NCBI GenBank assembly: GCA_003151115.1
Contig: PLWS01000001.1
Location: forward strand, 239,438-303,437
Source: Vulcanimicrobiota bacterium
Lineage (GTDB): Bacteria > Vulcanimicrobiota > Vulcanimicrobiia > Vulcanimicrobiales > Vulcanimicrobiaceae
Reading direction: 5' to 3'
Length of the DNA stretch: 64,000 nucleotides
Both the position numbers and the translations under genes were made by a program. The notes beneath the pieces were generated by a model, which was given only the letters and a program-made list of their open reading frames with translations, did not search any database and had not been told where the DNA came from. Shown in pieces: positions 1 to 64,000 of the stretch (position 1 is the stretch's first letter; each line of letters opens with the position of its first letter).

Positions 1-269
1 CTGTCCGACTTCCACACCGCATCGAAAGCCGGTTCGTTGATGAGATCGTTCAAGTGCAGCGTGCCGCCGGCGTGCCACGTCGGATCGAGCCGAGCTTGCG
101 CGATCAATGTGTCGATCGCTTCTCGCGCATCTGCGATTTGTCCGGCGTTCAAGATTCCAGGCATGACGACGTATCCGTCGCGGTCCAGAGCCGCCGTTTC
201 GGTTTGGGTTAGCCGGCTTTCGCTCGCGCCCAGCGCGCGAAGAAGCTCCTCACGCTCGCCGTTTTCCAC
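1..269 (-). CDS. Phytanoyl-CoA dioxygenase (PhyH)-like protein, N-terminal part (runs off the window)
   Basis: The frame is open from a GTG at 267-269 to the window edge, giving about 89 residues. After about 25 polar residues comes LDRDGYVVMPGIL, the usual opening of PhyH-type Fe(II)/2-oxoglutarate dioxygenases, followed by a helix (AGQIADAREAIDTLI). The iron-binding HxD...H residues would lie beyond the edge, so activity cannot be judged. The preceding cytochrome b stop codon (276-278) is in this same frame, so the start must lie downstream of it, and GTG 269 is the first candidate. No clear ribosome binding site is visible. It is the last visible member of the respiratory-complex operon; its substrate is unknown. 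Confidence 0.6.
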   Translation of the reverse strand, partial: MENGEREELLRALGASESRLTQTETAALDRDGYVVMPGILNAGQIADAREAIDTLIAQARLDPTWHAGGTLHLNDLINEPAFDAVWKSD

Positions 270-275
270 CGCACG

Positions 276-1757
276 TTATTTTTTGGCTTTTGCAACGTCG
301 GCCGGCGTAACCGCGCCCGCATGATTGGTGCCGAGCGCCGAACGAATGTAGGTCACGACGTTGGCGATGTCTTTGTTCGAGAGCATCGATTTGAACGCAG
401 GCATCTGTCCGTTGTAATTCGTGCCGTTCACTTGGATCGCGCCCGTCTTTCCGTTGAGCACGGTGAGAATCACTTGATTCGGATCGCCGGTGACGAACGC
501 GTTGCCGTCCAGCGGGGGGAAGTTCGGCGGCATGCCCGCGCCGGCCGCGCCGTGGCACGACGAGCAATTCTGCGAATAGACCGCTTGGCCGGCCTTCGCG
601 GCGGGACTTACGGCCGCGGTCGTGCTGGGCGGTGATATATTGCTGCCGCCGCTCCTGGTCATGTTCGCCTGTTCTTTGGCCGCGACGGCGGGCGGCCCAC
701 CCGCGGGCGTCGCCGCTTGTTTCCCCATGATCGAGAGCTGGCTCCAAACCGTCAACCACCAGATGATCGCGAGCGAAATGCCCAAGAGCCACAAAATGAA
801 CTTGCGCGATCCTAAGACGCGCGTGGTGCTGCGATCGATCCACGGCAGCAAAAGCAAAAGCGCCGTCGCTATTCCGGGAACGATGATTGCGCCGAAGATC
901 TCCAAATTGCCGGGCACGAGATTCAGCAAACCGAAAAGATCGAGGAAATACCACGCCGGATAGGGCGTGAACTGAACCGTCGGATCGGCCTTCGCGTCGA
1001 GGAACGGCGGCCAGAACGCAGAGAGCGCGACGATGCCGATCAACACCAGAAACGAAGCGGCAGTGTCCATGAACAACTGATCGGGCCAGAAGCGGCCTTT
1101 GCGCAGCGGGCGCGGATCCTCGACGGGCGGCCCGGCAGCTCCGTTCCAGCGGAAGATCGCAAGATGTGCGGCGACCAGTGCGACGAGCGCCGCCGGCATA
1201 AGCCAAACGTGCAGCCCGAAGAACCGGTTGATCGTCAGCGTGCCCATCGTCGTGCCGTCCTGCACGAACTGCTGGATCCAACCGCCGATGAACGGCACGT
1301 TGAGCGTGAGATTGATGGCGACTTGAGACGCAAAATACGCGTCCATGTCCCACGGCAGCAGATAACCGGTGAGGCCGAGCACCATGGTGACGAGCAGCAA
1401 CAGCACGCCGACGATCCACTGGATCTCGCGCGGCGATTTGTAAGCGCCCCAGATCACGACTTGCAGCAAGTGGAGAAACACCAGCGCGATCATCGCCGAG
1501 GAGCCCCAATAGTGAATGCTCAACACGGCGTGCTGGAAGGGATGATCGTAAATGTACTTGGTGGATTCCCATGCCGTCATCGCCGACGGCGCGTAGAAGA
1601 ACGTCAAGAAGATGCCGGTGACGATCTGCACGATCATCGCGAAGAGCGTCGCGCTGCCGAAAACATACCAATAGCTGGCGCCGCCGGGCACGTCCTCGGT
1701 CAGGAAATTCTTCGTCATGCTGACGAAGCCGGTGCGCCGCTCGATCCAGTTAAGCAT
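276..1757 (-). CDS. qcrB: Cytochrome b (b6/subunit IV type) fused to a C-terminal cytochrome c domain
   Basis: This is the membrane subunit of a quinol:cytochrome c oxidoreductase (bc/b6f family), here 493 residues. Haem-b ligand histidines are H82/H96 and H183/H198; the 15-residue spacing of the second pair is b6-like. The subunit IV part follows, but the Qo-site PEWY motif reads PAWY (267-270). The position of the b6 cysteine that holds haem ci appears to be valine. After the last membrane span and a Gly/Ala/Pro linker comes a cytochrome c domain with CSSCH (398-402). The ATG at 1755-1757 overlaps the Rieske stop by one base (TAATG), which argues for coupled translation and against a longer N-terminus. 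CcsA/ResB upstream would attach the haem c. Confidence 0.93.
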   Translation of the reverse strand: MLNWIERRTGFVSMTKNFLTEDVPGGASYWYVFGSATLFAMIVQIVTGIFLTFFYAPSAMTAWESTKYIYDHPFQHAVLSIHYWGSSAMIALVFLHLLQVVIWGAYKSPREIQWIVGVLLLLVTMVLGLTGYLLPWDMDAYFASQVAINLTLNVPFIGGWIQQFVQDGTTMGTLTINRFFGLHVWLMPAALVALVAAHLAIFRWNGAAGPPVEDPRPLRKGRFWPDQLFMDTAASFLVLIGIVALSAFWPPFLDAKADPTVQFTPYPAWYFLDLFGLLNLVPGNLEIFGAIIVPGIATALLLLLPWIDRSTTRVLGSRKFILWLLGISLAIIWWLTVWSQLSIMGKQAATPAGGPPAVAAKEQANMTRSGGSNISPPSTTAAVSPAAKAGQAVYSQNCSSCHGAAGAGMPPNFPPLDGNAFVTGDPNQVILTVLNGKTGAIQVNGTNYNGQMPAFKSMLSNKDIANVVTYIRSALGTNHAGAVTPADVAKAKK

Positions 1758-2410
1758 TACGCGGTGTACGACACGACGATGCGGTCCGCGACCGTAGGTG
1801 CATAGCGGATCCATTCACACTGCGCGACCCCACTTTGCTCGCGCAGCGGCAGCGGATCGAGACCGCGCGCCGTCGGTCCTGCAAGACGCGCTCCATATTG
1901 GTCGAATTGAGAACCGTGACACGGGCAGACGAATTTGTTTGCCGAGGCGTCGTAATTATAGTAGCAGCCTAAATGCGGACAGATCGGGCTAAAGAGCACG
2001 AAGCCGAGCGTCACGATCGGGTAAGGCAGAGTGTCTTTTCCGGCCGCGCCGAAAATATCGGTGCGATCGCGGGTAAACTTTTGTGGATCCTTCACCTTGA
2101 TGCCCCAGACCGATTGCGGCGAGCTTTGCTCGGGCAAATAGGCGTCTTTGCTCTTAAGGTTGATGTCGATCTTGATGGCCTTGTCGGTGGCGCTCTGCAG
2201 TTGCTTCCAGCCGGTTTCGTCCAAGGGGGTCCAGGAGGCGCCGCCCGCGCCCACGTCCGGGATGAGCGAACCGACGATCGGAATCGCCAGCGTCAGCCCG
2301 ATGACGCCGCTGATGGCAATGGTCGCGTTGGCCATCCATTGCCGTCTCGAGACGACTTCTGGGGTTTCCGGCTCTTCCGGGGCGCCTGGGTTATGGGCGT
2401 GACTGGACAA
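1757..2410 (-). CDS. qcrA: Rieske iron-sulfur protein of the bc complex
   Basis: This 217-residue protein transfers electrons from quinol to the c-type haem. The N-terminus carries a twin-arginine signal/anchor (SRRQWM followed by a hydrophobic stretch), matching the tatA and tatC genes a few kilobases upstream in the same operon. The [2Fe-2S] ligands are in CPHLGC and CPCHGSQFD, as in classical Rieske proteins. The start is a TTG at 2408-2410, preceded by GGAGG at 8 nt, so the rare start codon is well supported. The stop overlaps the cytochrome b ATG by one base. Confidence 0.95.
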   Translation of the reverse strand: MSSHAHNPGAPEEPETPEVVSRRQWMANATIAISGVIGLTLAIPIVGSLIPDVGAGGASWTPLDETGWKQLQSATDKAIKIDINLKSKDAYLPEQSSPQSVWGIKVKDPQKFTRDRTDIFGAAGKDTLPYPIVTLGFVLFSPICPHLGCYYNYDASANKFVCPCHGSQFDQYGARLAGPTARGLDPLPLREQSGVAQCEWIRYAPTVADRIVVSYTA

Positions 2411-2494
2411 GTTCGCTTCCTCCGCTCCGATTGTAGGGCGGCATTTCCGCCGCCGCCACGACCAACCTCTTAAGGCGGGTCGAGCCGGCCCTCC

Positions 2495-3412
2495 CTAGAC
2501 TTTGTAGCTGTGGAGGCCGCTGATCCAGAGGTTGACCCCGAAATAGCAAAACATGATCGAAAGAAATCCGATCAGGCTCACCCACGCGCTTCGTACCCCG
2601 CGCCACGCGTTGCGCGTGTGCAAGTGCATGTAAATCGCATACACGATCCACGAAAACAGCGCCGCGGTTTCCTTGGGATCCCACTGCCAATAATGTCCCC
2701 ACGATTCGTGCGCCCACATCGCGCCGGTAATGATGCCGAGCGTGAGCAGAGGCAGTCCGACCGCAACGATCCGGTAGATCAGCACGTCGAGTTGCGCCAA
2801 GCTCGGAATCGTATTGAGCCATTGCGCGCCCGCGTTGCCAGCGGCGGCGGCGGCCGCAATGTTGGGCGTGTCCATTCGCATTGTGACCGGAGCATGGGGG
2901 CCTTGTTTCGCGAGCGAGCGCTCGAAATAGTACTTGACCAGAAACATGACCGATATGACGAACGAAACCATGAAGGCCGCATATGACGAAACGACCAGCG
3001 GCACGTGAATCTTCGCCCAATACGATTGCAGCGAAGGTACCGCCGGCATCGAGCCTTCGTTCCACGTGATCGCATAGGCGAGAAAGAGCGCCGAAAGGCC
3101 CAAAACAAAACCGCCCGCAAACCACAGGTCGTAACGGAACGCGAAGATGATAAAGATGAGCACGGCTACCGCTGCGAAGAGCGAGAGCGAGCCGTACAGG
3201 TTAAGCAGCGGCCAGATGTGAGTGATTTCGTAGCGCGCGATCAATTGTCCGAACTGGGCGGCGCAGCCGGCGATGGCCAGCGGGATCGCCAGGTGCCGCA
3301 GCCATTCCGAGCGCGAGAAGAAATAGACAAGCAGCGCGAGCGCTCCGACGACGTATGCGCCGAGCGCGATGATCATCAGCACTTCGTCTAGGGGCATCTG
3401 TGCGTTAGCCAC
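2495..3412 (-). CDS. ccsA: Cytochrome c biogenesis protein CcsA/ResC (haem handling, system II)
   Basis: This polytopic protein of about 305 residues works with ResB to move haem across the membrane and attach it to apocytochrome c CXXCH motifs. The tryptophan-rich WWD signature WGHYWQWDPKE (about 238-248) and conserved histidines before and after it identify the family. A GTG at 3410-3412 has a well-placed GGAG six bases upstream (3419-3422); it is preferred over the TTG at 3424 and the ATG at 3397. It overlaps the end of resB. An 84-base gap separates it from the Rieske gene. Its clients would include the haem-c domain of the neighbouring cytochrome b fusion. Confidence 0.93.
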   Translation of the reverse strand: MANAQMPLDEVLMIIALGAYVVGALALLVYFFSRSEWLRHLAIPLAIAGCAAQFGQLIARYEITHIWPLLNLYGSLSLFAAVAVLIFIIFAFRYDLWFAGGFVLGLSALFLAYAITWNEGSMPAVPSLQSYWAKIHVPLVVSSYAAFMVSFVISVMFLVKYYFERSLAKQGPHAPVTMRMDTPNIAAAAAAGNAGAQWLNTIPSLAQLDVLIYRIVAVGLPLLTLGIITGAMWAHESWGHYWQWDPKETAALFSWIVYAIYMHLHTRNAWRGVRSAWVSLIGFLSIMFCYFGVNLWISGLHSYKV

Positions 3413-4760
3413 GCGAGTCTCCAATCAGTTTCGTACCGAGCGCCGCCGCTAAGTCGTTGAATTGCCTTTCGAAAATGTCGTACCCTTTGACGGTCATGGC
3501 GGCTAGGCCGATGCGCGACCCTTCCGGTCCCGGATCGACCCGTACAAACAGGCGCGCCGGCAACAGATAGAACGAGATCATCAATCCGGCGAGCAAGACG
3601 AAAGCGCCGATGCCGACCAGCGAAACGCCCGGATCGTGCGTATATTGAATGCCGCTGACGAGCAGGTAGCGCTCTGGCGTCACGCGCCAGCCGCCGCCGG
3701 CATCGATTGCGGCTTTCATCGGTATCAGGCCGGCACCCGCGGCTTGGCCGCTGTCGAAAATCTGCAAAAAGACTGCCGGATCGTTGATGCGCGGATCGGC
3801 TGAAGGCTGACCGCTCAGGCGATCGACGGTTGGAACGAATTGCGCAACCACGATGGACCGTTGCGTTCCCGGCAGGTCGATCTCGTCACCCGTTAGATAG
3901 TCTCGGTTCATGAGCGCGGGCACACGAACGCCGTCGTGCGTTACGCGGAAACGCATTGCGAAGCCGTAACTGGACTGGTAGTAGAGCACGCCGTCGACGT
4001 CGAGCGGATGATTGACGCGAATGGTCGCGGTGCGCGCGACACCGTCGCTGCCTGTGGCGGTGACGCGCGAAACATAATCGATCGGCTGATAGACCATGCC
4101 GCTCTTGGTGACGATGGGCTTGATCTTATAGGAGAAACCGTCGAGCCTGATCGACGTTTGCGTGTGCGGCACGGAGACGGTTTGGCCCGTGACGATCGCT
4201 TCGTCGCCCGAAAAACCCTTGGCCCAATAGATCGTCGTGCCCGCCGCGATAATGACGAAGCCCGCATGCGCGACCAGCACGCCGCGCCGCGCCCAGTTAT
4301 GTTTGTCGGCGAACGTCCACTCGACCCCGCCGAGTTCGCGCTTGCGAACGTTCCAGCCGCGCGCGCGAAAGAATGCTTCCATGCGATCGCGGATGCTTTC
4401 GGGATCGCCGACGACATCGAACGAAGCGTGCAGCGGAATCTTGTCGATCGCCACCGCCCGAAGCGGAGGCAAACGCGCCGGAATGACACGCTTGAATGTG
4501 CAGACCGTCAACGAAAGCAGAATCAATCCGATGATTCCGACGTAATATGGCGTGTGGTAGATGTTGTTGAAGTCGAGCCGCAGGATCAGCCGTGCGAGCG
4601 GCGCCGCATAGGAATCGAAATACGTCGCCGGATCTTTGCCCTGTGCGATAATAACGCCGACCAGCGTGAGCAGTCCCCACACGATAAAGAGCAGCACGGC
4701 GAACAAGACGTTTCCGAACGTGCGGATGAAATCGTCGTAGAGCTCCCGGACCGCCTGCAT
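3405..4760 (-). CDS. resB: Cytochrome c biogenesis protein ResB (Ccs1)
   Basis: This 451-residue membrane protein is the apocytochrome-binding partner of CcsA in system II cytochrome c maturation. It begins with a short cytoplasmic helix (MQAVRELYDDFIRTFGN) and a hydrophobic span. More spans follow near residues 65-90 and 115-150, then a large external domain of about 230 residues, and a final span before the C-terminal tail. This is the usual ResB layout. The ATG at 4758-4760 lies 5 bases after tatC; the frame stays open further upstream, but that stretch lies inside tatC. The end overlaps the ccsA start. Confidence 0.9.
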   Translation of the reverse strand: MQAVRELYDDFIRTFGNVLFAVLLFIVWGLLTLVGVIIAQGKDPATYFDSYAAPLARLILRLDFNNIYHTPYYVGIIGLILLSLTVCTFKRVIPARLPPLRAVAIDKIPLHASFDVVGDPESIRDRMEAFFRARGWNVRKRELGGVEWTFADKHNWARRGVLVAHAGFVIIAAGTTIYWAKGFSGDEAIVTGQTVSVPHTQTSIRLDGFSYKIKPIVTKSGMVYQPIDYVSRVTATGSDGVARTATIRVNHPLDVDGVLYYQSSYGFAMRFRVTHDGVRVPALMNRDYLTGDEIDLPGTQRSIVVAQFVPTVDRLSGQPSADPRINDPAVFLQIFDSGQAAGAGLIPMKAAIDAGGGWRVTPERYLLVSGIQYTHDPGVSLVGIGAFVLLAGLMISFYLLPARLFVRVDPGPEGSRIGLAAMTVKGYDIFERQFNDLAAALGTKLIGDSRG

Positions 4761-4765
4761 GCCTT

Positions 4766-5512
4766 TTAGTGTACTCCCGTGGCTTCCGCGTGCCACGACT
4801 TCTCGAGCAGAACGATGATCCACAGGCTGGCTTCGTAGAGGATATACATCGGCAACGCCATGAGTGCCATCGTGAGAGGGTTTCCGTCCGGGGCTGCGAT
4901 GGCGCCGAAGACGAAGAATCCGAAGAGAAAGTATCTGCGGTTTTTCTTCAGGAACGTCGAGTTGATGATTCCGATGCGCGCGAGCGCAATCATGATGATC
5001 GGCGTCTGAAAGATGAGCGCGAACGCCAAGAAGATCAGCAAGATGAAATTGATCGTTGATTCGATGCCGAACGTCGGCGTTGCGATATGGTTCGTGACGA
5101 GGATAAGCGCCTGGACGACGCGCGGAAGCACGACGAAGTGCGCGAACGCGATTCCCGCAAACGCCAGCAGAACCGACGGAGCGACGTAGACGTACACGAG
5201 CTTGCGCGTGCGCGGGTGAAATGCCGGCACGACGAACATCCACAGCTGATATAAGAGCACCGGCAGACCCAGCACGACGGCCGCATAGATCGAAAATTTG
5301 AACTCGGCCAGGATCGCGTCGGCGGGCCCGAACGCGTGCAGCTGCACGTTGTGAAAGTACGCGCTCTTGAGAAATTCGATGACGTAGGGTGAGGGGATGA
5401 AGAGAACGACGCCCAGCCCAAAAACGGTGACGAGCGAGATCAAGAGACGTTTACGGAGCTCCCGAAGGTGCTCCGTAAAGCTCATTTCCTTTTGATCCCA
5501 CGTTTCGGACAC
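4766..5512 (-). CDS. tatC: Sec-independent (twin-arginine) translocase TatC
   Basis: TatC is the receptor subunit that recognises twin-arginine signal peptides. The protein has up to 248 residues and six hydrophobic spans. Its N-terminal FTEHLRELRKRLL matches the conserved TatC opening helix, and FHPRTRKLVYVYV is the typical first cytoplasmic loop. Two starts are possible: GTG at 5510-5512, 4 nt after tatA, and ATG at 5483-5485, which begins MSFTEHL like many TatC proteins and follows AAAAGGAA. The genuine product may therefore be nine residues shorter. The Rieske protein encoded downstream is an obvious client. Confidence 0.95.
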   Translation of the reverse strand: MSETWDQKEMSFTEHLRELRKRLLISLVTVFGLGVVLFIPSPYVIEFLKSAYFHNVQLHAFGPADAILAEFKFSIYAAVVLGLPVLLYQLWMFVVPAFHPRTRKLVYVYVAPSVLLAFAGIAFAHFVVLPRVVQALILVTNHIATPTFGIESTINFILLIFLAFALIFQTPIIMIALARIGIINSTFLKKNRRYFLFGFFVFGAIAAPDGNPLTMALMALPMYILYEASLWIIVLLEKSWHAEATGVH

Positions 5513-5516
5513 GGCG

Positions 5517-5819
5517 TCAGCTGCTCAACGTTCCTTTGTCCGGCGTCGGCGGCGGGACGTTGGCGCCCGTGCCGTCGGCATTGTTTTGCGAGACGTTATC
5601 CATGACGTCGGCGCGCGCGGCTTCGGCCCGCAAGCGCGCGTCTTCGCGCGCTTTAGCAGCGGCCGCGTCGGCCTCGGCCTGTCCGACCATAAACTCTTTC
5701 TTGGCCGCGCCGGCGCTCCGCGCCAGCTTCGGCAGCTTCTCCGCTCCGAAGAGCAAGAGCCCCAGGCCAATCAGGATCATGATGATTTCCGGGCTCCCCA
5801 GGGCGAGCGTGACGTGCAT
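5517..5819 (-). CDS. tatA: Twin-arginine translocase subunit TatA/TatB family
   Basis: This 100-residue protein has one N-terminal membrane span (PEIIMILIGLGLLLFG), the FG-x-x-KLPKLAR hinge and an amphipathic helix, then a long charged Ala/Arg/Glu-rich tail. This is the TatA pore-forming or TatB pattern; the LP-KLAR hinge and short length favour TatA. The ATG is preceded by GGAGAG. It sits immediately upstream of tatC in the same operon. No separate tatB is visible, so this may be a minimal TatAC system. Confidence 0.92.
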   Translation of the reverse strand: MHVTLALGSPEIIMILIGLGLLLFGAEKLPKLARSAGAAKKEFMVGQAEADAAAAKAREDARLRAEAARADVMDNVSQNNADGTGANVPPPTPDKGTLSS

Positions 5820-5833
5820 AGGTTTTCTCTCCT

Positions 5834-6790
5834 TTAAAAGGCTTCTTCGAGCAATTCGCCGGCGAGCCGCTGCAGCTCGGCTTTCGCCGCGGTATCTTCG
5901 AGACCGTCGATCGCGTCTTCCGCGCGCCGGGAGTACTCGGCGATCTGCGCGCGCGTCTCTTCGACCGCGCCCGATTGCCTGATGCCCGCGATGACCGCGG
6001 CGGTGTTAGGCTCTCTTCCCGCATACAAACGTTCGACCATGCCCCCAAATTCTTGGCTGCCGTCCCGCAGGGCCAGAATTAACGGAATCGTCATCTTGCG
6101 CTCGGCGAGATCGTTTCCGACCGGTTTGCCGAGCGCGGCGGCGTCGGCCGTCACGTCGAGCAAGTCGTCGCGCATCTGAAACGCGATGCCATAGGCCAAG
6201 CCGAAAGCGCGCAGCGCCGCGACGTCCTGTGGTGGCGCGCCGCCTGCAATCGCTCCGCACTGCGCGGACGCCGCGAAGAGCGAAGCCGTTTTTCTCGCCA
6301 CGATAGCTATGTATGACTGCAGTGAAACGTTCAGATCGCCGAGCGACCGCAGCTGCAGCACTTCGCCGTCGCAGATTTCCGCCAGCGTCGCCGAGAGAAT
6401 ATTGGGTATCGGCGGCGCGTAAAATTGCGTGACGTTCTTGAAGATCCACGCAAAAAGATAATCTCCGGCCAGCACGCTGATGCGGTTTCCGTAATCGATC
6501 GCGGTTGCGTTGACGCCGCGCCGCGTCTGCGCGTTGTCGACGACGTCGTCGTGAATCAGCGTGGCGACGTGGATCAGCTCCATGTACGCCGCGAGCTGCA
6601 TGTGCCGCTCGGATTGCGTATCGTGCGTTTGCGCCGCCAGCAACGTGATGCGCGGACGCAGCCGTTTCCCGCCCGCGGCGAGCATCCGTTTCACCGCTTC
6701 AGTGATCAGCGGATTGTCGGTGGTGAAGCGCTCCCGGAAGAACGCCTCGATCTCGTCGTGCCGCTCGCCGGCGCGCGCGCTTTGAATCAT
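5834..6790 (-). CDS. Polyprenyl diphosphate synthase (quinone side chain)
   Basis: This 318-residue trans-prenyltransferase extends an allylic diphosphate with IPP, and with the adjacent ubiE probably makes the menaquinone side chain and head group. GGKRLRP (40-46), the first aspartate-rich motif DDVVD (81-85) followed by AQTRRG, and the second motif DDLLD (208-212) are all present. Both motifs are the DDxxD type of long-chain enzymes. Chain length cannot be read reliably. The ATG at 6788-6790 overlaps the ubiE stop by one base; longer in-frame extensions fall inside ubiE. Confidence 0.92.
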   Translation of the reverse strand: MIQSARAGERHDEIEAFFRERFTTDNPLITEAVKRMLAAGGKRLRPRITLLAAQTHDTQSERHMQLAAYMELIHVATLIHDDVVDNAQTRRGVNATAIDYGNRISVLAGDYLFAWIFKNVTQFYAPPIPNILSATLAEICDGEVLQLRSLGDLNVSLQSYIAIVARKTASLFAASAQCGAIAGGAPPQDVAALRAFGLAYGIAFQMRDDLLDVTADAAALGKPVGNDLAERKMTIPLILALRDGSQEFGGMVERLYAGREPNTAAVIAGIRQSGAVEETRAQIAEYSRRAEDAIDGLEDTAAKAELQRLAGELLEEAF

Positions 6791-7518
6791 TATGCGTCTC
6801 CGTAATGGAGCGCAATCGCGCCGCCCATGAGCCGCACGAATCCGGCATTTGCAAAGCCCGCAGCCGTAAAGCGATCGCGTAAGCCTTCCGCGTCGGGATG
6901 ATGCGTGAGCGAATTCGGGAGATACGTATAGGCCGCGCGCGATCCGCTGACGATGCCGCCGATCAGCGGAACGACGCCGTAGAAATAGAGGTCGAAGCAT
7001 GCTTTCCATGCGGCGTTTGGAGCCTTGCTCATGTCGAGGTTCACGAAGCGCGCGCCCGGCTTGAGGACTCGCCGGATCTCGCGCAGCGTCGGATCGATCT
7101 CCGCTACGTTACGCATTGCAAAACCCATGGTCGCGCCGTCAAACGAGTTATCGGCAAACGGAAGTGCCATCACGTCGCCTTCGATAAACTCGGCTGTGCC
7201 GCCGCCTTCCCGCGCCGAACGTGCGCGGGCTTGCGCGAGCATCGGCTCGCAAAAATCTACCCCCGTGACGTGCAGCGTCGGGTCGGTTCGCAACAGATGA
7301 AAGACGATGTCACCCGTTCCGCAGCAGAGATCGGCGATATGCGCGCCGTGGGGGGCGCGCAGCAGCGCGATCGCGCGTCTGCGCCACCCTTCGTCCATTC
7401 CGGCGCTGATGATGCGGTTGGTTTTGTCGTATCGCGACGCGATCGTCGCGAACATGTCGCGGACGAAGGCGCTCTTGTCGTTCTTCGGCGGCGGTACCGC
7501 CGCCGGGATTGCATTCAT
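6790..7518 (-). CDS. ubiE: Demethylmenaquinone/ubiquinone C-methyltransferase UbiE/MenG
   Basis: This SAM-dependent class I methyltransferase of about 242 residues catalyses the last C-methylation of menaquinone (or a ubiquinone precursor). Family marks are the YD-x-x-NRIIS segment near residue 30, the SAM-binding DLCCGTGD, FxxxxMGFAMRNV and the YTYLPNSL stretch near the C-terminus. The ATG at 7516-7518 fits the family N-terminus better than a GTG at 7566, although no strong ribosome binding site is seen at either. It appears to be the first gene of the minus-strand respiratory operon and diverges from the PLD-like gene. Confidence 0.92.
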   Translation of the reverse strand: MNAIPAAVPPPKNDKSAFVRDMFATIASRYDKTNRIISAGMDEGWRRRAIALLRAPHGAHIADLCCGTGDIVFHLLRTDPTLHVTGVDFCEPMLAQARARSAREGGGTAEFIEGDVMALPFADNSFDGATMGFAMRNVAEIDPTLREIRRVLKPGARFVNLDMSKAPNAAWKACFDLYFYGVVPLIGGIVSGSRAAYTYLPNSLTHHPDAEGLRDRFTAAGFANAGFVRLMGGAIALHYGDA

Positions 7519-7594
7519 GCGGATGAGTACGCTTCCAAGCGGCGGTCGGCGTTCCTGTGGCGGCACCCCTTGGCAGAAGGCGCCGCCGTCGTGA

Positions 7595-8467
7595 TTGCGT
7601 CAGGTGATTTCCCTCAGTTCCGAGGCAGGTCTTGCGCGCGCGATGAACACCGCGCGCAGCGTTTTGCTCACCTCGTACGCGCTTCGCCCCGGAACGATGC
7701 TCGAGTCGCTCGAAAGAGCCGCCCGGCGTGGCGCGCGGGTTACGGTGCGCCTGGAAGGGCACCCCTATGGCGACACCGGCGGCGAACTCGCCGCCGCGAA
7801 CAAACGCGCGGCGCGCGAGCTGCGGCGCTTGGGCGCCGATGCGAAGCTCGTCGATACGAACGCCCGCAACGGACCCGCACTTCATATGAAGGCCGCCGTC
7901 TGCGACGGCGTCGCCTATCTCGACGATCGGAACTGGCCCGAGCGCGGCGACACGATCGTACGCGATGATTTCCGCGCTGACGTCTCCGCGATTCGCTCGG
8001 CAGCCCTTCGCGGACGCGCGGAACGCACTCCGGAGTTTTCGACCGATAAACGCGACGCGCTGTGGTCCGAGCGCAGCTTGCTCGCCGGCGCGCATAACGC
8101 GAAACATGTCGACGTCGAGAGCGAGTCGTTCGGAGCCGGCAGCGGCGTTTACGGCGCGCTCAAGACGCTAGCGGAATCAGGCGTCTCTTGCCGGCTGATC
8201 GTTTCGCGGCGCGATCTCAACGATAGATCGAAACGTGCGTTAACTGCGCTTGCGCAGGCCGGCGTTTCTGTGCGCGTCAGCGATTCGGACGAAAAGATGG
8301 CGATCGTCGATGGAACGCGCGGATGGATCGGATCGGCGAACGCGACGTCGGCGTTCGCAAACGGCGATCAAATCGACTGGGGCCTGCGCACGGACTCGCC
8401 GGACGTGCTGCGCCATCTTTCACGGCGCTTCGTAACGACGTGGCAGGCTGCGACGCCCTACGCATGA
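7595..8467 (+). CDS. Phospholipase D-like (HKD) family protein with an altered second motif
   Basis: This 290-residue protein has the two-lobed layout of the PLD superfamily. The first lobe has an intact HxKxxxxD (HMKAAVCD, about 90-97). In the second lobe the equivalent segment reads DEKMAIVD followed by GWIGSANAT, so the histidine is replaced by aspartate although the rest of the motif is kept. Loss of one catalytic histidine would normally cripple phosphodiesterase chemistry, unless the enzyme pairs two first-type lobes as a dimer. There is no signal peptide. The start is uncertain: TTG 7595 or GTG 7604. It is monocistronic and diverges from ubiE. Confidence 0.7.
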   Translation: MRQVISLSSEAGLARAMNTARSVLLTSYALRPGTMLESLERAARRGARVTVRLEGHPYGDTGGELAAANKRAARELRRLGADAKLVDTNARNGPALHMKAAVCDGVAYLDDRNWPERGDTIVRDDFRADVSAIRSAALRGRAERTPEFSTDKRDALWSERSLLAGAHNAKHVDVESESFGAGSGVYGALKTLAESGVSCRLIVSRRDLNDRSKRALTALAQAGVSVRVSDSDEKMAIVDGTRGWIGSANATSAFANGDQIDWGLRTDSPDVLRHLSRRFVTTWQAATPYA

Positions 8468-8474
8468 CATGCTC

Positions 8475-8501
8475 GGGGTGGTTCGACAAGCTCACCATGA
8501 C
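8475..8501. repeat. Possible REP-like extragenic element
   Basis: Between the PLD-like gene and the tatD stop lies GGGGTGGTTCGACAAGCTC followed by ACCATGAC, running to 8501. It resembles short extragenic repeats containing TTCGACAAGCTCA that recur in many GC-rich genomes. No second copy was noticed in this window, so the repeat status rests on resemblance only. The 3' part overlaps the last codons of tatD. Confidence 0.3.
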
Positions 8502-9271
8502 ACAGGGAAGCCAAAAAGTTTCTTCGCGTTCTCCGTCGTTCGCGAAGCGATCTCGTCGAACGGCAACTGCAGCAGCTGCGCCAAATACTTGGCGGTCTCG
8601 GCGATGTATGCGGGCTCGTTGCGTTCGCCGCGATGCGGCACGGGCGCGAGATACGGGCAGTCCGTCTCTAAGATGACATGTTCGATTCCTATTGCAACAA
8701 CGGCGTCGCGAATCGGTTGCGCAGTTTTGAACGTGACGATGCCGCCAATGCCGAGGTAAAGGCCGAACTCGTCGATATACGTGCGCGCTTGTGCGGTATC
8801 GCCGGTAAAACAGTGCACGACGCCGTGCATGCCGTCGCGCCATTCGTCGCGCAGGACTGCGGTGAAGTCCTCGAAGGCGTCGCGATGGTGAAAGACCAGC
8901 GGCAAATTCGCATCGCGCGCGATCGCAATCTGCTCGCGCAGGACGCGCTGCTGCGCCTCGCGCGGACTGTTGTCGTAGTAATAGTCGAGTCCGGTCTCGC
9001 CGATCGCGATAATGCGCGGGTTTTTTAGGAACGGTTCGAAGGCGGCGCGGATGTCGGCAGGTGCGTCTTTGGATTCGTGCGGATGAATGCCGGCCGTCGC
9101 TCGCAGATCGTAGCGTCCGGCGATTTCGAACGCGCGCGCCGTGTCGGCAAGATCGCAGCCCACGGTGATGGCGGCCGTGACGCCTGCGGCCCGCATGCGC
9201 TCGACGAGCGCATCGCGATCGGAGTCGAAGGCCTTGTCGTGAATGTGCGCGTGGGTGTCGATCAGCGGCAC
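8492..9271 (-). CDS. tatD: TatD family metal-dependent deoxyribonuclease
   Basis: This 259-residue amidohydrolase-fold protein of the TatD family is probably a cytoplasmic 3'-5' exonuclease used in DNA quality control. The metal ligands are in place: DTHAHIH at the N-terminus, GETGLDYY, FHHRD, HCFTGD and ETDCPYLAP. The GTG start at 9269-9271 overlaps the stop codon of the diguanylate cyclase gene by one base, so the two are likely translated together. It closes the rsmI-metG-diguanylate cyclase-tatD run; metG next to tatD is a common pairing in bacteria. Confidence 0.93.
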   Translation of the reverse strand: MPLIDTHAHIHDKAFDSDRDALVERMRAAGVTAAITVGCDLADTARAFEIAGRYDLRATAGIHPHESKDAPADIRAAFEPFLKNPRIIAIGETGLDYYYDNSPREAQQRVLREQIAIARDANLPLVFHHRDAFEDFTAVLRDEWRDGMHGVVHCFTGDTAQARTYIDEFGLYLGIGGIVTFKTAQPIRDAVVAIGIEHVILETDCPYLAPVPHRGERNEPAYIAETAKYLAQLLQLPFDEIASRTTENAKKLFGFPVSW

Positions 9272-10947
9272 TACTGAACGGTTTCGACGACCCGGTTACG
9301 GCCTTGGCGCTTGGCCTGGTAGAGCGCGTGGTCGGCGCGCGCGAGCAGCGATTCGATCGTATCACTGATCGATGCGACGGCGACGCCGATGCTGGCGGTG
9401 ACCTTGTCGCCGTTGGCGTGGCGGGTCTCCGCGCTTGCAATCGCGCCGCGCAGCCGCTCGCCGACAGCGACGGCCGTTTCGCTGTTGGTCTCCGGCATCA
9501 GCACGAGAAATTCTTCGCCGCCGATCCGGCCCGCGCGGTCGTGGCTGCGGATGGATCGCGCGATGGTGCCGGCGACGATCCGAAGGGCGCGATCGCCCGC
9601 GGGATGTCCGAGCATGTCGTTGATCGCTTTGAAGCGGTCGATGTCGAGCAGCAGCACGGCGCACGGATTTCCGAATGCGACGTTATCGACGCGGTCGCGC
9701 AGCAGCTGCATGATCGTGCGGCGGTTCGGAAGGCCGGTCAGCGCGTCGAGCGCCGCAGCGCTTTGCGTTGCGGCGATCGATCGGAAGTCGCGCAGCAGCG
9801 GTGCGAGATCGGCGGCCGCTTGCGCGAAGCGCTTGCGTGCGATGAGGTGCGACGTGGCGATCGGCCGGTGCGCGATCAGGACGCCGAGCAGTTCGTCGTC
9901 GGAACTGCGCGCGGCGTCGGCGAAGACGATGTAGTTCGCGTTGCGCACCGTGATGGCGGAACTCTCAGAGCGGCTCAGTTCGGCCAGCGCGCGGCTACAG
10001 AGCTCGACTTGTTCGACGGTGGGCTGATGGCCGATCGTCGCCAGCGGCGCGAGGCGCGTTTCATCGGGCGTGATCGCCGCAAATATTTGCAGCGTTTCCC
10101 GCGCGGTCGGCGTGTGCAAACTGGCGAGCAGCGAATTCATCTGCGGGATCGGATCGCCCGCGCCGAGCATGGCTTGGACCGCGTCGCGGGCAAGGCGCAG
10201 GCGGTGCAATTCGACCTGCGACTCATGCAGAGAGCGCAGGGTGTACGCCAGGAACGGCAGCGGCGCGAGACTCGCCAGCCCGATCGCGATGCCCGCGTGC
10301 AGCCAGATGATCGTGCAGACGTATCCCCACGACGTGAGCAGCAGCAGAAAACCGAGCAGTCGCGTGTCGCGCGAGAGATTGTGCCAAAAACGGCGCAGCC
10401 GGACATGCGTTGCAAGCATGCGCAACGGCGTCCAGATTCCGTACAAGAACATGTAAATCGCCAGCGTGTAAAATGCGAGGAAGGCGAGATAGGAGGGAAT
10501 CGAGAGCGTGACCGGTCCGCGATAGAGTTCGGCGTGCAGAGTGCCGGCAAAAAGCCAGAGGATGGCTTGCGGAGCGCCTTCGAAAACGCGCCGCAGAAAA
10601 CGCGAACCGCCTTCGCTGGTGAGTGCGAACGGGTAAGCGATCAGCGTCATCGCGGCTGCAACGACCGGACCGTAGATGCTGACGACGGTCAGGATCAGCG
10701 GCAGCTCCAAGGTGATCCGTCCGGGTTCGGCGCTGCGGCGCCGATAGAAAGAACTGCGCGCCGTCAGCGGCACGTTGATCCGCGCGAGCAGCGTAAAGAG
10801 CACGAGCGCGATGGCAAGCGCTACGCCGTCGATGGGATGCAGACGCGCGAACACTTTCGGCGCGGCCGCGGCGGTAGCGCCGATCGCAAGCAGGAGCACT
10901 GCGAAACGAATCGCGGGATAGAGCAACCGCCGGCGGCGATCGCGCAC
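9271..10947 (-). CDS. Membrane-bound diguanylate cyclase (GGDEF domain)
   Basis: The 558-residue protein would make cyclic di-GMP from two GTP. The N-terminal half (about 10-240) has several hydrophobic spans forming a membrane sensor of MASE-like type. A cytoplasmic linker resembling a degraded GAF domain follows (about 245-385), then a GGDEF domain from ALDALTGLPNRR (about 400) to the C-terminus. The active-site loop is GGEEF (within RIGGEEFLVLMP), compatible with activity. No RxxD inhibitory site is seen five residues before it. The GTG start is 2 bases after the metG stop. Confidence 0.9.
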   Translation of the reverse strand: MRDRRRRLLYPAIRFAVLLLAIGATAAAAPKVFARLHPIDGVALAIALVLFTLLARINVPLTARSSFYRRRSAEPGRITLELPLILTVVSIYGPVVAAAMTLIAYPFALTSEGGSRFLRRVFEGAPQAILWLFAGTLHAELYRGPVTLSIPSYLAFLAFYTLAIYMFLYGIWTPLRMLATHVRLRRFWHNLSRDTRLLGFLLLLTSWGYVCTIIWLHAGIAIGLASLAPLPFLAYTLRSLHESQVELHRLRLARDAVQAMLGAGDPIPQMNSLLASLHTPTARETLQIFAAITPDETRLAPLATIGHQPTVEQVELCSRALAELSRSESSAITVRNANYIVFADAARSSDDELLGVLIAHRPIATSHLIARKRFAQAAADLAPLLRDFRSIAATQSAAALDALTGLPNRRTIMQLLRDRVDNVAFGNPCAVLLLDIDRFKAINDMLGHPAGDRALRIVAGTIARSIRSHDRAGRIGGEEFLVLMPETNSETAVAVGERLRGAIASAETRHANGDKVTASIGVAVASISDTIESLLARADHALYQAKRQGRNRVVETVQ

Positions 10948-10949
10948 GG

Positions 10950-12473
10950 TTACCTCACCGGTTCCTTGCGCGGAAAGAGTGCGTCACCGGGAACGGTCAG
11001 CGTGCCGGCGGCCAAGCCGCCCCAGCGTAAGGCCGTCTCCCAGTCGGCGTTGATCGGTTCGCCCGCTCCGAGCTGCGTCCACATTTCGCGCGCCCGCTCC
11101 GGCATGAAGGGCGCCAGCAGAATCGCCAGCCAGCGAAGGCCCTCGCAAAGCTCGTACAAGAGTGCGTCCAGTTCCGTCCGCCGTTCTTCCTTATATAAGA
11201 CCCACGGCTTGCGTTCGTCAATGGCGCGGTTGAGCGCGGTGACCAGCTCCCAGATCGCCTCGAGCGCCTCGCGAAACTGCAAGCGCAAGATCAGTTCGCG
11301 CACCCGCGGGCCTAGATCGGCAAACCGCTCGGCGAGCTCGCCCGCCGTGGCCTGCGGCACCAAACTCTCCCGGTACTGCGCCAGCATCGAAAGCGACCGG
11401 CGCAGCAGGTTGCCCAAATCGTTTCCCAAGTCGCTGTTGTACCGCTGCTCGATCTTTTCTTCCGAATAGGAGAAGTCGCTGCCGAACGGCGCTTCGCGCA
11501 AGAGAAAATAGCGCAGCGAGTCGGCGCCGAAACGCTGGGCGAGCGCGAACGGATCGACCGCGTTGCCGCGGCTCTTGCCGATCTTCTCGCCATCGAGCGT
11601 GATCCAGCCGTGCGCGAAGACGAGCGCAGGCGCTTCTTCGCCGATGCTCCACAGCATCGCCGGCCAAATCAGCGTATGAAAGCGCGCGATCTCTTTGCCC
11701 ACAAGCTGCACGCTTGCGGGCCAAAACGTTTTCAGCTCCGGACCGTCGGGCCAGCCGAGCGCCGAGATATAGTTCAGCAGCGCGTCGAACCAGACATAGA
11801 TCACCGCTTTGCCCGAAATCTTTTCGGCGGATTGAGGCACCGGTATGCCCCATGCGAAATTAGTGCGCGAGATGCTGAGATCTTCGAGCCCTTCTTCGAG
11901 CAGCGCCATCATTTCGTTGTAGACTGCGCGTGGGCGAACCCAATCCGGGTTCGCGCGAAAATGCTCTTTCAGCCTTTCAGTATATTTCGAAAGGCGGAAG
12001 AACCAGTCGTCTTCGGAGAGCCACTGCACGACGCGCCCGCACGTCGGGCACTTTCCGTCGACGAGCTTAGCCTGCGGCCAAAACGTCTCGTCGTCGACGC
12101 AATACCAGCCTTCGTATTTTCCAAGATACACGTCGCCGTTGGCGAGCATCTTCTCGAAGACAGCTTGCACGACGCGTTCGTGGCGGGGCTCCGTCGTGCG
12201 GATGAAATCGTCGTACTCGGCGTGGAAGATCGCGAAAAGTTCTTTCCAGCGCGGAACGAGCGCGTCACACCACTCCTGCGGCGTCTTCCCGGCGGCCGCG
12301 GCGGCGTCGGCTACTTTTTGTCCGTGCTCGTCGGTGCCCGTTTGAAAGCGGGCTGTGCCCCCGGCGCGTGCAGTGCGCGCCAGCACGTCGGCCACGATCG
12401 TCGTATAAACATGCCCGATGTGCGGGTCGCCGCTGATGTAATAGATAGGCGTCGTGACGTAAAAAGAGCGCAC
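10950..12473 (-). CDS. metG: Methionyl-tRNA synthetase
   Basis: This 507-residue class I aminoacyl-tRNA synthetase charges tRNA-Met. The HIGH-type motif is PHIGHVYT near the N-terminus and the KMSKS-type loop reads KIGKSRGN near residue 300. A connective-peptide zinc knuckle is reduced to a single CPTCG. The C-terminal tRNA-beta-binding extension of many MetG proteins is absent, so this is the short form. The GTG start (12471-12473) begins MRSFYVTTPIYY, the normal family N-terminus. It lies 8 nt downstream of the rsmI stop. Confidence 0.96.
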   Translation of the reverse strand: MRSFYVTTPIYYISGDPHIGHVYTTIVADVLARTARAGGTARFQTGTDEHGQKVADAAAAAGKTPQEWCDALVPRWKELFAIFHAEYDDFIRTTEPRHERVVQAVFEKMLANGDVYLGKYEGWYCVDDETFWPQAKLVDGKCPTCGRVVQWLSEDDWFFRLSKYTERLKEHFRANPDWVRPRAVYNEMMALLEEGLEDLSISRTNFAWGIPVPQSAEKISGKAVIYVWFDALLNYISALGWPDGPELKTFWPASVQLVGKEIARFHTLIWPAMLWSIGEEAPALVFAHGWITLDGEKIGKSRGNAVDPFALAQRFGADSLRYFLLREAPFGSDFSYSEEKIEQRYNSDLGNDLGNLLRRSLSMLAQYRESLVPQATAGELAERFADLGPRVRELILRLQFREALEAIWELVTALNRAIDERKPWVLYKEERRTELDALLYELCEGLRWLAILLAPFMPERAREMWTQLGAGEPINADWETALRWGGLAAGTLTVPGDALFPRKEPVR

Positions 12474-12481
12474 TTCTAGGG

Positions 12482-13315
12482 CTATTCCTCACGTGTTCGT
12501 TTTCGCTTGCCCGCTCGCGCATAGATGGCGCCGCGCTCGCCGAAGCCTTCTGCAGCGAGCGTTTTCGCAACCGACGCGACGCTTTGCGATTCGTTCAGCA
12601 TCTCGTCGATGCGCGCGTCGAGCTCGCGCTGCGAGTGGACAGCCGGCGAGGCCGGCGACGGCAGAACGACCAGCGTGATCTCGCCGCGCACCCGTTCGGG
12701 GAGAGCGGCCGCAACCTGTTCGGCCGTGCCGCTCAGCTGTTGCTCGAACCGCTTGGTGTATTCGCGCAGCAGAAAAACGCGCGCCGCCGGATCGAGCGCC
12801 GCCAGTTCTTGCAGCGTCTCGCGAATGCGGTTGGGAGATTCGTACCAGATGCTCGCAATTTCCATTGCGAGCGCAGCTTTTAGCGAAGCCGTTCGCGCCG
12901 AACTCGTGCGCGGCGGAAATCCTTCGAAGATGAAACGCGCGATCGGGAATCCGGAAAGAAGCGCGGCGCCGAGCGCGGCGTTGGGTCCGGGCAAGACCTC
13001 AATGTCGATGCGCGCTTCGCGTGCAGCCGCAACGAGCTCGGATCCGGGATCGGAAATGCCGGGCGTGCCGGCGTCGGTGACGACGGCGACCAGCGCCGTG
13101 CGCGCGCGTTCGAGGATCGGTCCGGTCGCGCTGCGCGCGTTCTGCTCGCGGTAGCTCCGGATCTCTTTGCCGGGAAGCGCGAGCGCAGAGAGCAGCCTGC
13201 GTGCGACCCGCGAATCCTCGGCGACCACGAGCTCGCACTCTCTGAGCACGTCGATCGCTCGCAGCGTGATATCGCGGAGGTTGCCCAGCGGAGTCGGCAC
13301 GAACACGAGCGGCAT
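12482..13315 (-). CDS. rsmI: 16S rRNA (cytidine-1402-2'-O)-methyltransferase RsmI
   Basis: This tetrapyrrole-methylase-fold enzyme of about 277 residues methylates the ribose of C1402 in 16S rRNA. The N-terminal FVPTPLGNLRDITLRA, the AEDSR motif, VTDAGTPGISDPG and GPNAALGALLSG-like stretches are diagnostic. ATG 13313-13315 gives the classical N-terminus (MPLVFVPTPLGN). This codon overlaps the ATG of the divergent glutaredoxin gene (bases 13314-13316), an extremely tight divergent arrangement. It heads the run into metG, the diguanylate cyclase and tatD. Confidence 0.93.
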   Translation of the reverse strand: MPLVFVPTPLGNLRDITLRAIDVLRECELVVAEDSRVARRLLSALALPGKEIRSYREQNARSATGPILERARTALVAVVTDAGTPGISDPGSELVAAAREARIDIEVLPGPNAALGAALLSGFPIARFIFEGFPPRTSSARTASLKAALAMEIASIWYESPNRIRETLQELAALDPAARVFLLREYTKRFEQQLSGTAEQVAAALPERVRGEITLVVLPSPASPAVHSQRELDARIDEMLNESQSVASVAKTLAAEGFGERGAIYARAGKRKRTREE

Positions 13316-13574
13316 GGCTGCGGAGTTCGACGTTGAGCACATCCCTCCGGGGATGAAGGTCGAGATGTACGTTAGTCCATCGTGCCCATACTGTCGTGCA
13401 GCGCGCGAGCACTACGATCGCGACGGCACGGCATACACGGTCTGCGATGCCGCCAACGATCCGCAGCTGCGCGCGCGGATGCTGGCCCTGACCGGCGGCG
13501 ACCCTACGGTTCCGGCCATCGTAGCCGGCGGAAAGTACGTCCAATCGGGGTGGGGTTCGCCCCCGCGCGGTTGA
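13314..13574 (+). CDS. Glutaredoxin-like protein (CPYC)
   Basis: This small thioredoxin-fold protein of 86 residues is expected to reduce disulfides or mixed disulfides. Its CPYC redox motif follows the first beta strand (VEMYVSPSCPYC), and VPAIVAGGKYVQSGW is the cis-proline/GSH-binding strand. The ATG at 13314 overlaps the rsmI start on the opposite strand. A second ATG at 13353 would give a 73-residue protein that begins just before the first strand and is also plausible. The C-terminal GWGSPPRG is unusual for glutaredoxins. Confidence 0.75.
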   Translation: MAAEFDVEHIPPGMKVEMYVSPSCPYCRAAREHYDRDGTAYTVCDAANDPQLRARMLALTGGDPTVPAIVAGGKYVQSGWGSPPRG

Positions 13575-13653
13575 ACGGTCTGAGCACCGCCCGGTCGGGC
13601 GGCCCGCACGCTCGCTAAGAACCGAGGGGGGACAGGCCGATACTAGCTCCTGC

Positions 13654-15252
13654 ATGACGCTGACCCGAACGCTCCCGCGGCTCGCGCCTTCCACCGTCAG
13701 GCGCCCGCGGCTCGAACGCTGGCTCGCGGCGCACGCCGGAATTCCGGTGCGGCTCTTGATCGCACCCTCGGGCTTCGGCAAAACCACGCTCCTTTTGAAA
13801 TACATCCCCGAGAGCCCGATCGCGGCCGGCTATTGCGCGCTGCCGTTCGGGTGCGGCCCGGCTGCGCTTTTTGCGGCGTTGGCCGCGGGACTCGCGTTGC
13901 CGCGCGTTCCCGAATCGTTCGACGATGCGATCGCGCAGATGCGCGATCTGCGCGGTCCGGTCGAGTTGATCGTGGACGACGCCGACAACGCGACGCCGCA
14001 AGCGGTCACGCATCTGCACCGGCTGGTCGAGAGCGCGCCCGAGAGCATCAGTTTCGTGTATGCTGCGCGCGCGCGCGACGCGCTCGATGCCAAAACGTGG
14101 ATCGCGCGCGGCTTGGCCGTGCTCTGCGACTCGCGCAAACTCGCCTTCGACGCTGCCGAAACGCAGCTGCTCGCGGAAGCCTGCGGCGTAACGCACACCG
14201 GCGTCGACGTTTCCAGATTGATCGAGGAAAGCGACGGCTGGGCGATCGTGCTGAGCGGCGCAATTCGCTGCGCGGCCGAGGACGGACGTTCGCTGAGCGG
14301 AGCATTTGAAAACTGGCGAACCCGCTACGGACAAATGTTTACGGAATTCATCGCGGCCGAGCTCGACCGCGCGGCCGAAGAAGATCGCGCGCTGCTGCGC
14401 GGCATTATGGCCGGCGCCCTGCCCGACGACGAGGAGCGCTTGCAGCGGCTGGAAGCCGCGGGACTTTTTGTGATCGACGATGCCGGCGGTTGCCGGCCGC
14501 TCCGGCCGATCCGCCACCTGCGTGGAGGGCGCGCCCGTTCGCCGCAAACGCAGCTCGCGCCGATGTCGGCGCGGATGTTCGGCCACTTTGAAGTGCGCAT
14601 CGGCGGCAGCGAGATCGCCTGGATTCGCAAACGCGACCAGCAGATCGTTAAATACTTACTGCTCAAACCGTCGGCGTCGGCAACGCGCACCGAACTCGCC
14701 TCGATTTTTTGGCCCGATGCGGATCGCCAACTCGCAGCGCAGAGCGTGCGCACGGCTTGCAGCAATATCCGCAAAGCGATCGCGGCGATCACGGGCTACG
14801 CCGTGGTCGAGCGGTACTTTCGCGCCGACCCGGACGTCGCGCTCGAACTTTCGCTGGTTGCGGCCGACGTGCGGCGTTTCGGAGCGCACGTTGCCGACGG
14901 CGACGGCGCCTTCGACCGCGGCGACGTGGAAGAAGCCGCGGCCCGTTACCGCGCCGCCGAAGAACTCTATGCCGGACGCCTTCTCGAAGCGGACGCGCCC
15001 GAAGCGTGGTTCGCGGCGCACGCGCAACTGCTTGAAGATCGCTACGTCATCGTGCTCGAACGCCTGGCCCAACTCGCGTTCGATGAGGGCGATATGAAAG
15101 GCGCCGCGGACTACGCCTACCGCGTCGCGCAGCTGCGTCCCGATTCCGAGGGATTGGTGAAGATGCTCGGCAAGGTCGCGCCGCAGTACCGCATCCCCTC
15201 AGCTCCCGCTTCGCTGGAAGAACGCAGACGGAACAAGCGCGATAGTGCGTAG
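13654..15252 (+). CDS. MalT/LuxR-type ATPase fused to a SARP (winged helix + BTAD) regulator
   Basis: This 532-residue transcriptional regulator starts with an ATPase module of MalT type: PRLERWLAAHAG, a Walker A loop APSGFGKTTLL (about 37-47) and a Walker B VELIVDDAD (about 103-111). Around residue 305 a winged-helix DNA-binding domain begins (MFGHFEVRIGG, then SVRTACSNIRKAI). It is followed by a bacterial transcriptional activation (BTAD) helical repeat domain to the end. The order is the reverse of classical SARPs, where the DNA-binding domain is N-terminal. Its stop overlaps the start of the downstream GT87-like gene by 8 nt, so the two are co-transcribed. Targets and ligand are unknown. 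Confidence 0.82.
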   Translation: MTLTRTLPRLAPSTVRRPRLERWLAAHAGIPVRLLIAPSGFGKTTLLLKYIPESPIAAGYCALPFGCGPAALFAALAAGLALPRVPESFDDAIAQMRDLRGPVELIVDDADNATPQAVTHLHRLVESAPESISFVYAARARDALDAKTWIARGLAVLCDSRKLAFDAAETQLLAEACGVTHTGVDVSRLIEESDGWAIVLSGAIRCAAEDGRSLSGAFENWRTRYGQMFTEFIAAELDRAAEEDRALLRGIMAGALPDDEERLQRLEAAGLFVIDDAGGCRPLRPIRHLRGGRARSPQTQLAPMSARMFGHFEVRIGGSEIAWIRKRDQQIVKYLLLKPSASATRTELASIFWPDADRQLAAQSVRTACSNIRKAIAAITGYAVVERYFRADPDVALELSLVAADVRRFGAHVADGDGAFDRGDVEEAAARYRAAEELYAGRLLEADAPEAWFAAHAQLLEDRYVIVLERLAQLAFDEGDMKGAADYAYRVAQLRPDSEGLVKMLGKVAPQYRIPSAPASLEERRRNKRDSA

Positions 15253-16675
15253 ACCGGTCCTCGCCGCGCTGGTGATCGCGGCGTGCGCCGTCCTAGCCTG
15301 GCAACTCGTCGTCAACGCTCAAGGGCGCATGCTCCTGGGCGATTTTCGTGCGTTCTATTGCGGCGGATCGACGCTGCTGCACGGAGCCAACCCTTACGAA
15401 GCCGGCCCACTGCTGCATTGCGAACAGGTGCCGCAGCCGTTTGGACTGCACACAGCGCGCGACCGCGTCGATCTGCCCGCGCCGTTTCCCGGCTACGCGC
15501 TCGCGCTGTTTGCGATCTTTGCGTTGCTGCCGTACCCGCTCGCCGCGGCTGCGTGGTTCGTGCTGCTGCTCGCGTGCACTGCGCTGGCTTGCGTCTTCAC
15601 CGCGCGTTTGGTGGATCGTCCGCCGTACGCCGTTTTGACGCTGCTCGCGGTTGCGTTCAGCGTCGCGGTGATTCCATACGGCGAACTCGCGCCGATCATT
15701 TTCGCGGCGCTCGCGGGCGGAGCGCTCGCGCTGCGGCGCGGGGTGAACATGCCGCTCATCGCGGCACTCGCCGTGACCGCCCTGCTCCCCCACGTCGCAT
15801 TGCCCGTCTTTTTGGCGCTCTTGATTTGGGATCGCGCTGCGCGTTTGCCGGTCGCCGCGATATGCGTGGCGCTCGCCGCGCTCGATCTGGTCATCGGAGG
15901 GCCGCAGTTGGCGATCTCCTATTTCACGCGCGTGTTGCCCAACCACGCCGCGTCGGAGATCGGCTTCATTACGCAGTACAGCATGACGTGGTTCGCGCAA
16001 GGTTTGGGCGCGCCCGATCGGGTTGCGCTGGCCGCGGGAAATATTTCGTATCTCGTGACGATCGTGTTCGGCATCTGGCTGGCCGGCGTCGCGGCGCGCA
16101 AGTTTGCCGACCCGGCATTTCTGCTGCTCGTTCCGGCCGCGCTTGCCGTGACGTTCGGATCGTTCATTCATTACAGCGAGATCACGCTGGCTTTTCCGGC
16201 GGCGCTGCTGCTGTACGCGCGCACGCGCGGTACCGCGCGGGCCTTTGCGGCGGCGGCGCTCGTGCTCGTGGCGCTGCCGTGGCAGTCGATTATCACGCAG
16301 CCCGCGCTTGTTGCGCCGGTCGTCGCCGGAACGGTTGCGATCGCGCTGATCGTGCTGCAGTATCCCCCGCGGTGGTCGCTGCGGTTGGGTTTGGGCGCGG
16401 CGCTGTTCTGCGCTTTGGCGATCGTGCTCGCATGGCAGCTGGGTCCGCAGACTGCGCCGCATGCCGCGGGCGCGGCGTTCGATCCGCTGCTCGCCGAAGC
16501 TTCCTGGGCGCGGCACATCTCCGACCAAACCTCGAGTTCGGGGCTGGTCTGGTGGATTCCGAAACTGCCGACCTGGATCGGCTTGGTGTCGTTAGCGCTG
16601 TGCGGTGCGTACGCCGTCGCGCACAAAGACGACATAGCCGGCGTCGCGATAGAAAACGCGCCAGCCGGGACGTAA
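15245..16675 (+). CDS. GT87-like polytopic membrane glycosyltransferase (DUF2029 type)
   Basis: This 476-residue protein has ten or more hydrophobic spans. After the first span it reads LGDFRAFYCGG, with NPYEA twenty residues later; this D-F-x-x-F/Y-Y-x-G...NPY pattern is typical of GT87/DUF2029 membrane mannosyltransferase-like proteins that use polyprenyl-phosphate sugars. The acidic residue in that first periplasmic loop would be the catalytic aspartate. It is translationally coupled to the SARP regulator. Its last 84 bases overlap, tail to tail, the 3' end of the membrane-protein gene on the minus strand. Sugar and acceptor are unknown. Confidence 0.65.
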   Translation: MRRPVLAALVIAACAVLAWQLVVNAQGRMLLGDFRAFYCGGSTLLHGANPYEAGPLLHCEQVPQPFGLHTARDRVDLPAPFPGYALALFAIFALLPYPLAAAAWFVLLLACTALACVFTARLVDRPPYAVLTLLAVAFSVAVIPYGELAPIIFAALAGGALALRRGVNMPLIAALAVTALLPHVALPVFLALLIWDRAARLPVAAICVALAALDLVIGGPQLAISYFTRVLPNHAASEIGFITQYSMTWFAQGLGAPDRVALAAGNISYLVTIVFGIWLAGVAARKFADPAFLLLVPAALAVTFGSFIHYSEITLAFPAALLLYARTRGTARAFAAAALVLVALPWQSIITQPALVAPVVAGTVAIALIVLQYPPRWSLRLGLGAALFCALAIVLAWQLGPQTAPHAAGAAFDPLLAEASWARHISDQTSSSGLVWWIPKLPTWIGLVSLALCGAYAVAHKDDIAGVAIENAPAGT

Positions 16676-18004
16676 CGCGAGCACCTGCGCCAGCGGTCTG
16701 CCGGCTTTGGCGAGCACGGCGTCGACCGAGTATTTGTCGAGCACGGCCGACCAGCGCGGCGTGACTTTTTCGACGTCGAGGTAAGCCAGCCAAACTGCGG
16801 CCGGAAACGGATCGCATCTGCCGTCGAGAAAGACGCGCAAGTTTTTCTCCGGCAGCGCCATGCTGCACCACGCAAAATCTTCGCAGTAGAGACGATGCTC
16901 GCCGGGCGCCGCCGCGAGCGCCGACACGGCGGGACCGGGCAGCGAGGAGTGCGCGATAGCCGGAACTTGGTTGAGCGTCAGCACGATCGCGAGCGCAGCG
17001 GCCGCGCTCGATCCGCTCACAAGCAGTTCGCTGAACCGTTCGCTCAAGACGACGTTCAAGCGCGCGTGCTGCGGAATAGCGTTGGTCAGACGCTGCGCCA
17101 CCATCGGCGCGATCACGAGCGCGCAGAGCGGCATGTGCCTTATCGCCGTAAACGCCAGGCAGACCGTCACCGCAAAAAGCATGCCGTCGCGCCAGCGTTC
17201 GCGCGGCGCGGCGACGCCGAAGTAACAGCCCATCGCAATCAGCGGCAGCAGGCCGGCGAAGAACGCCGGAATCGTGAGATCCGGCGGCTGCCATTCGCTG
17301 ATGGCGCTGCGGATCGCGCTCGTTTGCAGCTGCACGGCGTAAGCCGGCAAGTGCCACGAAAACGGCGTGAGAAAAACGGCGAGGCCCGTTGCAAACGTCA
17401 GCAGCACGTTGCGCTGGACGCGCGCGCTCCATCCGCGATCTTCGATCGCCGTTCCGAGCGTCCAAAATCCGACCAATGCCGGAACGATCAGCGCGCTTGC
17501 GTGCACGTTGGCCCACATCACGGTCAGCGGGACGACGAGAAATACGAGCGGCGATTCCAAGTCGAGCAGCAGCATGATGACCGCGAGCAGCGCCCATCCG
17601 AAGACTTGTGCGCGCACACCGAAAGACTGCATCATCGCAAAGCCTACGAGCGCCGTCGTCAACGCGGTCGCGAACGTGGAAGCTCCGCGCCGGTGCGCGC
17701 GCCACGCCGTCACGGCGAGTGCGCAGACGCCGGCCAATGCGGTGAAGATCGCCAGAATGTAAAAATGGCCGGTCGGGAGCGTCGCGGCAACGGCGGTGCT
17801 GAAGAGCCATTCCTGCGGAATCCAGCGCGCGCCGCTGGCGGTAAATGTTTCGAAGCCGAGCTGCGTCGGAATGTGATGCAGCGTCAGCACGCGCTGTCCC
17901 AGCCACTGCTGCCAGGAGAGATCGGCGTCTTGTCCGGGATAGTGCCACGCCAGCGCCGCGAAGCGCGCGCCGAAAATTGCAACGACCGCCCACGCGATTC
18001 TCAT
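16592..18004 (-). CDS. Polytopic membrane protein with C-terminal soluble domain, paralogue of the adjacent gene
   Basis: This 470-residue protein of unrecognised family has about ten hydrophobic spans (to about residue 355), then a soluble C-terminal domain of about 115 residues. The domain contains YCEDFAWCSM, FLDGRCDPFP and ends DAVLAKAGRPLAQVL...GWRVFY. The preceding gene has the same layout and a matching tail. The overall form resembles membrane glycosyltransferase-like proteins, but no catalytic motif is evident. The ATG at 18002-18004 overlaps the upstream stop (ATGA). It is the last gene of the long Tad-operon run, and its 3' end overlaps the GT87-like gene. Confidence 0.72.
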   Translation of the reverse strand: MRIAWAVVAIFGARFAALAWHYPGQDADLSWQQWLGQRVLTLHHIPTQLGFETFTASGARWIPQEWLFSTAVAATLPTGHFYILAIFTALAGVCALAVTAWRAHRRGASTFATALTTALVGFAMMQSFGVRAQVFGWALLAVIMLLLDLESPLVFLVVPLTVMWANVHASALIVPALVGFWTLGTAIEDRGWSARVQRNVLLTFATGLAVFLTPFSWHLPAYAVQLQTSAIRSAISEWQPPDLTIPAFFAGLLPLIAMGCYFGVAAPRERWRDGMLFAVTVCLAFTAIRHMPLCALVIAPMVAQRLTNAIPQHARLNVVLSERFSELLVSGSSAAAALAIVLTLNQVPAIAHSSLPGPAVSALAAAPGEHRLYCEDFAWCSMALPEKNLRVFLDGRCDPFPAAVWLAYLDVEKVTPRWSAVLDKYSVDAVLAKAGRPLAQVLALRPGWRVFYRDAGYVVFVRDGVRTAQR

Positions 18005-19314
18005 TGGCCGGTCACCTTTTGTAAAAGAACGGCGCCGCCGGCCGAGATCGAGCTTTGCCATCCGCCCGCGTGCAGCAGCGAGACGAGACGATCGTTCTGT
18101 TCGGCAAGAATTCCATCGACGTTGGAGCGGCGCAATTCGTCCTGCCAATTGCCGATCGCGTTAGCGACGTCGCCCTGAATCTTGCGCGCGGCAGGCGCCG
18201 AAATGCCCGCCCGATCGTCGAGCACGACCGAGAGCGCGCGCGTTTTCAATGACGAAGCGGCATCGCACCAGCGCGGCTGCACGCAGAGCACGTAATGCGC
18301 GCCGGGACGATGGAGCAGCTCGCTCAAAAGCGGCGCCACCGTGGGGCGCGGCCAAGCGACGGTCTTCGGTTCCACCGCCGTTATCACGCCGATGAAAGCG
18401 AAAGCCGCAGCTGCGAAGGCCAATCCATAGGCGGCGAGCGAACCCGCCGGCCGTTGGCGGCGCTCGAGGTAATAGCTGGCAACGGCGTCGGCGACGATTG
18501 GCGCGGCGACAATTCCAAAAAACGGCAGATTGCGCGCGTCGGCTAGCGAGAGAACGAGCAGCGCAAAGAAGACGAGCGCGTCGCCTAACCGTTCGCGACG
18601 GCGGATGCCATAGAGTCCCGCCACCACGACGATCGCGGCGAATCCCAGATCTTGCGCCGAGATAGCTCCTACCCAGAGCCGATCGCGCTGCGCACCGCCG
18701 AGCAGCGAGTCAAGATACAGCGCGTGCGCGCCGTACGCGGAAAAGATTCCCGAGTGGAATTGCACGAGCGAAACGCCGACGCACGCGGCGGCGGCGATCG
18801 CTTTACGCGCGGCGACCGCGTCGAAGCGGCGCCGTTCGATCAGATTCGCTGCCACGGCCAGCGTGACGATGAGCGCGCCCATCGTCGCTCCGCCTTGCAC
18901 GAGTTCCCACGCGGCGGTGATCGCGACGATCGCCGCCCAGCTCCACACATCGTCGCGATCCAAAAGCAGGCAAATCGCGGCGATGCAGAACCATGCCACC
19001 GGATCGAGGCTGACGCCAATCCGGCCCACCAAACAGAGCGCGATGAACGTTGCAGCCAAACCGACATGCCAGTCGGAAGCGCCCCGCAAGCGCGTGCGCC
19101 ACGCGGCGAGAAGAAGCGCGGCTGCGGTTATCGCGGCGCACAAACCCAAAACGAACGAAAAACCGAACGTGTGCAGCAGCCACGTCGCGTCTTTTCCGCC
19201 GAGCAGATTCGGATCGCGCAGCTGCACGAAGAATTCGGGCAGCGCGCGGCCGACCGAAATGAATGCCGTGGCAACCGCGAAGGCGACGATGGCGGCGGAG
19301 AACCGGCCCTTCAC
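18001..19314 (-). CDS. Polytopic membrane protein with C-terminal soluble domain (paralogue pair member)
   Basis: The 437-residue product is not assigned to a known family. About ten hydrophobic spans fill residues 5-310. The soluble tail carries YVLCVQPRWCDAA, LSVVLDDRAG and VDGILAEQNDRLVSLL...GWQ, which lines up with the tail of the downstream gene (YCEDFAWCSM, FLDGRCD, VDAVLAKAGRPL, GWR). The two therefore look like diverged tandem duplicates. The GTG start overlaps the DUF192 stop (GTGA). Its position in the Tad operon suggests a role in pilus assembly or glycosylation, which is inference only. Confidence 0.7.
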   Translation of the reverse strand: MKGRFSAAIVAFAVATAFISVGRALPEFFVQLRDPNLLGGKDATWLLHTFGFSFVLGLCAAITAAALLLAAWRTRLRGASDWHVGLAATFIALCLVGRIGVSLDPVAWFCIAAICLLLDRDDVWSWAAIVAITAAWELVQGGATMGALIVTLAVAANLIERRRFDAVAARKAIAAAACVGVSLVQFHSGIFSAYGAHALYLDSLLGGAQRDRLWVGAISAQDLGFAAIVVVAGLYGIRRRERLGDALVFFALLVLSLADARNLPFFGIVAAPIVADAVASYYLERRQRPAGSLAAYGLAFAAAAFAFIGVITAVEPKTVAWPRPTVAPLLSELLHRPGAHYVLCVQPRWCDAASSLKTRALSVVLDDRAGISAPAARKIQGDVANAIGNWQDELRRSNVDGILAEQNDRLVSLLHAGGWQSSISAGGAVLLQKVTGQ

Positions 19315-19658
19315 CGCGAGAGCTCCAGGCGATCGCCGGGGAGAAGGTCGCGTCCTTCGAGCGCGCCTGCGCCGAGTTCGACGACGTTCCGCGCGCCGAA
19401 GCAGGCAATCGCGGGACGGTTGCGTTTAACGCGCGCGAACGTGCGAACGACGCGTTCGTGATCATCTAGGAAAATGACGTCGATTTTCGCGCGCATCAGC
19501 AGCGTGTGGATCGCCCAGCAGTCGCGAAACCACAGACCCTCGTCGGGATCGACGACCTTGCGCGGAATTAGTCCGGCGAAACGCTCCCACCAGCCGTCGG
19601 CAATGCGGACGTTTTCGGCGATGACTTCCCCGGTCGTAAGATTGCGCAGTTTCGGCAC
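19311..19658 (-). CDS. DUF192 family protein
   Basis: This 115-residue DUF192 protein carries the family pattern: ERFAGLIPRK, GLWFRDCWAIHTLLMRAKIDVIFLD, then VxRTFARVKRN and an ELGAGALEGRDLLPGDRLEL tail. DUF192 proteins often sit beside type IV/Tad pilus or secretion genes; their biochemical role is not established. Most members have an N-terminal signal peptide, and none is seen here. The GTG start at 19656-19658 lies 8 nt after the prepilin peptidase stop, and the stop overlaps the next gene by four bases. Confidence 0.85.
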   Translation of the reverse strand: MPKLRNLTTGEVIAENVRIADGWWERFAGLIPRKVVDPDEGLWFRDCWAIHTLLMRAKIDVIFLDDHERVVRTFARVKRNRPAIACFGARNVVELGAGALEGRDLLPGDRLELSR

Positions 19659-19666
19659 GGCGGCAC

Positions 19667-20275
19667 CTAACGCAGAATTCCGAGCGGTATCGCCAAGCCG
19701 ATCGCGGCCGCCAAATACGGCGCGAAGGCGATCGGACCGGTCCGCCGGCCGCGCGCGTAGCTCAAGATGACGGCAGCCAAACATGCCAACGCGAACGCGA
19801 GCACGCCGGTTTGGATGCCGAGCAGCGCGCCGCCGAGCGCGACGAGTTTGACGTCGCCCCAGCCCATACCGCGGCCGCGCGAAAGTATCGCGGCGGTTGC
19901 GAAGACGACGAACGGTACGCCCGCCGAGAAAAAAACGACCCAGTCGTGCTGCCAAACGGCCAGCAATAAAATCAATCCTAGCGGTCCGAGCGTGAACGCG
20001 TCGGGCACGACGCCGCGCATCGTGTCGGTGATCCAGATCGCGACGAGCGCGACGCAGACAACCGCGACGAGCAAAACCTGCGCCTGGCTTCCGTGCGTCG
20101 TAACGACCGCGCCGATGATCGCGCAAGCGGCGATCAACACACCGGCCGGAGCTTTCCCCGGAGGCGGGCCGTCGGGCAGCGCTTCGATCCTTTCGGCATA
20201 CCACAGTCCCAAGATCGCACCGACGTAGCCGGCGGCCGCGAAGAAGAGCGCTCCGAGCAATGCGGCGGCAATCAT
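19667..20275 (-). CDS. Prepilin peptidase (A24 family, PilD/GspO-like)
   Basis: This 202-residue membrane aspartyl protease would remove leader peptides of type IV-like prepilins. Its two catalytic aspartates are in WITDTMRGVVPD and GMGWGDVKL (GD-x-K signature). The N-terminal extension has neither the zinc-binding cysteines nor an obvious methyltransferase domain. A second A24 peptidase (24891-25421) lies at the other end of the same operon. They may divide the work between Flp pilins and TadE/TadG-like pseudopilins. ATG 20273-20275 overlaps the tadC stop (ATGA). Confidence 0.88.
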   Translation of the reverse strand: MIAAALLGALFFAAAGYVGAILGLWYAERIEALPDGPPPGKAPAGVLIAACAIIGAVVTTHGSQAQVLLVAVVCVALVAIWITDTMRGVVPDAFTLGPLGLILLLAVWQHDWVVFFSAGVPFVVFATAAILSRGRGMGWGDVKLVALGGALLGIQTGVLAFALACLAAVILSYARGRRTGPIAFAPYLAAAIGLAIPLGILR

Positions 20276-21120
20276 TGTGAAAAATAATTCGCGACGAGCG
20301 CGCCGAAGATGACGACGAAGATCGCCGGAAGCATGAAGAGCGCCATCGGGAAGACCATTTTGACCGGCAGCTTCGCCGCGTGCTCTTCGACGAGCATGAT
20401 GCGCTGGTTGCGGACGTCTTCCGCGAGTTCGTTCAAAACTTTAGAGATGTTCGTGCCGAGCCGCTCGGCTTGCGTGATGGCGGTCACCGTCGTGCTGAAT
20501 TGCTGTTGCTGCAAACGTTCGGCCGCGCCGCGCATGGCATCCGAACGCGACCGTCCCAAACGAATTTCAGAAAGCGTCGCTTTGATCTCGTCGCCGAGCG
20601 CGCCGGGCGCCGCGTCGACCGAATACCCGAGCGCCGCGTTGACCGAAAGTCCCGCCTGCACGGTGGTCGCGACCATATCGAGAAAATCCGGCAGCGATTT
20701 CTGCACCTGCACCTTGCGTGCTTCGCAGGCACGTTCGAGCGCCGACATCGGAAGATACGCCGCGCCGGCGCCCATCACGATGCTGATCACGATAGCCATC
20801 GGCAGCGCGACGTGGATGAATTCCAACAAAACGAAAGACAGAATCAGCCCGACGCAGCCGAAGGCCACGATCCGCGCGCCTATTTGCGCCGGCGTAACGG
20901 TGTACCAGCCGGCCTCCATGAGTTTGCGCAGGAGCCGGCCGCGGCGCTCTTTGGAGAAGAGTTTGTCGAACGTACGCAGCCCTTTTGAATCGCGCTGCAT
21001 GCCGCGTGCTTCGAGCTCCTCGAGCGTTTTTTTCAGCGGACTCTTCTGCGGGACAAGCGAGATCGCGAACAAGAATGCCGCGAGCATCCCCAGCAGCGCG
21101 ATGGCGACGATCATGATCAT
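20272..21120 (-). CDS. tadC: Tad pilus inner-membrane platform protein TadC
   Basis: This 282-residue protein of the type II secretion F/GspF family forms the platform with TadB. It has hydrophobic spans at the extreme N-terminus, two near residues 85-125, and one at the C-terminus (VFPMALFMLPAIFVVIFG). The central GspF-like domain includes LPDFLDMVATTVQAGLS and a GTNISKVLNELAEDVRNQR helix, typical of TadC. The start overlaps the tadB stop by four bases. Confidence 0.92.
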   Translation of the reverse strand: MIMIVAIALLGMLAAFLFAISLVPQKSPLKKTLEELEARGMQRDSKGLRTFDKLFSKERRGRLLRKLMEAGWYTVTPAQIGARIVAFGCVGLILSFVLLEFIHVALPMAIVISIVMGAGAAYLPMSALERACEARKVQVQKSLPDFLDMVATTVQAGLSVNAALGYSVDAAPGALGDEIKATLSEIRLGRSRSDAMRGAAERLQQQQFSTTVTAITQAERLGTNISKVLNELAEDVRNQRIMLVEEHAAKLPVKMVFPMALFMLPAIFVVIFGALVANYFSQ

Positions 21121-21920
21121 ACGTCGACCTTCAGCATCTTCATCAGCATCAGGACGCCGAGCGTTTCGAGCACGGCGACGATGAGCAGCGAGACGTGTCC
21201 GGCATTGGTAAAGAGCAGTGCGTGGCCCATGTCGCGTTCGGTCAGCGCGATAAAACCGGTGAGAAACGGCGGCAGAACCGACAGGATCGCCGCGCTCGCG
21301 CGGCCTTCCGCGGTGAGCGCCCTGATCTTGCGTTGAATGCGGCGCCGCTCTTTGATCGTGTTGGCCAGATGCTCGAGGATCTTGCCCAAGTCGCCGCCGG
21401 TCTGCGACTGAATGCGGATCGCGCGCGCCATCATCAGCGTTTCGTTGCTGGGCATGCGCACTGCAAGGTTATCGAGTGCATCGTAAACCGTGACGCCGAT
21501 ATTCGTCTGACCGACGACGCGCATGTACTCGTGCCGCGCGGGGTCGGGCATTTCTTCGATGACGATCGTCAGCGCTTGACGCAAGCCCAAGCCGATGCGG
21601 ACACCGCTCGAAATCAGGCGCAGCGCGAGTTCGAGCTGCTGCACGAATTGATCCAGCCGTTTGCGCAGCTGCATCTTGACGTACATCCAGAATCCGCCCG
21701 CCGCGATCGCACCGCAGAACGGAAGCAGCAAGATGGCGATAATCGGCGCGGGACGCATGACGAGCGCGCCGAGCAGCCACAGCACGATGGCGCCAATCGA
21801 AACGCCGATCGCGATCTCGCGCGGGCCTGCTGCAATGCCGGCCCGGTCGAGCGTGTCTGCGAGCTTGCGGAGATTGCTCGATTCGGGACTGAAGTCGAAC
21901 CGCGCACTCGTCGCTACCAC
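21117..21920 (-). CDS. tadB: Tad pilus inner-membrane platform protein TadB
   Basis: This 267-residue GspF-fold protein pairs with TadC. Two spans lie near residues 38-80, then the cytoplasmic domain with LDQFVQQLELALRLISSGVRIGLGL and SQTGGDLGKILEHLANTIKERRRI, the TadB counterpart of the GspF motif, then C-terminal spans. The gene overlaps the TadZ-TadA fusion by 7 bases upstream and tadC by 4 bases downstream. The protein would anchor the secretion ATPase to the membrane. Confidence 0.92.
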   Translation of the reverse strand: MVATSARFDFSPESSNLRKLADTLDRAGIAAGPREIAIGVSIGAIVLWLLGALVMRPAPIIAILLLPFCGAIAAGGFWMYVKMQLRKRLDQFVQQLELALRLISSGVRIGLGLRQALTIVIEEMPDPARHEYMRVVGQTNIGVTVYDALDNLAVRMPSNETLMMARAIRIQSQTGGDLGKILEHLANTIKERRRIQRKIRALTAEGRASAAILSVLPPFLTGFIALTERDMGHALLFTNAGHVSLLIVAVLETLGVLMLMKMLKVDV

Positions 21921-24010
21921 AGAGCACCGGTCGACGCCAGCGTTGAGAGCGAGCGTACGTCGTATTCGATGCCGTACTCATCGAAGCGTCGCATGCACTG
22001 CGGCTGCACGCCCGTATATTGAAACTCGCCGGCGACCTTCGAGTCTTTATCGACGCCATGCTGCTGGAAGCGAATGATCTCTTGCATCGTCACGACGTCG
22101 CCTTCCATGCCGACGATCTCGCTCACGGCGATGATTTTGCGGCTGCCGTCGCGCATGCGCGCCGTCTGCACGATCAGGTCGACCGCACTTGCGATCTGTT
22201 CGCGAATCGCGCGCACCGGTAAGTCGAAGCCCGCCATCAGCACCATAGTTTCCATGCGTGCGAGCGCGTCGCGCGGCGAGTTGGCGTGTGCCGTCGTCAG
22301 CGAACCGTCGTGGCCGGTGTTCATGGCCTGGAGCATGTCGAGGGCTTCTCCGCCGCGGCACTCGCCGACGATGATGCGGTCGGGGCGCATGCGCAGCGAG
22401 TTGCGAACCAGGTCGCGGATGGTGATCTCGCCGCGTCCTTCGATGTTGGCCGGGCGCGATTCCAACCGTACGACGTGGGGCTGATTGAGAAAGAGTTCGG
22501 CCGAGTCTTCGATCGTCACGATGCGCTCGCGCTCGGGAATGTAGCTGGAAAGGATGTTCAGGAACGTGGTTTTTCCCGAGCCCGTTCCGCCGGAGATGAG
22601 GACGTTCAGCCGGCCTTCGATGCAAGCGCGCAAGAAGTCGAGGATTTGCGGAACCGCCGAACCTTTTTCCAGCAAGTCTTGCGCGGTCAAACGGCGCGTT
22701 CCGAAGCGGCGGATCGTCAGCGTGGCGCCGTCGATCGAAAGCGGCTCGACGATCGCGTTTACGCGCGAACCGTCGGGCAAGCGCGCGTCGACCATTGGAA
22801 CGGACTCGTCCAAGCGCCGTCCCAGCGGCGCGATAATGCGTTCGATCACCAGCCGCAGCTGCTGTTCGCCGGTAAACTCTTTCGTGGTGCGATCGATCTT
22901 GCCGAGGCGCTCGACGTACACCGTCTTGGGGCCGTTGACCATGATTTCGGTAATGGACGGGTCGGTCATCAAGTCTTCGAGCGGGCCGAGCCCGAGCGCT
23001 TCGTTGACGACCTCGTCCTTGAGCTGCGCGATCTCTTCGGCCGTGAGGTCTTTGTGTTTGTTTTCGCTGAGAATCTGCTGCGCGATGTCGTCGATCTTCG
23101 AACGCAGCTCGGCGAGTTTGGCGGAGTCGCTGTGCGCTTGGCTTGCCTCGACGAGGTTGACTTTCTTAGCCAGCGTTTCGTGAATGTCGGTTTTGACGCG
23201 GTCGCGCGGCGAAACGAGCACCGAATCCTTGGACTGTCTGCCGTTGCCGGAAGTCTCGCGCGTTTCGGGAGTTGCGGGACGCGGGCGCATCGCGGCGCGC
23301 GGTTCGCGCCGCCGGTCTTGAATGAAACCGCGCGCGGACGGAAGCAGCGCTTCGATCTGCGGCTCGGCCTCGATGCCGCGCAGGGTACGTTCGAAGTTCT
23401 GCAACGCTTTGGTGAACGAGCGATCGCTCATGGGCGGCAGCTCGCCGATCACCTTTACTTCGAGCGCGCGTTCGATTTCGGAGCGCGAAGAGCTCGGGTT
23501 TCCATCGCGGCAGTTTGTCAGCAGCACGATGCGCGTGATCGGAACGCCGAATTTCTTGAGTTCGCCGATCATCGTGCGTGCCGACGTTAAGCCGAGAAGC
23601 GTGGGTTCGGCCAGCACGATGAACCGCGTCGCGCGCACGACGAACGGCCGTACGGGCGCGGCAAAGGGAATGGGCACATCGGCCAGCACGCACTGCGTGG
23701 TGCTCACCAGCGAAGCCGCCAGCTGTTCGACGTCGTCGAAACGTATCGTGAAAGCGGAATCGTACGTCGGCGCCAGCTCGGCGAGGGCAATGCCGTTCGC
23801 GCTCGTGAGCGCTACCGAATTGTCTTCACGCGACGTGTCGAGGTCGCGCAGCGCGTCGAAAAGAATCGCCGCGCTGCGGCGGCCGGAAAGATCGCCGTCT
23901 ACGAGCGCAACGGTGCGGTCCGCGCGAATGGCCTTCGCGAGCTCGGCACAGATCGTGGTGGCACCCGAACCGCCTTTCGCACCGATGAGTGCGAAGACAG
24001 GGCCGTTCAC
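21914..24010 (-). CDS. TadZ/CpaE-like localisation ATPase fused to TadA/CpaF secretion ATPase
   Basis: This 698-residue protein joins two Tad components that are usually separate. Residues 1-215 are a MinD/CpaE-like domain ([14 protein letters not shown], a deviant Walker A lacking the usual lysine before [13 protein letters not shown]). A charged linker (about 225-270) leads to a complete CpaF ATPase. That part has an N-terminal helical region, GTGSGKTT Walker A (about 474-482), the IEDSAEL Asp box (500-506), [12 protein letters not shown] Walker B (about 545) and a [17 protein letters not shown] His box. The fusion would place the assembly motor and its polar-positioning factor in one hexamer. 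GTG 24008-24010 overlaps the cpaB stop. Confidence 0.93.
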
Positions 24011-24894
24011 GGCGGGCTCTGTCCGCCGCCCGGCGTTACGTAACGGTCGCCGTCGATGATTTGAACGCCGCTGTAAGGCGCGGGCGCCGGTGCCGTCGCG
24101 GGCCGGTTTTGGTTCTTCGCCAACTGTTCAAGGGCGAGCGTGGCCGCATCGGGCGGCGGCGCCGGAGCCGCTGCCATCTGCGGAGCGCCGGAACCGTCGG
24201 GGAAATGCAGAGCTTCGACCGGCGCGGAGTTCAGTGGTTCGCGCGGCGAGCGCAGCGCCAAGCGCAGCACCGTGTTGAGATCCGCCATTTCGAGCAGATC
24301 GACTTGCTTTGGCGTCACTTCGAGCGTAATGGTCGTGAAGACTTGCGCTTCGGGCGGCGGCGTTGCCGACGTATTTTCGAGCAGCGGACCTACCGCGAGT
24401 ACGCGGATGCCGCGCAGGATCGTTGACGCCGGCGGCGGCACGGCCGTCGATTTGGGCGGTATCGCGACGACATCGACGCGGTCGCCGGGCTCGATCAATC
24501 CCGAAACGCCTTTGACTTTGTCGATCGAGATGCTGACCGCGCGCATGCCGGGCGTCAGACGCACGGGAAGTCCGACGTCGGCGGGATGGCCGACTTTCGA
24601 AAGCGTGATCGTCGAACCGGCCGGAATGGTGATCAGCGAGAGCGCGCCGATCACTTTGGTCGGATCAGTGAGGGCGTCGGGTTCGACAGCGGCTGCGGGA
24701 CGCGTAGCCTTTGCCAACATCGCAGCCGTGATGGGAACGCGTGCCGGAATCTCTTGCGCCGCTACGAGAATCTCGGTCGGCTGATTGTTCACCGCGCTCG
24801 AACGCTGTATCGAAGAAAGATAATTCAAGGTCAGCCATCCCGTCAGGACGGCAACGACCAATGCGACGATGAGCGTCGTCCGGCGGGTGTTCAT
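24007..24894 (-). CDS. cpaB: Flp pilus assembly protein CpaB/RcpC
   Basis: This 295-residue periplasmic Tad component has one N-terminal membrane anchor, then a SAF-type domain (ILVAAQEIPARVPITAAMLA), and the conserved LTPGMRAVSISIDKVKGVSGLIEPGDRVDVVAI segment that defines CpaB/RcpC. The C-terminus is Pro/Ala-rich. CpaB proteins act with the CpaC secretin at the outer membrane; here cpaC is in the divergent operon. The gene overlaps both neighbours by four bases. Confidence 0.92.
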   Translation of the reverse strand: MNTRRTTLIVALVVAVLTGWLTLNYLSSIQRSSAVNNQPTEILVAAQEIPARVPITAAMLAKATRPAAAVEPDALTDPTKVIGALSLITIPAGSTITLSKVGHPADVGLPVRLTPGMRAVSISIDKVKGVSGLIEPGDRVDVVAIPPKSTAVPPPASTILRGIRVLAVGPLLENTSATPPPEAQVFTTITLEVTPKQVDLLEMADLNTVLRLALRSPREPLNSAPVEALHFPDGSGAPQMAAAPAPPPDAATLALEQLAKNQNRPATAPAPAPYSGVQIIDGDRYVTPGGGQSPP

Positions 24895-25421
24895 GGCAGT
24901 AACCTCAGGTGAGCGGCGCTCAGCGCCGCGGTGCAGAGCGCCCCGGCAAAAATCGAAACGGCGTACGGCATTGCGAGTCCGTTAGCCGGCCGCATTGGCG
25001 CGACGCCCGAAAGCAGCGGAAGCGTCACCGCCTGCATGTTGGCGTACGTCGCTTGCAGTCTGCCGCGCACGGCGGCATAGGCCAGTCCGACGACACCGCC
25101 GCAGAGCAGCGTCAGCAGAACGAACGGCACCGCAGCGGGATAGCCGAGCGTTCCACCCGCGGCTGCGAGCAGCTTTACGTCGCCGCCGCCGATCAATTTG
25201 AAAGAGAACGCGACGGTGCCGGCGAGCAGAATCGCAGCCGTCACCGCCAGGCCGATACCCGCGCCTCTCCATCCGAAGAGGGCAAAATTCTCGACCAGTC
25301 CGCACACGAGCAGAGCCCCGACTAGTACGTTCGGAACTTTGCGCGTGCGAACGTCGCAAACCGCCCCGATCAGCGAGGCTGCCAGGACGGTTGCCAGGAC
25401 GGTTGCCAGTGCGAGGGTCAT
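24891..25421 (-). CDS. tadV: Prepilin peptidase TadV/CpaA
   Basis: This short A24 aspartyl protease (176 residues) processes Flp prepilins. The catalytic aspartates lie in CDVRTRKVPN and GGGDVKLLAAAGG, with about six hydrophobic spans, the usual minimal CpaA/TadV form. It sits 7 nt downstream of the second pilin gene. A repeated decamer near its start (GCCAGGACGG, at 25381, 25392 and similar) encodes part of the Leu/Ala/Thr-rich first span. Confidence 0.9.
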   Translation of the reverse strand: MTLALATVLATVLAASLIGAVCDVRTRKVPNVLVGALLVCGLVENFALFGWRGAGIGLAVTAAILLAGTVAFSFKLIGGGDVKLLAAAGGTLGYPAAVPFVLLTLLCGGVVGLAYAAVRGRLQATYANMQAVTLPLLSGVAPMRPANGLAMPYAVSIFAGALCTAALSAAHLRLLP

Positions 25422-25428
25422 TGCAGTG

Positions 25429-25587
25429 TTAGAGTGCGCTGTTGACTGAAGAGAAGCTGTTGCTGACGCTTTGTCCGAGCGTCATCACGAGGACGATACA
25501 AACCGCGGCGATCAGCGCGACCATGATGCCGTATTCGACCATCGTGGCGCCTGAATCGTCGCGAAGCAGCGACATCAACGTTTTCAA
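25429..25587 (-). CDS. flp: Flp-type pilin (second of the tandem pair)
   Basis: This 52-residue prepilin has a leader ending in DDSG and a cleavage point before ATMVEYG, with Glu at +5 and the adjacent Tyr that define Flp pilins. A 21-residue hydrophobic helix and a short Ser/Asn-rich tail (SNSFSSVNSAL) follow. The start is a TTG (25585-25587) with GGAGG seven bases upstream, so the unusual start is well supported. The core GATMVEYGIMVALIAAVCIVLV is identical to that of the other pilin, showing recent duplication. A strong hairpin lies just upstream. Confidence 0.92.
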   Translation of the reverse strand: MKTLMSLLRDDSGATMVEYGIMVALIAAVCIVLVMTLGQSVSNSFSSVNSAL

Positions 25588-25608
25588 ACTGGTTTCCTCC
25601 AAAAGTAG

Positions 25609-25643
25609 AGCCGGGGCTGAAGGGAGAGAAGACAGCCCCGGCT
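25609..25643 (-). terminator. Hairpin between the two pilin genes (attenuator or mRNA-stabilising stem)
   Basis: This is a perfect 11-bp inverted repeat, AGCCGGGGCTG / CAGCCCCGGCT, with a 13-nt purine-rich loop. Read along the minus-strand transcript it follows the first pilin and is trailed by CTACTTTTGG, a weak U-tract. It could therefore cause partial termination or protect the upstream pilin mRNA from decay. Either effect would make the first pilin more abundant than the rest of the operon. Confidence 0.75.
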
Positions 25644-25661
25644 ATTGTTTTTATTCGGTAC

Positions 25662-25823
25662 TTATAGGCTCGTGTTGACCGAGGAGAACGCGTTGGAGAC
25701 GTTCTTTCCAAGGGTCGTCACGAGCACGATGCAGACGGCGGCGATCAGTGCGACCATGATGCCGTATTCGACCATCGTGGCGCCTTCGTCATCGCGAAGC
25801 ATCGCGAGCATGTGCTTGATCAT
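25662..25823 (-). CDS. flp: Flp-type pilin (first of the tandem pair, candidate major pilin)
   Basis: This 53-residue Flp prepilin is the structural subunit of the Tad pilus. The leader MIKHMLAMLRDDEG is cut before ATMVEYG; the hydrophobic core is identical to the neighbour's, and the tail reads SNAFSSVNTSL. The ATG at 25821-25823 has a near-perfect GGAGGT ribosome binding site four bases upstream. Its strong translation signal, its place ahead of the hairpin and its distance from the assembly genes suggest it is the major pilin. Confidence 0.93.
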   Translation of the reverse strand: MIKHMLAMLRDDEGATMVEYGIMVALIAAVCIVLVTTLGKNVSNAFSSVNTSL

Positions 25824-25854
25824 AGGACCTCCGATTTGTGTGAGTGCAGATGTG

Positions 25855-26358
25855 TCATCGAGATGGTGGTGGCGTCTGCCAGAGGGGGACGCTTACTCCC
25901 GCGTTGGGAGCGTTCATGACGAGTTGCGCGGACGCCGGTATGACGCCGGGCAACGAAGTGGCAACGATTTTGAGAATCGTCCCCCGCTCGTAAGCGGACG
26001 CAATCGGGATGACTGCCCGGAAACGCCCGTTGACGTCGGTGATAACGTCTTGGCGGCTAACGACGATCGTCGGAACGTCCGGCGATACCACTGCCAAGAG
26101 CGTCATCGTGATTGGTGAGTTCGGCGGTGCGCTGCCCTCAACGACGATCGCCTCCGCACCTTGAAGCTGCTTGGCCTCAAGGGATATGAATCCGTGCGCG
26201 ACGGTGTCGTTTTGAGCGACGAGCGTACCGTTTGCGGAAAGCAAGGCGGAATTGGCCCCAGCCCCGGCTGAGAAAGCCGGGAGGCTGGAAAGCATGAGCG
26301 CCGTGGTTAGAACCAAGGTCGTCCGCAAGTTCCGTCTCCTTTTCGGTGGCGTCATCAT
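25855..26358 (-). CDS. Secreted protein of unknown function at the head of the Tad operon
   Basis: The 167-residue product has an Arg-rich start (TPPKRRRNLR), a hydrophobic signal segment ending near PAFSAGAGA, and a beta-rich remainder without cysteines. An Ig/Ig-like secreted fold is possible (GAEAIVVEGSAPPNSPITMTLLAVV, GRFRAVIPIASAY). The family is not recognised. The ATG at 26356-26358 (or the next codon, also ATG) follows GGGGCAAGCG. The alternative TTG at 26382 has no ribosome binding site. It is 31 bases ahead of the first pilin, so it probably shares that transcript and acts in pilus biogenesis or adhesion. Confidence 0.7.
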   Translation of the reverse strand: MMTPPKRRRNLRTTLVLTTALMLSSLPAFSAGAGANSALLSANGTLVAQNDTVAHGFISLEAKQLQGAEAIVVEGSAPPNSPITMTLLAVVSPDVPTIVVSRQDVITDVNGRFRAVIPIASAYERGTILKIVATSLPGVIPASAQLVMNAPNAGVSVPLWQTPPPSR

Positions 26359-26525
26359 CGCATCGCTTGCCCCGCGGTTCAAGAGAAAAGTGACGGTTTG
26401 TACTGACTCTTTACTGCCTGTCTATTGATTGTTGACGTGTTAACGTATCTCGCCGTGGGATAATCGATGGCGTTACGAGCCGGGGCACACCCGGGTCGTC
26501 TTTATCTATCGGAGGACAGGCGTAC

Positions 26526-27956
26526 ATGCGATCGATGCTCATGAGAATAGCCGCCGTGCTTGGGCTCGCGATGCTCGCGGCGGGGCCGGCCGCCGCCCAA
26601 ACCGAGGCCGTCCAGCTGCTCTCGGTGCAGTCGGGGCACTCTGTCCTGCTCCAGACGCCTGGTCTCTCGCGGGTGGCCGTGGGCGACGGGCGGATCGCCG
26701 GGGTCGTTCCAATCGGCAGCTCCCAGCTCGTCATCAACGGCAAAGCGCCCGGACATACCACGGTCTTCATCTGGGAAGCCGGCGGCCGGGCGACCTACGA
26801 GGTCACGGTCACCGAGCAAGAGGTCGACCAGATCGCGCAGATGCTGCGCACCTCGATCGACGAGCCTCACGTGCAAGTGGTGAGCTTCAACCGGTCGGTC
26901 GTAGTTCGCGGAACGGTCGTCGACGGCGCGCACTTCACGATGCTCAGCGACATCCTCAGCCGCTTCGACAAGTACGCGCAGAGCGAAAAGTATACGATCG
27001 TCAACGCCGTCACCGTGGCGCATCCGCTCGGCGACTTGCAGCGCGGCCTCTCGATGATTCCGGGCGCGGGTGAGATTCGCGTGGATCCCGACGGTAAGGG
27101 TAACGTCATCGTCAGCGGTCATGCGCACGACGCGGTGACGGTCGCCGCGATCCTCGAGCGCGCGCGCGGACTGGCCGGCCCGTATCTTTCCAGCGACGGG
27201 AAATTGATCGATCGCATCAGCACCGACACGAACAGCCAGATCGACATCAAAGTTTACGTGCTCGAAGTTGACAACACCGCCGCTAAAAATCTTGGCGTGC
27301 AGCTGCAATCGGCCGTGTTTACCAGCAACAATCCGTTTGACTATAAGACGAGCTCGACACCGAGTTTCCCGATCGTCGAGCATCCACCGTCGGACGCGGC
27401 AAACGGTGCCGGTTTGAAAGTCGGCGCGTTTCTCCGCACGATCACGTTGGCGCCGACGCTTAATCTGATGATTCAGGAAAGCCACGCCCGGCTGTTGTCG
27501 GCTCCCGATTTGGTTACCATGCCGGGAATGGCGGCGACGTTTCTGGTCGGCGGCCAGATTCCGATTCCGATCTCATCGGGGTTGGGAGTGGTCAGCATTC
27601 AATACGAGAATTTCGGCGTGCAGTTGAACGTGACGCCGATCCTGCTTGGCAACGGATCCGTGCAAACGCAGATCGCACCCGACATTTCCGATCTCGATTT
27701 TGCCGATGGCATTCAGCAGAATGGTTTCACGATCCCGGCGCTCAAGGAAAGCAAACTCTCGACCAACGTGATCACGCAGCCGGGTGAATCGATCATCATG
27801 GGCGGCTTGGTCCGGCGGGTTGAGACGCGCACGATTCTCAAGATTCCGCTGTTGGGCGACATCCCGATCCTCGGCAAGCTTTTCCGTTCGACGAATTACC
27901 AGAATAACCAAAGCGACGTTGTCTTCGTGATGACGCCGACAATCATTACGCGTTAG
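26526..27956 (+). CDS. cpaC: Tad pilus outer-membrane secretin CpaC/RcpA
   Basis: The 476-residue protein has a signal peptide (cleaved near GPAAAQ), an N-terminal pilus-assembly domain with repeated beta-alpha elements (to about residue 90), a BON-like segment around 160-220 and a C-terminal secretin domain. That domain has NTAAKNLGVQLQS, a VGGQIPIPI strand and the terminal IPLLGDIPILGKLFRS motif. It forms the outer-membrane ring for the pilus. An upstream GGAGGA is well placed. The gene diverges from the Tad inner-membrane operon across a 167-base intergenic region (26359-26525) that must hold both promoters. Confidence 0.94.
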   Translation: MRSMLMRIAAVLGLAMLAAGPAAAQTEAVQLLSVQSGHSVLLQTPGLSRVAVGDGRIAGVVPIGSSQLVINGKAPGHTTVFIWEAGGRATYEVTVTEQEVDQIAQMLRTSIDEPHVQVVSFNRSVVVRGTVVDGAHFTMLSDILSRFDKYAQSEKYTIVNAVTVAHPLGDLQRGLSMIPGAGEIRVDPDGKGNVIVSGHAHDAVTVAAILERARGLAGPYLSSDGKLIDRISTDTNSQIDIKVYVLEVDNTAAKNLGVQLQSAVFTSNNPFDYKTSSTPSFPIVEHPPSDAANGAGLKVGAFLRTITLAPTLNLMIQESHARLLSAPDLVTMPGMAATFLVGGQIPIPISSGLGVVSIQYENFGVQLNVTPILLGNGSVQTQIAPDISDLDFADGIQQNGFTIPALKESKLSTNVITQPGESIIMGGLVRRVETRTILKIPLLGDIPILGKLFRSTNYQNNQSDVVFVMTPTIITR

Positions 27957-27959
27957 ATC

Positions 27960-28142
27960 GTGCGAACATTCATCGCGCTCCTGCGCGACGACAACGGCGC
28001 TTCGCTCGTCGAGTACGCTATGATCGCGGCTGCCGTTGCGCTGCCGCTGCTCGCGCTCGGCGCAGCCATCGCGACCAACGCCGCCGGGCAGTTGACGACG
28101 ACCACGAGCAATCTGCAGAAGCTCGGAACCAATCCGCCGTGA
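27960..28142 (+). CDS. Third Flp-like pilin, in the secretin operon
   Basis: This 60-residue prepilin has the leader MRTFIALLRDDNG and a cleavage point before ASLVEYAMI, keeping Glu at +5 and Tyr. The hydrophobic helix differs from that of the two other Flp pilins, and the tail is longer and Thr-rich. The GTG start lies 3 nt after cpaC. It ends inside the start of the next gene (GTGA overlap). It may be a minor or tip pilin rather than the filament subunit. Confidence 0.85.
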   Translation: MRTFIALLRDDNGASLVEYAMIAAAVALPLLALGAAIATNAAGQLTTTTSNLQKLGTNPP

Positions 28143-28795
28143 AACGGTCGCAGCGCGGGGTCGCTCTTCCCGAGACGGCGCTGATGATCGGTCTTGCGCT
28201 CATGCTGATTTTGGGCGCCACACAAATCGCGATTCTGAGCGTTACGCAGCTGAGCGCCGACGGCGGCGCGTTCGTCGCCGCGCACATGCTGGCCGCCGAG
28301 CCAACGTCGAGCCCGCTCGCGACCGTGCAAAGTATTTTCCCCGGCATCAAAGCCGGCAATTTGAGCGCATCCAATGCGGGTTCGAACCTAGAGCAAGCGA
28401 CGGTCACGACATCGGCCGGCGGATTTTCGCTCCCGGGATTTCCGTCGAGTTTTCCGATTACCGGGAGCGACCTCGAAGTCGCGCCGGCATCGGTCGACGT
28501 AGCCGCGCAGACGTACACCTTCGGGGTGACGGCGCAATTACTGAATTGGTGCCCGTATCAATCGACGTGCACGTACCCGAGCGCGCGCTCGATTTACATA
28601 GCGCACACGCTGTCGACCGGCGGTAACGGCGTGAATGGCCAGTTTTCCGAATGGAACTGCCACGCAGGGTATTTGGGTTCACTGAGCTTCCCGTCGACGC
28701 GGCCGACTCCAGGCGCTAGATGGAACCCGCTTAGCACTTCTTCGGGCGCCGAGTACACGATCTATTCATGGGATACGGGAACGCCGTGCAGCTAA
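28139..28795 (+). CDS. TadE-like pseudopilin
   Basis: This 218-residue protein has a short basic leader, RSQRG, followed by VALPETALMIGLALMLILG. The Gly at the cleavage site and Glu at +5 mark it as a TadE/TadG-type pseudopilin. The periplasmic part contains four cysteines in two pairs (NWCPYQSTC and the C-terminal region), suggesting disulfides. The start GTG overlaps the pilin stop (GTGA). The downstream pseudopilin gene overlaps its last 28 bases in another frame. Confidence 0.78.
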   Translation: MKRSQRGVALPETALMIGLALMLILGATQIAILSVTQLSADGGAFVAAHMLAAEPTSSPLATVQSIFPGIKAGNLSASNAGSNLEQATVTTSAGGFSLPGFPSSFPITGSDLEVAPASVDVAAQTYTFGVTAQLLNWCPYQSTCTYPSARSIYIAHTLSTGGNGVNGQFSEWNCHAGYLGSLSFPSTRPTPGARWNPLSTSSGAEYTIYSWDTGTPCS

Positions 28796-29667
28796 GAAGT
28801 CTCGAATGCCAGCGCGGCCAGACGATGCCTTTCTGGGTCGTCGGCATTCTGATCGTTTTGACGATGCTGTTCTTCGTCGCCAACTACGGCGCATCGATCA
28901 TTTGGCAGATTCGCGCGCAAAACGCCGCGGATTCCGCCGCTTCTACCGCGCTGACGGTACAAGCGAATCTGTGGAACGAAGAAAACACGATCCTCTACTC
29001 CGCTTCGCTTGACGAATACCGGATGCGCGTGCTCAATCAGGCTATCCTCAACACGATCAACAATGGCGCGGGCGGCGGCTGCAGCGGAGCGACGTGCGAT
29101 CAGGATTACCATTCGCTGGTAGCGGAGTATAATGCGGCGCTCAGCGGATACAATGCCGATATTCAACTGCTCCGGCAAGGCAACAACTTTACCGAGGGCG
29201 GCCAGCAGGCCGACGTCAAGAAAGCGCAAGGACACATCGGCAGCAACTGCGCGGCGGGCGACTATATGTGTGCTTTCAGTTACACGGCGCTCGACGTCAG
29301 CAACGGCAACGGCCAGGGGAACGGGAAATCGTTGCCGACGCAAGCCGACTATGTCGCGTGCAAAAACGTATCATACATCGCGCCGCTGCTTTTCAAATTG
29401 TCCAATGCCGCCTCATACAAGGTAGTCGGGCGCGGCGCTGCCGCGATCGTTCCCGTGCAGACGGAAAACTTCGTTCCGGGAACGGCGATAAACCCAAGCA
29501 CCGGGGCGGTATATCAGCCGACGGAAACGCAGTGGGCTTCAGGATACAGCGCGCCGGCCTATTGGGTAGACTTCAGCGGGCTGAGCGTGAACTTGCGCTG
29601 GTACGCCGCCGCCACGATACGACCGTACATGGGCAATCTCGCATCGGGAGCTTACACATGCTCCTGA
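28768..29667 (+). CDS. TadG-like pseudopilin with a large periplasmic domain
   Basis: The 299-residue product has the leader CQRG, then QTMPFWVVGILIVLTMLFFVAN as a prepilin-type hydrophobic segment in which Glu at +5 is replaced, and AQNAADSAASTALTVQANLWNE, the ADAAA-type helix characteristic of TadG/TadE proteins. The periplasmic part holds several cysteines. Two starts are possible: ATG 28768 inside the previous gene, or GTG 28786 after GGGAACGCC. The stop overlaps the next gene by ten bases. Confidence 0.75.
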   Translation: MGYGNAVQLRSLECQRGQTMPFWVVGILIVLTMLFFVANYGASIIWQIRAQNAADSAASTALTVQANLWNEENTILYSASLDEYRMRVLNQAILNTINNGAGGGCSGATCDQDYHSLVAEYNAALSGYNADIQLLRQGNNFTEGGQQADVKKAQGHIGSNCAAGDYMCAFSYTALDVSNGNGQGNGKSLPTQADYVACKNVSYIAPLLFKLSNAASYKVVGRGAAAIVPVQTENFVPGTAINPSTGAVYQPTETQWASGYSAPAYWVDFSGLSVNLRWYAAATIRPYMGNLASGAYTCS

Positions 29668-30284
29668 GACGATCGCGCGGCCAAACGATGATCGAAACGG
29701 TCATCATGCTTCCGCTGGTGTTGCTCGCGATTTTCTGTATGATCTACCTGGCGAAGTACGCGGTCGTCAGCGAACGCGCCGAGCTTTCACTGCGTTACGG
29801 CCTGCTCACCGGTTTCGATACGGGATCGGGCGCTTACAGCGCGGGGAATATCTACCAAAACATCAACTTGGCGGGTTTGCCGGCGCCGTGTGCGACCGCG
29901 CCGCCGCAGATCTTTTCAAACTCCGCGCCGTTTCCCGGACCGACGAGCGCGCCGTTTTGGCAGCCTGACGTCGCCCCGACGAGCACGTGCAGCACGACCG
30001 CAATTGGGCTAGGCGGCGCGCAGTTTTTGGCAGCGCATTACATCGCGGAAACGTTGGTGACTGTTGCCGCCGGGGTGAACGTTCCGACATATTTGGTGCC
30101 AATGCTTGGCTCCGGTCCTCAAACCGTGCATAGCGCAGCTTCGTTTACGCACTCGGCTTACCCGGGGTTGATCATGTACTGCAGTAACGAGGTGTACAAC
30201 CGCGTCTGGGGCGCGATTACCGCGGGCGGCACGACGTCGACACCGCCCCCGAATCTCGGAAACGCGAACGGTTGTCCACAGTGA
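29658..30284 (+). CDS. TadE-like pseudopilin
   Basis: This 208-residue TadE-family protein starts at ATG 29658 with a GGGAG ribosome binding site seven bases upstream, inside the previous gene. The leader LLRRSRG is cut before QTMIETVIMLPLVLLAIF, with Glu at +5. The remainder is Pro/Ser/Thr-rich with paired cysteines. Together with the two preceding genes it supplies a set of minor pilins for the Tad machine. Confidence 0.8.
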   Translation: MLLRRSRGQTMIETVIMLPLVLLAIFCMIYLAKYAVVSERAELSLRYGLLTGFDTGSGAYSAGNIYQNINLAGLPAPCATAPPQIFSNSAPFPGPTSAPFWQPDVAPTSTCSTTAIGLGGAQFLAAHYIAETLVTVAAGVNVPTYLVPMLGSGPQTVHSAASFTHSAYPGLIMYCSNEVYNRVWGAITAGGTTSTPPPNLGNANGCPQ

Positions 30285-31642
30285 AGTCGGCCATCGTACC
30301 GCTGAGTCTTTCCAGCCGCCGCGCGCAAACGCTGCCGTTCGGAACCCGCGCCCGAGTCGCGCTCGCGCAAGGCGACGTCGAAGGCGGACTCGCGCTTACC
30401 GGAGTCGACCGCCGCGCCGGCACTGCCATCTACGCCTTACGCATCGCGAATCAAAGCGCCGCGCCCCTGCGCGCGCAGATGACGTGTTTGCGATCGCGTT
30501 CGCGCGATTTGCCGGTGTTGGCGTATCCGCTCGACGTATACGTCGCACCGTTCTCGATCGCCGAAACGCTGCTGCCGGTCCGGCTCGCGGAAGTGGGTCC
30601 ATACGATCGCGCGATCGTCAAAGTTTCAGGCGCAGATATTGCGTTCACGCTCGAAGCTCCGGCGCCGGCCCGCACGAGCGCGCGCAACCGTTGGCTTAGG
30701 ATTGCCGCAGCCGGTGTCGTCGCGATTCTCGGCGCTGCATTCGGCGCGGCAGTCGCCACGCCACGCATAGACTTGCTGGCAGCGCCAGCCCGCGCTTTCG
30801 CGGGCGCGCCGCTCGATATTCCGTACGCCTTCGCCGGCTTCGGATCGATGCAATACACGCTGCAAACCAAAGACGGCCGTCAGCTCGCCGCGGGTTTGCT
30901 CACCGATCGCCAAGGTACGCTGCACTTTGTCTTGCCGGGGAATTCCGGTTCGCAGATCGTGCTCGCCGCGACGCTCGCAAGTCCGCTCGGCACCGCGCAA
31001 GCGTCGCGCCGCGTGCTGATCGCACAGGCGCCGCCGGCCGCAAAGCCCGCCGCGATAGCACCGCGCATCGAATCGTTTACGGTTGCATCGCCGACGGTTG
31101 TCGCCGGTGCTCCGCTTGTCGTGCACTATTCGACGAATGCGAAGTCCGGACAAGTCTGGCTGATCGACGAAACCGGCCGCTTATGGGCCACCGCCTCGCT
31201 CTTCGCCGACGGCGCGAGCACTCTGAAAGTTCCGCAGGCTGCGGCGGGCCAGAAGATGCGCGTCGTTCTGCACGCGCGTGACGGCGCTGCCGACACGGTT
31301 TCGTCGCTCGGCGTCACCGTGCAGCCGGGAGCCGTCGTCGTATCCAACGCGGCCGCGACTTCAGCGAGCGCGCCGCTTGCGCTCGTTCTTTCCGCGAGCA
31401 GCGTTGCACCCGGTGACGACGTCACCGTCACGCTCAAGGGCAATCACGGCGATTCGCGCATCTCGCTGACCGACGCTGCCGGCAATACCGTCGAGCAGGG
31501 CGATGTTCCGGCCGGTCAAGACGCCGTGACGCTTTCCGCACCGAGCGTAAAAACCGCGACGACTTACTACGTCGTCGCCAGCATCTCGTCAGGAGTCTCC
31601 GAGCAGAGCTTAGTTCAAAAGCTCGTCGTCACGCCGCGCTAA
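30281..31642 (+). CDS. Unrecognised single-span membrane protein with Ig-like external domains, linked to the Tad secretin operon
   Basis: The 453-residue protein has a cytoplasmic N-terminal beta-rich domain (about 1-130), one membrane span (WLRIAAAGVVAILGAAFGAA, about 138-158) and a Pro/Ala/Val-rich external part. That part appears to contain three Ig-like beta-sandwich domains starting near residues 170, 270 and 370. No known Tad component matches. GTG 30281 overlaps the upstream stop (GTGA), which argues for co-translation with the pseudopilin. The 3' end overlaps the NCS1 gene tail to tail by 14 bases. It could be a new accessory factor that links a cytoplasmic signal to the pilus. Confidence 0.7.
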   Translation: MKSAIVPLSLSSRRAQTLPFGTRARVALAQGDVEGGLALTGVDRRAGTAIYALRIANQSAAPLRAQMTCLRSRSRDLPVLAYPLDVYVAPFSIAETLLPVRLAEVGPYDRAIVKVSGADIAFTLEAPAPARTSARNRWLRIAAAGVVAILGAAFGAAVATPRIDLLAAPARAFAGAPLDIPYAFAGFGSMQYTLQTKDGRQLAAGLLTDRQGTLHFVLPGNSGSQIVLAATLASPLGTAQASRRVLIAQAPPAAKPAAIAPRIESFTVASPTVVAGAPLVVHYSTNAKSGQVWLIDETGRLWATASLFADGASTLKVPQAAAGQKMRVVLHARDGAADTVSSLGVTVQPGAVVVSNAAATSASAPLALVLSASSVAPGDDVTVTLKGNHGDSRISLTDAAGNTVEQGDVPAGQDAVTLSAPSVKTATTYYVVASISSGVSEQSLVQKLVVTPR

Positions 31643-33194
31643 CGTCCGAGTCTCGTTTCAGACTTGCAGCATTTTGTCGCGAGAACAACAGCATGACGAT
31701 TGCGGCTACGATAAAGCCGACGTAGTACGAAAGGTCGCCGAATTGCGGATACGCGCTCGTAAACGGGCCGACATACCACGCTTGGTTCCAGAACGGCAGC
31801 GACGCGACCAAACCGATGATCCAGGCGTACAAACCGGCTCTTATCCGCGAGCCCGATTCGAATGTCTCGGGCGCGACGGTTTGTCCGCGCCGTTGCAGCC
31901 AGTCGATGAAGACGACCGCCGCCCACGGCGAGGCCCAGTACGAAAGCAGCAGCAAGAAGTTGGTGTAAAGTTTGGCGGTTTCTTCGGGATGGCCGCCGCC
32001 CGAAGCGAGCAGTGCGCCAAGCACGCCGACGACGATCGCCGCGCGCCAGCGCGCGATCCGCACGTGCGCGACGATTCCTACGATCAGTCCGACCGCGACG
32101 GCAAAACCGGTCGCGACCAGCGGCGGCGTGTGCGCGACGGCAAACAATCCGCCGGTCAGCAAGGCGAAGAACGCGCCGATCGCGACCGGTGCGCGCAAAG
32201 ACGAGGTCGGAAATTTTACGACGAGCGCCGCCATCGCGCCCGAGTACAGATTCATGCAGTTCGCGGTGAGCGTTCCAAGTACGATGGTGAGGAGTACGAG
32301 AATCGCAACGATGTGGCCGGCGCCCGTCGATCCGAGTAGCGTCGCGATCGCCTGCGTTGGGCTTGCGTCGCCAAAATTTCCGCCGCGGACCGCCGTTACG
32401 GTGGCCGCGCCCATGATTTCAAGGATAATGCACGGGATAATGGTCCCCAAATACGAGTACCACCAGATCTTGCGCGGATCGGCTGATGCCGGGAGGTAGC
32501 GCGAGTAGTCCGACGCGCACGGCACCCAGCCCGTCGCATAAGAGAAGCCGAGCGCCGTTGCCAGAATGATTCCGCCGATCTCACCGCCCGTTGCAAATGG
32601 CGCGTGCGCGTTAAATGCGGCGTGCCAGTTCGCCCGTTCGAACGTGATTACGCCGAGCAGCGTAAACCCCGCTGCGAGCAAGACGGAGCTCACGCGTTCG
32701 AACCAATGGATCATATTGTAGCCGTAGACCGCGAGCAGAATCTGCAGCAGCAGCATGATTGCCAGCGCGAACGCATAGGGCAGATTCGTGATCGTCTGGA
32801 GCGCGTACGCGCCGAAGACGGAGTTGATCGCAAACCAGCCGACGCCGGCCAAAAAACTCAACGCTGCCGGCAGCGCGTTTCCGTATCGTCCGAACGCCAG
32901 GCGCGAGGCGACCATCTGCGGCACGCCGTACCGCGGGCCGAACGTGCCAAGGATGCCCAGCAGTGCGAAACCCAGGAGATTTCCGACGATGAGCCCGATT
33001 GCCGCGCCCGGCAAGCTCGTACCATAGAGCGCGACGGCAAATACGCCGACCATCCACGTGGCAATTTCGGCGTTCGCCGAGAACCACAAACCGAAGAGCT
33101 GACGCGGATTGCCGTGCCGCTGTTCGGGCGGAATGTATTCGATGCCGGTGGGTTCTACTTCGAGGACTTGATCGCGATAGACGTGATCGGTCAT
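31629..33194 (-). CDS. NCS1 family purine/pyrimidine (or related) transporter
   Basis: The 521-residue integral membrane protein has about twelve spans. The N-terminal GNPRQLFGLWFSANAEIATWMVGVFAV and WVPCASDYSRYLPASADPRKIWWYSYLG segments are the hallmarks of the NCS1 cytosine/purine/thiamine/allantoin permeases. The substrate cannot be read from sequence. Its ATG overlaps the nicotinamidase stop by four bases, so a nicotinamide- or nucleobase-related substrate is a fair guess. Confidence 0.88.
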   Translation of the reverse strand: MTDHVYRDQVLEVEPTGIEYIPPEQRHGNPRQLFGLWFSANAEIATWMVGVFAVALYGTSLPGAAIGLIVGNLLGFALLGILGTFGPRYGVPQMVASRLAFGRYGNALPAALSFLAGVGWFAINSVFGAYALQTITNLPYAFALAIMLLLQILLAVYGYNMIHWFERVSSVLLAAGFTLLGVITFERANWHAAFNAHAPFATGGEIGGIILATALGFSYATGWVPCASDYSRYLPASADPRKIWWYSYLGTIIPCIILEIMGAATVTAVRGGNFGDASPTQAIATLLGSTGAGHIVAILVLLTIVLGTLTANCMNLYSGAMAALVVKFPTSSLRAPVAIGAFFALLTGGLFAVAHTPPLVATGFAVAVGLIVGIVAHVRIARWRAAIVVGVLGALLASGGGHPEETAKLYTNFLLLLSYWASPWAAVVFIDWLQRRGQTVAPETFESGSRIRAGLYAWIIGLVASLPFWNQAWYVGPFTSAYPQFGDLSYYVGFIVAAIVMLLFSRQNAASLKRDSDVSAA

Positions 33195-33766
33195 GCAGCC
33201 GTGCGCAGCTCGTCGCTGGTCACGAAGCGCACGCCTTGTCTTTCCATCTCCGCCAGTGCGGCGGCTTCATCTTTGGGAGAAACGTTTACCGGAGCGATGG
33301 CGTCGGTGATGACGAGCGTCTCGAATCCGCTCTGAATCGATGCGAGCGCCGTCTCTTTCACGCAATAATCAGTCGCCAAGCCGGAGACGAAAATGCGCCG
33401 GATGCCGCGGCCGCGTAGCCGCTCGGCCAAGTCCGAGTTTTCGAACGCGCTATAGCCGTGCCACGGCGCCATCGTTCCCTTGCTCAAAATCTCGTCGACG
33501 TACGCGAGGTTCATCTGCGGCGCAAAGCCCGCGCCGTGCGTGTGCTGCAGACAATGGTACGGCCAGGTTCCACCGTAGTCTTTGAAGTGCGGGTGTTCTT
33601 TCGGATGCCAGTCGCGCGTCGCGACGACGTAAGGAAAGAGCGGCATGATGCGCTGCAGCGGCCCGAAAATCCGGTTGCCTTCGGCAACCGGCAATGCGCC
33701 GCCGGGCAGAAAATCATTTTGGACGTCTACGACGATGAGTGCGTCACCCGACCCGACCGTTTGCAT
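33191..33766 (-). CDS. pncA: Nicotinamidase/pyrazinamidase
   Basis: This 191-residue isochorismatase-fold amidase converts nicotinamide to nicotinate for NAD salvage. The catalytic triad is visible: D14 (VVDVQNDFLPGG), K96 and C135 (ATDYCVKETAL). Metal ligands are in ATRDWHPKEHPHF (D52, H54) and H71. The ATG at 33764-33766 gives the standard N-terminus; the longer frame upstream enters the aminopeptidase gene. It lies two bases after the aminopeptidase stop and is coupled to the NCS1 transporter. Confidence 0.93.
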   Translation of the reverse strand: MQTVGSGDALIVVDVQNDFLPGGALPVAEGNRIFGPLQRIMPLFPYVVATRDWHPKEHPHFKDYGGTWPYHCLQHTHGAGFAPQMNLAYVDEILSKGTMAPWHGYSAFENSDLAERLRGRGIRRIFVSGLATDYCVKETALASIQSGFETLVITDAIAPVNVSPKDEAAALAEMERQGVRFVTSDELRTAA

Positions 33767-33768
33767 CG

Positions 33769-35163
33769 TTACCTGCTTTGAATCTGTGCGATCCACATTT
33801 CGACCGCGTCTGCGGCCGAGGGAAGTATCGTCGTAAGGTTGTCGCATCCGCTATCGGTTACCACGACGTCGTCTTCGATGCGCACGCCGATGCCCCGGAA
33901 GCGTTCGGGCACGGTTGCATCATCGGGCTGGAAATAGAGGCCCGGCTCAACCGTCAACGCCATGCCGGCTTTCAGTTTTCCGTAGCGGTAGTTTTCGGTG
34001 CGCGCTTTCGCGCAGTCGTGTACGTCGAGACCGAGCATGTGACTGGTGCCGTGCAAGGTATACCGGCGGTAGTATTGTTTTTGCGGGTCCAGCGCTTCGT
34101 CAAGCGAGCACTTTAAAATGCCCAGGTCGATCAAACCCTGCGCTAGCACGCGCATAGCCGCGCGGTGCGGCGCTAGGAAGTCGTTGCCGGGTTTGACCTC
34201 GGCGAATGCTGCGCGCTGCGCTTCGAAGACGAGATCGTAGACCGTGCGTTGATCCTTTGAAAAGCGGCCGTTGATCGGAAGCGTTCGCGTGACGTCGGCC
34301 GTGTAAAGCGAATTAGCCTCGACGCCCGCGTCGACCAGCAGCAGCTCGCCTTGACGCAGTTCACCGTGGTTGCGTATCCAGTGCAGCGTGCATGAATGCT
34401 CGCCGCCGGCGGCGATCGTCGAATAGCCAACGTCGTTGGCTTCGATGCGCGCCCGCGACCAAAACGCGGCTTCGATCTCGCGTTCGGAACGGGCGCGCGG
34501 AAGAATGCGAATGATGTCTTCGAATCCGCGCTTGGTGATCTCGACGCACGTGCGCAGCTCGCCGATCTCGTAGTCATCTTTGATCAGCTGCATCTCGGCG
34601 AGGTAAGTAGCGAGCTCGGGGTCTTCGTCGACGTTGCGGAGCGTTGCGCCTCGCGAGCGCAGCTCGTTCAGGTAGTCCTCGGTTTGATCCATCGGCCGGC
34701 AGCGATCCACGCCGAAATAGAGTTGGCTCTCATCGACGCCGCGGTGACGCCCGACCCATAGTTCGCCGTGAACGCGGTCGGCGAAGAACGCGGATTCGCC
34801 GCGGTTGTGCGCGGGCACGAAGAGCACCGACTGATGCGATCCGCCGGCCGGCTCGAGGACGAGCGTCGAACCCGCTTCGCCGGGTCCGACCAAGTATGCG
34901 AAATAGCTCGACGATCTGAAGCGGTAGTTCGTATCGTTGGAGCGCACTTTTTCATCGCCCGCCGGAATCACTAAAACCGCATCCGGAAACGCGCGCGCGA
35001 GTATCGCGCGGCGCTCGGCGAATCGCTCGGTCTCTTTCGGGCGCGCGACCGTAATCGGCGCTTCCAGCCATCCGCTCGACATGAAGTCGACCAAACCTTG
35101 AGGCGTATCGGGGTCGTGGGCGGCCCGCTTGGGAGCCGTTTCAGGGAGCTTGCGCGTGTCCAT
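33769..35163 (-). CDS. pepP: Xaa-Pro aminopeptidase (M24B)
   Basis: The 464-residue metallopeptidase removes N-terminal residues next to proline. It has the PepP N-terminal domain (FAERRAILARAFPDAVLVIPAG, YFAYLVGPGEAGS) and a pita-bread domain with all five metal ligands: LVDAGVE, YTADVTRT, HGTSHMLGLDVHD, LTVEPGLYF and RIEDDVVVT. The N-terminus carries about 35 extra residues compared with usual forms. It begins the pepP-pncA-NCS1 run. Confidence 0.94.
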   Translation of the reverse strand: MDTRKLPETAPKRAAHDPDTPQGLVDFMSSGWLEAPITVARPKETERFAERRAILARAFPDAVLVIPAGDEKVRSNDTNYRFRSSSYFAYLVGPGEAGSTLVLEPAGGSHQSVLFVPAHNRGESAFFADRVHGELWVGRHRGVDESQLYFGVDRCRPMDQTEDYLNELRSRGATLRNVDEDPELATYLAEMQLIKDDYEIGELRTCVEITKRGFEDIIRILPRARSEREIEAAFWSRARIEANDVGYSTIAAGGEHSCTLHWIRNHGELRQGELLLVDAGVEANSLYTADVTRTLPINGRFSKDQRTVYDLVFEAQRAAFAEVKPGNDFLAPHRAAMRVLAQGLIDLGILKCSLDEALDPQKQYYRRYTLHGTSHMLGLDVHDCAKARTENYRYGKLKAGMALTVEPGLYFQPDDATVPERFRGIGVRIEDDVVVTDSGCDNLTTILPSAADAVEMWIAQIQSR

Positions 35164-35180
35164 GGAGCGCTATTTCGCTC

Positions 35181-35369
35181 TCAGCGCAGTTTGGTCTTGG
35201 CCTGCCGCCGCTGAGGGGCTTCCGCTTTGGGAACGTCGCTCTCAACCACCGCCGGCTCCTCTGCAGGTGCTGAGGCCTCCGCCGCCTTGGGTGGGGTGTG
35301 TTTCAGGTTGGCCAGGGTCGCCTGGAAGCGCTTGGCCCCCGGGTCCCCGCCTTTTCTTGCTCGTGCCAT
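35181..35369 (-). CDS. Small basic protein of unknown function
   Basis: The 62-residue product starts MARARKGGDPGAKRFQATL, then has an Ala/Pro/Glu-rich middle and a very basic end (QRRQAKTKLR). The composition suggests a nucleic-acid-associated small protein, but no family is recognised. Its ATG is at 35367-35369; an in-frame upstream ATG gives eight more residues. It ends 17 bases before pepP and may be its leader gene. Coding status rests mainly on position and codon pattern. Confidence 0.45.
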   Translation of the reverse strand: MARARKGGDPGAKRFQATLANLKHTPPKAAEASAPAEEPAVVESDVPKAEAPQRRQAKTKLR

Positions 35370-35477
35370 ATCTCTATGGAGTATTTCCCCCAAGTAAGGG
35401 TTTCGGGGCGTCGGCCCGGGCCACTAAACATGCCCCGTGGACCGGGACGATGCCCCAAAGCCCGTGGTGAAAGTCGT

Positions 35478-35506
35478 TTTCACTTTTGTCCCGGATGGGG
35501 TAGAAT
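35478..35506 (+). promoter_or_regulatory. Candidate sigma70-type promoter of the peroxiredoxin gene
   Basis: TTTCAC (35478-35483) and TAGAAT (35501-35506) are separated by 17 bases and lie about 36 bases upstream of the peroxiredoxin ATG. The -10 is good and the -35 is moderate. An inverted-looking GAAAGTCGTTTTCACTTT overlaps the -35 and could be an operator, but this was not tested. Confidence 0.45.
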
Positions 35507-35542
35507 CAACCCTCAACGCTCCCCACGCATAAGAGAAAGTGA

Positions 35543-36106
35543 ATGTCGTTTATGTTGGCTCAGGTAGGTAAGCCCGCTCCGGATTTTAAGCTCAAGAGCA
35601 CCAAGGGTGCGACCAGCTCCAAGGACCTCGGAAAAGAGATTTCGCTCGCCGATTACAAGGGCCGGTGGCTGGTGTTTTTCTTTTATCCGCTGGATTTCAC
35701 GTTCGTTTGCCCGACGGAGATCACTGCGCTCTCGGATCGCTCCGACGAGTTTAAAGCCGTCGATTGCGATATCGTCGGCGCGTCGACCGATTCGGTCTTC
35801 AGCCATTGGGCGTGGATCAACACGCCGCGCGAAAAGAACGGCATCGCCGATTTGAAGTATCCGCTCGTCGCCGATTTCACCAAAGAAACGGCGCGCGCGT
35901 ACGGGGTTCTCAACGAAGGCAGCGGCGCGGCGCAGCGCGGCTTGTTCATCATCGATCCCGAAGGCGTCCTCAAGTACGCGGTCGTGACCGACGACAACGT
36001 CGGACGCAGCGTCGAGGAAACTATCCGCGTGCTGCAGGCGCTGCAAACCGGCGGGCTGTGTCCGGCGGAATGGAAGCCCGGCAAGGCACTGCTGCAAAAA
36101 GTTTAG
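35543..36106 (+). CDS. 2-Cys peroxiredoxin (AhpC/TSA family)
   Basis: This 187-residue cytoplasmic peroxidase reduces H2O2 and alkyl hydroperoxides. The peroxidatic cysteine C56 is in FYPLDFTFVCPTEI and the resolving cysteine C173 is in GGLCPAEW, so it is a typical 2-Cys enzyme (AhpC-like). ATG 35543 is used here; ATG 35552 would remove three residues. The thioredoxin-like gene five bases downstream is a plausible reductant. Confidence 0.95.
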   Translation: MSFMLAQVGKPAPDFKLKSTKGATSSKDLGKEISLADYKGRWLVFFFYPLDFTFVCPTEITALSDRSDEFKAVDCDIVGASTDSVFSHWAWINTPREKNGIADLKYPLVADFTKETARAYGVLNEGSGAAQRGLFIIDPEGVLKYAVVTDDNVGRSVEETIRVLQALQTGGLCPAEWKPGKALLQKV

Positions 36107-36111
36107 TGCCT

Positions 36112-36579
36112 ATGCGGATGCGCAGCCCCCTCCCGTCGCTGAAGGGGGTTGCGACCTGGATCAATGGCGAGCCGAAACTCGAAGAGCTGCGCGGCTTTCC
36201 GGTTCTCGTGCACTTTTGGTCGATCACGTGTCATCTGTGCCACAATGCGGCCGAGCAACTGAAAGTTTGGCGTGAGCGTTTCGAAAAGGAAGGCATGATC
36301 TTCATCGCCATCCATCAGCCGCGCTCCGAAGCCGAGCTCGACGTCGAGGCCGTGCGCAAGGACGCGCTCGAGCAAATGCTTTTCACTCAGCCTTGCGCGG
36401 TCGACAACGAGCATACGATCGTCGACCGGTTCGAAAATGAGTTCGTGCCTTCTTATTATGTCTTCAATCGCCGCCACGAGATGCGGCACTTTCAGGCAGG
36501 CGATAAGGGGCACGATCGCTTGGAAGCGGCAATTGCGCGCGTCATTAACGAGCCGGCCGAGGACGAAGTTCTGCAATAG
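36112..36579 (+). CDS. Thioredoxin-like (TlpA/ResA-type) protein, probably cytoplasmic
   Basis: The 155-residue thioredoxin-fold protein has redox cysteines C40 and C43 in SITCHLCHNAAEQ and the cis-Pro strand FVPSYYVFNRR. It has no signal peptide, so despite its TlpA-like sequence it should act in the cytoplasm. It is tightly linked to the peroxiredoxin and could recycle it. A GTG two codons upstream is an alternative start. Confidence 0.85.
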   Translation: MRMRSPLPSLKGVATWINGEPKLEELRGFPVLVHFWSITCHLCHNAAEQLKVWRERFEKEGMIFIAIHQPRSEAELDVEAVRKDALEQMLFTQPCAVDNEHTIVDRFENEFVPSYYVFNRRHEMRHFQAGDKGHDRLEAAIARVINEPAEDEVLQ

Positions 36580-36621
36580 GGAGCGGAGTAATCCGCTTCC
36601 CTTTTCTCTAAAGGCGGCGGG

Positions 36622-38226
36622 ATGAGCGTCGCCGCGCTGGCGGTCATCGCCATCGCGATTCTCGTCCTAGTCGCGCTTGCCAAACGGATCGGCGTGGCCT
36701 ATCCGATCGTGCTCGTGCTGGGCGGAATCGTCCTGGGCTTTATTCCGGGCGTACCGCGCGCGGAGCTGCGTCCCGACTTGGTGTTCTTGGTCTTTCTGCC
36801 GCCCCTGCTGTATTGGGAGAGCGTCACCGCGCCGACCAGCGGCTTCAAGGAAGGAGCGGCGTGGATCTTCCAACTCGCGTTTGGGCTCGTGATCGCGACG
36901 ACGGTGGCGGTGGCGTTTGTGGCTCACAAGGTCGATCCGGCCATGGGCTGGCCGGCCGCGCTTGTCCTTGGCGCGATTGTTTCCTCAACCGACGAAGTCG
37001 CGTTTGCAAGCATCGCCGATAAGCTGCGCGTCCCTCGCCACCTAATCGCGACGATCGAGGGTGAGAGCCTGATCAACGACGCGACCTCGCTCATCATTTA
37101 CGCCGTTGCAATCGGCGCGGTCCTCGGACAGGTGTTTACGATCGGCCAGGCCTTCGAACAGCTCGTTATTTCGGTCGTAGCCGCAATTGCGATCGGGCTG
37201 ATTGCCGGCGGCCTCATCGTCACGGCGTGGCACTTCACGCGTGACGACGAACTGCAGCCGATCATCTCACTCATGGCCCCATACGTCGCATATTTGCCGG
37301 CGTATCACTTTAAAGTTTCCGGCGTGCTGGCAGTTGTTGTAACAGGCATCTTCGTCAGCCGGTTTACTCCGCGCGTGTTGACGCCGCGCGCGCGCCAGCG
37401 TGCGACCGGATTTTGGGTGACGATCGTCTTCGTCGTCAACGCCTTCATCTTCGTGCTGGTCGGAATGCAGTTCCATCCGATTCTTACCGAGAGTCTCTCG
37501 CGTTACTCGGCTCCGCACTTGGTGTGGCTCGCGCTTGCAATCTGCGCAACGGTTATCATCGTGCGACTTCTCTGGGTTTTCGGCCAGGCGCTGGTTCCGT
37601 TTACGAACGAACCCGAACACGAGCGCGGAAAAGCCGACTGGGCGCATGTGAGCGTTCTTGCCTGGACGGGCATGCGCGGCGGCATTTCGCTTGCGGCCGC
37701 GTTGGCGCTGCCGCTGATGATCGGCGCGGGCCGGTTTCCGCAGCGCAGCCTGATCATTTTCCTAACCTTTGCGGTTTTGCTCGCGACGCTGGTCGGACAA
37801 GGCGGAACGTTGCCCTGGCTGCTTCGGCTGCTTCGGATCCGCGAAGACGATCGAGACGAGCGCGAGGAGCGTCTGGCGCTTTCACGCATCGCTCGCGTTG
37901 CTCTGATCCGGCTGGCAGCGCTGCGAAGAGAACGAAACATTCCGGCTCCGATCCTCGCGGCGCTGCAGCAGCACCACCGTTCGCGCTGGCGTGAATTCGC
38001 CGATGCGAAGGAAGGCGAGGACTACCGCGATCGCGTCACGTCGCAGTACCGTGCGATCGAACGCGAACTCTTGGGCGTTCAGCGCGAGGAGCTCATCCGC
38101 TTACGCGACCGCGGAAAGATCGACAACACCGTCATGCGCCGCATTACGGCGCTGCTCGACCTCGAAGATGAAGAAGTCAGTTTGCTCAGCACGACCGGGC
38201 ACACCGACATCGATCCCGAAAAGTAG
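36622..38226 (+). CDS. Na+/H+ antiporter, CPA1 family
   Basis: The 534-residue protein has about twelve spans. The CPA1 ion site is seen in VLGAIVSSTDEVAFASIAD (T123 D124; the residue after the aspartate is Glu rather than the usual Pro/Ala) and in EGESLINDATSLIIY with N152-D153. A conserved GMRGGISLAAALALP segment lies near residue 350. The last 130 residues form a charged cytoplasmic helical tail, which ends LLDLEDEEVSLLSTTGH. A copy of this very end reappears at 40592-40684, marking the duplication described for this region. Confidence 0.92.
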   Translation: MSVAALAVIAIAILVLVALAKRIGVAYPIVLVLGGIVLGFIPGVPRAELRPDLVFLVFLPPLLYWESVTAPTSGFKEGAAWIFQLAFGLVIATTVAVAFVAHKVDPAMGWPAALVLGAIVSSTDEVAFASIADKLRVPRHLIATIEGESLINDATSLIIYAVAIGAVLGQVFTIGQAFEQLVISVVAAIAIGLIAGGLIVTAWHFTRDDELQPIISLMAPYVAYLPAYHFKVSGVLAVVVTGIFVSRFTPRVLTPRARQRATGFWVTIVFVVNAFIFVLVGMQFHPILTESLSRYSAPHLVWLALAICATVIIVRLLWVFGQALVPFTNEPEHERGKADWAHVSVLAWTGMRGGISLAAALALPLMIGAGRFPQRSLIIFLTFAVLLATLVGQGGTLPWLLRLLRIREDDRDEREERLALSRIARVALIRLAALRRERNIPAPILAALQQHHRSRWREFADAKEGEDYRDRVTSQYRAIERELLGVQREELIRLRDRGKIDNTVMRRITALLDLEDEEVSLLSTTGHTDIDPEK

Positions 38227-38706
38227 CTATTCCTCACCGTCAAAATAATCGAGCGGTTCAGAGCGCATGATTCTGCGCTCGGGTGAGCGGACGATCCATT
38301 TGTTGCTGTCGGGATAATGCGAGGACTCGCCGATCGGATTGTCGGCGACGACGTAGACGACCAGATCTTCGGTTCCGTCATTGATCAGCTGGTGTGGCTG
38401 CCCGGGTTCGAAGATGAAAGCGTCGCCTTCCGCGATCGGCGTCGTTCCGTCCTCATGCCGCACCGCGCCTTTGCCCGAGATGACGTGATAAAACTCCCAC
38501 TGCATACTGTGCGAGTGGTACGGATAAGGAACTTCGCCGGGTGAAATGCGGGCGATCGCGACGTCAAAAGGATGTCGTTCGCGCAGATCGGTCGACTGCG
38601 GCTTGCGGCCGAGTGCTTCCGAAACCTGAATCCCCGACCCGCTGAACGTGCCCTTGGGCGATGTCCATTTCAGCTCTTCGAGATTTTTCGTATTGACTTT
38701 GCGCAT
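38227..38706 (-). CDS. Cupin-domain protein (copy 1)
   Basis: This 159-residue single-domain cupin has the full metal-binding pattern: H64-S-H66, E71 and G78 in motif 1 (YPYHSHSMQWEFYHVISG), and P-G-x-x-H105-x-x-x-N in motif 2 (FEPGQPHQLIN). It may be a small dioxygenase, isomerase or sugar-binding protein; the substrate is unknown. It starts one base after the antiporter stop on the other strand and diverges from the membrane-protein gene. A close paralogue lies at 40686-41165. Confidence 0.88.
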   Translation of the reverse strand: MRKVNTKNLEELKWTSPKGTFSGSGIQVSEALGRKPQSTDLRERHPFDVAIARISPGEVPYPYHSHSMQWEFYHVISGKGAVRHEDGTTPIAEGDAFIFEPGQPHQLINDGTEDLVVYVVADNPIGESSHYPDSNKWIVRSPERRIMRSEPLDYFDGEE

Positions 38707-38761
38707 GCCCGCTTAATTCGGATCGCCGAAGATTTGTCATCGTTCCGCCGAAGCGTGGCGC

Positions 38762-39145
38762 ATGAGAATCATTCATCCGATCGCGCGCGTGCTGCTGGGG
38801 CTGATTTTTGGCGTCCTAGGCCTCAACGGGTTCTTGTGGTTCCTGAAGGCGCCGCCGATGGCCGGCCCGGCCGGCGAATTTCAGACCGCAATCACCGTCT
38901 CGCATTTCATCTGGTTTACGTCGGGCGCCCAGGTGCTAGCCGGGGTCTTGCTTCTAATCAACCGCTACGTCGTGTTTGCGATATTTATGCTGGCCGCTAT
39001 TCTTGCAAACATTTTGGCCTACCACATAACGATGATGCCAAGTACGATCGTGTTGGCGTTACTGACGGTGGCGATTTGGCTCGTCGTCGCTTGGCCGCTG
39101 CGCGCTTATTTCGCGCCGCTCTTCGTGCCCAAGGCGTCGCTATGA
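38762..39145 (+). CDS. Small DoxX-like four-span membrane protein (copy 1)
   Basis: The 127-residue protein has four hydrophobic spans. The opening MRIIHPIARVLLGLIFGVLGLNGF and the following AxxFQTAITVSHF are reminiscent of DoxX/DoxD-type proteins, whose function in redox or quinone chemistry is poorly defined. It diverges from the cupin and its stop overlaps the lipoprotein ATG (ATGA). A close copy is at 41221-41622. Confidence 0.8.
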   Translation: MRIIHPIARVLLGLIFGVLGLNGFLWFLKAPPMAGPAGEFQTAITVSHFIWFTSGAQVLAGVLLLINRYVVFAIFMLAAILANILAYHITMMPSTIVLALLTVAIWLVVAWPLRAYFAPLFVPKASL

Positions 39146-40140
39146 GGCGTTCTCTGGCGGCCGCACTCATCGCGGTTTTGATGGCGAGTTGCTCTGCAGC
39201 TTCTATTGTGCGCCGCCCGGTGCTGCCGCCGTTGCCTCCCCGCTTGGGACAGGGAACCGGCCAGCAACTTCTTTACGTCGGAAACAGCAACAGCAACACG
39301 GTCACCGTCTACGATTTTTATGCCGGTACGTTGCTGCGGACGATTAGCAACGGCGTGAACAACCCGCTGACGCTTGCGGTAGACAAAGCCGGGAATGTAT
39401 ATTCCGGCAATGCCTTCCGCCCCGGCAGCGTGACGGAGTACGATTCGAACGGGAATCTGATCCGGACGATTACGAACGGGACCTCATTTCCCGAGGCGCT
39501 GGCATTAGATGCAGGCGGCACGCTCTACGTTGGGAACAACGGATCGATCACCGTCTATCCGCCCGGCGCGACGTCGCCCAGCTTGACGATCAGCGCGGGA
39601 ATCGGGGTTCCGTCCGCAATCGGTGTCGACGGCAGCGGCACGGTCTATTCTGCCAATCAGACGAACAACACCGTGACGGAGTATGCCGCGGGCAGCGCCT
39701 CTATTTTACGAACCATCTCCGGAGTGAACGATCCGCCGGGGTTAGCGGTTGATTTCACCGGCAAACTGGTCGTGTCGAGCTGCTACTCTTGTTCGGGACA
39801 AGGCGGCGGCACGGACGCCGTTTTCATCTACGCACCCGGCGCGACGACGCCGATGGTCAGCCTCAATCAAGTGAGCGGACCGGGCGCCGTTGCGTTCGAT
39901 TCGCTCGATAACATCTACGTCGCAGAACAGGCGGGGCTGAACGTCTATCCGGTCAACGTGCTCAATCCGGCATCTCAATTGCCTGTGGCGCCGATCGAGC
40001 TCGCAATCAACGGCAACAACGATCTCGCCGAGAGCGATATCAGCAATTCCGTTTCCGTATTTTTGTACGCCAACTCGAACCCGTTTGAGACGATCACGAA
40101 CGGAGTCGCCGGGCCTTTCGGCATCGCCGCCACGCCTTAA
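39142..40140 (+). CDS. NHL-type beta-propeller lipoprotein
   Basis: The 332-residue protein has a signal peptide with a lipobox-like LMASC, then a Pro-rich spacer and about six repeats of roughly 42 residues (LLYVGNSNSNTVTVYDF, ALDAGGTLYVGNNGSITVY, GVDGSGTVYSANQTNNTV). These should fold into an extracytoplasmic NHL/SMP-30-like propeller. Such lipoproteins are abundant in this window. It is coupled to the DoxX-like gene upstream. A wrecked copy consisting of just the two ends lies at 45005-45218. Confidence 0.83.
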   Translation: MRRSLAAALIAVLMASCSAASIVRRPVLPPLPPRLGQGTGQQLLYVGNSNSNTVTVYDFYAGTLLRTISNGVNNPLTLAVDKAGNVYSGNAFRPGSVTEYDSNGNLIRTITNGTSFPEALALDAGGTLYVGNNGSITVYPPGATSPSLTISAGIGVPSAIGVDGSGTVYSANQTNNTVTEYAAGSASILRTISGVNDPPGLAVDFTGKLVVSSCYSCSGQGGGTDAVFIYAPGATTPMVSLNQVSGPGAVAFDSLDNIYVAEQAGLNVYPVNVLNPASQLPVAPIELAINGNNDLAESDISNSVSVFLYANSNPFETITNGVAGPFGIAATP

Positions 40141-40156
40141 TAAATATCGCAACCCG

Positions 40157-40417
40157 TCACAACATCGTAGAAACGCTAATTTCTACTCCATCAGTTACTA
40201 GCGTGGCGGCGCCGTTTTCGTCCGTCCGGTAAACTCGCGCGCCGAAGCGTTGCAGCGTTTCGAGTGTTGAAATTGCGGGATGGCCGAAGAGATTATGGCG
40301 CCCGACGGAGATGATCGCGTACGCCGGATGCACCGCGGAGATGAACGCCGCCGTCGAGCCGTACGCGGATCCGTGGTGTCCGACCTTGAGGACGTCTCGG
40401 AGCGATTCCACCTGCAT
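40157..40417 (-). pseudogene. ComEC-like metallo-beta-lactamase C-terminal fragment (copy A)
   Basis: The readable 86 residues contain LKVGHHGSAYGSTAAFISAVHPAYAIISVGRHNLFGHP, the C-terminal part of the ComEC/Rec2 metallo-beta-lactamase domain. The upstream metal-binding strands and all membrane spans are missing. Compared with copy B (45265-45870), about 360 bases are deleted: both copies share GGTGGAATCGC at the 5' end and GTCCTCAAGGTCGG further in, but the middle is absent here. A short translated product is possible but unlikely to be functional. Confidence 0.75.
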
Positions 40418-40451
40418 GATCGCATAAAGAATTTAATGCGAGCTAGGACAG
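40404..40451. repeat. 48-bp direct repeat (copy A), junction of the ComEC-like fragment and gene X
   Basis: These 48 bases, starting GATTCCACCTGCATGATCGC, recur exactly at 45861-45908. In both places they join the truncated 5' end of the ComEC-like fragment to the 3' end of unknown gene X. The truncation junction was therefore formed once and then copied. Confidence 0.9.
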
Positions 40452-40453
40452 GG

Positions 40454-40582
40454 TCAAGAACCAAATGGCACGTTCGCGAGAGGAACCCAACTGAGATCAA
40501 TGTCCGGGGACCGCCAAGGATTCGTGCGCGGCTGGCTATCCAGCGCATCTTCCACGAGATGGGCAACTTTATTCAGAAAACG
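40454..40582 (-). pseudogene. 3' remnant of unknown gene X (copy A)
   Basis: On the minus strand the reading EDALDSQPRTNPWRSPDID followed by SWVPLAN matches EEALDSELRTNPWRFPDID...SWIPFAN of copy B (45890-46257). Only the last 40 or so codons are left, and the reading ends early because of a small shift near FGS. Upstream (40583 onwards) the sequence switches abruptly to the duplicated antiporter tail, which marks the duplication junction. Confidence 0.7.
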
Positions 40583-40591
40583 TGTACGTTT

Positions 40592-40684
40592 ATGCGACGC
40601 ATTCAGGCGCTGCTCGATCTCGAAGATGAAGAGATCAGTTTGCTTAGCACGACGGGGCACACCGACCTCGACCCCGAGGAATGA
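40592..40684 (+). pseudogene. Duplicated 3' end of the Na+/H+ antiporter gene
   Basis: MRRIQALLDLEDEEISLLST...DLDPEE and a stop reproduce the last 30 codons of the antiporter that ends at 38226 (RITALLDLEDEEVSLLST...DIDPEK). Only the tail is present. Matching begins close to an ATGCG and continues through the following cupin gene, so this is the left edge of a tandem segmental duplication. Confidence 0.85.
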
Positions 40685-40685
40685 C

Positions 40686-41165
40686 TTACTCTTCGCCTTC
40701 GAAATAGTCGAGCGGTTCGCTGCGTATGAGTCTGCGCTCCGGCGAGCGCACCATCCATTTGCCGCTGTCAGGGTAGTTACACGACTCGCCGATCGGATTG
40801 TCAGCGACGACATAGACGACGAGATCGTCGGTTCCGTCGTTTTTCAATTGATGCGGCTGGTCGGGCTCGAAAATAAATGCATCGCCCGCCTCGCTCGGCG
40901 TCGTTCCGTCTTTGTGCCGCACGCTGCCTTTGCCGGAGATAACGTGGTAGAACTCCCACTGCATGCTGTGCGAATGATACGGATATGGCACCGTGCCGGG
41001 CGGAATGCGCGCGATCTCGACATCGAACGGGTGCCGTTCTTTCACGTCGGTCGACTGCGGTTTCCGCCCTAACGCCTCGGAGACTTCAATCCCAAAACTG
41101 CTGAACTTACCTTTGGGAGAGGTCCACGAGAGCTCTTCGACCTGTTTGGTATTGACTTTACGCAT
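40686..41165 (-). CDS. Cupin-domain protein (copy 2)
   Basis: This 159-residue paralogue of the cupin at 38227-38706 is collinear over its whole length, with the same motifs: YPYHSHSMQWEFYHVISG and FEPDQPHQL. The Gly of motif 2 has become Asp (PDQPH) and the Asn after HQL is Lys, so metal geometry may be kept but the second motif is slightly relaxed. An intact frame despite divergence suggests the copy is still under selection, in contrast to the other duplicated genes around it. Confidence 0.87.
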   Translation of the reverse strand: MRKVNTKQVEELSWTSPKGKFSSFGIEVSEALGRKPQSTDVKERHPFDVEIARIPPGTVPYPYHSHSMQWEFYHVISGKGSVRHKDGTTPSEAGDAFIFEPDQPHQLKNDGTDDLVVYVVADNPIGESCNYPDSGKWMVRSPERRLIRSEPLDYFEGEE

Positions 41166-41220
41166 GTTCGCTTCATTCGCAAGGCCGAAGATTTTTCATC
41201 GTCCCGCCGAAGCGTAGCGC

Positions 41221-41622
41221 ATGAGGATCATTCATCCGATCGCAGGCATTCTGCTCGGCCTCATTTTCGGGGTTCGCGGCCTCAACGGGTTCTTGGGGTT
41301 CTTGTGGTTTCTGAAGGCGCCGCCGATGACCGGTCCGGCCGGCGAATTTCAGACCGCAATCACCGTCTCACATTTCATCTGGTTCACGTCGGGCGTCCAG
41401 GTCATTGCCGACTTTTTGCTCTTGATCAACCGCTACGTTGTGTTTGCGGTCTTCGTTTTAGCGGCTGTTCTGGCCAACATTTTGGCCTACCACATAACAA
41501 TGATGCCCAGCACGGTCATATTGGCGATACTGACGGTGGCGATCTGGTTCGTCGTCGCTTGGCCGCTGCGCGCTTATTTCTCGCCGTTGTTTGTAGATAA
41601 GGTTACGCTGCCGTCACGATAA
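41221..41622 (+). CDS. Small DoxX-like four-span membrane protein (copy 2)
   Basis: This 133-residue paralogue of the protein at 38762-39145 has a three-residue insertion (GFLGFLWF) after the first span and a different last dozen residues. The span pattern and the GPAGEFQTAITVSHFIWFTSG stretch are conserved. As with copy 1 it diverges from its cupin, so the cupin/membrane-protein pair is preserved as a unit. Confidence 0.8.
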   Translation: MRIIHPIAGILLGLIFGVRGLNGFLGFLWFLKAPPMTGPAGEFQTAITVSHFIWFTSGVQVIADFLLLINRYVVFAVFVLAAVLANILAYHITMMPSTVILAILTVAIWFVVAWPLRAYFSPLFVDKVTLPSR

Positions 41623-41654
41623 GTCGCGCGCGAGCGAATTCGGCCGCTCGCCGC

Positions 41655-44423
41655 ATGCGGGCGTATGCATACACGTTGGTCACGACCGCAATCGTGCTCG
41701 TGTTTGCGCTGGCGGAGTGGGGCGCAGAGCGTTTCATTTCCGAACGTTCGCGTGCCGCATCGACGGCGGTCGAGATATCGATCGTTATCATCGCGGCGCT
41801 CGTCTTCCGTCCCGTACATCAGCGGGTCGACCACGCGATTGAGTCCGCGTTCTATAAACGGAAGCGCGAGACGCTCGCTGCGCTCGCGAAATTTCGTCGG
41901 GAACTCACGTCGTTCAGCGATGCCGGCCAGCTGCTGCGGCGCGTCATCGAGGCTGTCGGACAGCATTTGGAGGCGCGCGCTTGCGCGGTCTACGTCCGGC
42001 GCAACGCGTTTCGCGCAGAGGCGTCCTCGTTCGACTCTTCACTCGAAGACGTTCCGCTTGGGGACCCACTGGCGATCCGGCTGCGTTCCAGCGGAACACC
42101 GGCAAAGCTCACATCGCTTCACTCGGCCGCGAGCGGAATCTGGGCGTTCCCGATGACGGCCGCCGGAGATCTCGTTGGTTTTCTTACGGTTGACTCAGCG
42201 AACGAGTACGATGCTGACGAAATGCAGATGCTAGGCGGACTCGCACAGGATCTGGCCGTCGCACTGGGCGCGCTCGATCCGCAGCTGCGACCGCGGACCG
42301 CGCGCGTGCCCAATAATATTCCGGCCAATCTTCCGCGGCTCATCGGCCGCGAACGGGAGCTCGGCGAACTGCATGCCGCGCTTGCGGAATCGCATCTGGT
42401 TACGCTCACGGGCCCGGGCGGCGTCGGAAAAACCAGCGTTGCGCTACGGTGCGCGGCCGATGCGATCGACCGCCGCGCCGACGGTGCGTGGTTCGTCGAT
42501 CTCGCTCCGATCGCAGATGGCGCGCTGATTGTGGCGACTGCTTTGGCCGCGCTCGGCGCGGGTGGCGGCGATCACGATGACGATCTCGAGCGCCTGATCG
42601 AGCATCTGCGGCCGCGCGACGCACTGATCGTGCTGGACAACTGCGAACAGGTGGTCGCGCAAGTATCGAAGGTGGTTGCGCGGATAAGTGCCTCGTGTCC
42701 ACGCGTGACGCTGCTGATCACCAGCCGCGAAGTGCTGCATCTGGAAGGCGAGCAGGTCTACCGCCTGGGCTCTTTGCGCCCGGATGCGGCAGCCGAACTC
42801 TTTGCGCAGCGTGGCGCCGGTGTCGCAGGCAGTTTCGATTTAAACCGGCATGCGGAGACCGTGACAGCAATCTGCGAACGTTTGGACGGCATTCCGCTCG
42901 CGATCGAACTTGCTGCAGCGCGAACCAGTGCGCTCGGCGCCGACGAAATTCTAGAGCGTTTGCGCGAACGTTTTCGTTTGCTTACGAGCGGCTCGCGCGA
43001 TGCGGTGCCGCGCCAACGAACGCTGGCAGCGACGATCGAATGGAGTTACGATCTGCTCGCCCCCGACGAGCAGTCGCTCTTTCGCAGGCTGGCCGCCTTT
43101 CGCGGCAGTTTTTCGCTGGCGGCGGCCGCGGCGGTCTGCGCCTCGGGCGGCATATGCGACGAGTATCGCGTACTCGACGCGCTTACCTCACTCGCGGATA
43201 AATCGCTCGTAACCGTAACGATTGCGCTCGCGACGCGATACCGGTTGCTCGAAACGATCCGGGAATTCGCCGCAGAAAAGGCTGCCGGCAGCAACGACGC
43301 GGCCAGCGCCGCGGCGCAGCACGGCGCATACTTCGCGGCGCTGGCGTCGCAGGCGTACCACGAGTTCGATTCGCAGCTTCCGCCGGGATGGCTCGAACGG
43401 TTGTCGCCCGATCTCGACAACTTCCGCGCGGCCCTGGAGTGGGCGCTCCAAGGTCCGGGCGACCGCCGCGTGGGCGCGCAGACGGCGGCGGACTGCGGCC
43501 CGACCTTCATGCGCTTGGATTTGCTGGCCGAAGGATTGCAGTGGTGCGAGCGAGCGCGTGCGGTAACCGGTCTGGCTCCAGGGACCGCCGGCAGAATCGA
43601 ATACGTCGCTTCTATGATGCACAACAATCTCGGGGAAAACCGTGAAGCGCTGGCGTGCGCGCAGCGCGCTGTTGCGCTCTTGGAACAGACCGCGGACGAG
43701 CGCGGCTTGGTTCGCGCGCTCTCGCAAATCGCTCAGCAACTCTCGCGCGCACAACGCTTTGAAGAAGCTCGCGCGCCGGCAGCCGAAGCGATTCGGCGCG
43801 CGCGGATTCTCGGAGAGCCGCGCGTGCTCATCGCTGTGTTGCGCCGCTGTGCCTACTCACTGCCGGCTGCGGATATTGAAGACGCGCGCGCGCTCTTTTC
43901 GGAAGCGTTGGTCGCGGCGCGCGCGGTCCGCGAGCCCGAGGAGGCGTGCATCGTCCTCGAATGGTGGGCGACGCGCGAAGCCGCCGCCGGGTCTTACGAA
44001 CGCGCCAAATCGCTCGCGCTGGAAGGGCTCAAATGCGCTGGACGCAACGCGCAGATGTCGCTCGAGATTCAACTTGCCGCGTGGACTTTGGCGCTCGGCG
44101 ACGCAGAAGAAGCGGGCGCACATGCGCGCGAGGCGCTGACCCTTGCAGTGCGGGCGCAACATCCGCTCGCCCGCGCGACAGCGCTGGCCTATTACGCGCC
44201 GTTGCACGCCGCGCGCGATGCGCAGGAAGCGGCAATGCTTTTTGGCTACGCGACCAAACGTTTGGAGCAGCTAGAGTGGGAAGTGCAGCCGGATGACGGC
44301 CTGGCGTTAAAAAACGCATCGCACGCCATCGAGGCGCGCCTCCCCGGCGGCGAATTCAAAACCTTGCTTGAGCGCGGCGGGGAATGGACCGAGGAAGAAG
44401 CGCTCGCGGCGGTCGCTCCTTAA
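41655..44423 (+). CDS. Membrane-anchored GAF / NB-ARC (STAND) ATPase / TPR protein
   Basis: The 922-residue protein has two N-terminal hydrophobic spans (about 5-20 and 39-56), a GAF-like domain (about 75-205), then an AfsR/NB-ARC ATPase. The ATPase shows LIGRERELGEL, Walker A GPGGVGKTS, Walker B DALIVLDNC and a GIPLAIELAAAR motif. The rest is tetratricopeptide-like helices to about residue 900. STAND ATPases usually carry a DNA-binding or effector domain; none is evident here. It could act as a signal-responsive scaffold or signal through protein partners. It splits the second copy of the duplicated segment and shows no obvious relation to the genes around it. Confidence 0.8.
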   Translation: MRAYAYTLVTTAIVLVFALAEWGAERFISERSRAASTAVEISIVIIAALVFRPVHQRVDHAIESAFYKRKRETLAALAKFRRELTSFSDAGQLLRRVIEAVGQHLEARACAVYVRRNAFRAEASSFDSSLEDVPLGDPLAIRLRSSGTPAKLTSLHSAASGIWAFPMTAAGDLVGFLTVDSANEYDADEMQMLGGLAQDLAVALGALDPQLRPRTARVPNNIPANLPRLIGRERELGELHAALAESHLVTLTGPGGVGKTSVALRCAADAIDRRADGAWFVDLAPIADGALIVATALAALGAGGGDHDDDLERLIEHLRPRDALIVLDNCEQVVAQVSKVVARISASCPRVTLLITSREVLHLEGEQVYRLGSLRPDAAAELFAQRGAGVAGSFDLNRHAETVTAICERLDGIPLAIELAAARTSALGADEILERLRERFRLLTSGSRDAVPRQRTLAATIEWSYDLLAPDEQSLFRRLAAFRGSFSLAAAAAVCASGGICDEYRVLDALTSLADKSLVTVTIALATRYRLLETIREFAAEKAAGSNDAASAAAQHGAYFAALASQAYHEFDSQLPPGWLERLSPDLDNFRAALEWALQGPGDRRVGAQTAADCGPTFMRLDLLAEGLQWCERARAVTGLAPGTAGRIEYVASMMHNNLGENREALACAQRAVALLEQTADERGLVRALSQIAQQLSRAQRFEEARAPAAEAIRRARILGEPRVLIAVLRRCAYSLPAADIEDARALFSEALVAARAVREPEEACIVLEWWATREAAAGSYERAKSLALEGLKCAGRNAQMSLEIQLAAWTLALGDAEEAGAHAREALTLAVRAQHPLARATALAYYAPLHAARDAQEAAMLFGYATKRLEQLEWEVQPDDGLALKNASHAIEARLPGGEFKTLLERGGEWTEEEALAAVAP

Positions 44424-44424
44424 G

Positions 44425-44919
44425 TCAGCACTGAGCAGGGAAACTGAACGGTCGCACCGCGCTTGTGATCGTATCGGTGCATTCCTGGTTGAGCGTATAA
44501 GTACCGGAGTCGCCCGAACATCCGGTGACAGGCGTGAACGAGCCGGTTATGATCGCCGTGGTTCCGGTATTGTTATATGTGCCGGTCGTCGAAAACGTGC
44601 AGGTCGTGCCGCTCGGGTAGTTGATAACCATCGCGCCACTCAGCGCATTCGACGAAGCGATGGTCAGCGATATTTGTGCGGTGATGCCGCCGCCGGGCGT
44701 CGCCGCGTTGATGGCGCCGCCAGCGTTGGAACCGTGCTGCGCGAGGGTCGTCGTCGCGTTGCCGGTGCCCGCGATCCCGTCGTGAAACGTGCCGTTATAG
44801 TCGCCGGAAATATTGGATGTCTGCGCGATAGGCGCCGGCGTGCTCGATCCGTTACAGCCCGTGAGAACGAGGCAGCTCGCTATCGCTACCGGGCCAAAAG
44901 TTTGCAAGAATTTCCTCAT
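44425..44919 (-). CDS. Lipoprotein of unknown function
   Basis: The 164-residue protein has a clear lipobox (SCLVLTGC) and a Ser/Thr/Gly-rich beta structure with repeated short strands (YNGTFHDGIAGTGNATTTL, MVINYPSGTTCTFSTTGTYNN) ending in cysteines that could pair. The family is not recognised. It is convergent with the STAND protein, one base apart. An inverted repeat lies upstream (44948-44972). Confidence 0.75.
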   Translation of the reverse strand: MRKFLQTFGPVAIASCLVLTGCNGSSTPAPIAQTSNISGDYNGTFHDGIAGTGNATTTLAQHGSNAGGAINAATPGGGITAQISLTIASSNALSGAMVINYPSGTTCTFSTTGTYNNTGTTAIITGSFTPVTGCSGDSGTYTLNQECTDTITSAVRPFSFPAQC

Positions 44920-44947
44920 CGCCCGTCATCTTTGAGGCCCGGTGCCT

Positions 44948-44972
44948 GCCTGCCTGTTTTTTGCAGGCAGGC
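44948..44972. other. Perfect 9-bp hairpin upstream of the lipoprotein gene
   Basis: GCCTGCCTG and CAGGCAGGC pair around a seven-base loop that contains six thymines. It lies between the lipoprotein start (minus) and the remnant propeller gene (plus). No U-tract follows on either strand, so it is not a typical terminator. It may be a repeat-borne stem or a protein site. Confidence 0.45.
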
Positions 44973-45004
44973 TTGACTCGGGGGGGGGCTCAAGGACTTG
45001 TGTT

Positions 45005-45218
45005 ATGAATACGCGATCCGTTCGACCGTTGGCCGCGCGCTTGCGGCTCGCACTCATCGTCGTTTCGATGGGTCGCGCCGATCAACTTCGCAATCAACGA
45101 TCTCGCGGAGAGCGATATAAGCAATTCTGTTTCTGTATTTCTCTACGCCAACTCGAATCCGTTTGAGACCATCACGAGCGGTATGGCCGGGCCATTCGGG
45201 ATTGCCGCCTCGCATTAA
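45005..45218 (+). pseudogene. NHL propeller lipoprotein gene reduced to its two ends by internal deletion
   Basis: The 5' part encodes a signal-like start (ATG at 45005, MNTRSVRPLAARLRLALIV). From about 45077 the DNA encodes, in a different frame, APINFAIN-DLAESDISNSVSVFLYANSNPF and ends GIAASH-stop at 45218. This matches the last 45 codons of the intact gene at 39142-40140. The middle (most of the propeller) is gone and the two parts are out of frame, so no product is expected. Confidence 0.82.
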
Positions 45219-45264
45219 CGTGCAGCTTGAATGGCACGAGGCGGCCGTATCAAGCCGAACGAGC

Positions 45265-45870
45265 TCACCGTGTCAACGAGGTGGCCGTAACATTTAGTTT
45301 AGTAATGTGGCCGTCCGTGGTCACGGTTACAGCGCCGCTTTCGTCCGTTCGGTAGATCCGCACGCCGAAGCGCTGGAGAGTATCGAGCGTTGAAGACGCC
45401 GGGTGGCCGAAGAGATTATGCCGCCCGACCGAGATGATCGCGTACGCCGGGTGCACCGCACTTACGAACGCGGGCGTCGAGCTGTAGGCGGACCCGTGAT
45501 GTCCGACCTTGAGGACATTGGGACATTGGCGCGTAAATCGCTTCCCTCCGATAAGAACCGCTGCTCGGCTTCAGCGCCGGCGTCACCGGTGAAGAGCATG
45601 CGAAAGTTGCCGTACTGCAAGATGAAGGCAAGCGAGTTGTTGTTGATATCGTTTCGCGTGTGGCTGAGAAGCGGGAGAGAAGGGCCGATGAACGTCAGCG
45701 TGAGGCCGTCATCGGTTCGCCAGACAGTGCCCGCTCGCGGATAGACGATGGGTGTGCTGTCAGCTTTAGCGACTTGCAGCGCGTCATTGTACGCGAAGCC
45801 GGCGTAACGCTGGCCGCTGTCGGCGAATTCGCTTGTCGGAAAAACGCGAAGGACCGGGGCGATTCCACCT
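45265..45870 (-). pseudogene. ComEC-like metallo-beta-lactamase fragment (copy B), frameshifted
   Basis: Reading the minus strand from 45870 gives RYAGFAYNDALQ, GLTLTFIGPSLPLLSHTRNDINNNSLAF and MLFTGDAGAEAEQRFL, the ComEC metallo-beta-lactamase domain. A tandem duplication of 8 bases (AATGTCCC then AATGTCCTC, near 45520) shifts the frame just before LKVGHHGS; the remainder continues in another frame to 45265. The N-terminal membrane part is missing, as in copy A. This copy is longer than copy A and closer to the ancestor. Confidence 0.8.
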
Positions 45871-45908
45871 GCATGATCGCATAAAGAATTTAATGCGAGC
45901 TAGGACAG
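45861..45908. repeat. 48-bp direct repeat (copy B)
   Basis: This is identical to 40404-40451. Here it joins the 5' truncation of the longer ComEC-like fragment to the 3' end of the longer gene X copy, confirming that both copies descend from one already truncated arrangement. Confidence 0.9.
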
Positions 45909-46257
45909 GTCAAGAACCGTTTGGCCATATTTGCGAAGGGAATCCAACTGGTGTCAATATCCGGGAAGCGCCAAGGATTCGTGCGCAGTTCGCTGTCCAG
46001 CGCCTCTTCCAGCGTGTAGCGCTTTCCGCGAAGTAGTTTCCCGTAACCTTCACCATATTCTCTGAGCAACAAATCGACAAACGAGGGACCCGGCACAATC
46101 GCTCCCGATTCAGGCTCCGCTTAAAGCCCAGGGTTTTGAAACGCTCCGCTTCGTACGGGTACAGCGCGTGATGAAGATCGTTCAGAAGTCGGTCGCACGT
46201 CCTCTCATCCTCCCTGTCGAAGAGCTCTCCCAACGCATGTCTGATGAGCTCAACCAC
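45890..46257 (-). pseudogene. Unknown gene X (copy B), single frameshift
   Basis: One frame starts at ATG 46257 (MVELIRHALGELFDREDER...YPYEAERFKTLGF) and a second frame continues EPESGAIVPGPSFVDLLLREYGEGYG...TLEEALDSELRTNPWRF and SWIPFANMA to 45890. The frames join if one base is restored near TTTAAGCGG (about 46120), giving about 115 residues. No family is recognised. A remnant of its 3' end is seen at 40454-40582. Confidence 0.65.
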
Positions 46258-46278
46258 ACGGGACTATTCGGTAGCGGT

Positions 46279-46328
46279 GGACTGGCCGGGACCCCTGAGT
46301 TCGGGTTCGGAATCCCGTTGGGGTTACG
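46279..46328. repeat. tRNA 3'-end fragment, degenerate copy 1
   Basis: GGACTGGCCGGGACCCCTGA, then a TTCGGGTTCG-GAATCCCG T-arm-like piece and GTTGGGGTTACGA. Compared with copy 2 (49546-49595) it has an extra G in the T-loop and changes in the acceptor end (GTTACGA for GCTACCA). The terminator hairpin of copy 2 is absent. It forms the left edge of the first cassette. Confidence 0.75.
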
Positions 46329-46454
46329 ATCCAAGACCCCGCTTTTATAGAGTTCTTTTTTAATTCATTCTCGCTACCCCAACGTGAATGCGATGACGCT
46401 TGAACGTTACGCGCCACACAAGGGTCGCTAAGCGTTTGCTCGAAGTGCGCGGCG

Positions 46455-47177
46455 TTGTCGAAATTCATCCCCATACTCGTCGTGACACTGTATATTCTCG
46501 CACAAGGCGCTGCCTTTGCGGCCGAATGCCGGCCGCACCGCAGCGCATCGCTTCTGCTTGCGAAATCCGTAGGCGACGTATACAATCAACTCGCAAGCGA
46601 TGGCGACGAACTGCCGAACTCGTATTTTGCAAAATTGACAATCTTGGGATCCGCATACGCATATACGGTGCAAACGCACCGTAGCACGTACGATACACAG
46701 CATGCCAGCGCGAATACGCTTACGGGCGTCCATACAATCGCCGGGCCAACGATCTCAATTCCATGGTTCATAGCCACCGACGAAACCTCCGAAGCCCGGG
46801 CTGCACGTTGCCTCGGAGTTCTTGGCCTGTACGCCGGAGCCGGCATCGTGCGGACGTCCTCGAATTACGGCTATCCGCTTGGCTACGAGCATCTTCAAGC
46901 AGCGGGGATCGGGTTGGAACGCTTCGCCGATGCAAACCGACGCTTCGATCTCTTCGGAGCACTCTACTACTATCCCGCGGCGTCGGGCGTGTACGGTGGC
47001 ACGCGCCTTTCATTTACGATCGTAACGTTTGACGGCGGATTTCGTCTGCGGCTGGGTTCTTCAAATACCGGCTTAATTGTCGGACTGTATCAGGAAATGC
47101 GCTCGCTGCACCCGGGAACGCGCACGGGCCAGATGATTCGCGTCGCCCCGTACATCGGGCTGCAGCTTATGCGATAA
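46455..47177 (+). CDS. Secreted protein of unknown function
   Basis: The 240-residue product has a signal peptide (FIPILVVTLYILAQGAAFAA, cut before ECRPH), followed by a region with many Tyr, Gly and Ala residues and beta strands typical of small outer-membrane or porin-like proteins (GVLGLYAGAGIV, DLFGALYYYPAASGVYGGTRLSF, GFRLRLGSSNTGLIVGLYQEMRS, IRVAPYIGLQLMR). The C-terminal strand could be a barrel-closing strand, although Phe is not the last residue. The start is a TTG with no clear ribosome binding site. It lies inside the first tRNA-fragment-bounded cassette. Confidence 0.62.
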   Translation: MSKFIPILVVTLYILAQGAAFAAECRPHRSASLLLAKSVGDVYNQLASDGDELPNSYFAKLTILGSAYAYTVQTHRSTYDTQHASANTLTGVHTIAGPTISIPWFIATDETSEARAARCLGVLGLYAGAGIVRTSSNYGYPLGYEHLQAAGIGLERFADANRRFDLFGALYYYPAASGVYGGTRLSFTIVTFDGGFRLRLGSSNTGLIVGLYQEMRSLHPGTRTGQMIRVAPYIGLQLMR

Positions 47178-47179
47178 TC

Positions 47180-48862
47180 CTAAGGTTGGATACGGCCGAT
47201 CTTAGCATTATTGAATTCCGTGAACCACATGCCCCCGTCCGAACCGGCCGCGATACCCCGCACCGAAGCGTTTATTGGAAGGCTAGAGTACTCGGTTACC
47301 GTGCCGCCGGTTGTGATCCGGCCGATCCGGTTAACGGCGGTGCCCATAGTCTGTTCGGTGAACCAAAGGGCGCCGTCAGGACCGGCCGCGATACCATCCG
47401 CAGAAGTGCTCGCAGAAATCCCGGCAGAGTATTCGGTGATTGCTCCGGCGGTTGTAATTCGGCCGATTCGACCGACGTTCGTGGGCGCGCCGGTGAATTC
47501 TGTAAACCACAGGGCACCATCCGAACCAGACGCGATAAAACCTGGGGCGGCGCCGGCAGACATCCCGGCCGAGTACAGGGTGATTGTGCCAGTCGTCGTG
47601 ATCCGGCCGATTGCGTTGGAGACTGGGATAGCACAACTTTGAGTGAACCAAAGGGCACCGTCCGGGCCGGCCGTGATATCCACCGGCCCGCCTGAACAGT
47701 AGGGCCCGACCGTATATTCCGTGATTGTACCGCTAGTTGTTATCCGGCCGATTACATTGTTATGTGATTCCGTGAACCATAGCGCACCGTCCGGACCGGC
47801 CGCGATACGAAACGGCTGAGGACGCGGTAACTGCGTCATGCCTGCCGAGTATTCGGTGACGGCGCCACTGGTTGTGATGCGGCCGATCCGGGCGAGAGTG
47901 CTGTTGTTTTCAGTAAACCAGAGGGCACCGTCCGGACCGGCTGTGATGCCTGCCGGGATAGAGCCCGCGGAAATCCCAGTCGAATAAACAGTGACTGCGC
48001 CACTGGTCGTGATCCGAGCCACCCGGTCGTTGAACGTGGTGAACCAAAGGGCGCCATCCGGGCCGGCCGCGATATCGTCCGGATTGGTCGGAACCCCGCT
48101 CGCGTACTCCGTAATCGTACCGGTGGGAAGATTGACGGTCAGAGTCGCTTGGCCCGAGGTCGCGCCTGTGGCGTTTGCGGTAATCGTCGGACTGGAGATC
48201 GCAGCCCCGTTGTAGCTCAGCGTAATTCCCGATGTCGGCGCAGTGAGCGAACTCTGCGAGAGGTGCGTTGCGCCCGAGCTGTCCGAATCCGCAAGGTTGA
48301 CCGTAAGCGCGCTGCCGCTGGCATCGACGTAAACGCCGGGCGCGATGATCGTGTTGCCGTCCGCATCGAGCGCATTAACCGTGACGTTGACGGTGGTCGA
48401 CGTTCCGGAGGTGACGGTGCTCGGACTTACCACAACCGAGGTCGAGGTGACGACGCCGTTAAAGGTCACGCTGACGCTGTTGGCTTGATCGATCGCGATC
48501 GTTTGGGTCAGCGTTCCGGTCGAGAGCAAATTCCCGCCCGCGTTTTGCGCGTCGTAGAGTTTGACGGCGAACGTGTCGCTGCCGATCGGCGCTAAAACTT
48601 GCGCGCTGCAGCTGCTCGTACAGTTGACGACCGTCGGCGTACCGGCGCTTCCCCCGCTCGGCGTGACGGCGATCGACGCAGATTTCGTCGACGCCGAAAT
48701 GTATTTCGGGCTTATTCCACTCGAGCTGGGAACAACGATGTGGAACTCGACCGTTGCCATCCGCACTTGTCCGGACGTAGGCACTGCGCTACCACCGGAG
48801 CTACCGCAACCGGGCGCGAGAATCAGCAAACCGATGACAAAACTGCGGAGGAATATTTTCAT
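47180..48862 (-). CDS. Virginiamycin-B-lyase-like beta-propeller lipoprotein with N-terminal Ig-like domains
   Basis: The 560-residue protein has a signal peptide with Cys near residue 19 (LAPGCGSSGG), two Ig-like/adhesion-type beta domains (about 35-265), then seven repeats of about 42 residues with the core AAGPDGALWFTE...IGRITTSG-ITEYS. The repeats match Vgb (streptogramin lyase)-type propellers. In true Vgb lyases catalytic His/Glu residues lie in the blades; these are not evident, so a carbohydrate- or ligand-binding propeller is more likely. The ATG at 48860-48862 overlaps the upstream lipoprotein stop by one base (TGATG). Confidence 0.82.
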   Translation of the reverse strand: MKIFLRSFVIGLLILAPGCGSSGGSAVPTSGQVRMATVEFHIVVPSSSGISPKYISASTKSASIAVTPSGGSAGTPTVVNCTSSCSAQVLAPIGSDTFAVKLYDAQNAGGNLLSTGTLTQTIAIDQANSVSVTFNGVVTSTSVVVSPSTVTSGTSTTVNVTVNALDADGNTIIAPGVYVDASGSALTVNLADSDSSGATHLSQSSLTAPTSGITLSYNGAAISSPTITANATGATSGQATLTVNLPTGTITEYASGVPTNPDDIAAGPDGALWFTTFNDRVARITTSGAVTVYSTGISAGSIPAGITAGPDGALWFTENNSTLARIGRITTSGAVTEYSAGMTQLPRPQPFRIAAGPDGALWFTESHNNVIGRITTSGTITEYTVGPYCSGGPVDITAGPDGALWFTQSCAIPVSNAIGRITTTGTITLYSAGMSAGAAPGFIASGSDGALWFTEFTGAPTNVGRIGRITTAGAITEYSAGISASTSADGIAAGPDGALWFTEQTMGTAVNRIGRITTGGTVTEYSSLPINASVRGIAAGSDGGMWFTEFNNAKIGRIQP

Positions 48863-49392
48863 CACTGACCCCCTACCGTAGTGGTGGTGACATCGACGGT
48901 GAGCGTCGCGGTCTGCCCATTCCCTCCCGTGATTGTAAACGTACAATGTCCGGCCGCTACTGGCGTAATCGTGAACGACGCGCCGGTCGCCGGGGATGCC
49001 GTCACGATACCGCTGCATGAGTTCGTTTGCCCGGCCGCCGCAGTCGAAATGGTGAACGCTCCGCTGTAATTGCTCTGGGACGGGGTGACGGTCTGCGCGT
49101 TTGACGCGCCGGTTCCGAGGAACGAAATGCTCGACGAGGGCAGAGTGACGGATCCCGGCGTCGGGGTGGGCGTCGGGGTGGGCGTCGGTGTGGGCGTCGG
49201 TGTGGGCGTTGGCGTCGGTGTGGGCGTTGGCGTCGGTGTGGGCGTTGGCGTGGGCGTCGGCGTGGGCGTTGGTGTCGGCGACGCAGTGGGCGGAACAGCC
49301 GTCGCGTTCCCGCCCGAGCCGCTGCACTGGACCAACGTCACAGAAAAAGCCGCAAAAGCTACTAGGCTAAACAGCGAGCGCCCGAATTTCAT
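48862..49392 (-). CDS. Lipoprotein with a long Pro-Thr linker
   Basis: This 176-residue secreted lipoprotein has Cys near residue 23 ([10 protein letters not shown]), a 41-residue Pro-Thr dipeptide tract (39-79) and a C-terminal Ig-like domain of about 90 residues with two cysteines. The PT tract is a stiff, probably O-glycosylated spacer holding the Ig-like domain away from the membrane. It is coupled to the propeller gene downstream. Confidence 0.78.
49156..49278. repeat. Hexanucleotide minisatellite encoding (Pro-Thr)n
   Basis: The plus strand reads as variants of GTGGGC and GTCGGT/GTTGGC repeated about twenty times. On the minus strand this encodes alternating Pro and Thr. Such tracts change length by slippage in multiples of six bases without a frameshift, so linker length may vary between strains. 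Confidence 0.9.
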
Positions 49393-49545
49393 CAGCCCCC
49401 ACTCTCAGAAAGGCACGTTTAGCGACTGCGTACTCACAACCTTTTCGCTTTACCAACGTCGGCGATGTTAGCAGTCGCCGCTTCGGTTAAGTCTTTTAGG
49501 CGGTACTAGACAATTGTTGCGAGTCGGCGCCTAATGGGACGGTAG

Positions 49546-49645
49546 GGACTGGCCGGGACCCCTGTGTTCGGGTTCGAATCCCGTTGGGGCTACCAATAAG
49601 AGCTCGATTTCATCGAGCTCTTTCCTTATATATACCAAGTGATTG
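49546..49645. repeat. tRNA 3'-end fragment copy 2 with its terminator
   Basis: GGACTGGCCGGGACCCCTGT, then a T-arm-like TTCGGGTTCGAATCCCG, the acceptor 3' strand and CCA (TTGGGGCTACCA, ending at 49595), followed by the hairpin at 49600-49620. A matching 5' tRNA half is not found upstream, so this is a fragment rather than a gene. Together with copies 1 and 3 it divides the region into two cassettes, as expected for integration at the 3' end of a tRNA gene. Confidence 0.82.
49600..49623 (+). terminator. Terminator hairpin downstream of the tRNA fragment
   Basis: GAGCTCGAT, loop TTC and ATCGAGCTC form a perfect 9-bp stem followed by TTTCCTT. It follows the CCA end directly, as a tRNA gene terminator would. 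The equivalent in copy 3 (about 52058-52080) has two changes in the stem. Confidence 0.8.
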
Positions 49646-49699
49646 GCTCGCCATCTTACAGAATGACACATCGGCGAATCGGTCCCGGTTTTGCTGGCC

Positions 49700-51529
49700 T
49701 TACGGTGTAATCTTCCCGATCACGTTGGCTCTGGTTTCGGCAAACCAGAGGTTGCCGTCGGGGCCTGCGGCGATGCCTAGCACGAATGCCGGATTACCCG
49801 GAGGAACCCTCGGAACCCCATACGCGGTGGACAAACCGCTCGTGGTGATTCTCGTGATCGTGCCCGCCGAGTCGTCCGTAAACCAGAGGTTGCCGTCCGG
49901 CCCTGCGGCGATGCCGAACCCCACGTACACAAAAACCGGATACTGGGTAAACGAGCCGCTCGTGGTGATCTTCCCGATCCCGGAGCTACCGCTTCCGATA
50001 AACCAGAGGTTGCCGTCCGGACCTGCGGCGATGCCTTGCGGATACGAGTTGCTAATGGGAATCGCATATTCGGTGATCGAGCCGCTGGTAGTGATCTTTC
50101 CGATCTTATTGCCGTTGTTTTCGGTAAACCAGAGGTTGCCGTCCGGGCCTGCTGCGATGCCCCGCGGCGCCGCGCTCGCAGTCGGAATCACATACTCGGT
50201 AAACGCACCGCTCGTGGTGATCTCCCCGATCTTGTTGCCACCGCCTTCGGTAAACCACAGGTTGCCGTCCGGACCTGCGGCGATGCCTTGCGGGCTCGCG
50301 CTGGCCGTCGGAATCGTATACGCGGTGATCGAGCCGCTGGTAGTGATCTTTCCGATCTTGCTGCCGTCGGTAAACCACAGGTTGCCGTCCGGACCTGCGG
50401 CGATGCCGCCCGGGACGCCACCCGTCGGAATCACATATTCGGTGAACGTGCCGCCCGTGGTGATCTTCCCGATCTTGTTGGCGCTCTCTTCGGTAAACCA
50501 GAGGTTGCCGTCCGGGCCTGCGGCGATGCCGCGCGGCCCCGCGCTGGCCGTCGGAATCGGATACTCTACGATCGTTCCACTCGTAGGCTTGACCGGCGAG
50601 GAGTAAATACCGCCTGAGCTTCCGATGACATAGAGATGTGTGCTGTCGGTCGAGATGCTGACTCCGGCGCCGCTCTGAACGCTCCAACCGGGTGTGCTCA
50701 GATCGTAATAGTAGATATTATTGCCGTTGCTGTTCGCAGGATAGCCCAGAACGAAGACCCCGCCGATGGTCGTCGGCGCGATTGCTGACGCGCTCCCGGG
50801 GAGCTGCACGAAACTGTTATCCGGATTCTTGTAATAGATGCTGCCGATGGAATTGAGAACATACAAACCATTCGCCGAAACGGTTCCATTGGAAAGCGTA
50901 TAGCTATTCGGATCCCATGACGCAGCGATCCGCACGCCGGCACCCGGCACTTGCGACCAAGTTCCGCTCACGTTGTGCCAGATCGCTTGATCGCTGCCGG
51001 CCGAATTGCCGTTGGAGAGCACATAGATCGAGCCGTCTGAAGCAGCGGTGATGTCGCTGCATCCGCCGCCCAGCCCGGTCCATGTTCCGCCGCTATACGA
51101 GTAAGCTCCGCCGCCGGAGTTGATCGCGTAGAGCGTGCCGTCGGGCGCAACCGAAAGCCGCGTGGCCATTCCGGAGATATTGGTCCACGTTCCGCCGACA
51201 TAATGCCAGATATACTTATCGGAACCGGCAGGCGCGGTAGAGAGCACCCAGAGCGAACCGTCGGGAGCCGCGGCGGCATAACTAGCTGCGCCAGGAATCT
51301 GCGTCCAACTCGCGCCTTGAATTGCACTTTGCGGTTTTACGGCCATGACGCTGGCCGGAAGAATTGCGGTGTGCGCCATCGGCGCAGGTGCGATCGAGCC
51401 AGGTGAAACCGACTGCGGCGTACCGAGCATGATGCCGCCGGTCTGCGGGGTCATATGCCTCGCACCCGAGCATCCCGCCAGGACGACGGTAAACGCAAGT
51501 GCGGAGAATAAAAAAGAACGAAAGCTCAT
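49700..51529 (-). CDS. Two-propeller lipoprotein (tectonin-like plus Vgb-like repeats)
   Basis: The 609-residue protein has a signal peptide with lipobox VVLAGC (near residue 20). A first set of repeats (about 65-300) reads WTQIPGAASYAAAAPDGSLWVLS and TWTNISGMATRLSVAPDGTLYAI, like tectonin (TECPR) blades. A second propeller (about 310-609) has seven repeats with AAGPDGNLWFTE...IGKITTSG. It is the only gene of the second cassette (49.6-52.0 kb), transcribed toward the copy 2 repeat. The protein is probably a surface-exposed sugar- or peptide-binding protein. Confidence 0.8.
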   Translation of the reverse strand: MSFRSFLFSALAFTVVLAGCSGARHMTPQTGGIMLGTPQSVSPGSIAPAPMAHTAILPASVMAVKPQSAIQGASWTQIPGAASYAAAAPDGSLWVLSTAPAGSDKYIWHYVGGTWTNISGMATRLSVAPDGTLYAINSGGGAYSYSGGTWTGLGGGCSDITAASDGSIYVLSNGNSAGSDQAIWHNVSGTWSQVPGAGVRIAASWDPNSYTLSNGTVSANGLYVLNSIGSIYYKNPDNSFVQLPGSASAIAPTTIGGVFVLGYPANSNGNNIYYYDLSTPGWSVQSGAGVSISTDSTHLYVIGSSGGIYSSPVKPTSGTIVEYPIPTASAGPRGIAAGPDGNLWFTEESANKIGKITTGGTFTEYVIPTGGVPGGIAAGPDGNLWFTDGSKIGKITTSGSITAYTIPTASASPQGIAAGPDGNLWFTEGGGNKIGEITTSGAFTEYVIPTASAAPRGIAAGPDGNLWFTENNGNKIGKITTSGSITEYAIPISNSYPQGIAAGPDGNLWFIGSGSSGIGKITTSGSFTQYPVFVYVGFGIAAGPDGNLWFTDDSAGTITRITTSGLSTAYGVPRVPPGNPAFVLGIAAGPDGNLWFAETRANVIGKITP

Positions 51530-52279
51530 AACCGCTCCAAAGCAGCGCGCGAGCCAGTCGAACGCTTCAGTTGGCCCTTCCGGCGCCGAAGATGCGTGAA
51601 TCTCATGAATGAATGCCTCCGTTGTCGATCTCACGCTATGACCGCATCGAGAAGAAGTTGAGAACATCCGTGCGCGAGCCGCGTTGGGACACGGGCTCAC
51701 CCAGTCGAGGGTCGGCTGGAGCCTGCTTTCCAGGCGGACGCATTCGTGCTGGGATACTACACAAGGGCGCGCAAACGTCCGGTGCGCATGCCGACTGGGA
51801 CAGCCACCCTGATGAACCTAGTGAAGCCGACATCGCGGAAGCAATGCAGAATCCATCGACTGAAAACGATAGCTCCAGATTGCGCCGGTTGAACGCGAGC
51901 TGACGGGCTTTCTACTTCCCCTTCTACTTACAGGCTATAACGTATGGTAATCCATGGTAATCGTAAGGATTGATTATGCGGTCTTCAGGAAGCCCAATCC
52001 ATATGAATGCCTATCAATAAGCCAACGCATTCGAATCCCGTTGGGGCTACCAATAACAGCTCGATTGCATCGAACTCTTTCCTTATAAATACACGAAGTG
52101 ATTGAGCCGTCACCTTAAGATTGACACGTCCGCGACGGTCGCCGTGAGATTACTGCTCACATAATAGGGCATTTTGAAAAGGGGCGAGACCGCGGCGTTT
52201 CAAGGCGCGAGGGCCGCGTCTTAAACGATATAGGGATCGCACGCGCTGCCTTACTTCAGGCTGAGGTAGGTCATTTGGT
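51530..52279. other. 750 bases without a confident gene; carries tRNA-fragment copy 3
   Basis: A plus-strand frame at 51613-51903 lacks a ribosome binding site and recognisable features and is not accepted as a gene. The stretch includes copy 3 of the tRNA 3' fragment. Between 51910 and 52020 the DNA is AT-rich with a short repeated TATGGTAATC (51944 and 51953). The rest shows nothing recognisable. Confidence 0.5.
52030..52099. repeat. tRNA 3'-end fragment copy 3 with terminator-like hairpin
   Basis: It shares TTCGAATCCCGTTGGGGCTA plus CCAATAA with copy 2. It then has an AGCTCGATTGCATCGAACTC hairpin-like piece with two changes and TTTCCTTATA, and continues similar through the ACACGAAGTGATTG stretch. 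Unlike copy 2 it lacks the GGACTGGCCGGGACCCCTG lead. It is the right edge of the second cassette. Confidence 0.8.
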
Positions 52280-53263
52280 CTAACCGGATGGTGGTCGTTT
52301 AGATACTGTCCTCCGGAGAACGCGCAAGGTGTCTTGACAGCCGTAGAGCGTGGGAAGCGAGACGACATCTGAAACGCGCCAATCCGTGTCGAGCATTTCG
52401 TAGAATCTAGTATCGCCGGTCATTCCGGCCTGCAATTCGCCCCCGTAAATCAAAATGTCGCCCTTAAAACGCCGAAGTGCAGTAGACGCCATAACGTCGT
52501 CGTGAGGCGGCCAAATGAAAAGCAGACTGTTACAGGTACTATCACGCAAGGCTTCGTAGGAGCCAATTCGGATATCCGTCCATGCGGTAACCCCATATTT
52601 ATATTCATACCCTAGGTTCTTCCAAAAACGATTCTTACCGAGCCCGATTGGCGAACGATCCACGCAGTCGACGTACAGACCTCGCTTGCGAAGCAGATAA
52701 CTCCAATAGCCGTTTCCTGAGCCGAAGTCGATTAGACCCGATTTGGAGTTTTTCGCAATAGTATCCAGAGCTTCGGCGGTGGGAATTGCGAAACCGTAAC
52801 GCGCGCGAAATTCCGCTCGAGCGTTGTGGATGCGGGACACAGGAACTTGGGACAGAAATGTATGCGCATCATTTTCGATTTTTTCCGCCAAAGATCCGGG
52901 TGCTATTCCTTCGGGTCGATGATATGCGTAATCGACGGTGCGCGCGTTGAATGTCCGTCGTTTTCCGGAAACTATCGCAGCCCTTTCTTGCTTCAAGAAT
53001 TCTGTCATTGCGGGAATGATTTCTTCGGCGAGGACCATTCTAGTCGTTAGCAATATTTTTGCTTGAGCAGCTTGCAACAGCTGATTCATATCACTATTGT
53101 GAAGGGCCTCAGAGCACCGTGCACAGATAAGCCACTCGATAGCCCGTCCTTTCTTCCTGCCTTCAGGGGACTGGATTTCAACAGACGGAGATTCATAACG
53201 AGTATTTGGTTCGAATACACCACACAAGTCACATTTAACAAGCGCGATATCCAAATAGTTCAT
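52280..53263 (-). CDS. Methyltransferase-like protein with an N-terminal zinc-knuckle-like motif
   Basis: The 327-residue protein starts MNYLDIALVKCDLCGVF; CDLC and, about 40 residues later, CARC could bind one zinc. A helical section follows, and from about residue 200 a Rossmann-like SAM-binding segment GLIDFGSGNGYWSYLLRKRG, then VDCVDRSP and LLFIWPPHDD. This suggests a SAM-dependent methyltransferase acting on an unknown substrate. The ATG at 53261-53263 has AGGGTG upstream. A longer form starting 33 codons earlier lacks such a site. It lies next to the tRNA-fragment copy 3 and looks lower in GC, so it may be acquired. Confidence 0.65.
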   Translation of the reverse strand: MNYLDIALVKCDLCGVFEPNTRYESPSVEIQSPEGRKKGRAIEWLICARCSEALHNSDMNQLLQAAQAKILLTTRMVLAEEIIPAMTEFLKQERAAIVSGKRRTFNARTVDYAYHRPEGIAPGSLAEKIENDAHTFLSQVPVSRIHNARAEFRARYGFAIPTAEALDTIAKNSKSGLIDFGSGNGYWSYLLRKRGLYVDCVDRSPIGLGKNRFWKNLGYEYKYGVTAWTDIRIGSYEALRDSTCNSLLFIWPPHDDVMASTALRRFKGDILIYGGELQAGMTGDTRFYEMLDTDWRVSDVVSLPTLYGCQDTLRVLRRTVSKRPPSG

Positions 53264-53596
53264 GATCACCCTGTCGCCGTTCAGGCGAAAGGGGCGTGCG
53301 TAGAGCGAGTCGCTGCGAGAACCGAGCGCGACAAACTCAGCATCCACGATGCCGCTTTGCATATTATTAATGATAATTGATCACACGAGTATGCGGGCCG
53401 CCCTGTGGCGCGTGAGAAAAATAAATAGACAAAAACTCTACGCCGGCGGACCCGAGCGGCACCCGCTATTGATTAGTTTTTTTATCATGTCTTGGTAAGA
53501 ATCCCACCTTTTGGGAAAAGATACACGAGAAAAACTATGTCGAACTGCAGTGCTAGCCTATCATTTCGGTAAGCTGAGAATACCCCGAACTTCAAT
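53264..53596. other. AT-rich intergenic region
   Basis: 333 bases between the methyltransferase-like gene and the small lipoprotein gene, with AT-rich blocks such as TATTATTAATGATAATTG near 53360 that may hold the promoter of the methyltransferase-like gene. A weak TCCCA/TGGGA hairpin followed by TTCTT on the minus strand near 53510 could end the RHS transcript. No coding sequence is supported. Confidence 0.4.
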
Positions 53597-54142
53597 CTAC
53601 TTGCGTACGCGTTTTAAATAAGACTCGGCCTCGGTCACCTTCGCCAGCGCTCTGGCGCGAATGGTTTCAATTTTAGGAACCGGATCATGAGCTGATAGGT
53701 TCCCCCGGGCTAAGGAAAGATAGGAGCCGGCAGCTCGGACGGTTCGGTCCGTGGATGCGAGGCACGGTTTGATATTCTTGGCCGCGTTAGCGGTCGTCTC
53801 CCCGATCAAAGGGACTAACGACTGCATAGCAGAGGCAATGTCGTGCGCGCCGCGCCGTAAGTTATCATCTTCGTGCAGGCGCGAGCGGTTGAGGTCGACG
53901 ATGTATGACGCGTAGCGAAGGTTAAAAAGCGCTCGCAAATAGAACCATTTATGCGATAGAGCGTCGTTAGCGCCCTGGAGGGTCGCATTCAGCGCAATGC
54001 CCTGACGGAACATTACGGCGAGGCATGGAGGTGCAGGAGACGTTCGGACCTTTACGGCTTGTGAATCAGCAGCCATCGCACCACAGCCAGCGCTCGGTAC
54101 AAGGCCACAAGTAAGGATCGCGCTTAGGGCGAGAAATCGCAT
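53597..54142 (-). CDS. Small lipoprotein linked to the RHS gene (candidate immunity or partner protein)
   Basis: The 181-residue protein has a lipobox (VPSAGC, Cys near residue 20) and a mostly alpha-helical mature domain with two further cysteines (PCLAVMF and KPCLAS). The ATG at 54140-54142 has a very good AAGGAGG six bases upstream and lies 31 nt after the RHS stop, so it is in the same transcript. RHS toxins are normally followed by an immunity gene; a periplasmic lipoprotein would suit a toxin acting in the cell envelope. The family is not recognised, so the role is inference. Confidence 0.68.
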   Translation of the reverse strand: MRFLALSAILTCGLVPSAGCGAMAADSQAVKVRTSPAPPCLAVMFRQGIALNATLQGANDALSHKWFYLRALFNLRYASYIVDLNRSRLHEDDNLRRGAHDIASAMQSLVPLIGETTANAAKNIKPCLASTDRTVRAAGSYLSLARGNLSAHDPVPKIETIRARALAKVTEAESYLKRVRK

Positions 54143-54173
54143 AGAGCCTCCTTCGAACTCATCCGAAACCTTG

Positions 54174-57100
54174 TCACCATGGTGTGTTGTTACGGGTCGG
54201 ACCGACAACGACTACCGAGGTGTAGTTTGTCACGCCTGGATCGTTCGCTTCGCCGAATTGCGCGAGCGTTTGCAGGTACGATTCCCCGAGGCCTCCTTGG
54301 TTTCCGGCGGGCGTTATGTAGTACGAGTTGTAGGCACCGGTGTCATCAATCCAAAATACTTTTGTTGCCCCCTGATCGGGTCCGGGCGTTGTATTGTAAT
54401 CGGCTCCTCCCCAGAAGTTCTTTAATCCATTGACGGTCTTGTACCAGAATCGTTCTTCGAATGTGCCGGCTCCCCAGGCGCCGTCTCCCTTCGGCTCCCA
54501 GCTGGATATATACAATCCGGGAGCGATGTCCGCGTTAGCAAGCTCGCTAGCCCCTTCCGCTAGTATGCCGACAGGACCCTCGCGTGACGAGGCAACCAAT
54601 TTCGCAAGGTCACCAAGGACGACTCCGATCTCTGCTCCGCTTGGTGCGTAGAAATAAATTTTTATGTTCACGAGGGGCTGACCAAACATGAGGCTTTGGT
54701 TGTCGTAGAAGTACCCAGGGATCCAAGGTTCCGTAGGCTTGCCCCCTGGGGCTTGCGTTGGAGGACTCCCACCATAGCAAAAGCTGGCGGTTGGGTGGCA
54801 AGCGCCGCCGGCCTGCGGTATTTGATACGGTCGCGAAGTTCCAGGCGAGTGTGGATTCCCGTCATTGGTCTGCGGTGATGTTGCAGCACTTTGGAGGCTG
54901 TCAAAATCTCCGCCGTTTTGCAGCTCATTTACGCCATCAGAGAATCGATCTAGCGCAGCGGTTCCCAGTACCTTGCCTTGTCCAACTCCGCTCGCGAGAT
55001 TGGAGGCCCCGGTAGTGGTGACCGATGCCGGGATCTGCATCGTCTGCCCACTGGCTTTGATGCAGCCAAATGCGCTGGTAGAATTCTGGTCAGTGCCCGC
55101 AGCGCCCGATGAGTTGTGGCAGAACGAAATCATTCCTAGTAATGAATCCCAAAATGTTAGCCCCGAAAATGCGGTATCCAAGGGAGTGATATCCGCGGTT
55201 CCCCCGTCGGGCAAATTGATTTTGATATCGTCTACCGCGCCCTGCGCGTTCGTCGTAAACAAAAGCTTATCGCCGTCCCAATGCAATGTATCATAGCTTA
55301 ACTGCGAGGTCGTCGCATTTGCATCGTAGACGGAAGGTGTAGAACCGATTTGGATCGCGTGTCCGTTGGGGCCCCAATGATATGACGTTAGCGTACTATT
55401 GAAGTTAGCGCTTATGCGCGAGTTCGGATCGTTCTGAGCGCCACTGATGATGCGGTTCTCGCCATCATATTGACGCGTGTCGGTTATGTCATACCCATTA
55501 CCAAAATGATCGACTGCGCTTTGATCCGAGCCGGTTTGCCGACCCGCGTTGTCGTATGAGAAAGCTGTGCCTGTGCTGTTGCCGTTTTGGTCGGTATACG
55601 GGTTTCCGTTATTAGTCAGAACGGCGTTTCGGCCATCCCAGTGGTCCGTATTATTGCTGCCTGTCCCGATTAGTGCCAGGCCATTAGCAAAGTAGGCCTG
55701 GCTGTGCGTATTGCGCGGATCGTATTCTATCTCATTTCTGGTCGTGTATACAAAGGTTCCACTGGAGCCGCTTGCGACGTTATAAACGTTACGATTATAC
55801 GAAAGAACGTTGCCCTCCGCATCGTAGCTAAATGAGCTGAGTGCAGCAGCGGGTAGAGTCTCGGCGGTAAGAACGCCCGTATTGGATCCGTTATTAATGT
55901 CATAGGCATATGTTGATCCGGCGCCGTTCGCGGCCGGGCCGGTCTCGGATCGCGCGAGCAATCGACCCGCGTTGGAATATGAGTAATTGATCGCGGAACT
56001 CCCGACGGCGGCATCAGCGTTTAAGTTGATCTGAATCTGTTGCGTGACGCCGTCATCGCGGTATGAATATCCGAAAAGTGTTGTTTGACTCAGCCCCGGC
56101 GAGGACACGTCAAGGGATGAGTTGGTGTTGTCCGCATAATAATGATAGCTAAGAGTGGCCGGGGACGTGACTCCGCCGCCGGATGGCTCCTGATCTTGGG
56201 TGAGTCGTTCTTCAGCATCGTAGGTGTAGTTTTCGGTCCCAAAGGCACTTGACGTGGCCGACCGTGTATTCCCATCGGCGTCGTACGTATAAGATTCTGA
56301 TGGCGTACTATCGTTATAGCTAATGCTAGTCGTGTGGCCGGCGGCGTCATATTGTGGCGTGCCGCATTGATTTGCGCCGTTGCAGTGCTGCGAGACTTCA
56401 GCGAAATTACCGTTCCCGTCGTAACTGATTGACTCGCCATATGGAGCATCGTTAAGCATGCGGTAACGTGTGACAACGCGGTCAGCAGCGTCGTATCCCG
56501 CTCCGCCCGTATCTTGAAACTGCGTGTTGTTCAAAGAAGGCTGTCCGGTCGCCCAGGAGAGGTTCTGATTAGATCCTGGAACCAAGAGCTCTTGACGTTT
56601 AAAAGAATTTCCATAGGCTCTAAACGACACGCTGGCCGAGCCAGTGATCGACACCGTCCCCCCTTGCGTCAGATCGTAAAACGTTCTCGTGATCCAAGGG
56701 TTTTGAAAGACATCATGGGTGTCTTGAGGGAGCTCGACCTCGACTAATCGGTCGACGGCATCATACCATTGCATCGTTCTACCCGCCTGATTGCCGGAGT
56801 GATGTGTTTCCGTTACGAGGTTTCCGTCCGCATCGTAGGTGGAGACCGTCGCATAAGCCGGCGCAGTCGATTGGCAACCACTGGGTGAACCGTCGAGTTG
56901 GTGCTGCAATGCGCTCTCGGTATAAAATACCTGCCCGTTATTGTAGTAGCACGTGTAGACAGTGACGCCGTCGGCATCAGTCTTTCGAGTCAAGCGATTC
57001 AACGAGTCGAAGACGGCAGATACGTGTCCGTGCTGGCTCCCGTTAGAATAAGTTACGGCATTGCCGAACTGATCATAGGTCGCTGCGTCTTGAGGAGTAC

Positions 57101-59234
57101 GCTGCGAGCCGTCGACTTGTCCGATCGTGTCACCGAACGAACCGGTGAGAAGGCCGTAGTCCCCTCCCTGGGAGTTGGCATCATGCGAGAGCGACCGATG
57201 GTAGCCAATTGCCGAATGGGTATCAGTGGATCGCCCAAATGGCTCAGCGCCGTCTGTGTAGTTCCAAACTGCCCATTCGGCGCCAGTCCCAGTCGGACAA
57301 AGCGAATCATTTGCGGCAGGTGTACTTGTCCAATCTTTTCCAAGCTGGTGCGTGTAGCTTGCCTGACAAACACTCGAAAGGTTATTGTAATTCACGCCGC
57401 TCGATAGGTCATATGAATAGAGCGTCGTCGGCCGAAACGTACCTGCATTAGTAGTCACCGCTGGCAGAGCGGACGCTATTAGGTTTCCGTTCAGGTCATA
57501 GGCGTAGTCCGTCGCGTTGCCGCGAGCATCGACCGTTTCAGTGAGATTATTGGTGGCGTCCCACGAACTTGATGTGACGAGCCACAGGTTTTCGCTCGCA
57601 CCTGTCCACCGTTGCATCTGCGTAACCCGCCCGACTGCGTCGTAGAACCAATTGGTGGCGTGCCCGTCAACGTCGGTCATACTCGTTTCGCCAGTAGTCG
57701 GATAGCTGAACGTCCTATAGATCACCGTGCTCCCGCCCGTTGTGTAGCCGGGCTGAATCGGCGTGTTTAGATCGTCGCTGGGCGTTGGGTTGGCGTATCC
57801 GTAGAGCAACACTCCGTCGATGCGGTTGTTGGCATCGTAATAAAAGTTTGTAAACGAGCCATCGGCGCCTCCCGAAAGGTTCCAGCGAGGGTTGGAAGTC
57901 CACGCCAGCTGATCGCCGGCGTTGTAGCCGTAGTCTTCTGTTAGGATGCTCGCGGCGCTGTTACCGATTTTACCAACCGATACCAAATCGTGGGCACCAC
58001 TGTAAGAATAGGTGACCTGCGCGCCGTCGGGCCGTGTGACGCCCGAGAGCAGCACCCTCCCGTTGACCGTGCCGAAAGCCAAAGTTAGTGCTTGGCCATC
58101 GGTATGTTGCACCACGATCTGGGTCAGATTTGCCGTAGTGGAAGAATCACCGCCCGACCAGTAGTAGTTGAGTTGAATGTAATTGTTTTGGTTACGGCCA
58201 AATATCCGGTAGAGCCGACCGGCATATCCAGCAATCGAGCTCGCATCGTAGGGGCTGTAGAAATAATAGACGACTCCGTTTTTTTGCGTCCAAAAGTAAC
58301 CGCCGCCGCTGCCATCGCCGCAGAGCGTATTATACATCCCCGGTGGGGGCGTATAGCATCCTGTCCCGTTTGGAGCATAGTCGTAGCGCGTCCCGTCGAC
58401 GTCGAATACGGTGATTCCCCCGGCGCTATTAAGTGCTAGGTGGGCACCATACGTCGTCGTCCATCCGTTGCCAAAGATATTGGGCGCGGGCGAGCCATCG
58501 TCGTTACCATAGCTGCCATTGGTGTCATTAGCGCTCATCGAGTTGTAGGTGCGCTGAAACTCCAGGTCAATTCCACGTTCAGTGACGACGAGATCGGACG
58601 CTTGGACAACGACGTTTCCGGTGCCAACGTTGACCATGTACTTACCGGTTCCCGGAAGCGCGCCTTCCTCGTATCTCCACCAGGTATTGGTGCCGGTGGC
58701 GTTCGTGCTGCCCGTAGTGACGTCGAACGTCGCGCGCGGAATCGACGGACGATGCGCTGGCGCAGGCAAGGCGGGGACGCGCACCACCGGATTGCGATCG
58801 ACGATCGGCGCCTGCACTGGTAACGCAGCGCGAAGACGCGATGCAGGAGCGGCAGTCGCAGTGCGCTGTGGCGCCGTCAATTTTTCGGCGTCTTTTGGCA
58901 AGAGTGGCCTAGCGCGCATCGTTGGGCCGGCAATGCGCTGACCGGAGCCATTGGACTGCGGCCGTATTATGCCGGTCAGACGAGTTTTGGTGGCGTCGAC
59001 ATGTGGTGCGGTGACACGAACAGGGCGCGGGGCGTGCATTGCGGCGTAACGATCAGGAGTTAGGATCATCGCAAATAGCGGGGATCCAACCAGCCAATTT
59101 GTCGCACCTCCCAGGTCGAGTCGTCCTTGCGCAAGCGTTGCACTAACATTCGCCCCCTCTGGGCCGGCGGCGGCCGCGCCGGTCGATTGGAGGCAGAGTG
59201 ACATTAGGAGCGTTGCGCAAATGAAGCGACGCAT
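54174..59234 (-). CDS. RHS/YD-repeat protein
   Basis: The 1686-residue protein has a signal peptide (ATLLMSLCLQSTGAAAAG) and a DUF6531-like opening of the RHS shell (about 170-290: VNVGTGNVVVQASDLVVTERGIDLEFQRTYNS). At least fourteen YD repeats follow (such as YDAVGRVTQMQ, YDLNGNLIAS, YDADGNTRSAT) up to about residue 1360. The canonical DPxGL hallmark that ends the RHS core is not found; SLLGMISFCHN stands near that point. The C-terminal approximately 300 residues match no toxin that I recognise. ATG 59232-59234 has GGGAGAG upstream; the frame is open to 59300 but that part lacks a ribosome binding site. It is less GC-rich than the chromosome around it. Confidence 0.85.
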   Translation of the reverse strand: MRRFICATLLMSLCLQSTGAAAAGPEGANVSATLAQGRLDLGGATNWLVGSPLFAMILTPDRYAAMHAPRPVRVTAPHVDATKTRLTGIIRPQSNGSGQRIAGPTMRARPLLPKDAEKLTAPQRTATAAPASRLRAALPVQAPIVDRNPVVRVPALPAPAHRPSIPRATFDVTTGSTNATGTNTWWRYEEGALPGTGKYMVNVGTGNVVVQASDLVVTERGIDLEFQRTYNSMSANDTNGSYGNDDGSPAPNIFGNGWTTTYGAHLALNSAGGITVFDVDGTRYDYAPNGTGCYTPPPGMYNTLCGDGSGGGYFWTQKNGVVYYFYSPYDASSIAGYAGRLYRIFGRNQNNYIQLNYYWSGGDSSTTANLTQIVVQHTDGQALTLAFGTVNGRVLLSGVTRPDGAQVTYSYSGAHDLVSVGKIGNSAASILTEDYGYNAGDQLAWTSNPRWNLSGGADGSFTNFYYDANNRIDGVLLYGYANPTPSDDLNTPIQPGYTTGGSTVIYRTFSYPTTGETSMTDVDGHATNWFYDAVGRVTQMQRWTGASENLWLVTSSSWDATNNLTETVDARGNATDYAYDLNGNLIASALPAVTTNAGTFRPTTLYSYDLSSGVNYNNLSSVCQASYTHQLGKDWTSTPAANDSLCPTGTGAEWAVWNYTDGAEPFGRSTDTHSAIGYHRSLSHDANSQGGDYGLLTGSFGDTIGQVDGSQRTPQDAATYDQFGNAVTYSNGSQHGHVSAVFDSLNRLTRKTDADGVTVYTCYYNNGQVFYTESALQHQLDGSPSGCQSTAPAYATVSTYDADGNLVTETHHSGNQAGRTMQWYDAVDRLVEVELPQDTHDVFQNPWITRTFYDLTQGGTVSITGSASVSFRAYGNSFKRQELLVPGSNQNLSWATGQPSLNNTQFQDTGGAGYDAADRVVTRYRMLNDAPYGESISYDGNGNFAEVSQHCNGANQCGTPQYDAAGHTTSISYNDSTPSESYTYDADGNTRSATSSAFGTENYTYDAEERLTQDQEPSGGGVTSPATLSYHYYADNTNSSLDVSSPGLSQTTLFGYSYRDDGVTQQIQINLNADAAVGSSAINYSYSNAGRLLARSETGPAANGAGSTYAYDINNGSNTGVLTAETLPAAALSSFSYDAEGNVLSYNRNVYNVASGSSGTFVYTTRNEIEYDPRNTHSQAYFANGLALIGTGSNNTDHWDGRNAVLTNNGNPYTDQNGNSTGTAFSYDNAGRQTGSDQSAVDHFGNGYDITDTRQYDGENRIISGAQNDPNSRISANFNSTLTSYHWGPNGHAIQIGSTPSVYDANATTSQLSYDTLHWDGDKLLFTTNAQGAVDDIKINLPDGGTADITPLDTAFSGLTFWDSLLGMISFCHNSSGAAGTDQNSTSAFGCIKASGQTMQIPASVTTTGASNLASGVGQGKVLGTAALDRFSDGVNELQNGGDFDSLQSAATSPQTNDGNPHSPGTSRPYQIPQAGGACHPTASFCYGGSPPTQAPGGKPTEPWIPGYFYDNQSLMFGQPLVNIKIYFYAPSGAEIGVVLGDLAKLVASSREGPVGILAEGASELANADIAPGLYISSWEPKGDGAWGAGTFEERFWYKTVNGLKNFWGGADYNTTPGPDQGATKVFWIDDTGAYNSYYITPAGNQGGLGESYLQTLAQFGEANDPGVTNYTSVVVVGPTRNNTPW

Positions 59235-59284
59235 AAGATACTCTCCCGCGAAGTAGCGACTTACGTGAAGTAAGCCAGTGCAAA

Positions 59285-59319
59285 CATAACAGAAAAGCAC
59301 CGCTCACCCGCAGCGGTGC
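59285..59319 (-). terminator. Hairpin plus U-tract in the RHS leader (possible attenuator)
   Basis: On the minus strand GCACCGCT, a 7-base loop and AGCGGTGC form an 8-bp stem followed directly by TTTTCTGTT. It stands between the promoter at 59448-59476 and the RHS start, not after any gene. It could therefore stop most RHS transcripts early unless relieved. Confidence 0.6.
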
Positions 59320-59447
59320 GTCGCTGCTAGGTTCCGCTTCTAATGCGCGAGATGTGTCGTTCGCAACGGAACGTATTCACCCGAACACCCTCCACCCCTC
59401 AAATTTGCAAAGATGCGAAGCGCGTCATTGCTTGCTTGAGTGATATG

Positions 59448-59476
59448 ATAATACGACTGCAAAAACGCGCAGTCAA
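59448..59476 (-). promoter_or_regulatory. Strong sigma70-like promoter for the RHS gene
   Basis: Read on the minus strand, TTGACT (59471-59476) and TATTAT (59448-59453) are separated by exactly 17 bases, five of six matches to consensus in each box. The start point would be near 59441, leaving a leader of about 205 bases before the RHS ATG that contains the hairpin at 59285-59319. Confidence 0.72.
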
Positions 59477-59529
59477 TATACTAGTACGAAAAAACTTGTG
59501 GATAACATAACTTTTGCGATTACAAACGC

Positions 59530-59558
59530 TTGATCATGCGAACGCAGTGGAGTAAAGT
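59530..59558 (+). promoter_or_regulatory. Candidate promoter for the orphan secretin
   Basis: TTGATC (59530-59535), a 17-base spacer and TAAAGT (59553-59558) lie 24 bases upstream of the secretin ATG, which is preceded by GGGTGA. The RHS promoter lies in the same 348-base divergent region (59235-59582), so the two may be co-regulated. Confidence 0.5.
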
Positions 59559-59582
59559 TGGCGTACACGATCGGGTGATCTC

Positions 59583-62045
59583 ATGAAAAGCCGCTTCTTA
59601 TTTTCTCTTTTGTGCGCAGTTGCGCTTGTGCTCGCGCTGTGCGGCGGCCTTTCGGCTGCGCAACATCGCGTGCCGCGTATACCGCCGACACCCATCGTGC
59701 TAACCTTTACGACGGTGCGCGCTCAGGACGCGGTGCGCGTGCTGCGCCGGCTCTACCCGCAACTGTCCTTCACGATCGACGGTGCGGCAAATGCCGTCGT
59801 TGTGCTCGCTGGATCGGATGATGCGGCGGCACTCCGGCAGATCGGCGCGGCAATCGACACGAAAAACCCGCTGACGCCGGTCACCGCCTCGCTGATCCTC
59901 CACCGCCTTGATGCGAATCAGATCGCCGCTCGCCTACATGGGCTCTATCCAAGCGCGAAGTTGGCTATCATTAATAGGCACACGTTGCTCGTGAGCGCGG
60001 TCAACAGCGATCTGCAACAGATGCAATCGCTCGTTGCGGCCATCGACCAGCCTCCTCAGACGCCAACGCCCCGGCCAGCGCCCAGCGCACCGGATACCGA
60101 AGCCGTGCCGGTCCTGCAAGCCAGTCCGCGGACGATCGCGCGTGAAGTGGCCGGCGCCGTGCACGGTCTACGCGTTGGCGTTGCGGGCCACACGATCGTG
60201 TTGGCGGGGGCACCCGATTTGGTGGCGCGAGCCAAAGATGTGATTTCGGTACTCGACACGCCTTCCGTCGGTGCGCGTTACACGGCAGTCTACCGCTTGC
60301 GCACGCTCGACGCGCAGTCCGTGGGCGACCTTATCTCGCGCTCCTATCCCAACGCTAAAGTGACGGTCGATGCGCAGATCAATTCGCTGAGCGTTTCGGC
60401 AACGCCGGCGGAGCAGCGGAGAATTGCCGAAGGCATTGCGCAGCTCGACGCATTGCCAAGTCCAGGCCCAGGCGCGGCCGGTGGTGGGGGCGGCGGCAGC
60501 GCCGAGATCTATACATTGAAAGCTGCACTGCCTGCGACCAACGGTAGCAGCTCGTCGACCGCCAACGACTTAGCGACCATGGTGACGCAGTCGTTGCAGT
60601 CCCAGGCGCCGGACCTGCACATTACCGTCTCGCCGGATTCACCCAAGCTGATCCTGACAGGCAATCCCTACTCCATCAAACTCGCTAAAGATTTGCTCGG
60701 CAAGCTGGATGTTTCCGAGAAGCTCGTTGTGCTCGACACCGAGATCCTCGAGGTCGATGAAAACACCGCCAAAAATCTGGGTATTTCGCTCTCGTCGATC
60801 TTCGGCGGGGATTTCAGCATCGGAACGCTCATTGGCGAGTCGACGCCGCCGCCCGATCCGCTCACGGGCATTTCACCGCCGCTCATGCGCCCGCAGAAGC
60901 TGTTCCGGACGCCGATCTCATTCGGAGTCCAGTTGAACCTCGCGATCCAGCACGGATCGGCTCGCGTGCTGGCCGACCCGCGCATCACCACGCTCTCCGG
61001 ACATACGGCATCGATTCGAGCGGGCGACAACCTTTCGATCCAATTGCAAGCGGGCGGAGGAGCCGGCACGATCGCGACGACGCAAATCCAAACGTTTCAA
61101 ACCGGCGTAACGCTCGATATCACGCCGATCGTCAACGACGACGGCTTGATTACGGTGGCGTTGCATCCTGTGGTCAACAGTCTAACCGGTATTCTCAACG
61201 GGATTCCGCAGATCTCGACGCGTGACACGCAGACCACGGTCGCATTGCGTGAAAATCAGACCTTAGTAATCGGTGGGCTTATACAGGACAATACGCAAAG
61301 AACCGAATCAAAAATTCCGGTGCTGGGCGACATTCCGTTGGTCGGACGTCTCTTCCGCAACGAAACGCTCAATGGCGTCAGCAACGAGCTCATCATTACG
61401 GTGACGCCGCACGTGGTGATTCCAGGCGCACCCGATGGCGTCTACCCGGTTCCGTTACAATCGGTGCCCACACCGAATCCGCTGCCGACGCTGGCGCCGG
61501 GAACTGTCCTTCCGACGCAAACGTTCAGTCAGCGCTTGCCAATCCCGATCATGCGGCCGCTGCCCGCAGCGCCTCCGCCGTTCCGGCCGCTGTCGCGACG
61601 CATGCCGACACAGATCGGCGGGCTACGCACGCCAACGCCTTCTCCGATGCCCTCGGCCTTTGCGCAAACGAATGTCTACACGTTTGGTTCGCCGCCTCCC
61701 AATAATTTTGCGGGTCCCGGCGATGGCGTGCAGATTTTCTACGCGTCGCTCTCCCCGACGATCGTCTCATATGGAACGCCTATTACGGTGACGGCGATCA
61801 CGACCAGCAATGTGAACGCGCTCACGCTGAGCTACAACGGTGTGCAAACCTCCATCGCGCAGAGCGGTGCTGGGCAGTGGTCGGCGACGATTCCCTTCAC
61901 TTTGGTTGGGCTCCCGGAACCCAATGCCACGATTCAACTTTCGTTGACTGCGAGTAAGAGCGACGGTACGTCATCGGTCATTCCGATCCCGGTGAGCGTC
62001 GTCGCGCGAACGTCGACGGCTACCAGTTCGCAAAGGCGGAGATGA
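59583..62045 (+). CDS. Orphan type II/IV-type secretin with Pro-rich and Ig-like C-terminal extension
   Basis: The 820-residue protein has a signal peptide (to GGLSAAQ) and several N-domain repeats (about 35-290; PIVLTFTTVRAQDAVRVLRRLYP, ILHRLDANQIAARLHGLYP, VYRLRTLDAQSVGDLISRSYP). A Gly-rich hinge comes near 300, then a secretin domain (about 330-615) with ENTAKNLGISLSS, VLADPRITTLSGH and IPVLGDIPLVGRLFRNE. A 200-residue Pro-rich tail ends in an Ig-like domain. No other secretion-system gene is near. It diverges from the RHS gene. Confidence 0.88.
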   Translation: MKSRFLFSLLCAVALVLALCGGLSAAQHRVPRIPPTPIVLTFTTVRAQDAVRVLRRLYPQLSFTIDGAANAVVVLAGSDDAAALRQIGAAIDTKNPLTPVTASLILHRLDANQIAARLHGLYPSAKLAIINRHTLLVSAVNSDLQQMQSLVAAIDQPPQTPTPRPAPSAPDTEAVPVLQASPRTIAREVAGAVHGLRVGVAGHTIVLAGAPDLVARAKDVISVLDTPSVGARYTAVYRLRTLDAQSVGDLISRSYPNAKVTVDAQINSLSVSATPAEQRRIAEGIAQLDALPSPGPGAAGGGGGGSAEIYTLKAALPATNGSSSSTANDLATMVTQSLQSQAPDLHITVSPDSPKLILTGNPYSIKLAKDLLGKLDVSEKLVVLDTEILEVDENTAKNLGISLSSIFGGDFSIGTLIGESTPPPDPLTGISPPLMRPQKLFRTPISFGVQLNLAIQHGSARVLADPRITTLSGHTASIRAGDNLSIQLQAGGGAGTIATTQIQTFQTGVTLDITPIVNDDGLITVALHPVVNSLTGILNGIPQISTRDTQTTVALRENQTLVIGGLIQDNTQRTESKIPVLGDIPLVGRLFRNETLNGVSNELIITVTPHVVIPGAPDGVYPVPLQSVPTPNPLPTLAPGTVLPTQTFSQRLPIPIMRPLPAAPPPFRPLSRRMPTQIGGLRTPTPSPMPSAFAQTNVYTFGSPPPNNFAGPGDGVQIFYASLSPTIVSYGTPITVTAITTSNVNALTLSYNGVQTSIAQSGAGQWSATIPFTLVGLPEPNATIQLSLTASKSDGTSSVIPIPVSVVARTSTATSSQRRR

Positions 62046-62103
62046 AGCAGATCACGGGTGCGGTCTAATCAAGACTGTCACGCAGATTCGTTGCGTAGGT
62101 TAT

Positions 62104-62985
62104 CTAAAAATGCGGAGGTAGACCTAGTCCAAGTTGGTGCGTTCGGCGATCGGCCGGAGTTTCAAATCGCGGTACGATCTGATCGGATATTGATCCCAGC
62201 GATGCCGCGTCAAACTCGGTCGCAGAACCATACCATGACCGAATTCGCGGGTCAGGCCAAGGAACGTCTCGGAAATTGAAAACATGTCCAGTCGGCACCG
62301 TTACCGCTTCGCCCGAATAGTTTTCGTCAGGAAATAAGGCAAGAAAACCTTTACGTACCAGAATGGAGCCTACGACTGGTGTTGGCCAGTCCGGACCATT
62401 GGGGTTTACGTCGGCGGTAGGATCAGCGACATACCCGTCCGCATTGATCTCCGGATCGTCGCGCAACCCATACTGATCGGTTTCGCTGTAGATTGAGAAA
62501 TCAAGCGAAAGTCCCGGCCACGGAGAAGTGAGTGGCACGATTGCAGCATGTATCCCGCCGAAAAATCCGCTGGGCCGGGCACCGCCTGGAAGTCCCGTCA
62601 CTCCGAAAGCTTGTAGAACGTCTACAACATCTGTTCGGCAATTCTGGGACAGCAGGTTGTAGTCCATTCCCCGTATACGGTCGATCTGCGACCGAGCAGC
62701 GACCACGTTCGGAGTATCGACCGATAAGATCTTGGCCATGTCGTATCGCGTCTTCACCTTATAAGGCGTATCGCTCGACATGAACGTGAGCGGATCTATT
62801 TTTTCGTCTGTCCAAAAGTCCATTGCGTTGTTGACATGCGAGGTATTGCCCATTACCACCTCAACCCCACCAACAAGCACTGTACCTTGGTCATCAATTT
62901 GGAAGCCGAAAGCGACGTGGCCATACGGGGAACCCAAGATTATCGCGCCACCCGGGCGTGCGAATACGTATGCGGCGTATCCCAT
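62104..62985 (-). CDS. Papain-like (permuted NlpC/LRAT-type) protein with C-terminal beta/gamma-crystallin-like domain
   Basis: The 293-residue protein has GSPYGHVAFGFQI (H23) and, about 93 residues later, YNLLSQNCRTDVVDVL (N115-C116). The H-then-NC order is that of circularly permuted papain-like enzymes (LRAT/YiiX/DUF4105-type). Toward the C-terminus GFLALFPDENYSGEAVTVPTGHVFNF resembles a beta/gamma-crystallin Greek-key unit. There is no signal peptide. The ATG at 62983-62985 follows GAGGGGAAAC. The frame is open up to 63024, but that point lies over the promoter -10. It may be an effector, amidase or acyltransferase; all are inferences. Confidence 0.6.
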   Translation of the reverse strand: MGYAAYVFARPGGAIILGSPYGHVAFGFQIDDQGTVLVGGVEVVMGNTSHVNNAMDFWTDEKIDPLTFMSSDTPYKVKTRYDMAKILSVDTPNVVAARSQIDRIRGMDYNLLSQNCRTDVVDVLQAFGVTGLPGGARPSGFFGGIHAAIVPLTSPWPGLSLDFSIYSETDQYGLRDDPEINADGYVADPTADVNPNGPDWPTPVVGSILVRKGFLALFPDENYSGEAVTVPTGHVFNFRDVPWPDPRIRSWYGSATEFDAASLGSISDQIVPRFETPADRRTHQLGLGLPPHF

Positions 62986-63024
62986 GTTTCCCCTCGCCTC
63001 CGATGAGAGCGGTATCTTTGTCAA

Positions 63025-63033
63025 ATTATAGCA
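63025..63033 (-). promoter_or_regulatory. Extended -10 promoter of the papain-like gene
   Basis: On the minus strand TGCTATAAT is a perfect extended -10 (TGnTATAAT). No good -35 is present, as is usual for that class. The start point near 63018 leaves about 33 bases before ATG 62985. Confidence 0.5.
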
Positions 63034-63189
63034 CCTACGTTATCAAGCTGGCCCAGTGGGCCTACAAACTGGGGTAAACGGCAAAGCCGCTGGTAGGAAT
63101 CCGAGACGGGTAGGGATAAGGCCGTACGGACATACCGCCTTCATATTGGTGGTTAGCAGCCGTTCTTTTTCTGGGTGGGAGGAGAACTA

Positions 63190-64000
63190 ATGGCGTCTCC
63201 CAGTTGTATCGCTCCATTGCATCGCACACTGTTACTCGGCGCAGCGCTTTGCGGTGCCCTCTCCGCGTGCACGGGTACTCAGGCTCTCGATCTCAACGCT
63301 GTCAAGAAGTACGCCGATACGACGGAAAAGGCGCGCGCTTCATTCAATGCGATCGCCGCGGATTTCGATGCTAGTTGTCAGCGATCGCGCGAGCTGCTCA
63401 TTCCGCAGACATCTTACCAGAATATTCCGCCGACGCCGGCCCCGCAGGCGCCAAACCCCGTAGGGGTTGACGAAACGCCATCGCCGGGCGAGAGCGAAAG
63501 CTTGCCCCAACTTGAACGAACCCCATCGCCCCGCCCTACAAGAACCCCATATTTCGGAAGCCCAGCGATTCAGGAACATTGCATCGCCCTGACTCAACCA
63601 AAGCGATATCCGCTGGGCTCCGTGTCTCGCGATTGGAAGCGCGCAAATGACGCCGTTTTGGACTACGTAAAGGGCCTTGGGGCGATCGCCGGCGTTGATT
63701 CAGACCCAAAGAATATAGAGAAGCTCACGGGCTCGATAGTTGATGCGAAACTCATGAACAAGGTCCAAGCAACCGCCGTCAACGCGGTGGCACGCGGAAT
63801 TGTCAACTATTTTGCGCACAACGCAGAGCGTCGGAGCATCGCAGGGTTTATGAATCAGGTTTCCGGGCCGTTCCCCACAGCCACTGCAGCTTTGTTAAAT
63901 GCCGCCGCCGGATACGAAGAAGTGATCACAGCAGAATGTACCATCACGGACAACTTTTATATCAACGCGCTCGTGGCCCTGAGAGAGCGCGATCGGAAAA
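63190..64000 (+). CDS. Lipoprotein of unknown function (truncated by the window end)
   Basis: This frame is open from ATG 63190 to the last base (270 codons). GGAGGAG stands six bases upstream of the start. The product has a lipobox (GALSAC, Cys near residue 27), a helical segment, a Pro-rich stretch rich in TPSP and RTPSP (about 80-120) and then a mostly alpha-helical region with three further cysteines. It recalls in general form the lipoprotein downstream of the RHS gene (helical, paired cysteines), but no clear alignment is seen. The family is not recognised. Confidence 0.72.
   Translation, partial: MASPSCIAPLHRTLLLGAALCGALSACTGTQALDLNAVKKYADTTEKARASFNAIAADFDASCQRSRELLIPQTSYQNIPPTPAPQAPNPVGVDETPSPGESESLPQLERTPSPRPTRTPYFGSPAIQEHCIALTQPKRYPLGSVSRDWKRANDAVLDYVKGLGAIAGVDSDPKNIEKLTGSIVDAKLMNKVQATAVNAVARGIVNYFAHNAERRSIAGFMNQVSGPFPTATAALLNAAAGYEEVITAECTITDNFYINALVALRERDRK

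Follow-up and report, generated by a model that had tools for sequence, protein, structure and literature searches.

Head-to-tail arrays of small cassettes bounded by tRNA-Glu 3′ ends in a Vulcanimicrobiota genome and its relatives

Introduction

How do gene cassettes come to lie between direct repeats of a tRNA 3′ end at a place where neither a tRNA gene nor a recombinase is found? The question is raised by a stretch of 64,000 nucleotides from a Vulcanimicrobiota bacterium, called the window below. An initial annotation of this DNA had read its repeats as the footprint of repeated integration at a tRNA gene or of one small cassette that grows by tRNA-end repeats. We followed the repeats through the genome that contains the window (G000, 2.56 Mb, with contigs given as C numbers and the window array on C5), through six relatives (G001 to G006) that complete a genus sample of seven genomes, and into other genera, one of which is represented by G009. 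Repeats, or cores, were counted as matches to the 23-base tRNA end with at most three mismatches, the reversed pattern serving as control.

Results

The repeats of the window are ends of tRNA-Glu(CTC)

The three direct repeats are present as claimed, at C5:285744, 289010 and 291467. Copies 2 and 3 are identical (both TTCGAATCCCGTTGGGGCTACCA) and match the 23-base end exactly; copy 1, TTCGGAATCCCGTTGGGGTTACGA, is degenerate, with one inserted G and an altered CTACCA. Except for the last bases, this sequence matches the 3′ end of tRNA-Glu(CTC). The intact gene of this tRNA follows tRNA-Gln on a contig other than that of the window (G000:C8:16555-16627). The end of the second tRNA-Glu gene (TTC, C3:9327-9401) is a two-base variant. 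Since the bases beyond CTA vary, the common core is about 20 bp long, TTCGAATCCCGTTGGGGCTA. The genome holds 18 copies of the 23-base end, as against 0 for the reversed control. The initial annotation was also borne out in that the tRNA scan of the window found no tRNA gene and that none of the five integrase hits obtained with PF00589 in the genome falls inside it. An Rfam scan of window positions 45500-52800 gave nothing beyond one sub-threshold sRNA match. The features of the array are as follows.

45309..45878, minus strand: truncated gene at the array's left edge, presumably comEC-like by its sequence; homology with the loci of five relatives stops at 45878-45880
46255..46305, plus strand: remnant right end, type A element, preceding copy 1; identity of 88-96% with right ends in L021, L094, L096, L099 and others
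46306..46329, plus strand: core copy 1, degenerate tRNA-Glu 3′ end
46330..49572, plus strand: cassette 1, three genes; the interval between cores 1 and 2
46455..47177, plus strand: secreted protein of 240 aa, family unassigned; no Pfam match
47180..48865, minus strand: Vgb-family lipoprotein (PF24684, E=1.8e-118)
48862..49392, minus strand: lipoprotein-like protein with PT repeats, from the ORF list; no Pfam match
49539..49572, plus strand: type A right end, a short remnant preceding copy 2; identity with L096 of 93.6% over 49540-49633, a span that takes in the core
49573..49595, plus strand: core copy 2
49600..49625, plus strand: terminator-like hairpin, element left end; the same hairpin follows the intact tRNA-Glu(CTC) on C8 and occurs at 17 other sites
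49700..51529, minus strand: Vgb-family lipoprotein, sole gene of cassette 2 (PF24684, E=1.3e-116; the query ran to 51538)
51871..52029, plus strand: right end of a type B element, preceding copy 3 (model R1, E=9.2e-45 at G000:C5:291314-291489)
52030..52052, plus strand: core copy 3
52053..52142, plus strand: left end of the following element, truncated at 52142, where the match to L111 of G006 ends

Copies 2 and 3 share the downstream hairpin and flank, as had been noted (94% over 63 nt). Copies 1 and 2 are also alike ahead of the core, over some 35-50 bases (84% over 44 nt), a likeness that the initial annotation had left unused. The intervals hold three genes and one gene, each with one Vgb-family lipoprotein, again as described, and their contents recur elsewhere. 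The 240-aa secreted protein has 67% amino acid identity to a protein of a G001 array (C74), where a lipoprotein with a similar start and then a type A end come next, and 57% to one in an array of another genus (G009:C55). The lipoprotein of cassette 2 has relatives in the arrays of C4 and C3 and on G006:C32. The type B end before copy 3 is 84% identical to the site at C4:379331, and window positions 51906-52142 are 88% identical to G006 L111 11423-11181.

The window array is probably a decayed fragment

An intact tRNA stands at the end of the arrays on C8 and C3 and is missing from the window array, which has neither a recognisable left core nor a tRNA beside it. We infer that it is an old, decayed array fragment next to the truncated comEC-like gene, either displaced or formed at a secondary site; its age is read from the degenerate copy 1 and from type A ends of which only about 35-50 nt are left. 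We lean slightly towards ordinary rearrangement, which would have brought the piece here from a tRNA-Glu array, over integration in place, given the distance from any tRNA, the truncated left neighbour (in the relative L191 the comEC-like reading frame continues for about 1 kb further), the right end cut at 52142, the shortened type A ends and the lack of a core here in five homologous stretches of relatives (L189-L193). An array edge that G001 has in this antiporter neighbourhood (at C102:58 and on into C67) could nevertheless mean an old secondary integration site.

A palindrome at 45877, TCGCATAAAGAATTTAATGCGA, was first read as dif-like, since C8 and G006 have it close to cores. A second occurrence at window position 40420, inside a duplicated flank (40398-40554 versus 45855-46011), shows that it is no circle-junction marker; we rejected it as a dif-like or circle-junction site.

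Arrays run head to tail from both tRNA-Glu genes

Downstream of tRNA-Glu(CTC), cores follow at C8:16574, 12827, 10399, 9899, 6252 and 1614, up to the contig end. The series probably continues on C4, at 379331, 378166, 364459, 362431 and 355800, on the same strand throughout as C8; the join between the two contigs is our inference. From tRNA-Glu(TTC), cores lie at C3:9349, 3041 and 772, then, past the contig end, at C6:1477, and single cores occur at C6:619660 and C1:177056. Both series are head-to-tail arrays. The genus relatives carry 37 (G001), 12 (G006), 5 (G002), 3 (G005), 2 (G003) and 1 (G004) copies. G001 is a draft assembly in 120 contigs. Some of its small array contigs could therefore be mis-binned, but many of its cores sit on contigs that measure 10-100 kb. 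On all 20 multi-core contigs of the genus the cores are confined to one strand. They close 53 intervals with a median of 2.0 kb (quartiles 0.9 and 3.3 kb); most cassettes measure 0.2-6 kb, the shortest 0.2-0.5 kb.

Vgb-family lipoproteins are a recurrent cargo of this lineage and not a defining part of the arrays. About 8 of the 18 Vgb-family genes of G000 lie in arrays that total about 2.2% of the genome, a tally made by hand over paralogues that are not independent. One Vgb gene per interval holds in the window and fails as a rule, since none of the five C8 array intervals has a Vgb hit; G001, the richest in cores, has only two Vgb genes (four hits). Other cargo includes a Na/H exchanger, a multicopper oxidase, an O-methyltransferase, DUF488, a sigma factor and a cyclase-TPR protein, and one 13.7-kb interval holds two HGD-D family proteins with a dehydrogenase.

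Several families of ends meet at one core

The sequences before the cores fall into family A (20 sites, window copies 1 and 2 included), family B (17 sites, with window copy 3), several smaller families and the intact tRNAs; as right ends of elements they make up about seven kinds. Every A and B end precedes a core. Because these families are unrelated, the cores are junctions of different elements that share one target. The single growing cassette proposed by the initial annotation gives way here to several element families. Type B ends show strong conservation over about 155 nt ahead of the core, with repeated GGTAATCCATGG-like motifs; a sequence model of this end has 18 matches, found in five of the seven genus genomes and in 0 of 34 others. 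The repeated motifs of the right ends are probably integrase arm sites. On the other side of the core, the left ends often carry a terminator-like hairpin resembling the one after tRNA-Glu (19 sites), which would suit an element obliged to rebuild the tRNA 3′ end and its terminator.

A nearly unfilled site and a shared cassette

The gene order nucleotidyltransferase, tRNA-Gln, tRNA-Glu is conserved. The genes that follow the last C4 core of G000 have counterparts in G002 (C2) about 4.4 kb past the tRNA, with identities of 94% and 91%, so that G000 has some 49 kb or more of additional DNA at this place and, if the tRNA is included, 11 cores. The G002 site is only nearly unfilled because its 4.4 kb hold three other genes; to this extent the empty sites expected in relatives were found. 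A direct repeat of the tRNA 3′ end together with such a site supports insertion in G000.

A 4.64-kb cassette (C8:1592-6252) recurs in G006 (C32:16084-20747) at 99.2-99.3% identity. On either side the identity ends at a core, and flanking orthologues of the two genomes are 83.5-86% identical. In a sample of 99 genomes from the family, the whole cassette is confined to these two, and both copies hold only a 50-codon integrase remnant. These figures show one recent transfer between two species, bounded by cores. Other cassettes are common to genomes in different order, at 97, 95 and 94% identity.

Integrases point at cores, mostly as remnants

The five PF00589 hits of G000 lie at C2:53847, C6:622161, C1:57685, C1:1642 and in the remnant on C8. 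The strongest, C2:53847, is Xer-like by size and score, and C1:57685 adjoins a tRNA-SeC prediction. We considered C6:622161 as a helper; a repeat of the tRNA-Asn 3′ end adjoins it, so the tRNA-Asn gene is probably its target. The C8 remnant is a 50-codon integrase C-terminus about 95 bp after a core and directed at it. Core-facing remnants also occur in G006:C32 (98% identical) and in G001 (C106, C23 and C10), a core-adjacent frame pointing at the core in G014:C1, and longer or intact ones in other genera (G009:C55, 413 codons; G020:C18). By similarity, the core-adjacent integrases form at least two groups, and integrases of these families probably made the arrays.

When PF00589 hits were matched by coordinates to the 53 genus intervals, 46 had cores on both sides and no hit, 6 held remnants only and 1, of 21 kb in G002, held full-length frames. 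The absence of an integrase thus stands for the window cassettes and falls for the system, which has remnants in sister arrays and intact genes in other genera. With PF00589 we found no intact tRNA-Glu integrase in G000 and none beside a first core, the sole array hit being the remnant; gaps between array contigs could hide one.

Among viral contigs, none matched the type A or B ends exactly. The IMG/VR contig L206 encodes the one integrase relative (54%); a one-mismatch core is situated about 90 bp from the 3′ end of this gene. The ten ORFs scanned on the contig include no phage structural gene.

Discussion

The cores are very probably attachment sites of elements whose tyrosine integrases target tRNA-Glu, stacked by accretion and mostly decayed to CIME-like cassettes. 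The proposed sequence of events is as follows. The tyrosine integrase of an integrative element would target the tRNA-Glu 3′ end at the core of about 20 bp, and each insertion would restore on its left the 3′ end of the tRNA with the terminator, and on its right leave a core usable by the next element; different elements would therefore stack head to tail. Most would then have lost their integrase and become small cargo cassettes between two cores, some of which may still move, with an integrase supplied in trans or by accretion with a functional neighbour. We hold repeated insertion of such tRNA-Glu-specific elements, each leaving a reusable core, with high confidence. The first reading of the initial annotation, repeated integration at a tRNA gene, is thereby upheld by the identified tRNA, by the nearly unfilled site of G002 and by integrases or remnants beside cores, and needs correction for the window array itself, which is not at a tRNA.

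Our confidence in movement in trans is modest. Integrase-less cassettes that are still mobile, moved at the tRNA-end cores by integrases supplied in trans, would work in an integron-like way, a possibility that we regard as plausible but tentative. It draws on the shared 4.64-kb cassette, which has only an integrase remnant in both genomes and cores as both boundaries, on the very short cassettes, on the 46 of 53 intervals lacking an integrase hit and on one core common to several end families. That single case could also have arisen by accretion, a longer piece having been transferred along with a functional neighbour, or by homologous recombination with later changes at its sides, and the PF00589 search of G000 found no helper tRNA-Glu integrase. 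Exchange of integrase-less cassettes one by one at tRNA-Glu ends, by several integrase families acting in trans, appears doubtful. Tandem duplication or homologous recombination between short repeats, with no site-specific recombinase, is very improbable: the cores are repeats and the window has a duplicated flank, but interval contents and ends differ, the core has only about 20 bp, the boundaries of the recent transfer fall on it and integrase remnants lie at cores.

Stacking by accretion at tRNA-Glu belongs to a kind of structure that is already known. The ssrA islands of Dehalococcoides are tandem and bounded by 20-bp repeats of an RNA gene 3′ end, with integration genes beside the left end, no integration module in 15 of 31 islands and a recurrent cargo family (PMC3146451). 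Our arrays are alike in the tandem RNA 3′-end repeats, the many units without an integration module and the recurrent cargo; there the target is tmRNA and the enzyme a CcrB-like serine recombinase, whereas here we find tyrosine integrases, two tRNA-Glu genes, several end families and a median of 2 kb. The part of the source drawn on here for the Methylophilaceae describes an additive flexible genomic island with repeats of the last 20 nt of tRNA-Lys and islands of 330 bp to 42 kb with mostly unknown genes (PMC10872708), and says nothing of end families or integrase remnants; it is alike in the recurring tRNA 3′-end repeats, in another phylum and at another tRNA. In CIME accretion, decayed elements retain their attachment sites and stack in tandem via later integrations (PMC5704250), typically one or two elements as against up to 37 cores in one genome here; our likeness to CIMEs concerns attachment cores and PF00589 content only. 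In fGI1 of Alteromonas, a conserved tRNA is the insertion target of successive cassettes (PMC4119200), which are large (metal resistance, hydrogenase) compared with those seen here. Chromosomal integrons resemble the arrays in that small cassettes lacking a recombinase of their own follow one another head to tail; they have attC hairpins, whereas the repeated sites here are tRNA-Glu 3′ ends, not attC-type, with no common array-side integrase and, in G000, no IntI at the array end by PF00589. Because the sites are tRNA ends, we rejected membership among integrons.

Unusual here are how densely the cassettes are packed, their integron-like size and the near lack of integrases, and our literature search found no paper on such arrays in Eremiobacterota. 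The shared integrase-less cassette with core boundaries is a clean natural case for asking whether tRNA-end cassettes are mobile without their own recombinase; were movement in trans true, the arrays would work like integrons and yet not be integrons. The 20-bp core with the type A and B ends offers a sequence handle for finding the variable genes of these bacteria, and the arrays are a main place where an uncultured phylum acquires genes.

tRNA genes at the cores

Judging from the sequence of contig C6 of the source genome (stretch L022, 5612-11570), tRNA-Asn is probably a second integration target in this genome. The 3' part of tRNA-Asn recurs 5.9 kb downstream; a 389-codon tyrosine integrase frame adjoins this downstream repeat, and a tRNA-Glu core (a copy of the tRNA-Glu 3' end) preceded by a type C end lies between the two. 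In two genomes of the same genus, G006 (L113 1492-1567) and G002 (L118 7627-7699), tRNA-Glu(CTC) is divergent over the anticodon arm and everything 3' of it (GCCGGGTTCTCAACTCGG...ACCGGTTCGAATCCGG), as though the gene's entire 3' half had been replaced by an element. Related HNH-domain genes adjoin the tRNA-Gln/tRNA-Glu pair, on either side, in several genomes:
L114 6588-7611, HNH-domain gene
L113 747-1520, HNH-domain gene
L101 2088-2477, HNH-domain gene
L124 7522-8037, HNH-domain gene

Repeated sequences and cargo

A 60-65 bp sequence starting with the palindrome TCGCATAAAGAATTTAATGCGA is present in three copies in the source genome and one in G006, close to cores or within the flank carrying the truncated comEC-like gene:
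window 40420, palindrome-headed sequence
window 45877, palindrome-headed sequence
L021 10208-10237, palindrome-headed sequence
L111 11155-11184, palindrome-headed sequence

This flank is itself partly duplicated in the window (40398-40554 and 45855-46011, ∼5.4 kb apart), the two copies sharing three blocks of 81-85% identity.

On a contig filed as viral (IMGVR_UViG_3300035704_000306; L206 4467-6594), a core, a gene for a beta-propeller protein and the gene of the related integrase are close neighbours; no phage structural gene was found among the ten ORFs scanned. Contig C1 of the source genome (L025 6828-9057) has a variant core with a partial type B end ∼250 bp from tRNA-Ala(CGC); the distance from this core to the end of a Vgb-like lipoprotein gene is ∼20 bp. 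A 13.7-kb interval between cores on contig C4 contains, at L020 7509-11831, two genes of the HGD-D family (benzoyl-CoA reductase-like) and a zinc dehydrogenase, a cargo possibly devoted to anaerobic aromatic degradation.

Follow-up and report, generated by a model that had tools for sequence, protein, structure and literature searches.

The closest described systems each share part of their design with the locus discussed here. The T6SS Rhs effectors, such as RhsA of Pseudomonas protegens (PMC8765631), combine a YD shell with a C-terminal toxin and an immunity gene behind it, an arrangement that our locus resembles, and the predicted fold matches. The core motif reads PxxxxDPxGL in RhsA (PMC8765631) and DPSG in most of the relatives considered here. 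Unlike the T6SS effectors, the RHS protein has an N-terminal signal peptide, no PAAR domain was found, VipA is missing from 20 carriers, and the neighbor is a secretin gene. The Sec-dependent RHS toxins surveyed by Zhang et al. 2012 (PMC3482391) are similar in their signal peptide, RHS repeats, polymorphic C-termini, HNH toxins and downstream immunity genes. Table 1 of that survey gives '-' as the signature neighbor gene for the Sec route, and the word secretin is absent from the accessible part of its text, whereas a secretin family is the recurrent neighbor here. Bacterial teneurin-like proteins (PMC13018210) are also exported YD shells with polymorphic toxic C-termini, and one of their structures, 9ifo, was returned as a fold match of our protein. 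The 2026 paper that describes them states that machinery for their delivery is not obvious; in contrast, a candidate delivery gene adjoins the RHS gene at our locus.

The secretin itself is most similar to GspD and the type IV pilus protein PilQ, which share its secretin core and N-domains and provide the best sequence and fold matches. However, its scores are far below the cut-offs, N0 is missing in this lineage, a proline-rich linker and an Ig-like tail are added, and the genome has no GspE/PilB-type ATPase besides the Tad one. The logic that we propose, a large Sec-exported toxin with one adjacent dedicated outer-membrane partner, is that of two-partner secretion (TpsA/TpsB, CdiA/CdiB), but the partner is a secretin instead of an FhaC/CdiB-type barrel, and the cargo is an RHS shell in which no TPS domain was found. 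A literature search (orphan secretin, secretin with RHS or polymorphic toxin, Eremiobacterota) returned no report of such a pairing. The parts are of known kinds, and the combination of RHS protein and secretin appears to be new.

Layout of the locus

The locus lies in a window of 64,000 nucleotides, the whole stretch of DNA that was analyzed, from a 2.56-Mb genome that is 98.5% complete. The organism belongs to Candidatus Eremiobacterota, a soil phylum about which little is known, and the named relatives of the lineage are Candidatus Eremiobacterota / WPS-2. In a single scan of genome contigs, relatives with more than 40% identity were from Eremiobacterota only, with three records carrying other labels. 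The features, in window coordinates, are:

53597..54142, minus strand: 181-aa exported-looking protein behind the RHS gene (31-bp gap), candidate immunity protein
54174..59234, minus strand: RHS/YD-repeat polymorphic toxin, 1686 aa, start ATG at 59234 (ORF and Pfam)
54177..54857, minus strand: variable tail of the RHS protein and candidate toxin domain, about aa 1460-1686 (from loss of similarity)
58377..58637, minus strand: DUF6531 domain of the RHS protein, aa 200-286 (Pfam)
59235..59582, no strand: divergent intergenic region between RHS gene and secretin, 348 bp
59297..59319, minus strand: leader hairpin GCACCGC...GCGGTGC, then a T-run, 63 nt upstream of the RHS ATG
59448..59476, minus strand: sigma-70-like promoter toward the RHS gene, TTGACT-17-TATTAT (scan score 10/12)
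59583..62045, plus strand: dedicated (orphan) secretin, 820 aa (PF00263, 4e-42; Secretin_N, PF03958)
59688..60707, plus strand: five KH-like N-domains of the secretin, aa 36-375 (AlphaFold2 model)
60723..61418, plus strand: beta-barrel region of the secretin, aa 381-612 (Pfam, model and fold match)
61677..62000, plus strand: Ig-like C-terminal domain of the secretin, aa 699-806 (model)

Both large genes named in the preliminary description are real. The RHS frame contains DUF6531 (PF20148, 3e-13) and RHS_repeat (PF05593, 2e-14), and opens with a signal-peptide-like stretch followed by a short conserved region; the secretin frame has the two Pfam matches listed above. Their divergent transcription is borne out as well, with a spacer of exactly 348 bp that is kept in five module copies of the genus. 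The same description placed a good promoter on each strand of this spacer, which is correct for one side only. Toward the RHS gene there is a decent sigma-70-like site, with both hexamers mostly retained in the aligned module copies, and a second minus-strand site scores 9/12; toward the secretin, the promoter scan detected no plus-strand site in the spacer. In view of this, and of a site count over the whole scanned region that is not in excess of shuffled sequence (9 versus 7.3 +/- 2.9 expected), the promoter pair was rejected. An exported-looking frame does lie 31 bp behind the RHS gene, as had been described, but its assignment as a lipoprotein is doubtful, because SAGC, the sole motif with a cysteine, resembles a lipobox poorly, and a signal peptidase I site, AMA-AD, fits equally well.

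The RHS leader of about 240 nt (59235-59475, minus strand), with its hairpin and T-run, is conserved in the five genus copies, all of which retain the outer stem. The hairpin has no match among Rfam families. Within the genus, the conserved leader is found upstream of RHS genes only, and it looks like an attenuator or another regulatory leader. It is absent from two genus copies that have short regulators, AraC-like HTH proteins as judged by eye, between secretin and RHS gene (L034 6182-6649 and L037 10720-11355).

Other genes in the vicinity deserve mention. A 306-aa ORF (62104-63024, minus strand), convergent to the secretin, has no Pfam or NCBIfam match; its NCRTDVVDVLQAFG motif recalls, by eye, NlpC/LRAT-type enzymes, and it is possibly an orphan toxin. 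Two large propeller proteins of the Vgb-lyase/NHL type (PF24684) are encoded near the module (47180-51700, minus strand), and a related gene is located directly behind the RHS gene of another locus (L041, 16965-18089). A search for anti-phage defence families found none.

The secretin and its linkage to RHS genes

The model of the secretin has a GspD-like fold, and GspD is also nearest in sequence. The match to GspD, the nearest NCBIfam model, reaches 169 bits against a cut-off of 351, and the match to curated PilQ 129 bits against 284, so that the protein stays below the GspD equivalog level. In type II systems, the N0 domain couples the secretin to the inner-membrane platform. Pfam detects no N0/STN domain in the window secretin, and it is missing in the genus, while some relatives (L041, L046) have an N-terminal STN/N0 domain in their secretins. 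The Ig-like tail, which had been proposed earlier, is predicted with good confidence: in the AlphaFold2 model it comes after a long disordered proline-rich linker, residues 699-806 have pLDDT values mostly of 84-93, and the domain is conserved in orthologues.

In relatives from the genus, the gene behind the secretin encodes a lytic transglycosylase (PF01464) lipoprotein. Lytic transglycosylases are usual accessories of envelope-spanning machines. Eight other loci have a different, conserved small lipoprotein-like gene directly behind the secretin (L012 107-847, with relatives in L040, L041 and L129-L133). It is cupredoxin-like by eye, has no match in Pfam, and is a candidate pilotin or accessory. 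Both kinds of gene fit an envelope-spanning exporter.

For the question of linkage, the secretin family was sought by profile in 149 genomes of the phylum, and the RHS proteins by their conserved part. There were 51 copies of the secretin in 32 genomes and 56 RHS matches in 31 genomes. Within 3 kb of an RHS gene were 27 of the 51 secretins, and as many RHS genes lay equally close to a secretin. By our estimate, genomes of 2-5 Mb that hold a few RHS genes each would yield about one such pair by chance. The linked pairs are divergent in 21 cases and on the same strand, secretin first, in 6; the existence of two gene orders implies that this is not one frozen arrangement. At the level of genomes, 21 have both genes, 11 the secretin only, 10 the RHS gene only, and 107 neither (Fisher p = 1.2e-10, a statistic that ignores relatedness). 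As a control, the other secretins of 60 relatives were located: none of 124 was within 5 kb of an RHS gene, compared to 11 of 17 family copies (p = 1.7e-12). These further secretins score lower.

In the secretin tree, linked copies are distributed over several supported clades, and they come from two families of the class. Since the pairing covers most of the tree, with four changes of state needed, it looks old, and a few losses are the simple reading of the remainder; one sub-clade has largely lost the linkage, and for one copy counted as linked (that of G035) the RHS gene is no more than a truncated start where the contig ends. Distances between secretins correlate with those between RHS proteins (Mantel r 0.39, 0/10000 permutations). 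In G120, three secretins are about 80-90% alike and their RHS partners 26-52% alike, which is what one would expect if the channel is generic and its cargo changes fast. The test of co-occurrence suggested with the preliminary description thus strongly supports its idea of a module. The pairing, far above chance, suggests that the toxin leaves through a channel of its own.

Alternatively, the secretin could serve the Tad pilus, a type IV pilus or other cargo, and be found close to RHS genes because shared competition islands carry both. About half of each family is indeed unlinked: 24 of the 51 secretins have no detected RHS gene nearby, and 29 of the 56 RHS matches, some of them on short contigs, have no adjoining family secretin. 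One sub-clade of secretins adjoins housekeeping genes, among them a SecA-like gene according to its sequence, and several carriers encode full-length T2SSE ATPases of other kinds. Ten genomes, including the well-assembled G024 (96% complete), have RHS genes and no family secretin, and therefore RHS proteins can exist without it or use another secretin. In the genome of the window, however, the only T2SSE ATPase is the Tad one, which has a secretin of its own; the lower-scoring secretins of relatives are never near RHS genes, and the adjacency recurs in two gene orders and in separate clades. We thus regard service to another machine as unlikely, although it is the alternative that survives best.

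The secretin had been described as having no secretion-system neighbors, which holds locally, Pfam detecting no pilus families among the scanned neighbors, but not for the window as a whole, where the single T2SSE ATPase of the genome (at about 22.2-23.0 kb) lies near a Tad-type, CpaC-like secretin (26526-27956), a separate gene 31 kb from the module. No GspE-type ATPase is partnered with the module secretin, and no rival system that needs it was found, the lone ATPase adjoining the other secretin. A type II or pilus role in this genome was rejected for lack of a free ATPase. Three further carriers of the pair (G086, G112, G114) have one T2SSE match each. At two loci (L056 9536-14971 and L063 9455-15053), unlinked secretins of the family adjoin a large gene that reads as SecA, a further hint of a tie to Sec export.

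RHS proteins and the genes behind them

The RHS genes are polymorphic toxins and follow the pattern that Zhang et al. 2012 (PMC3482391) describe: the shell is constant, the C-termini vary, and the small gene behind differs for each. Among the relatives, the N-terminal and shell parts are retained. In most of them, a motif survey found a WNxNNPxxYxDPSG-type core followed by 143-217 variable residues. The tails include HNH nucleases, with a DUF4265 gene behind each, as well as weak NlpC/CHAP-like and M91-like matches, and the genes behind the RHS genes change from copy to copy and are unrelated.

The window protein follows this pattern in part. Residues 487-1686 have a predicted fold like that of T6SS Rhs shells, of teneurins and of the Tc BC component (Foldseek E down to 5e-28 for the Rhs shells, with a model of medium confidence that is poor over the last 300 residues), so that PF05593, PF20148 and Foldseek all point to YD/RHS repeats that form a shell. 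Resemblance to other RHS proteins drops off past about aa 1440. The tail has no match in the 148 other genomes, belongs to no Pfam family and has no recognized toxin fold. Just ahead of it, the WNxNNPxxYxDPSG core is degenerate, and because the DPxG autoprotease motif present in most relatives is lacking, we classify the protein as an atypical RHS toxin. This motif is common among RHS toxins but does not occur in all of them. By analogy with RhsA (PMC8765631), its tail may stay uncut from the shell, or this copy may be decaying.

The 181-aa downstream protein has no Pfam family, and its gene is private to this genome save for one weak partial match. It occupies the position of the variable downstream genes at other RHS loci. 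Since RHS genes are polymorphic toxins with differing genes behind them, the protein is probably the immunity protein of the RHS toxin; tail and downstream gene are both private, and every other RHS gene has a different gene in this place, which is immunity-like behavior. Its earlier interpretation as an export factor is not supported, the pattern being that of a cognate immunity gene.

It is also conceivable that the window protein has become non-toxic with the loss of the core motif, and persists because it acts in adhesion at the surface or in signalling, with the secretin presenting it. The degenerate DPSG core and the absence of a recognized toxin domain would be in line with this idea. 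However, the reading frame is intact over 1686 codons, the canonical motif is missing in some other RHS genes too, and a private tail together with a private downstream gene is the usual mark of a toxin-immunity cassette. A non-toxic role therefore seems rather improbable.

Proposed export of the RHS protein

The RHS protein, which carries a signal peptide, is left without a known exporter, because the T6SS is absent and the single T2SSE ATPase is tied to the CpaC-like secretin. Delivery by a T6SS was rejected on the basis of VipA (PF05591), which is missing in 20 of 20 carriers and was detected in the E. coli control. At the same time, the recurrent neighbor of the RHS protein is an outer-membrane channel without a known client. 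We consider it fairly likely that the locus is a polymorphic-toxin locus, with an RHS shell and a variable toxin domain, an immunity gene behind and a dedicated divergent secretin, and that the toxin is exported via the secretin. The sequence data establish the gene content, the conserved linkage, the polymorphism of the toxins, and the absence of a T6SS and of a spare T2SS/T4P ATPase. The linkage by itself is no proof of transport, and passage of the RHS protein through the secretin, for presentation or release, is inferred.

As judged from its signal peptide, the RHS protein would be exported to the periplasm by Sec. The secretin ring would then take it up via the five periplasmic N-domains and pass it through the outer membrane, with neither a type II pseudopilus nor a GspE ATPase involved. 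As in two-partner secretion, the YD shell might fold once outside and in this way drive the passage. A folded RHS shell has roughly the width of a secretin channel, and passage in folded form is therefore uncertain. More speculatively, the Ig-like tail may retain the product on the cell surface or present it there. Finally, in keeping with the pattern in relatives, the C-terminal domain would poison a neighboring cell, and the downstream protein would protect the producer and its kin.

A different role for the same pair is that of target and entry gate: RHS toxins of the same or sibling strains would bind the secretin on the recipient and enter, and co-evolution of receptor and toxin would keep the genes together. 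The linkage and the distance correlation fit this equally well, and the Ig-like domain may be exposed. However, it leaves unexplained how the RHS protein exits a cell without a T6SS, and secretins that are about 80-90% alike next to RHS proteins that are 26-52% alike are easier to reconcile with a generic carrier than with a matched receptor, so that we deem an entry gate improbable. Release by lysis, a holin-type (T10SS-like) route or vesicles, with an incidental secretin, is most unlikely, despite the precedent of an RHS-shell relative, the Yersinia entomophaga Tc toxin, which the accessible part of PMC10847048 describes as released by T10SS-dependent lysis of specialized cells, since it would not account for the secretin association and would make a Sec-type signal peptide unnecessary.

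Export through the secretin has points against it as well, namely the missing DPSG core of the window protein, which might be a decaying copy, the unlinked halves of both families, and the fact that no energy source, motor or inner-membrane partner for the secretin was identified. The more specific claim, that in Eremiobacterota a stand-alone secretin brings a Sec-delivered RHS toxin to the surface with no pseudopilus, inner-membrane platform or ATPase dedicated to it, is made tentatively. We are similarly reserved as to whether such a route might constitute a minimal, previously undescribed form of two-partner secretion, and hence a new type of secretion system.

Many RHS/YD-shell toxins carry ordinary signal peptides, and a conserved private secretin is a concrete candidate for their outer-membrane route. 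If true, this would provide a candidate answer to the question of how Sec-dependent YD-shell toxins exit diderm cells. If confirmed, it would also mean that a secretin can be a stand-alone exporter, which would broaden the view of what secretins need, and an uncultured phylum would gain a toxin-export system of its own.
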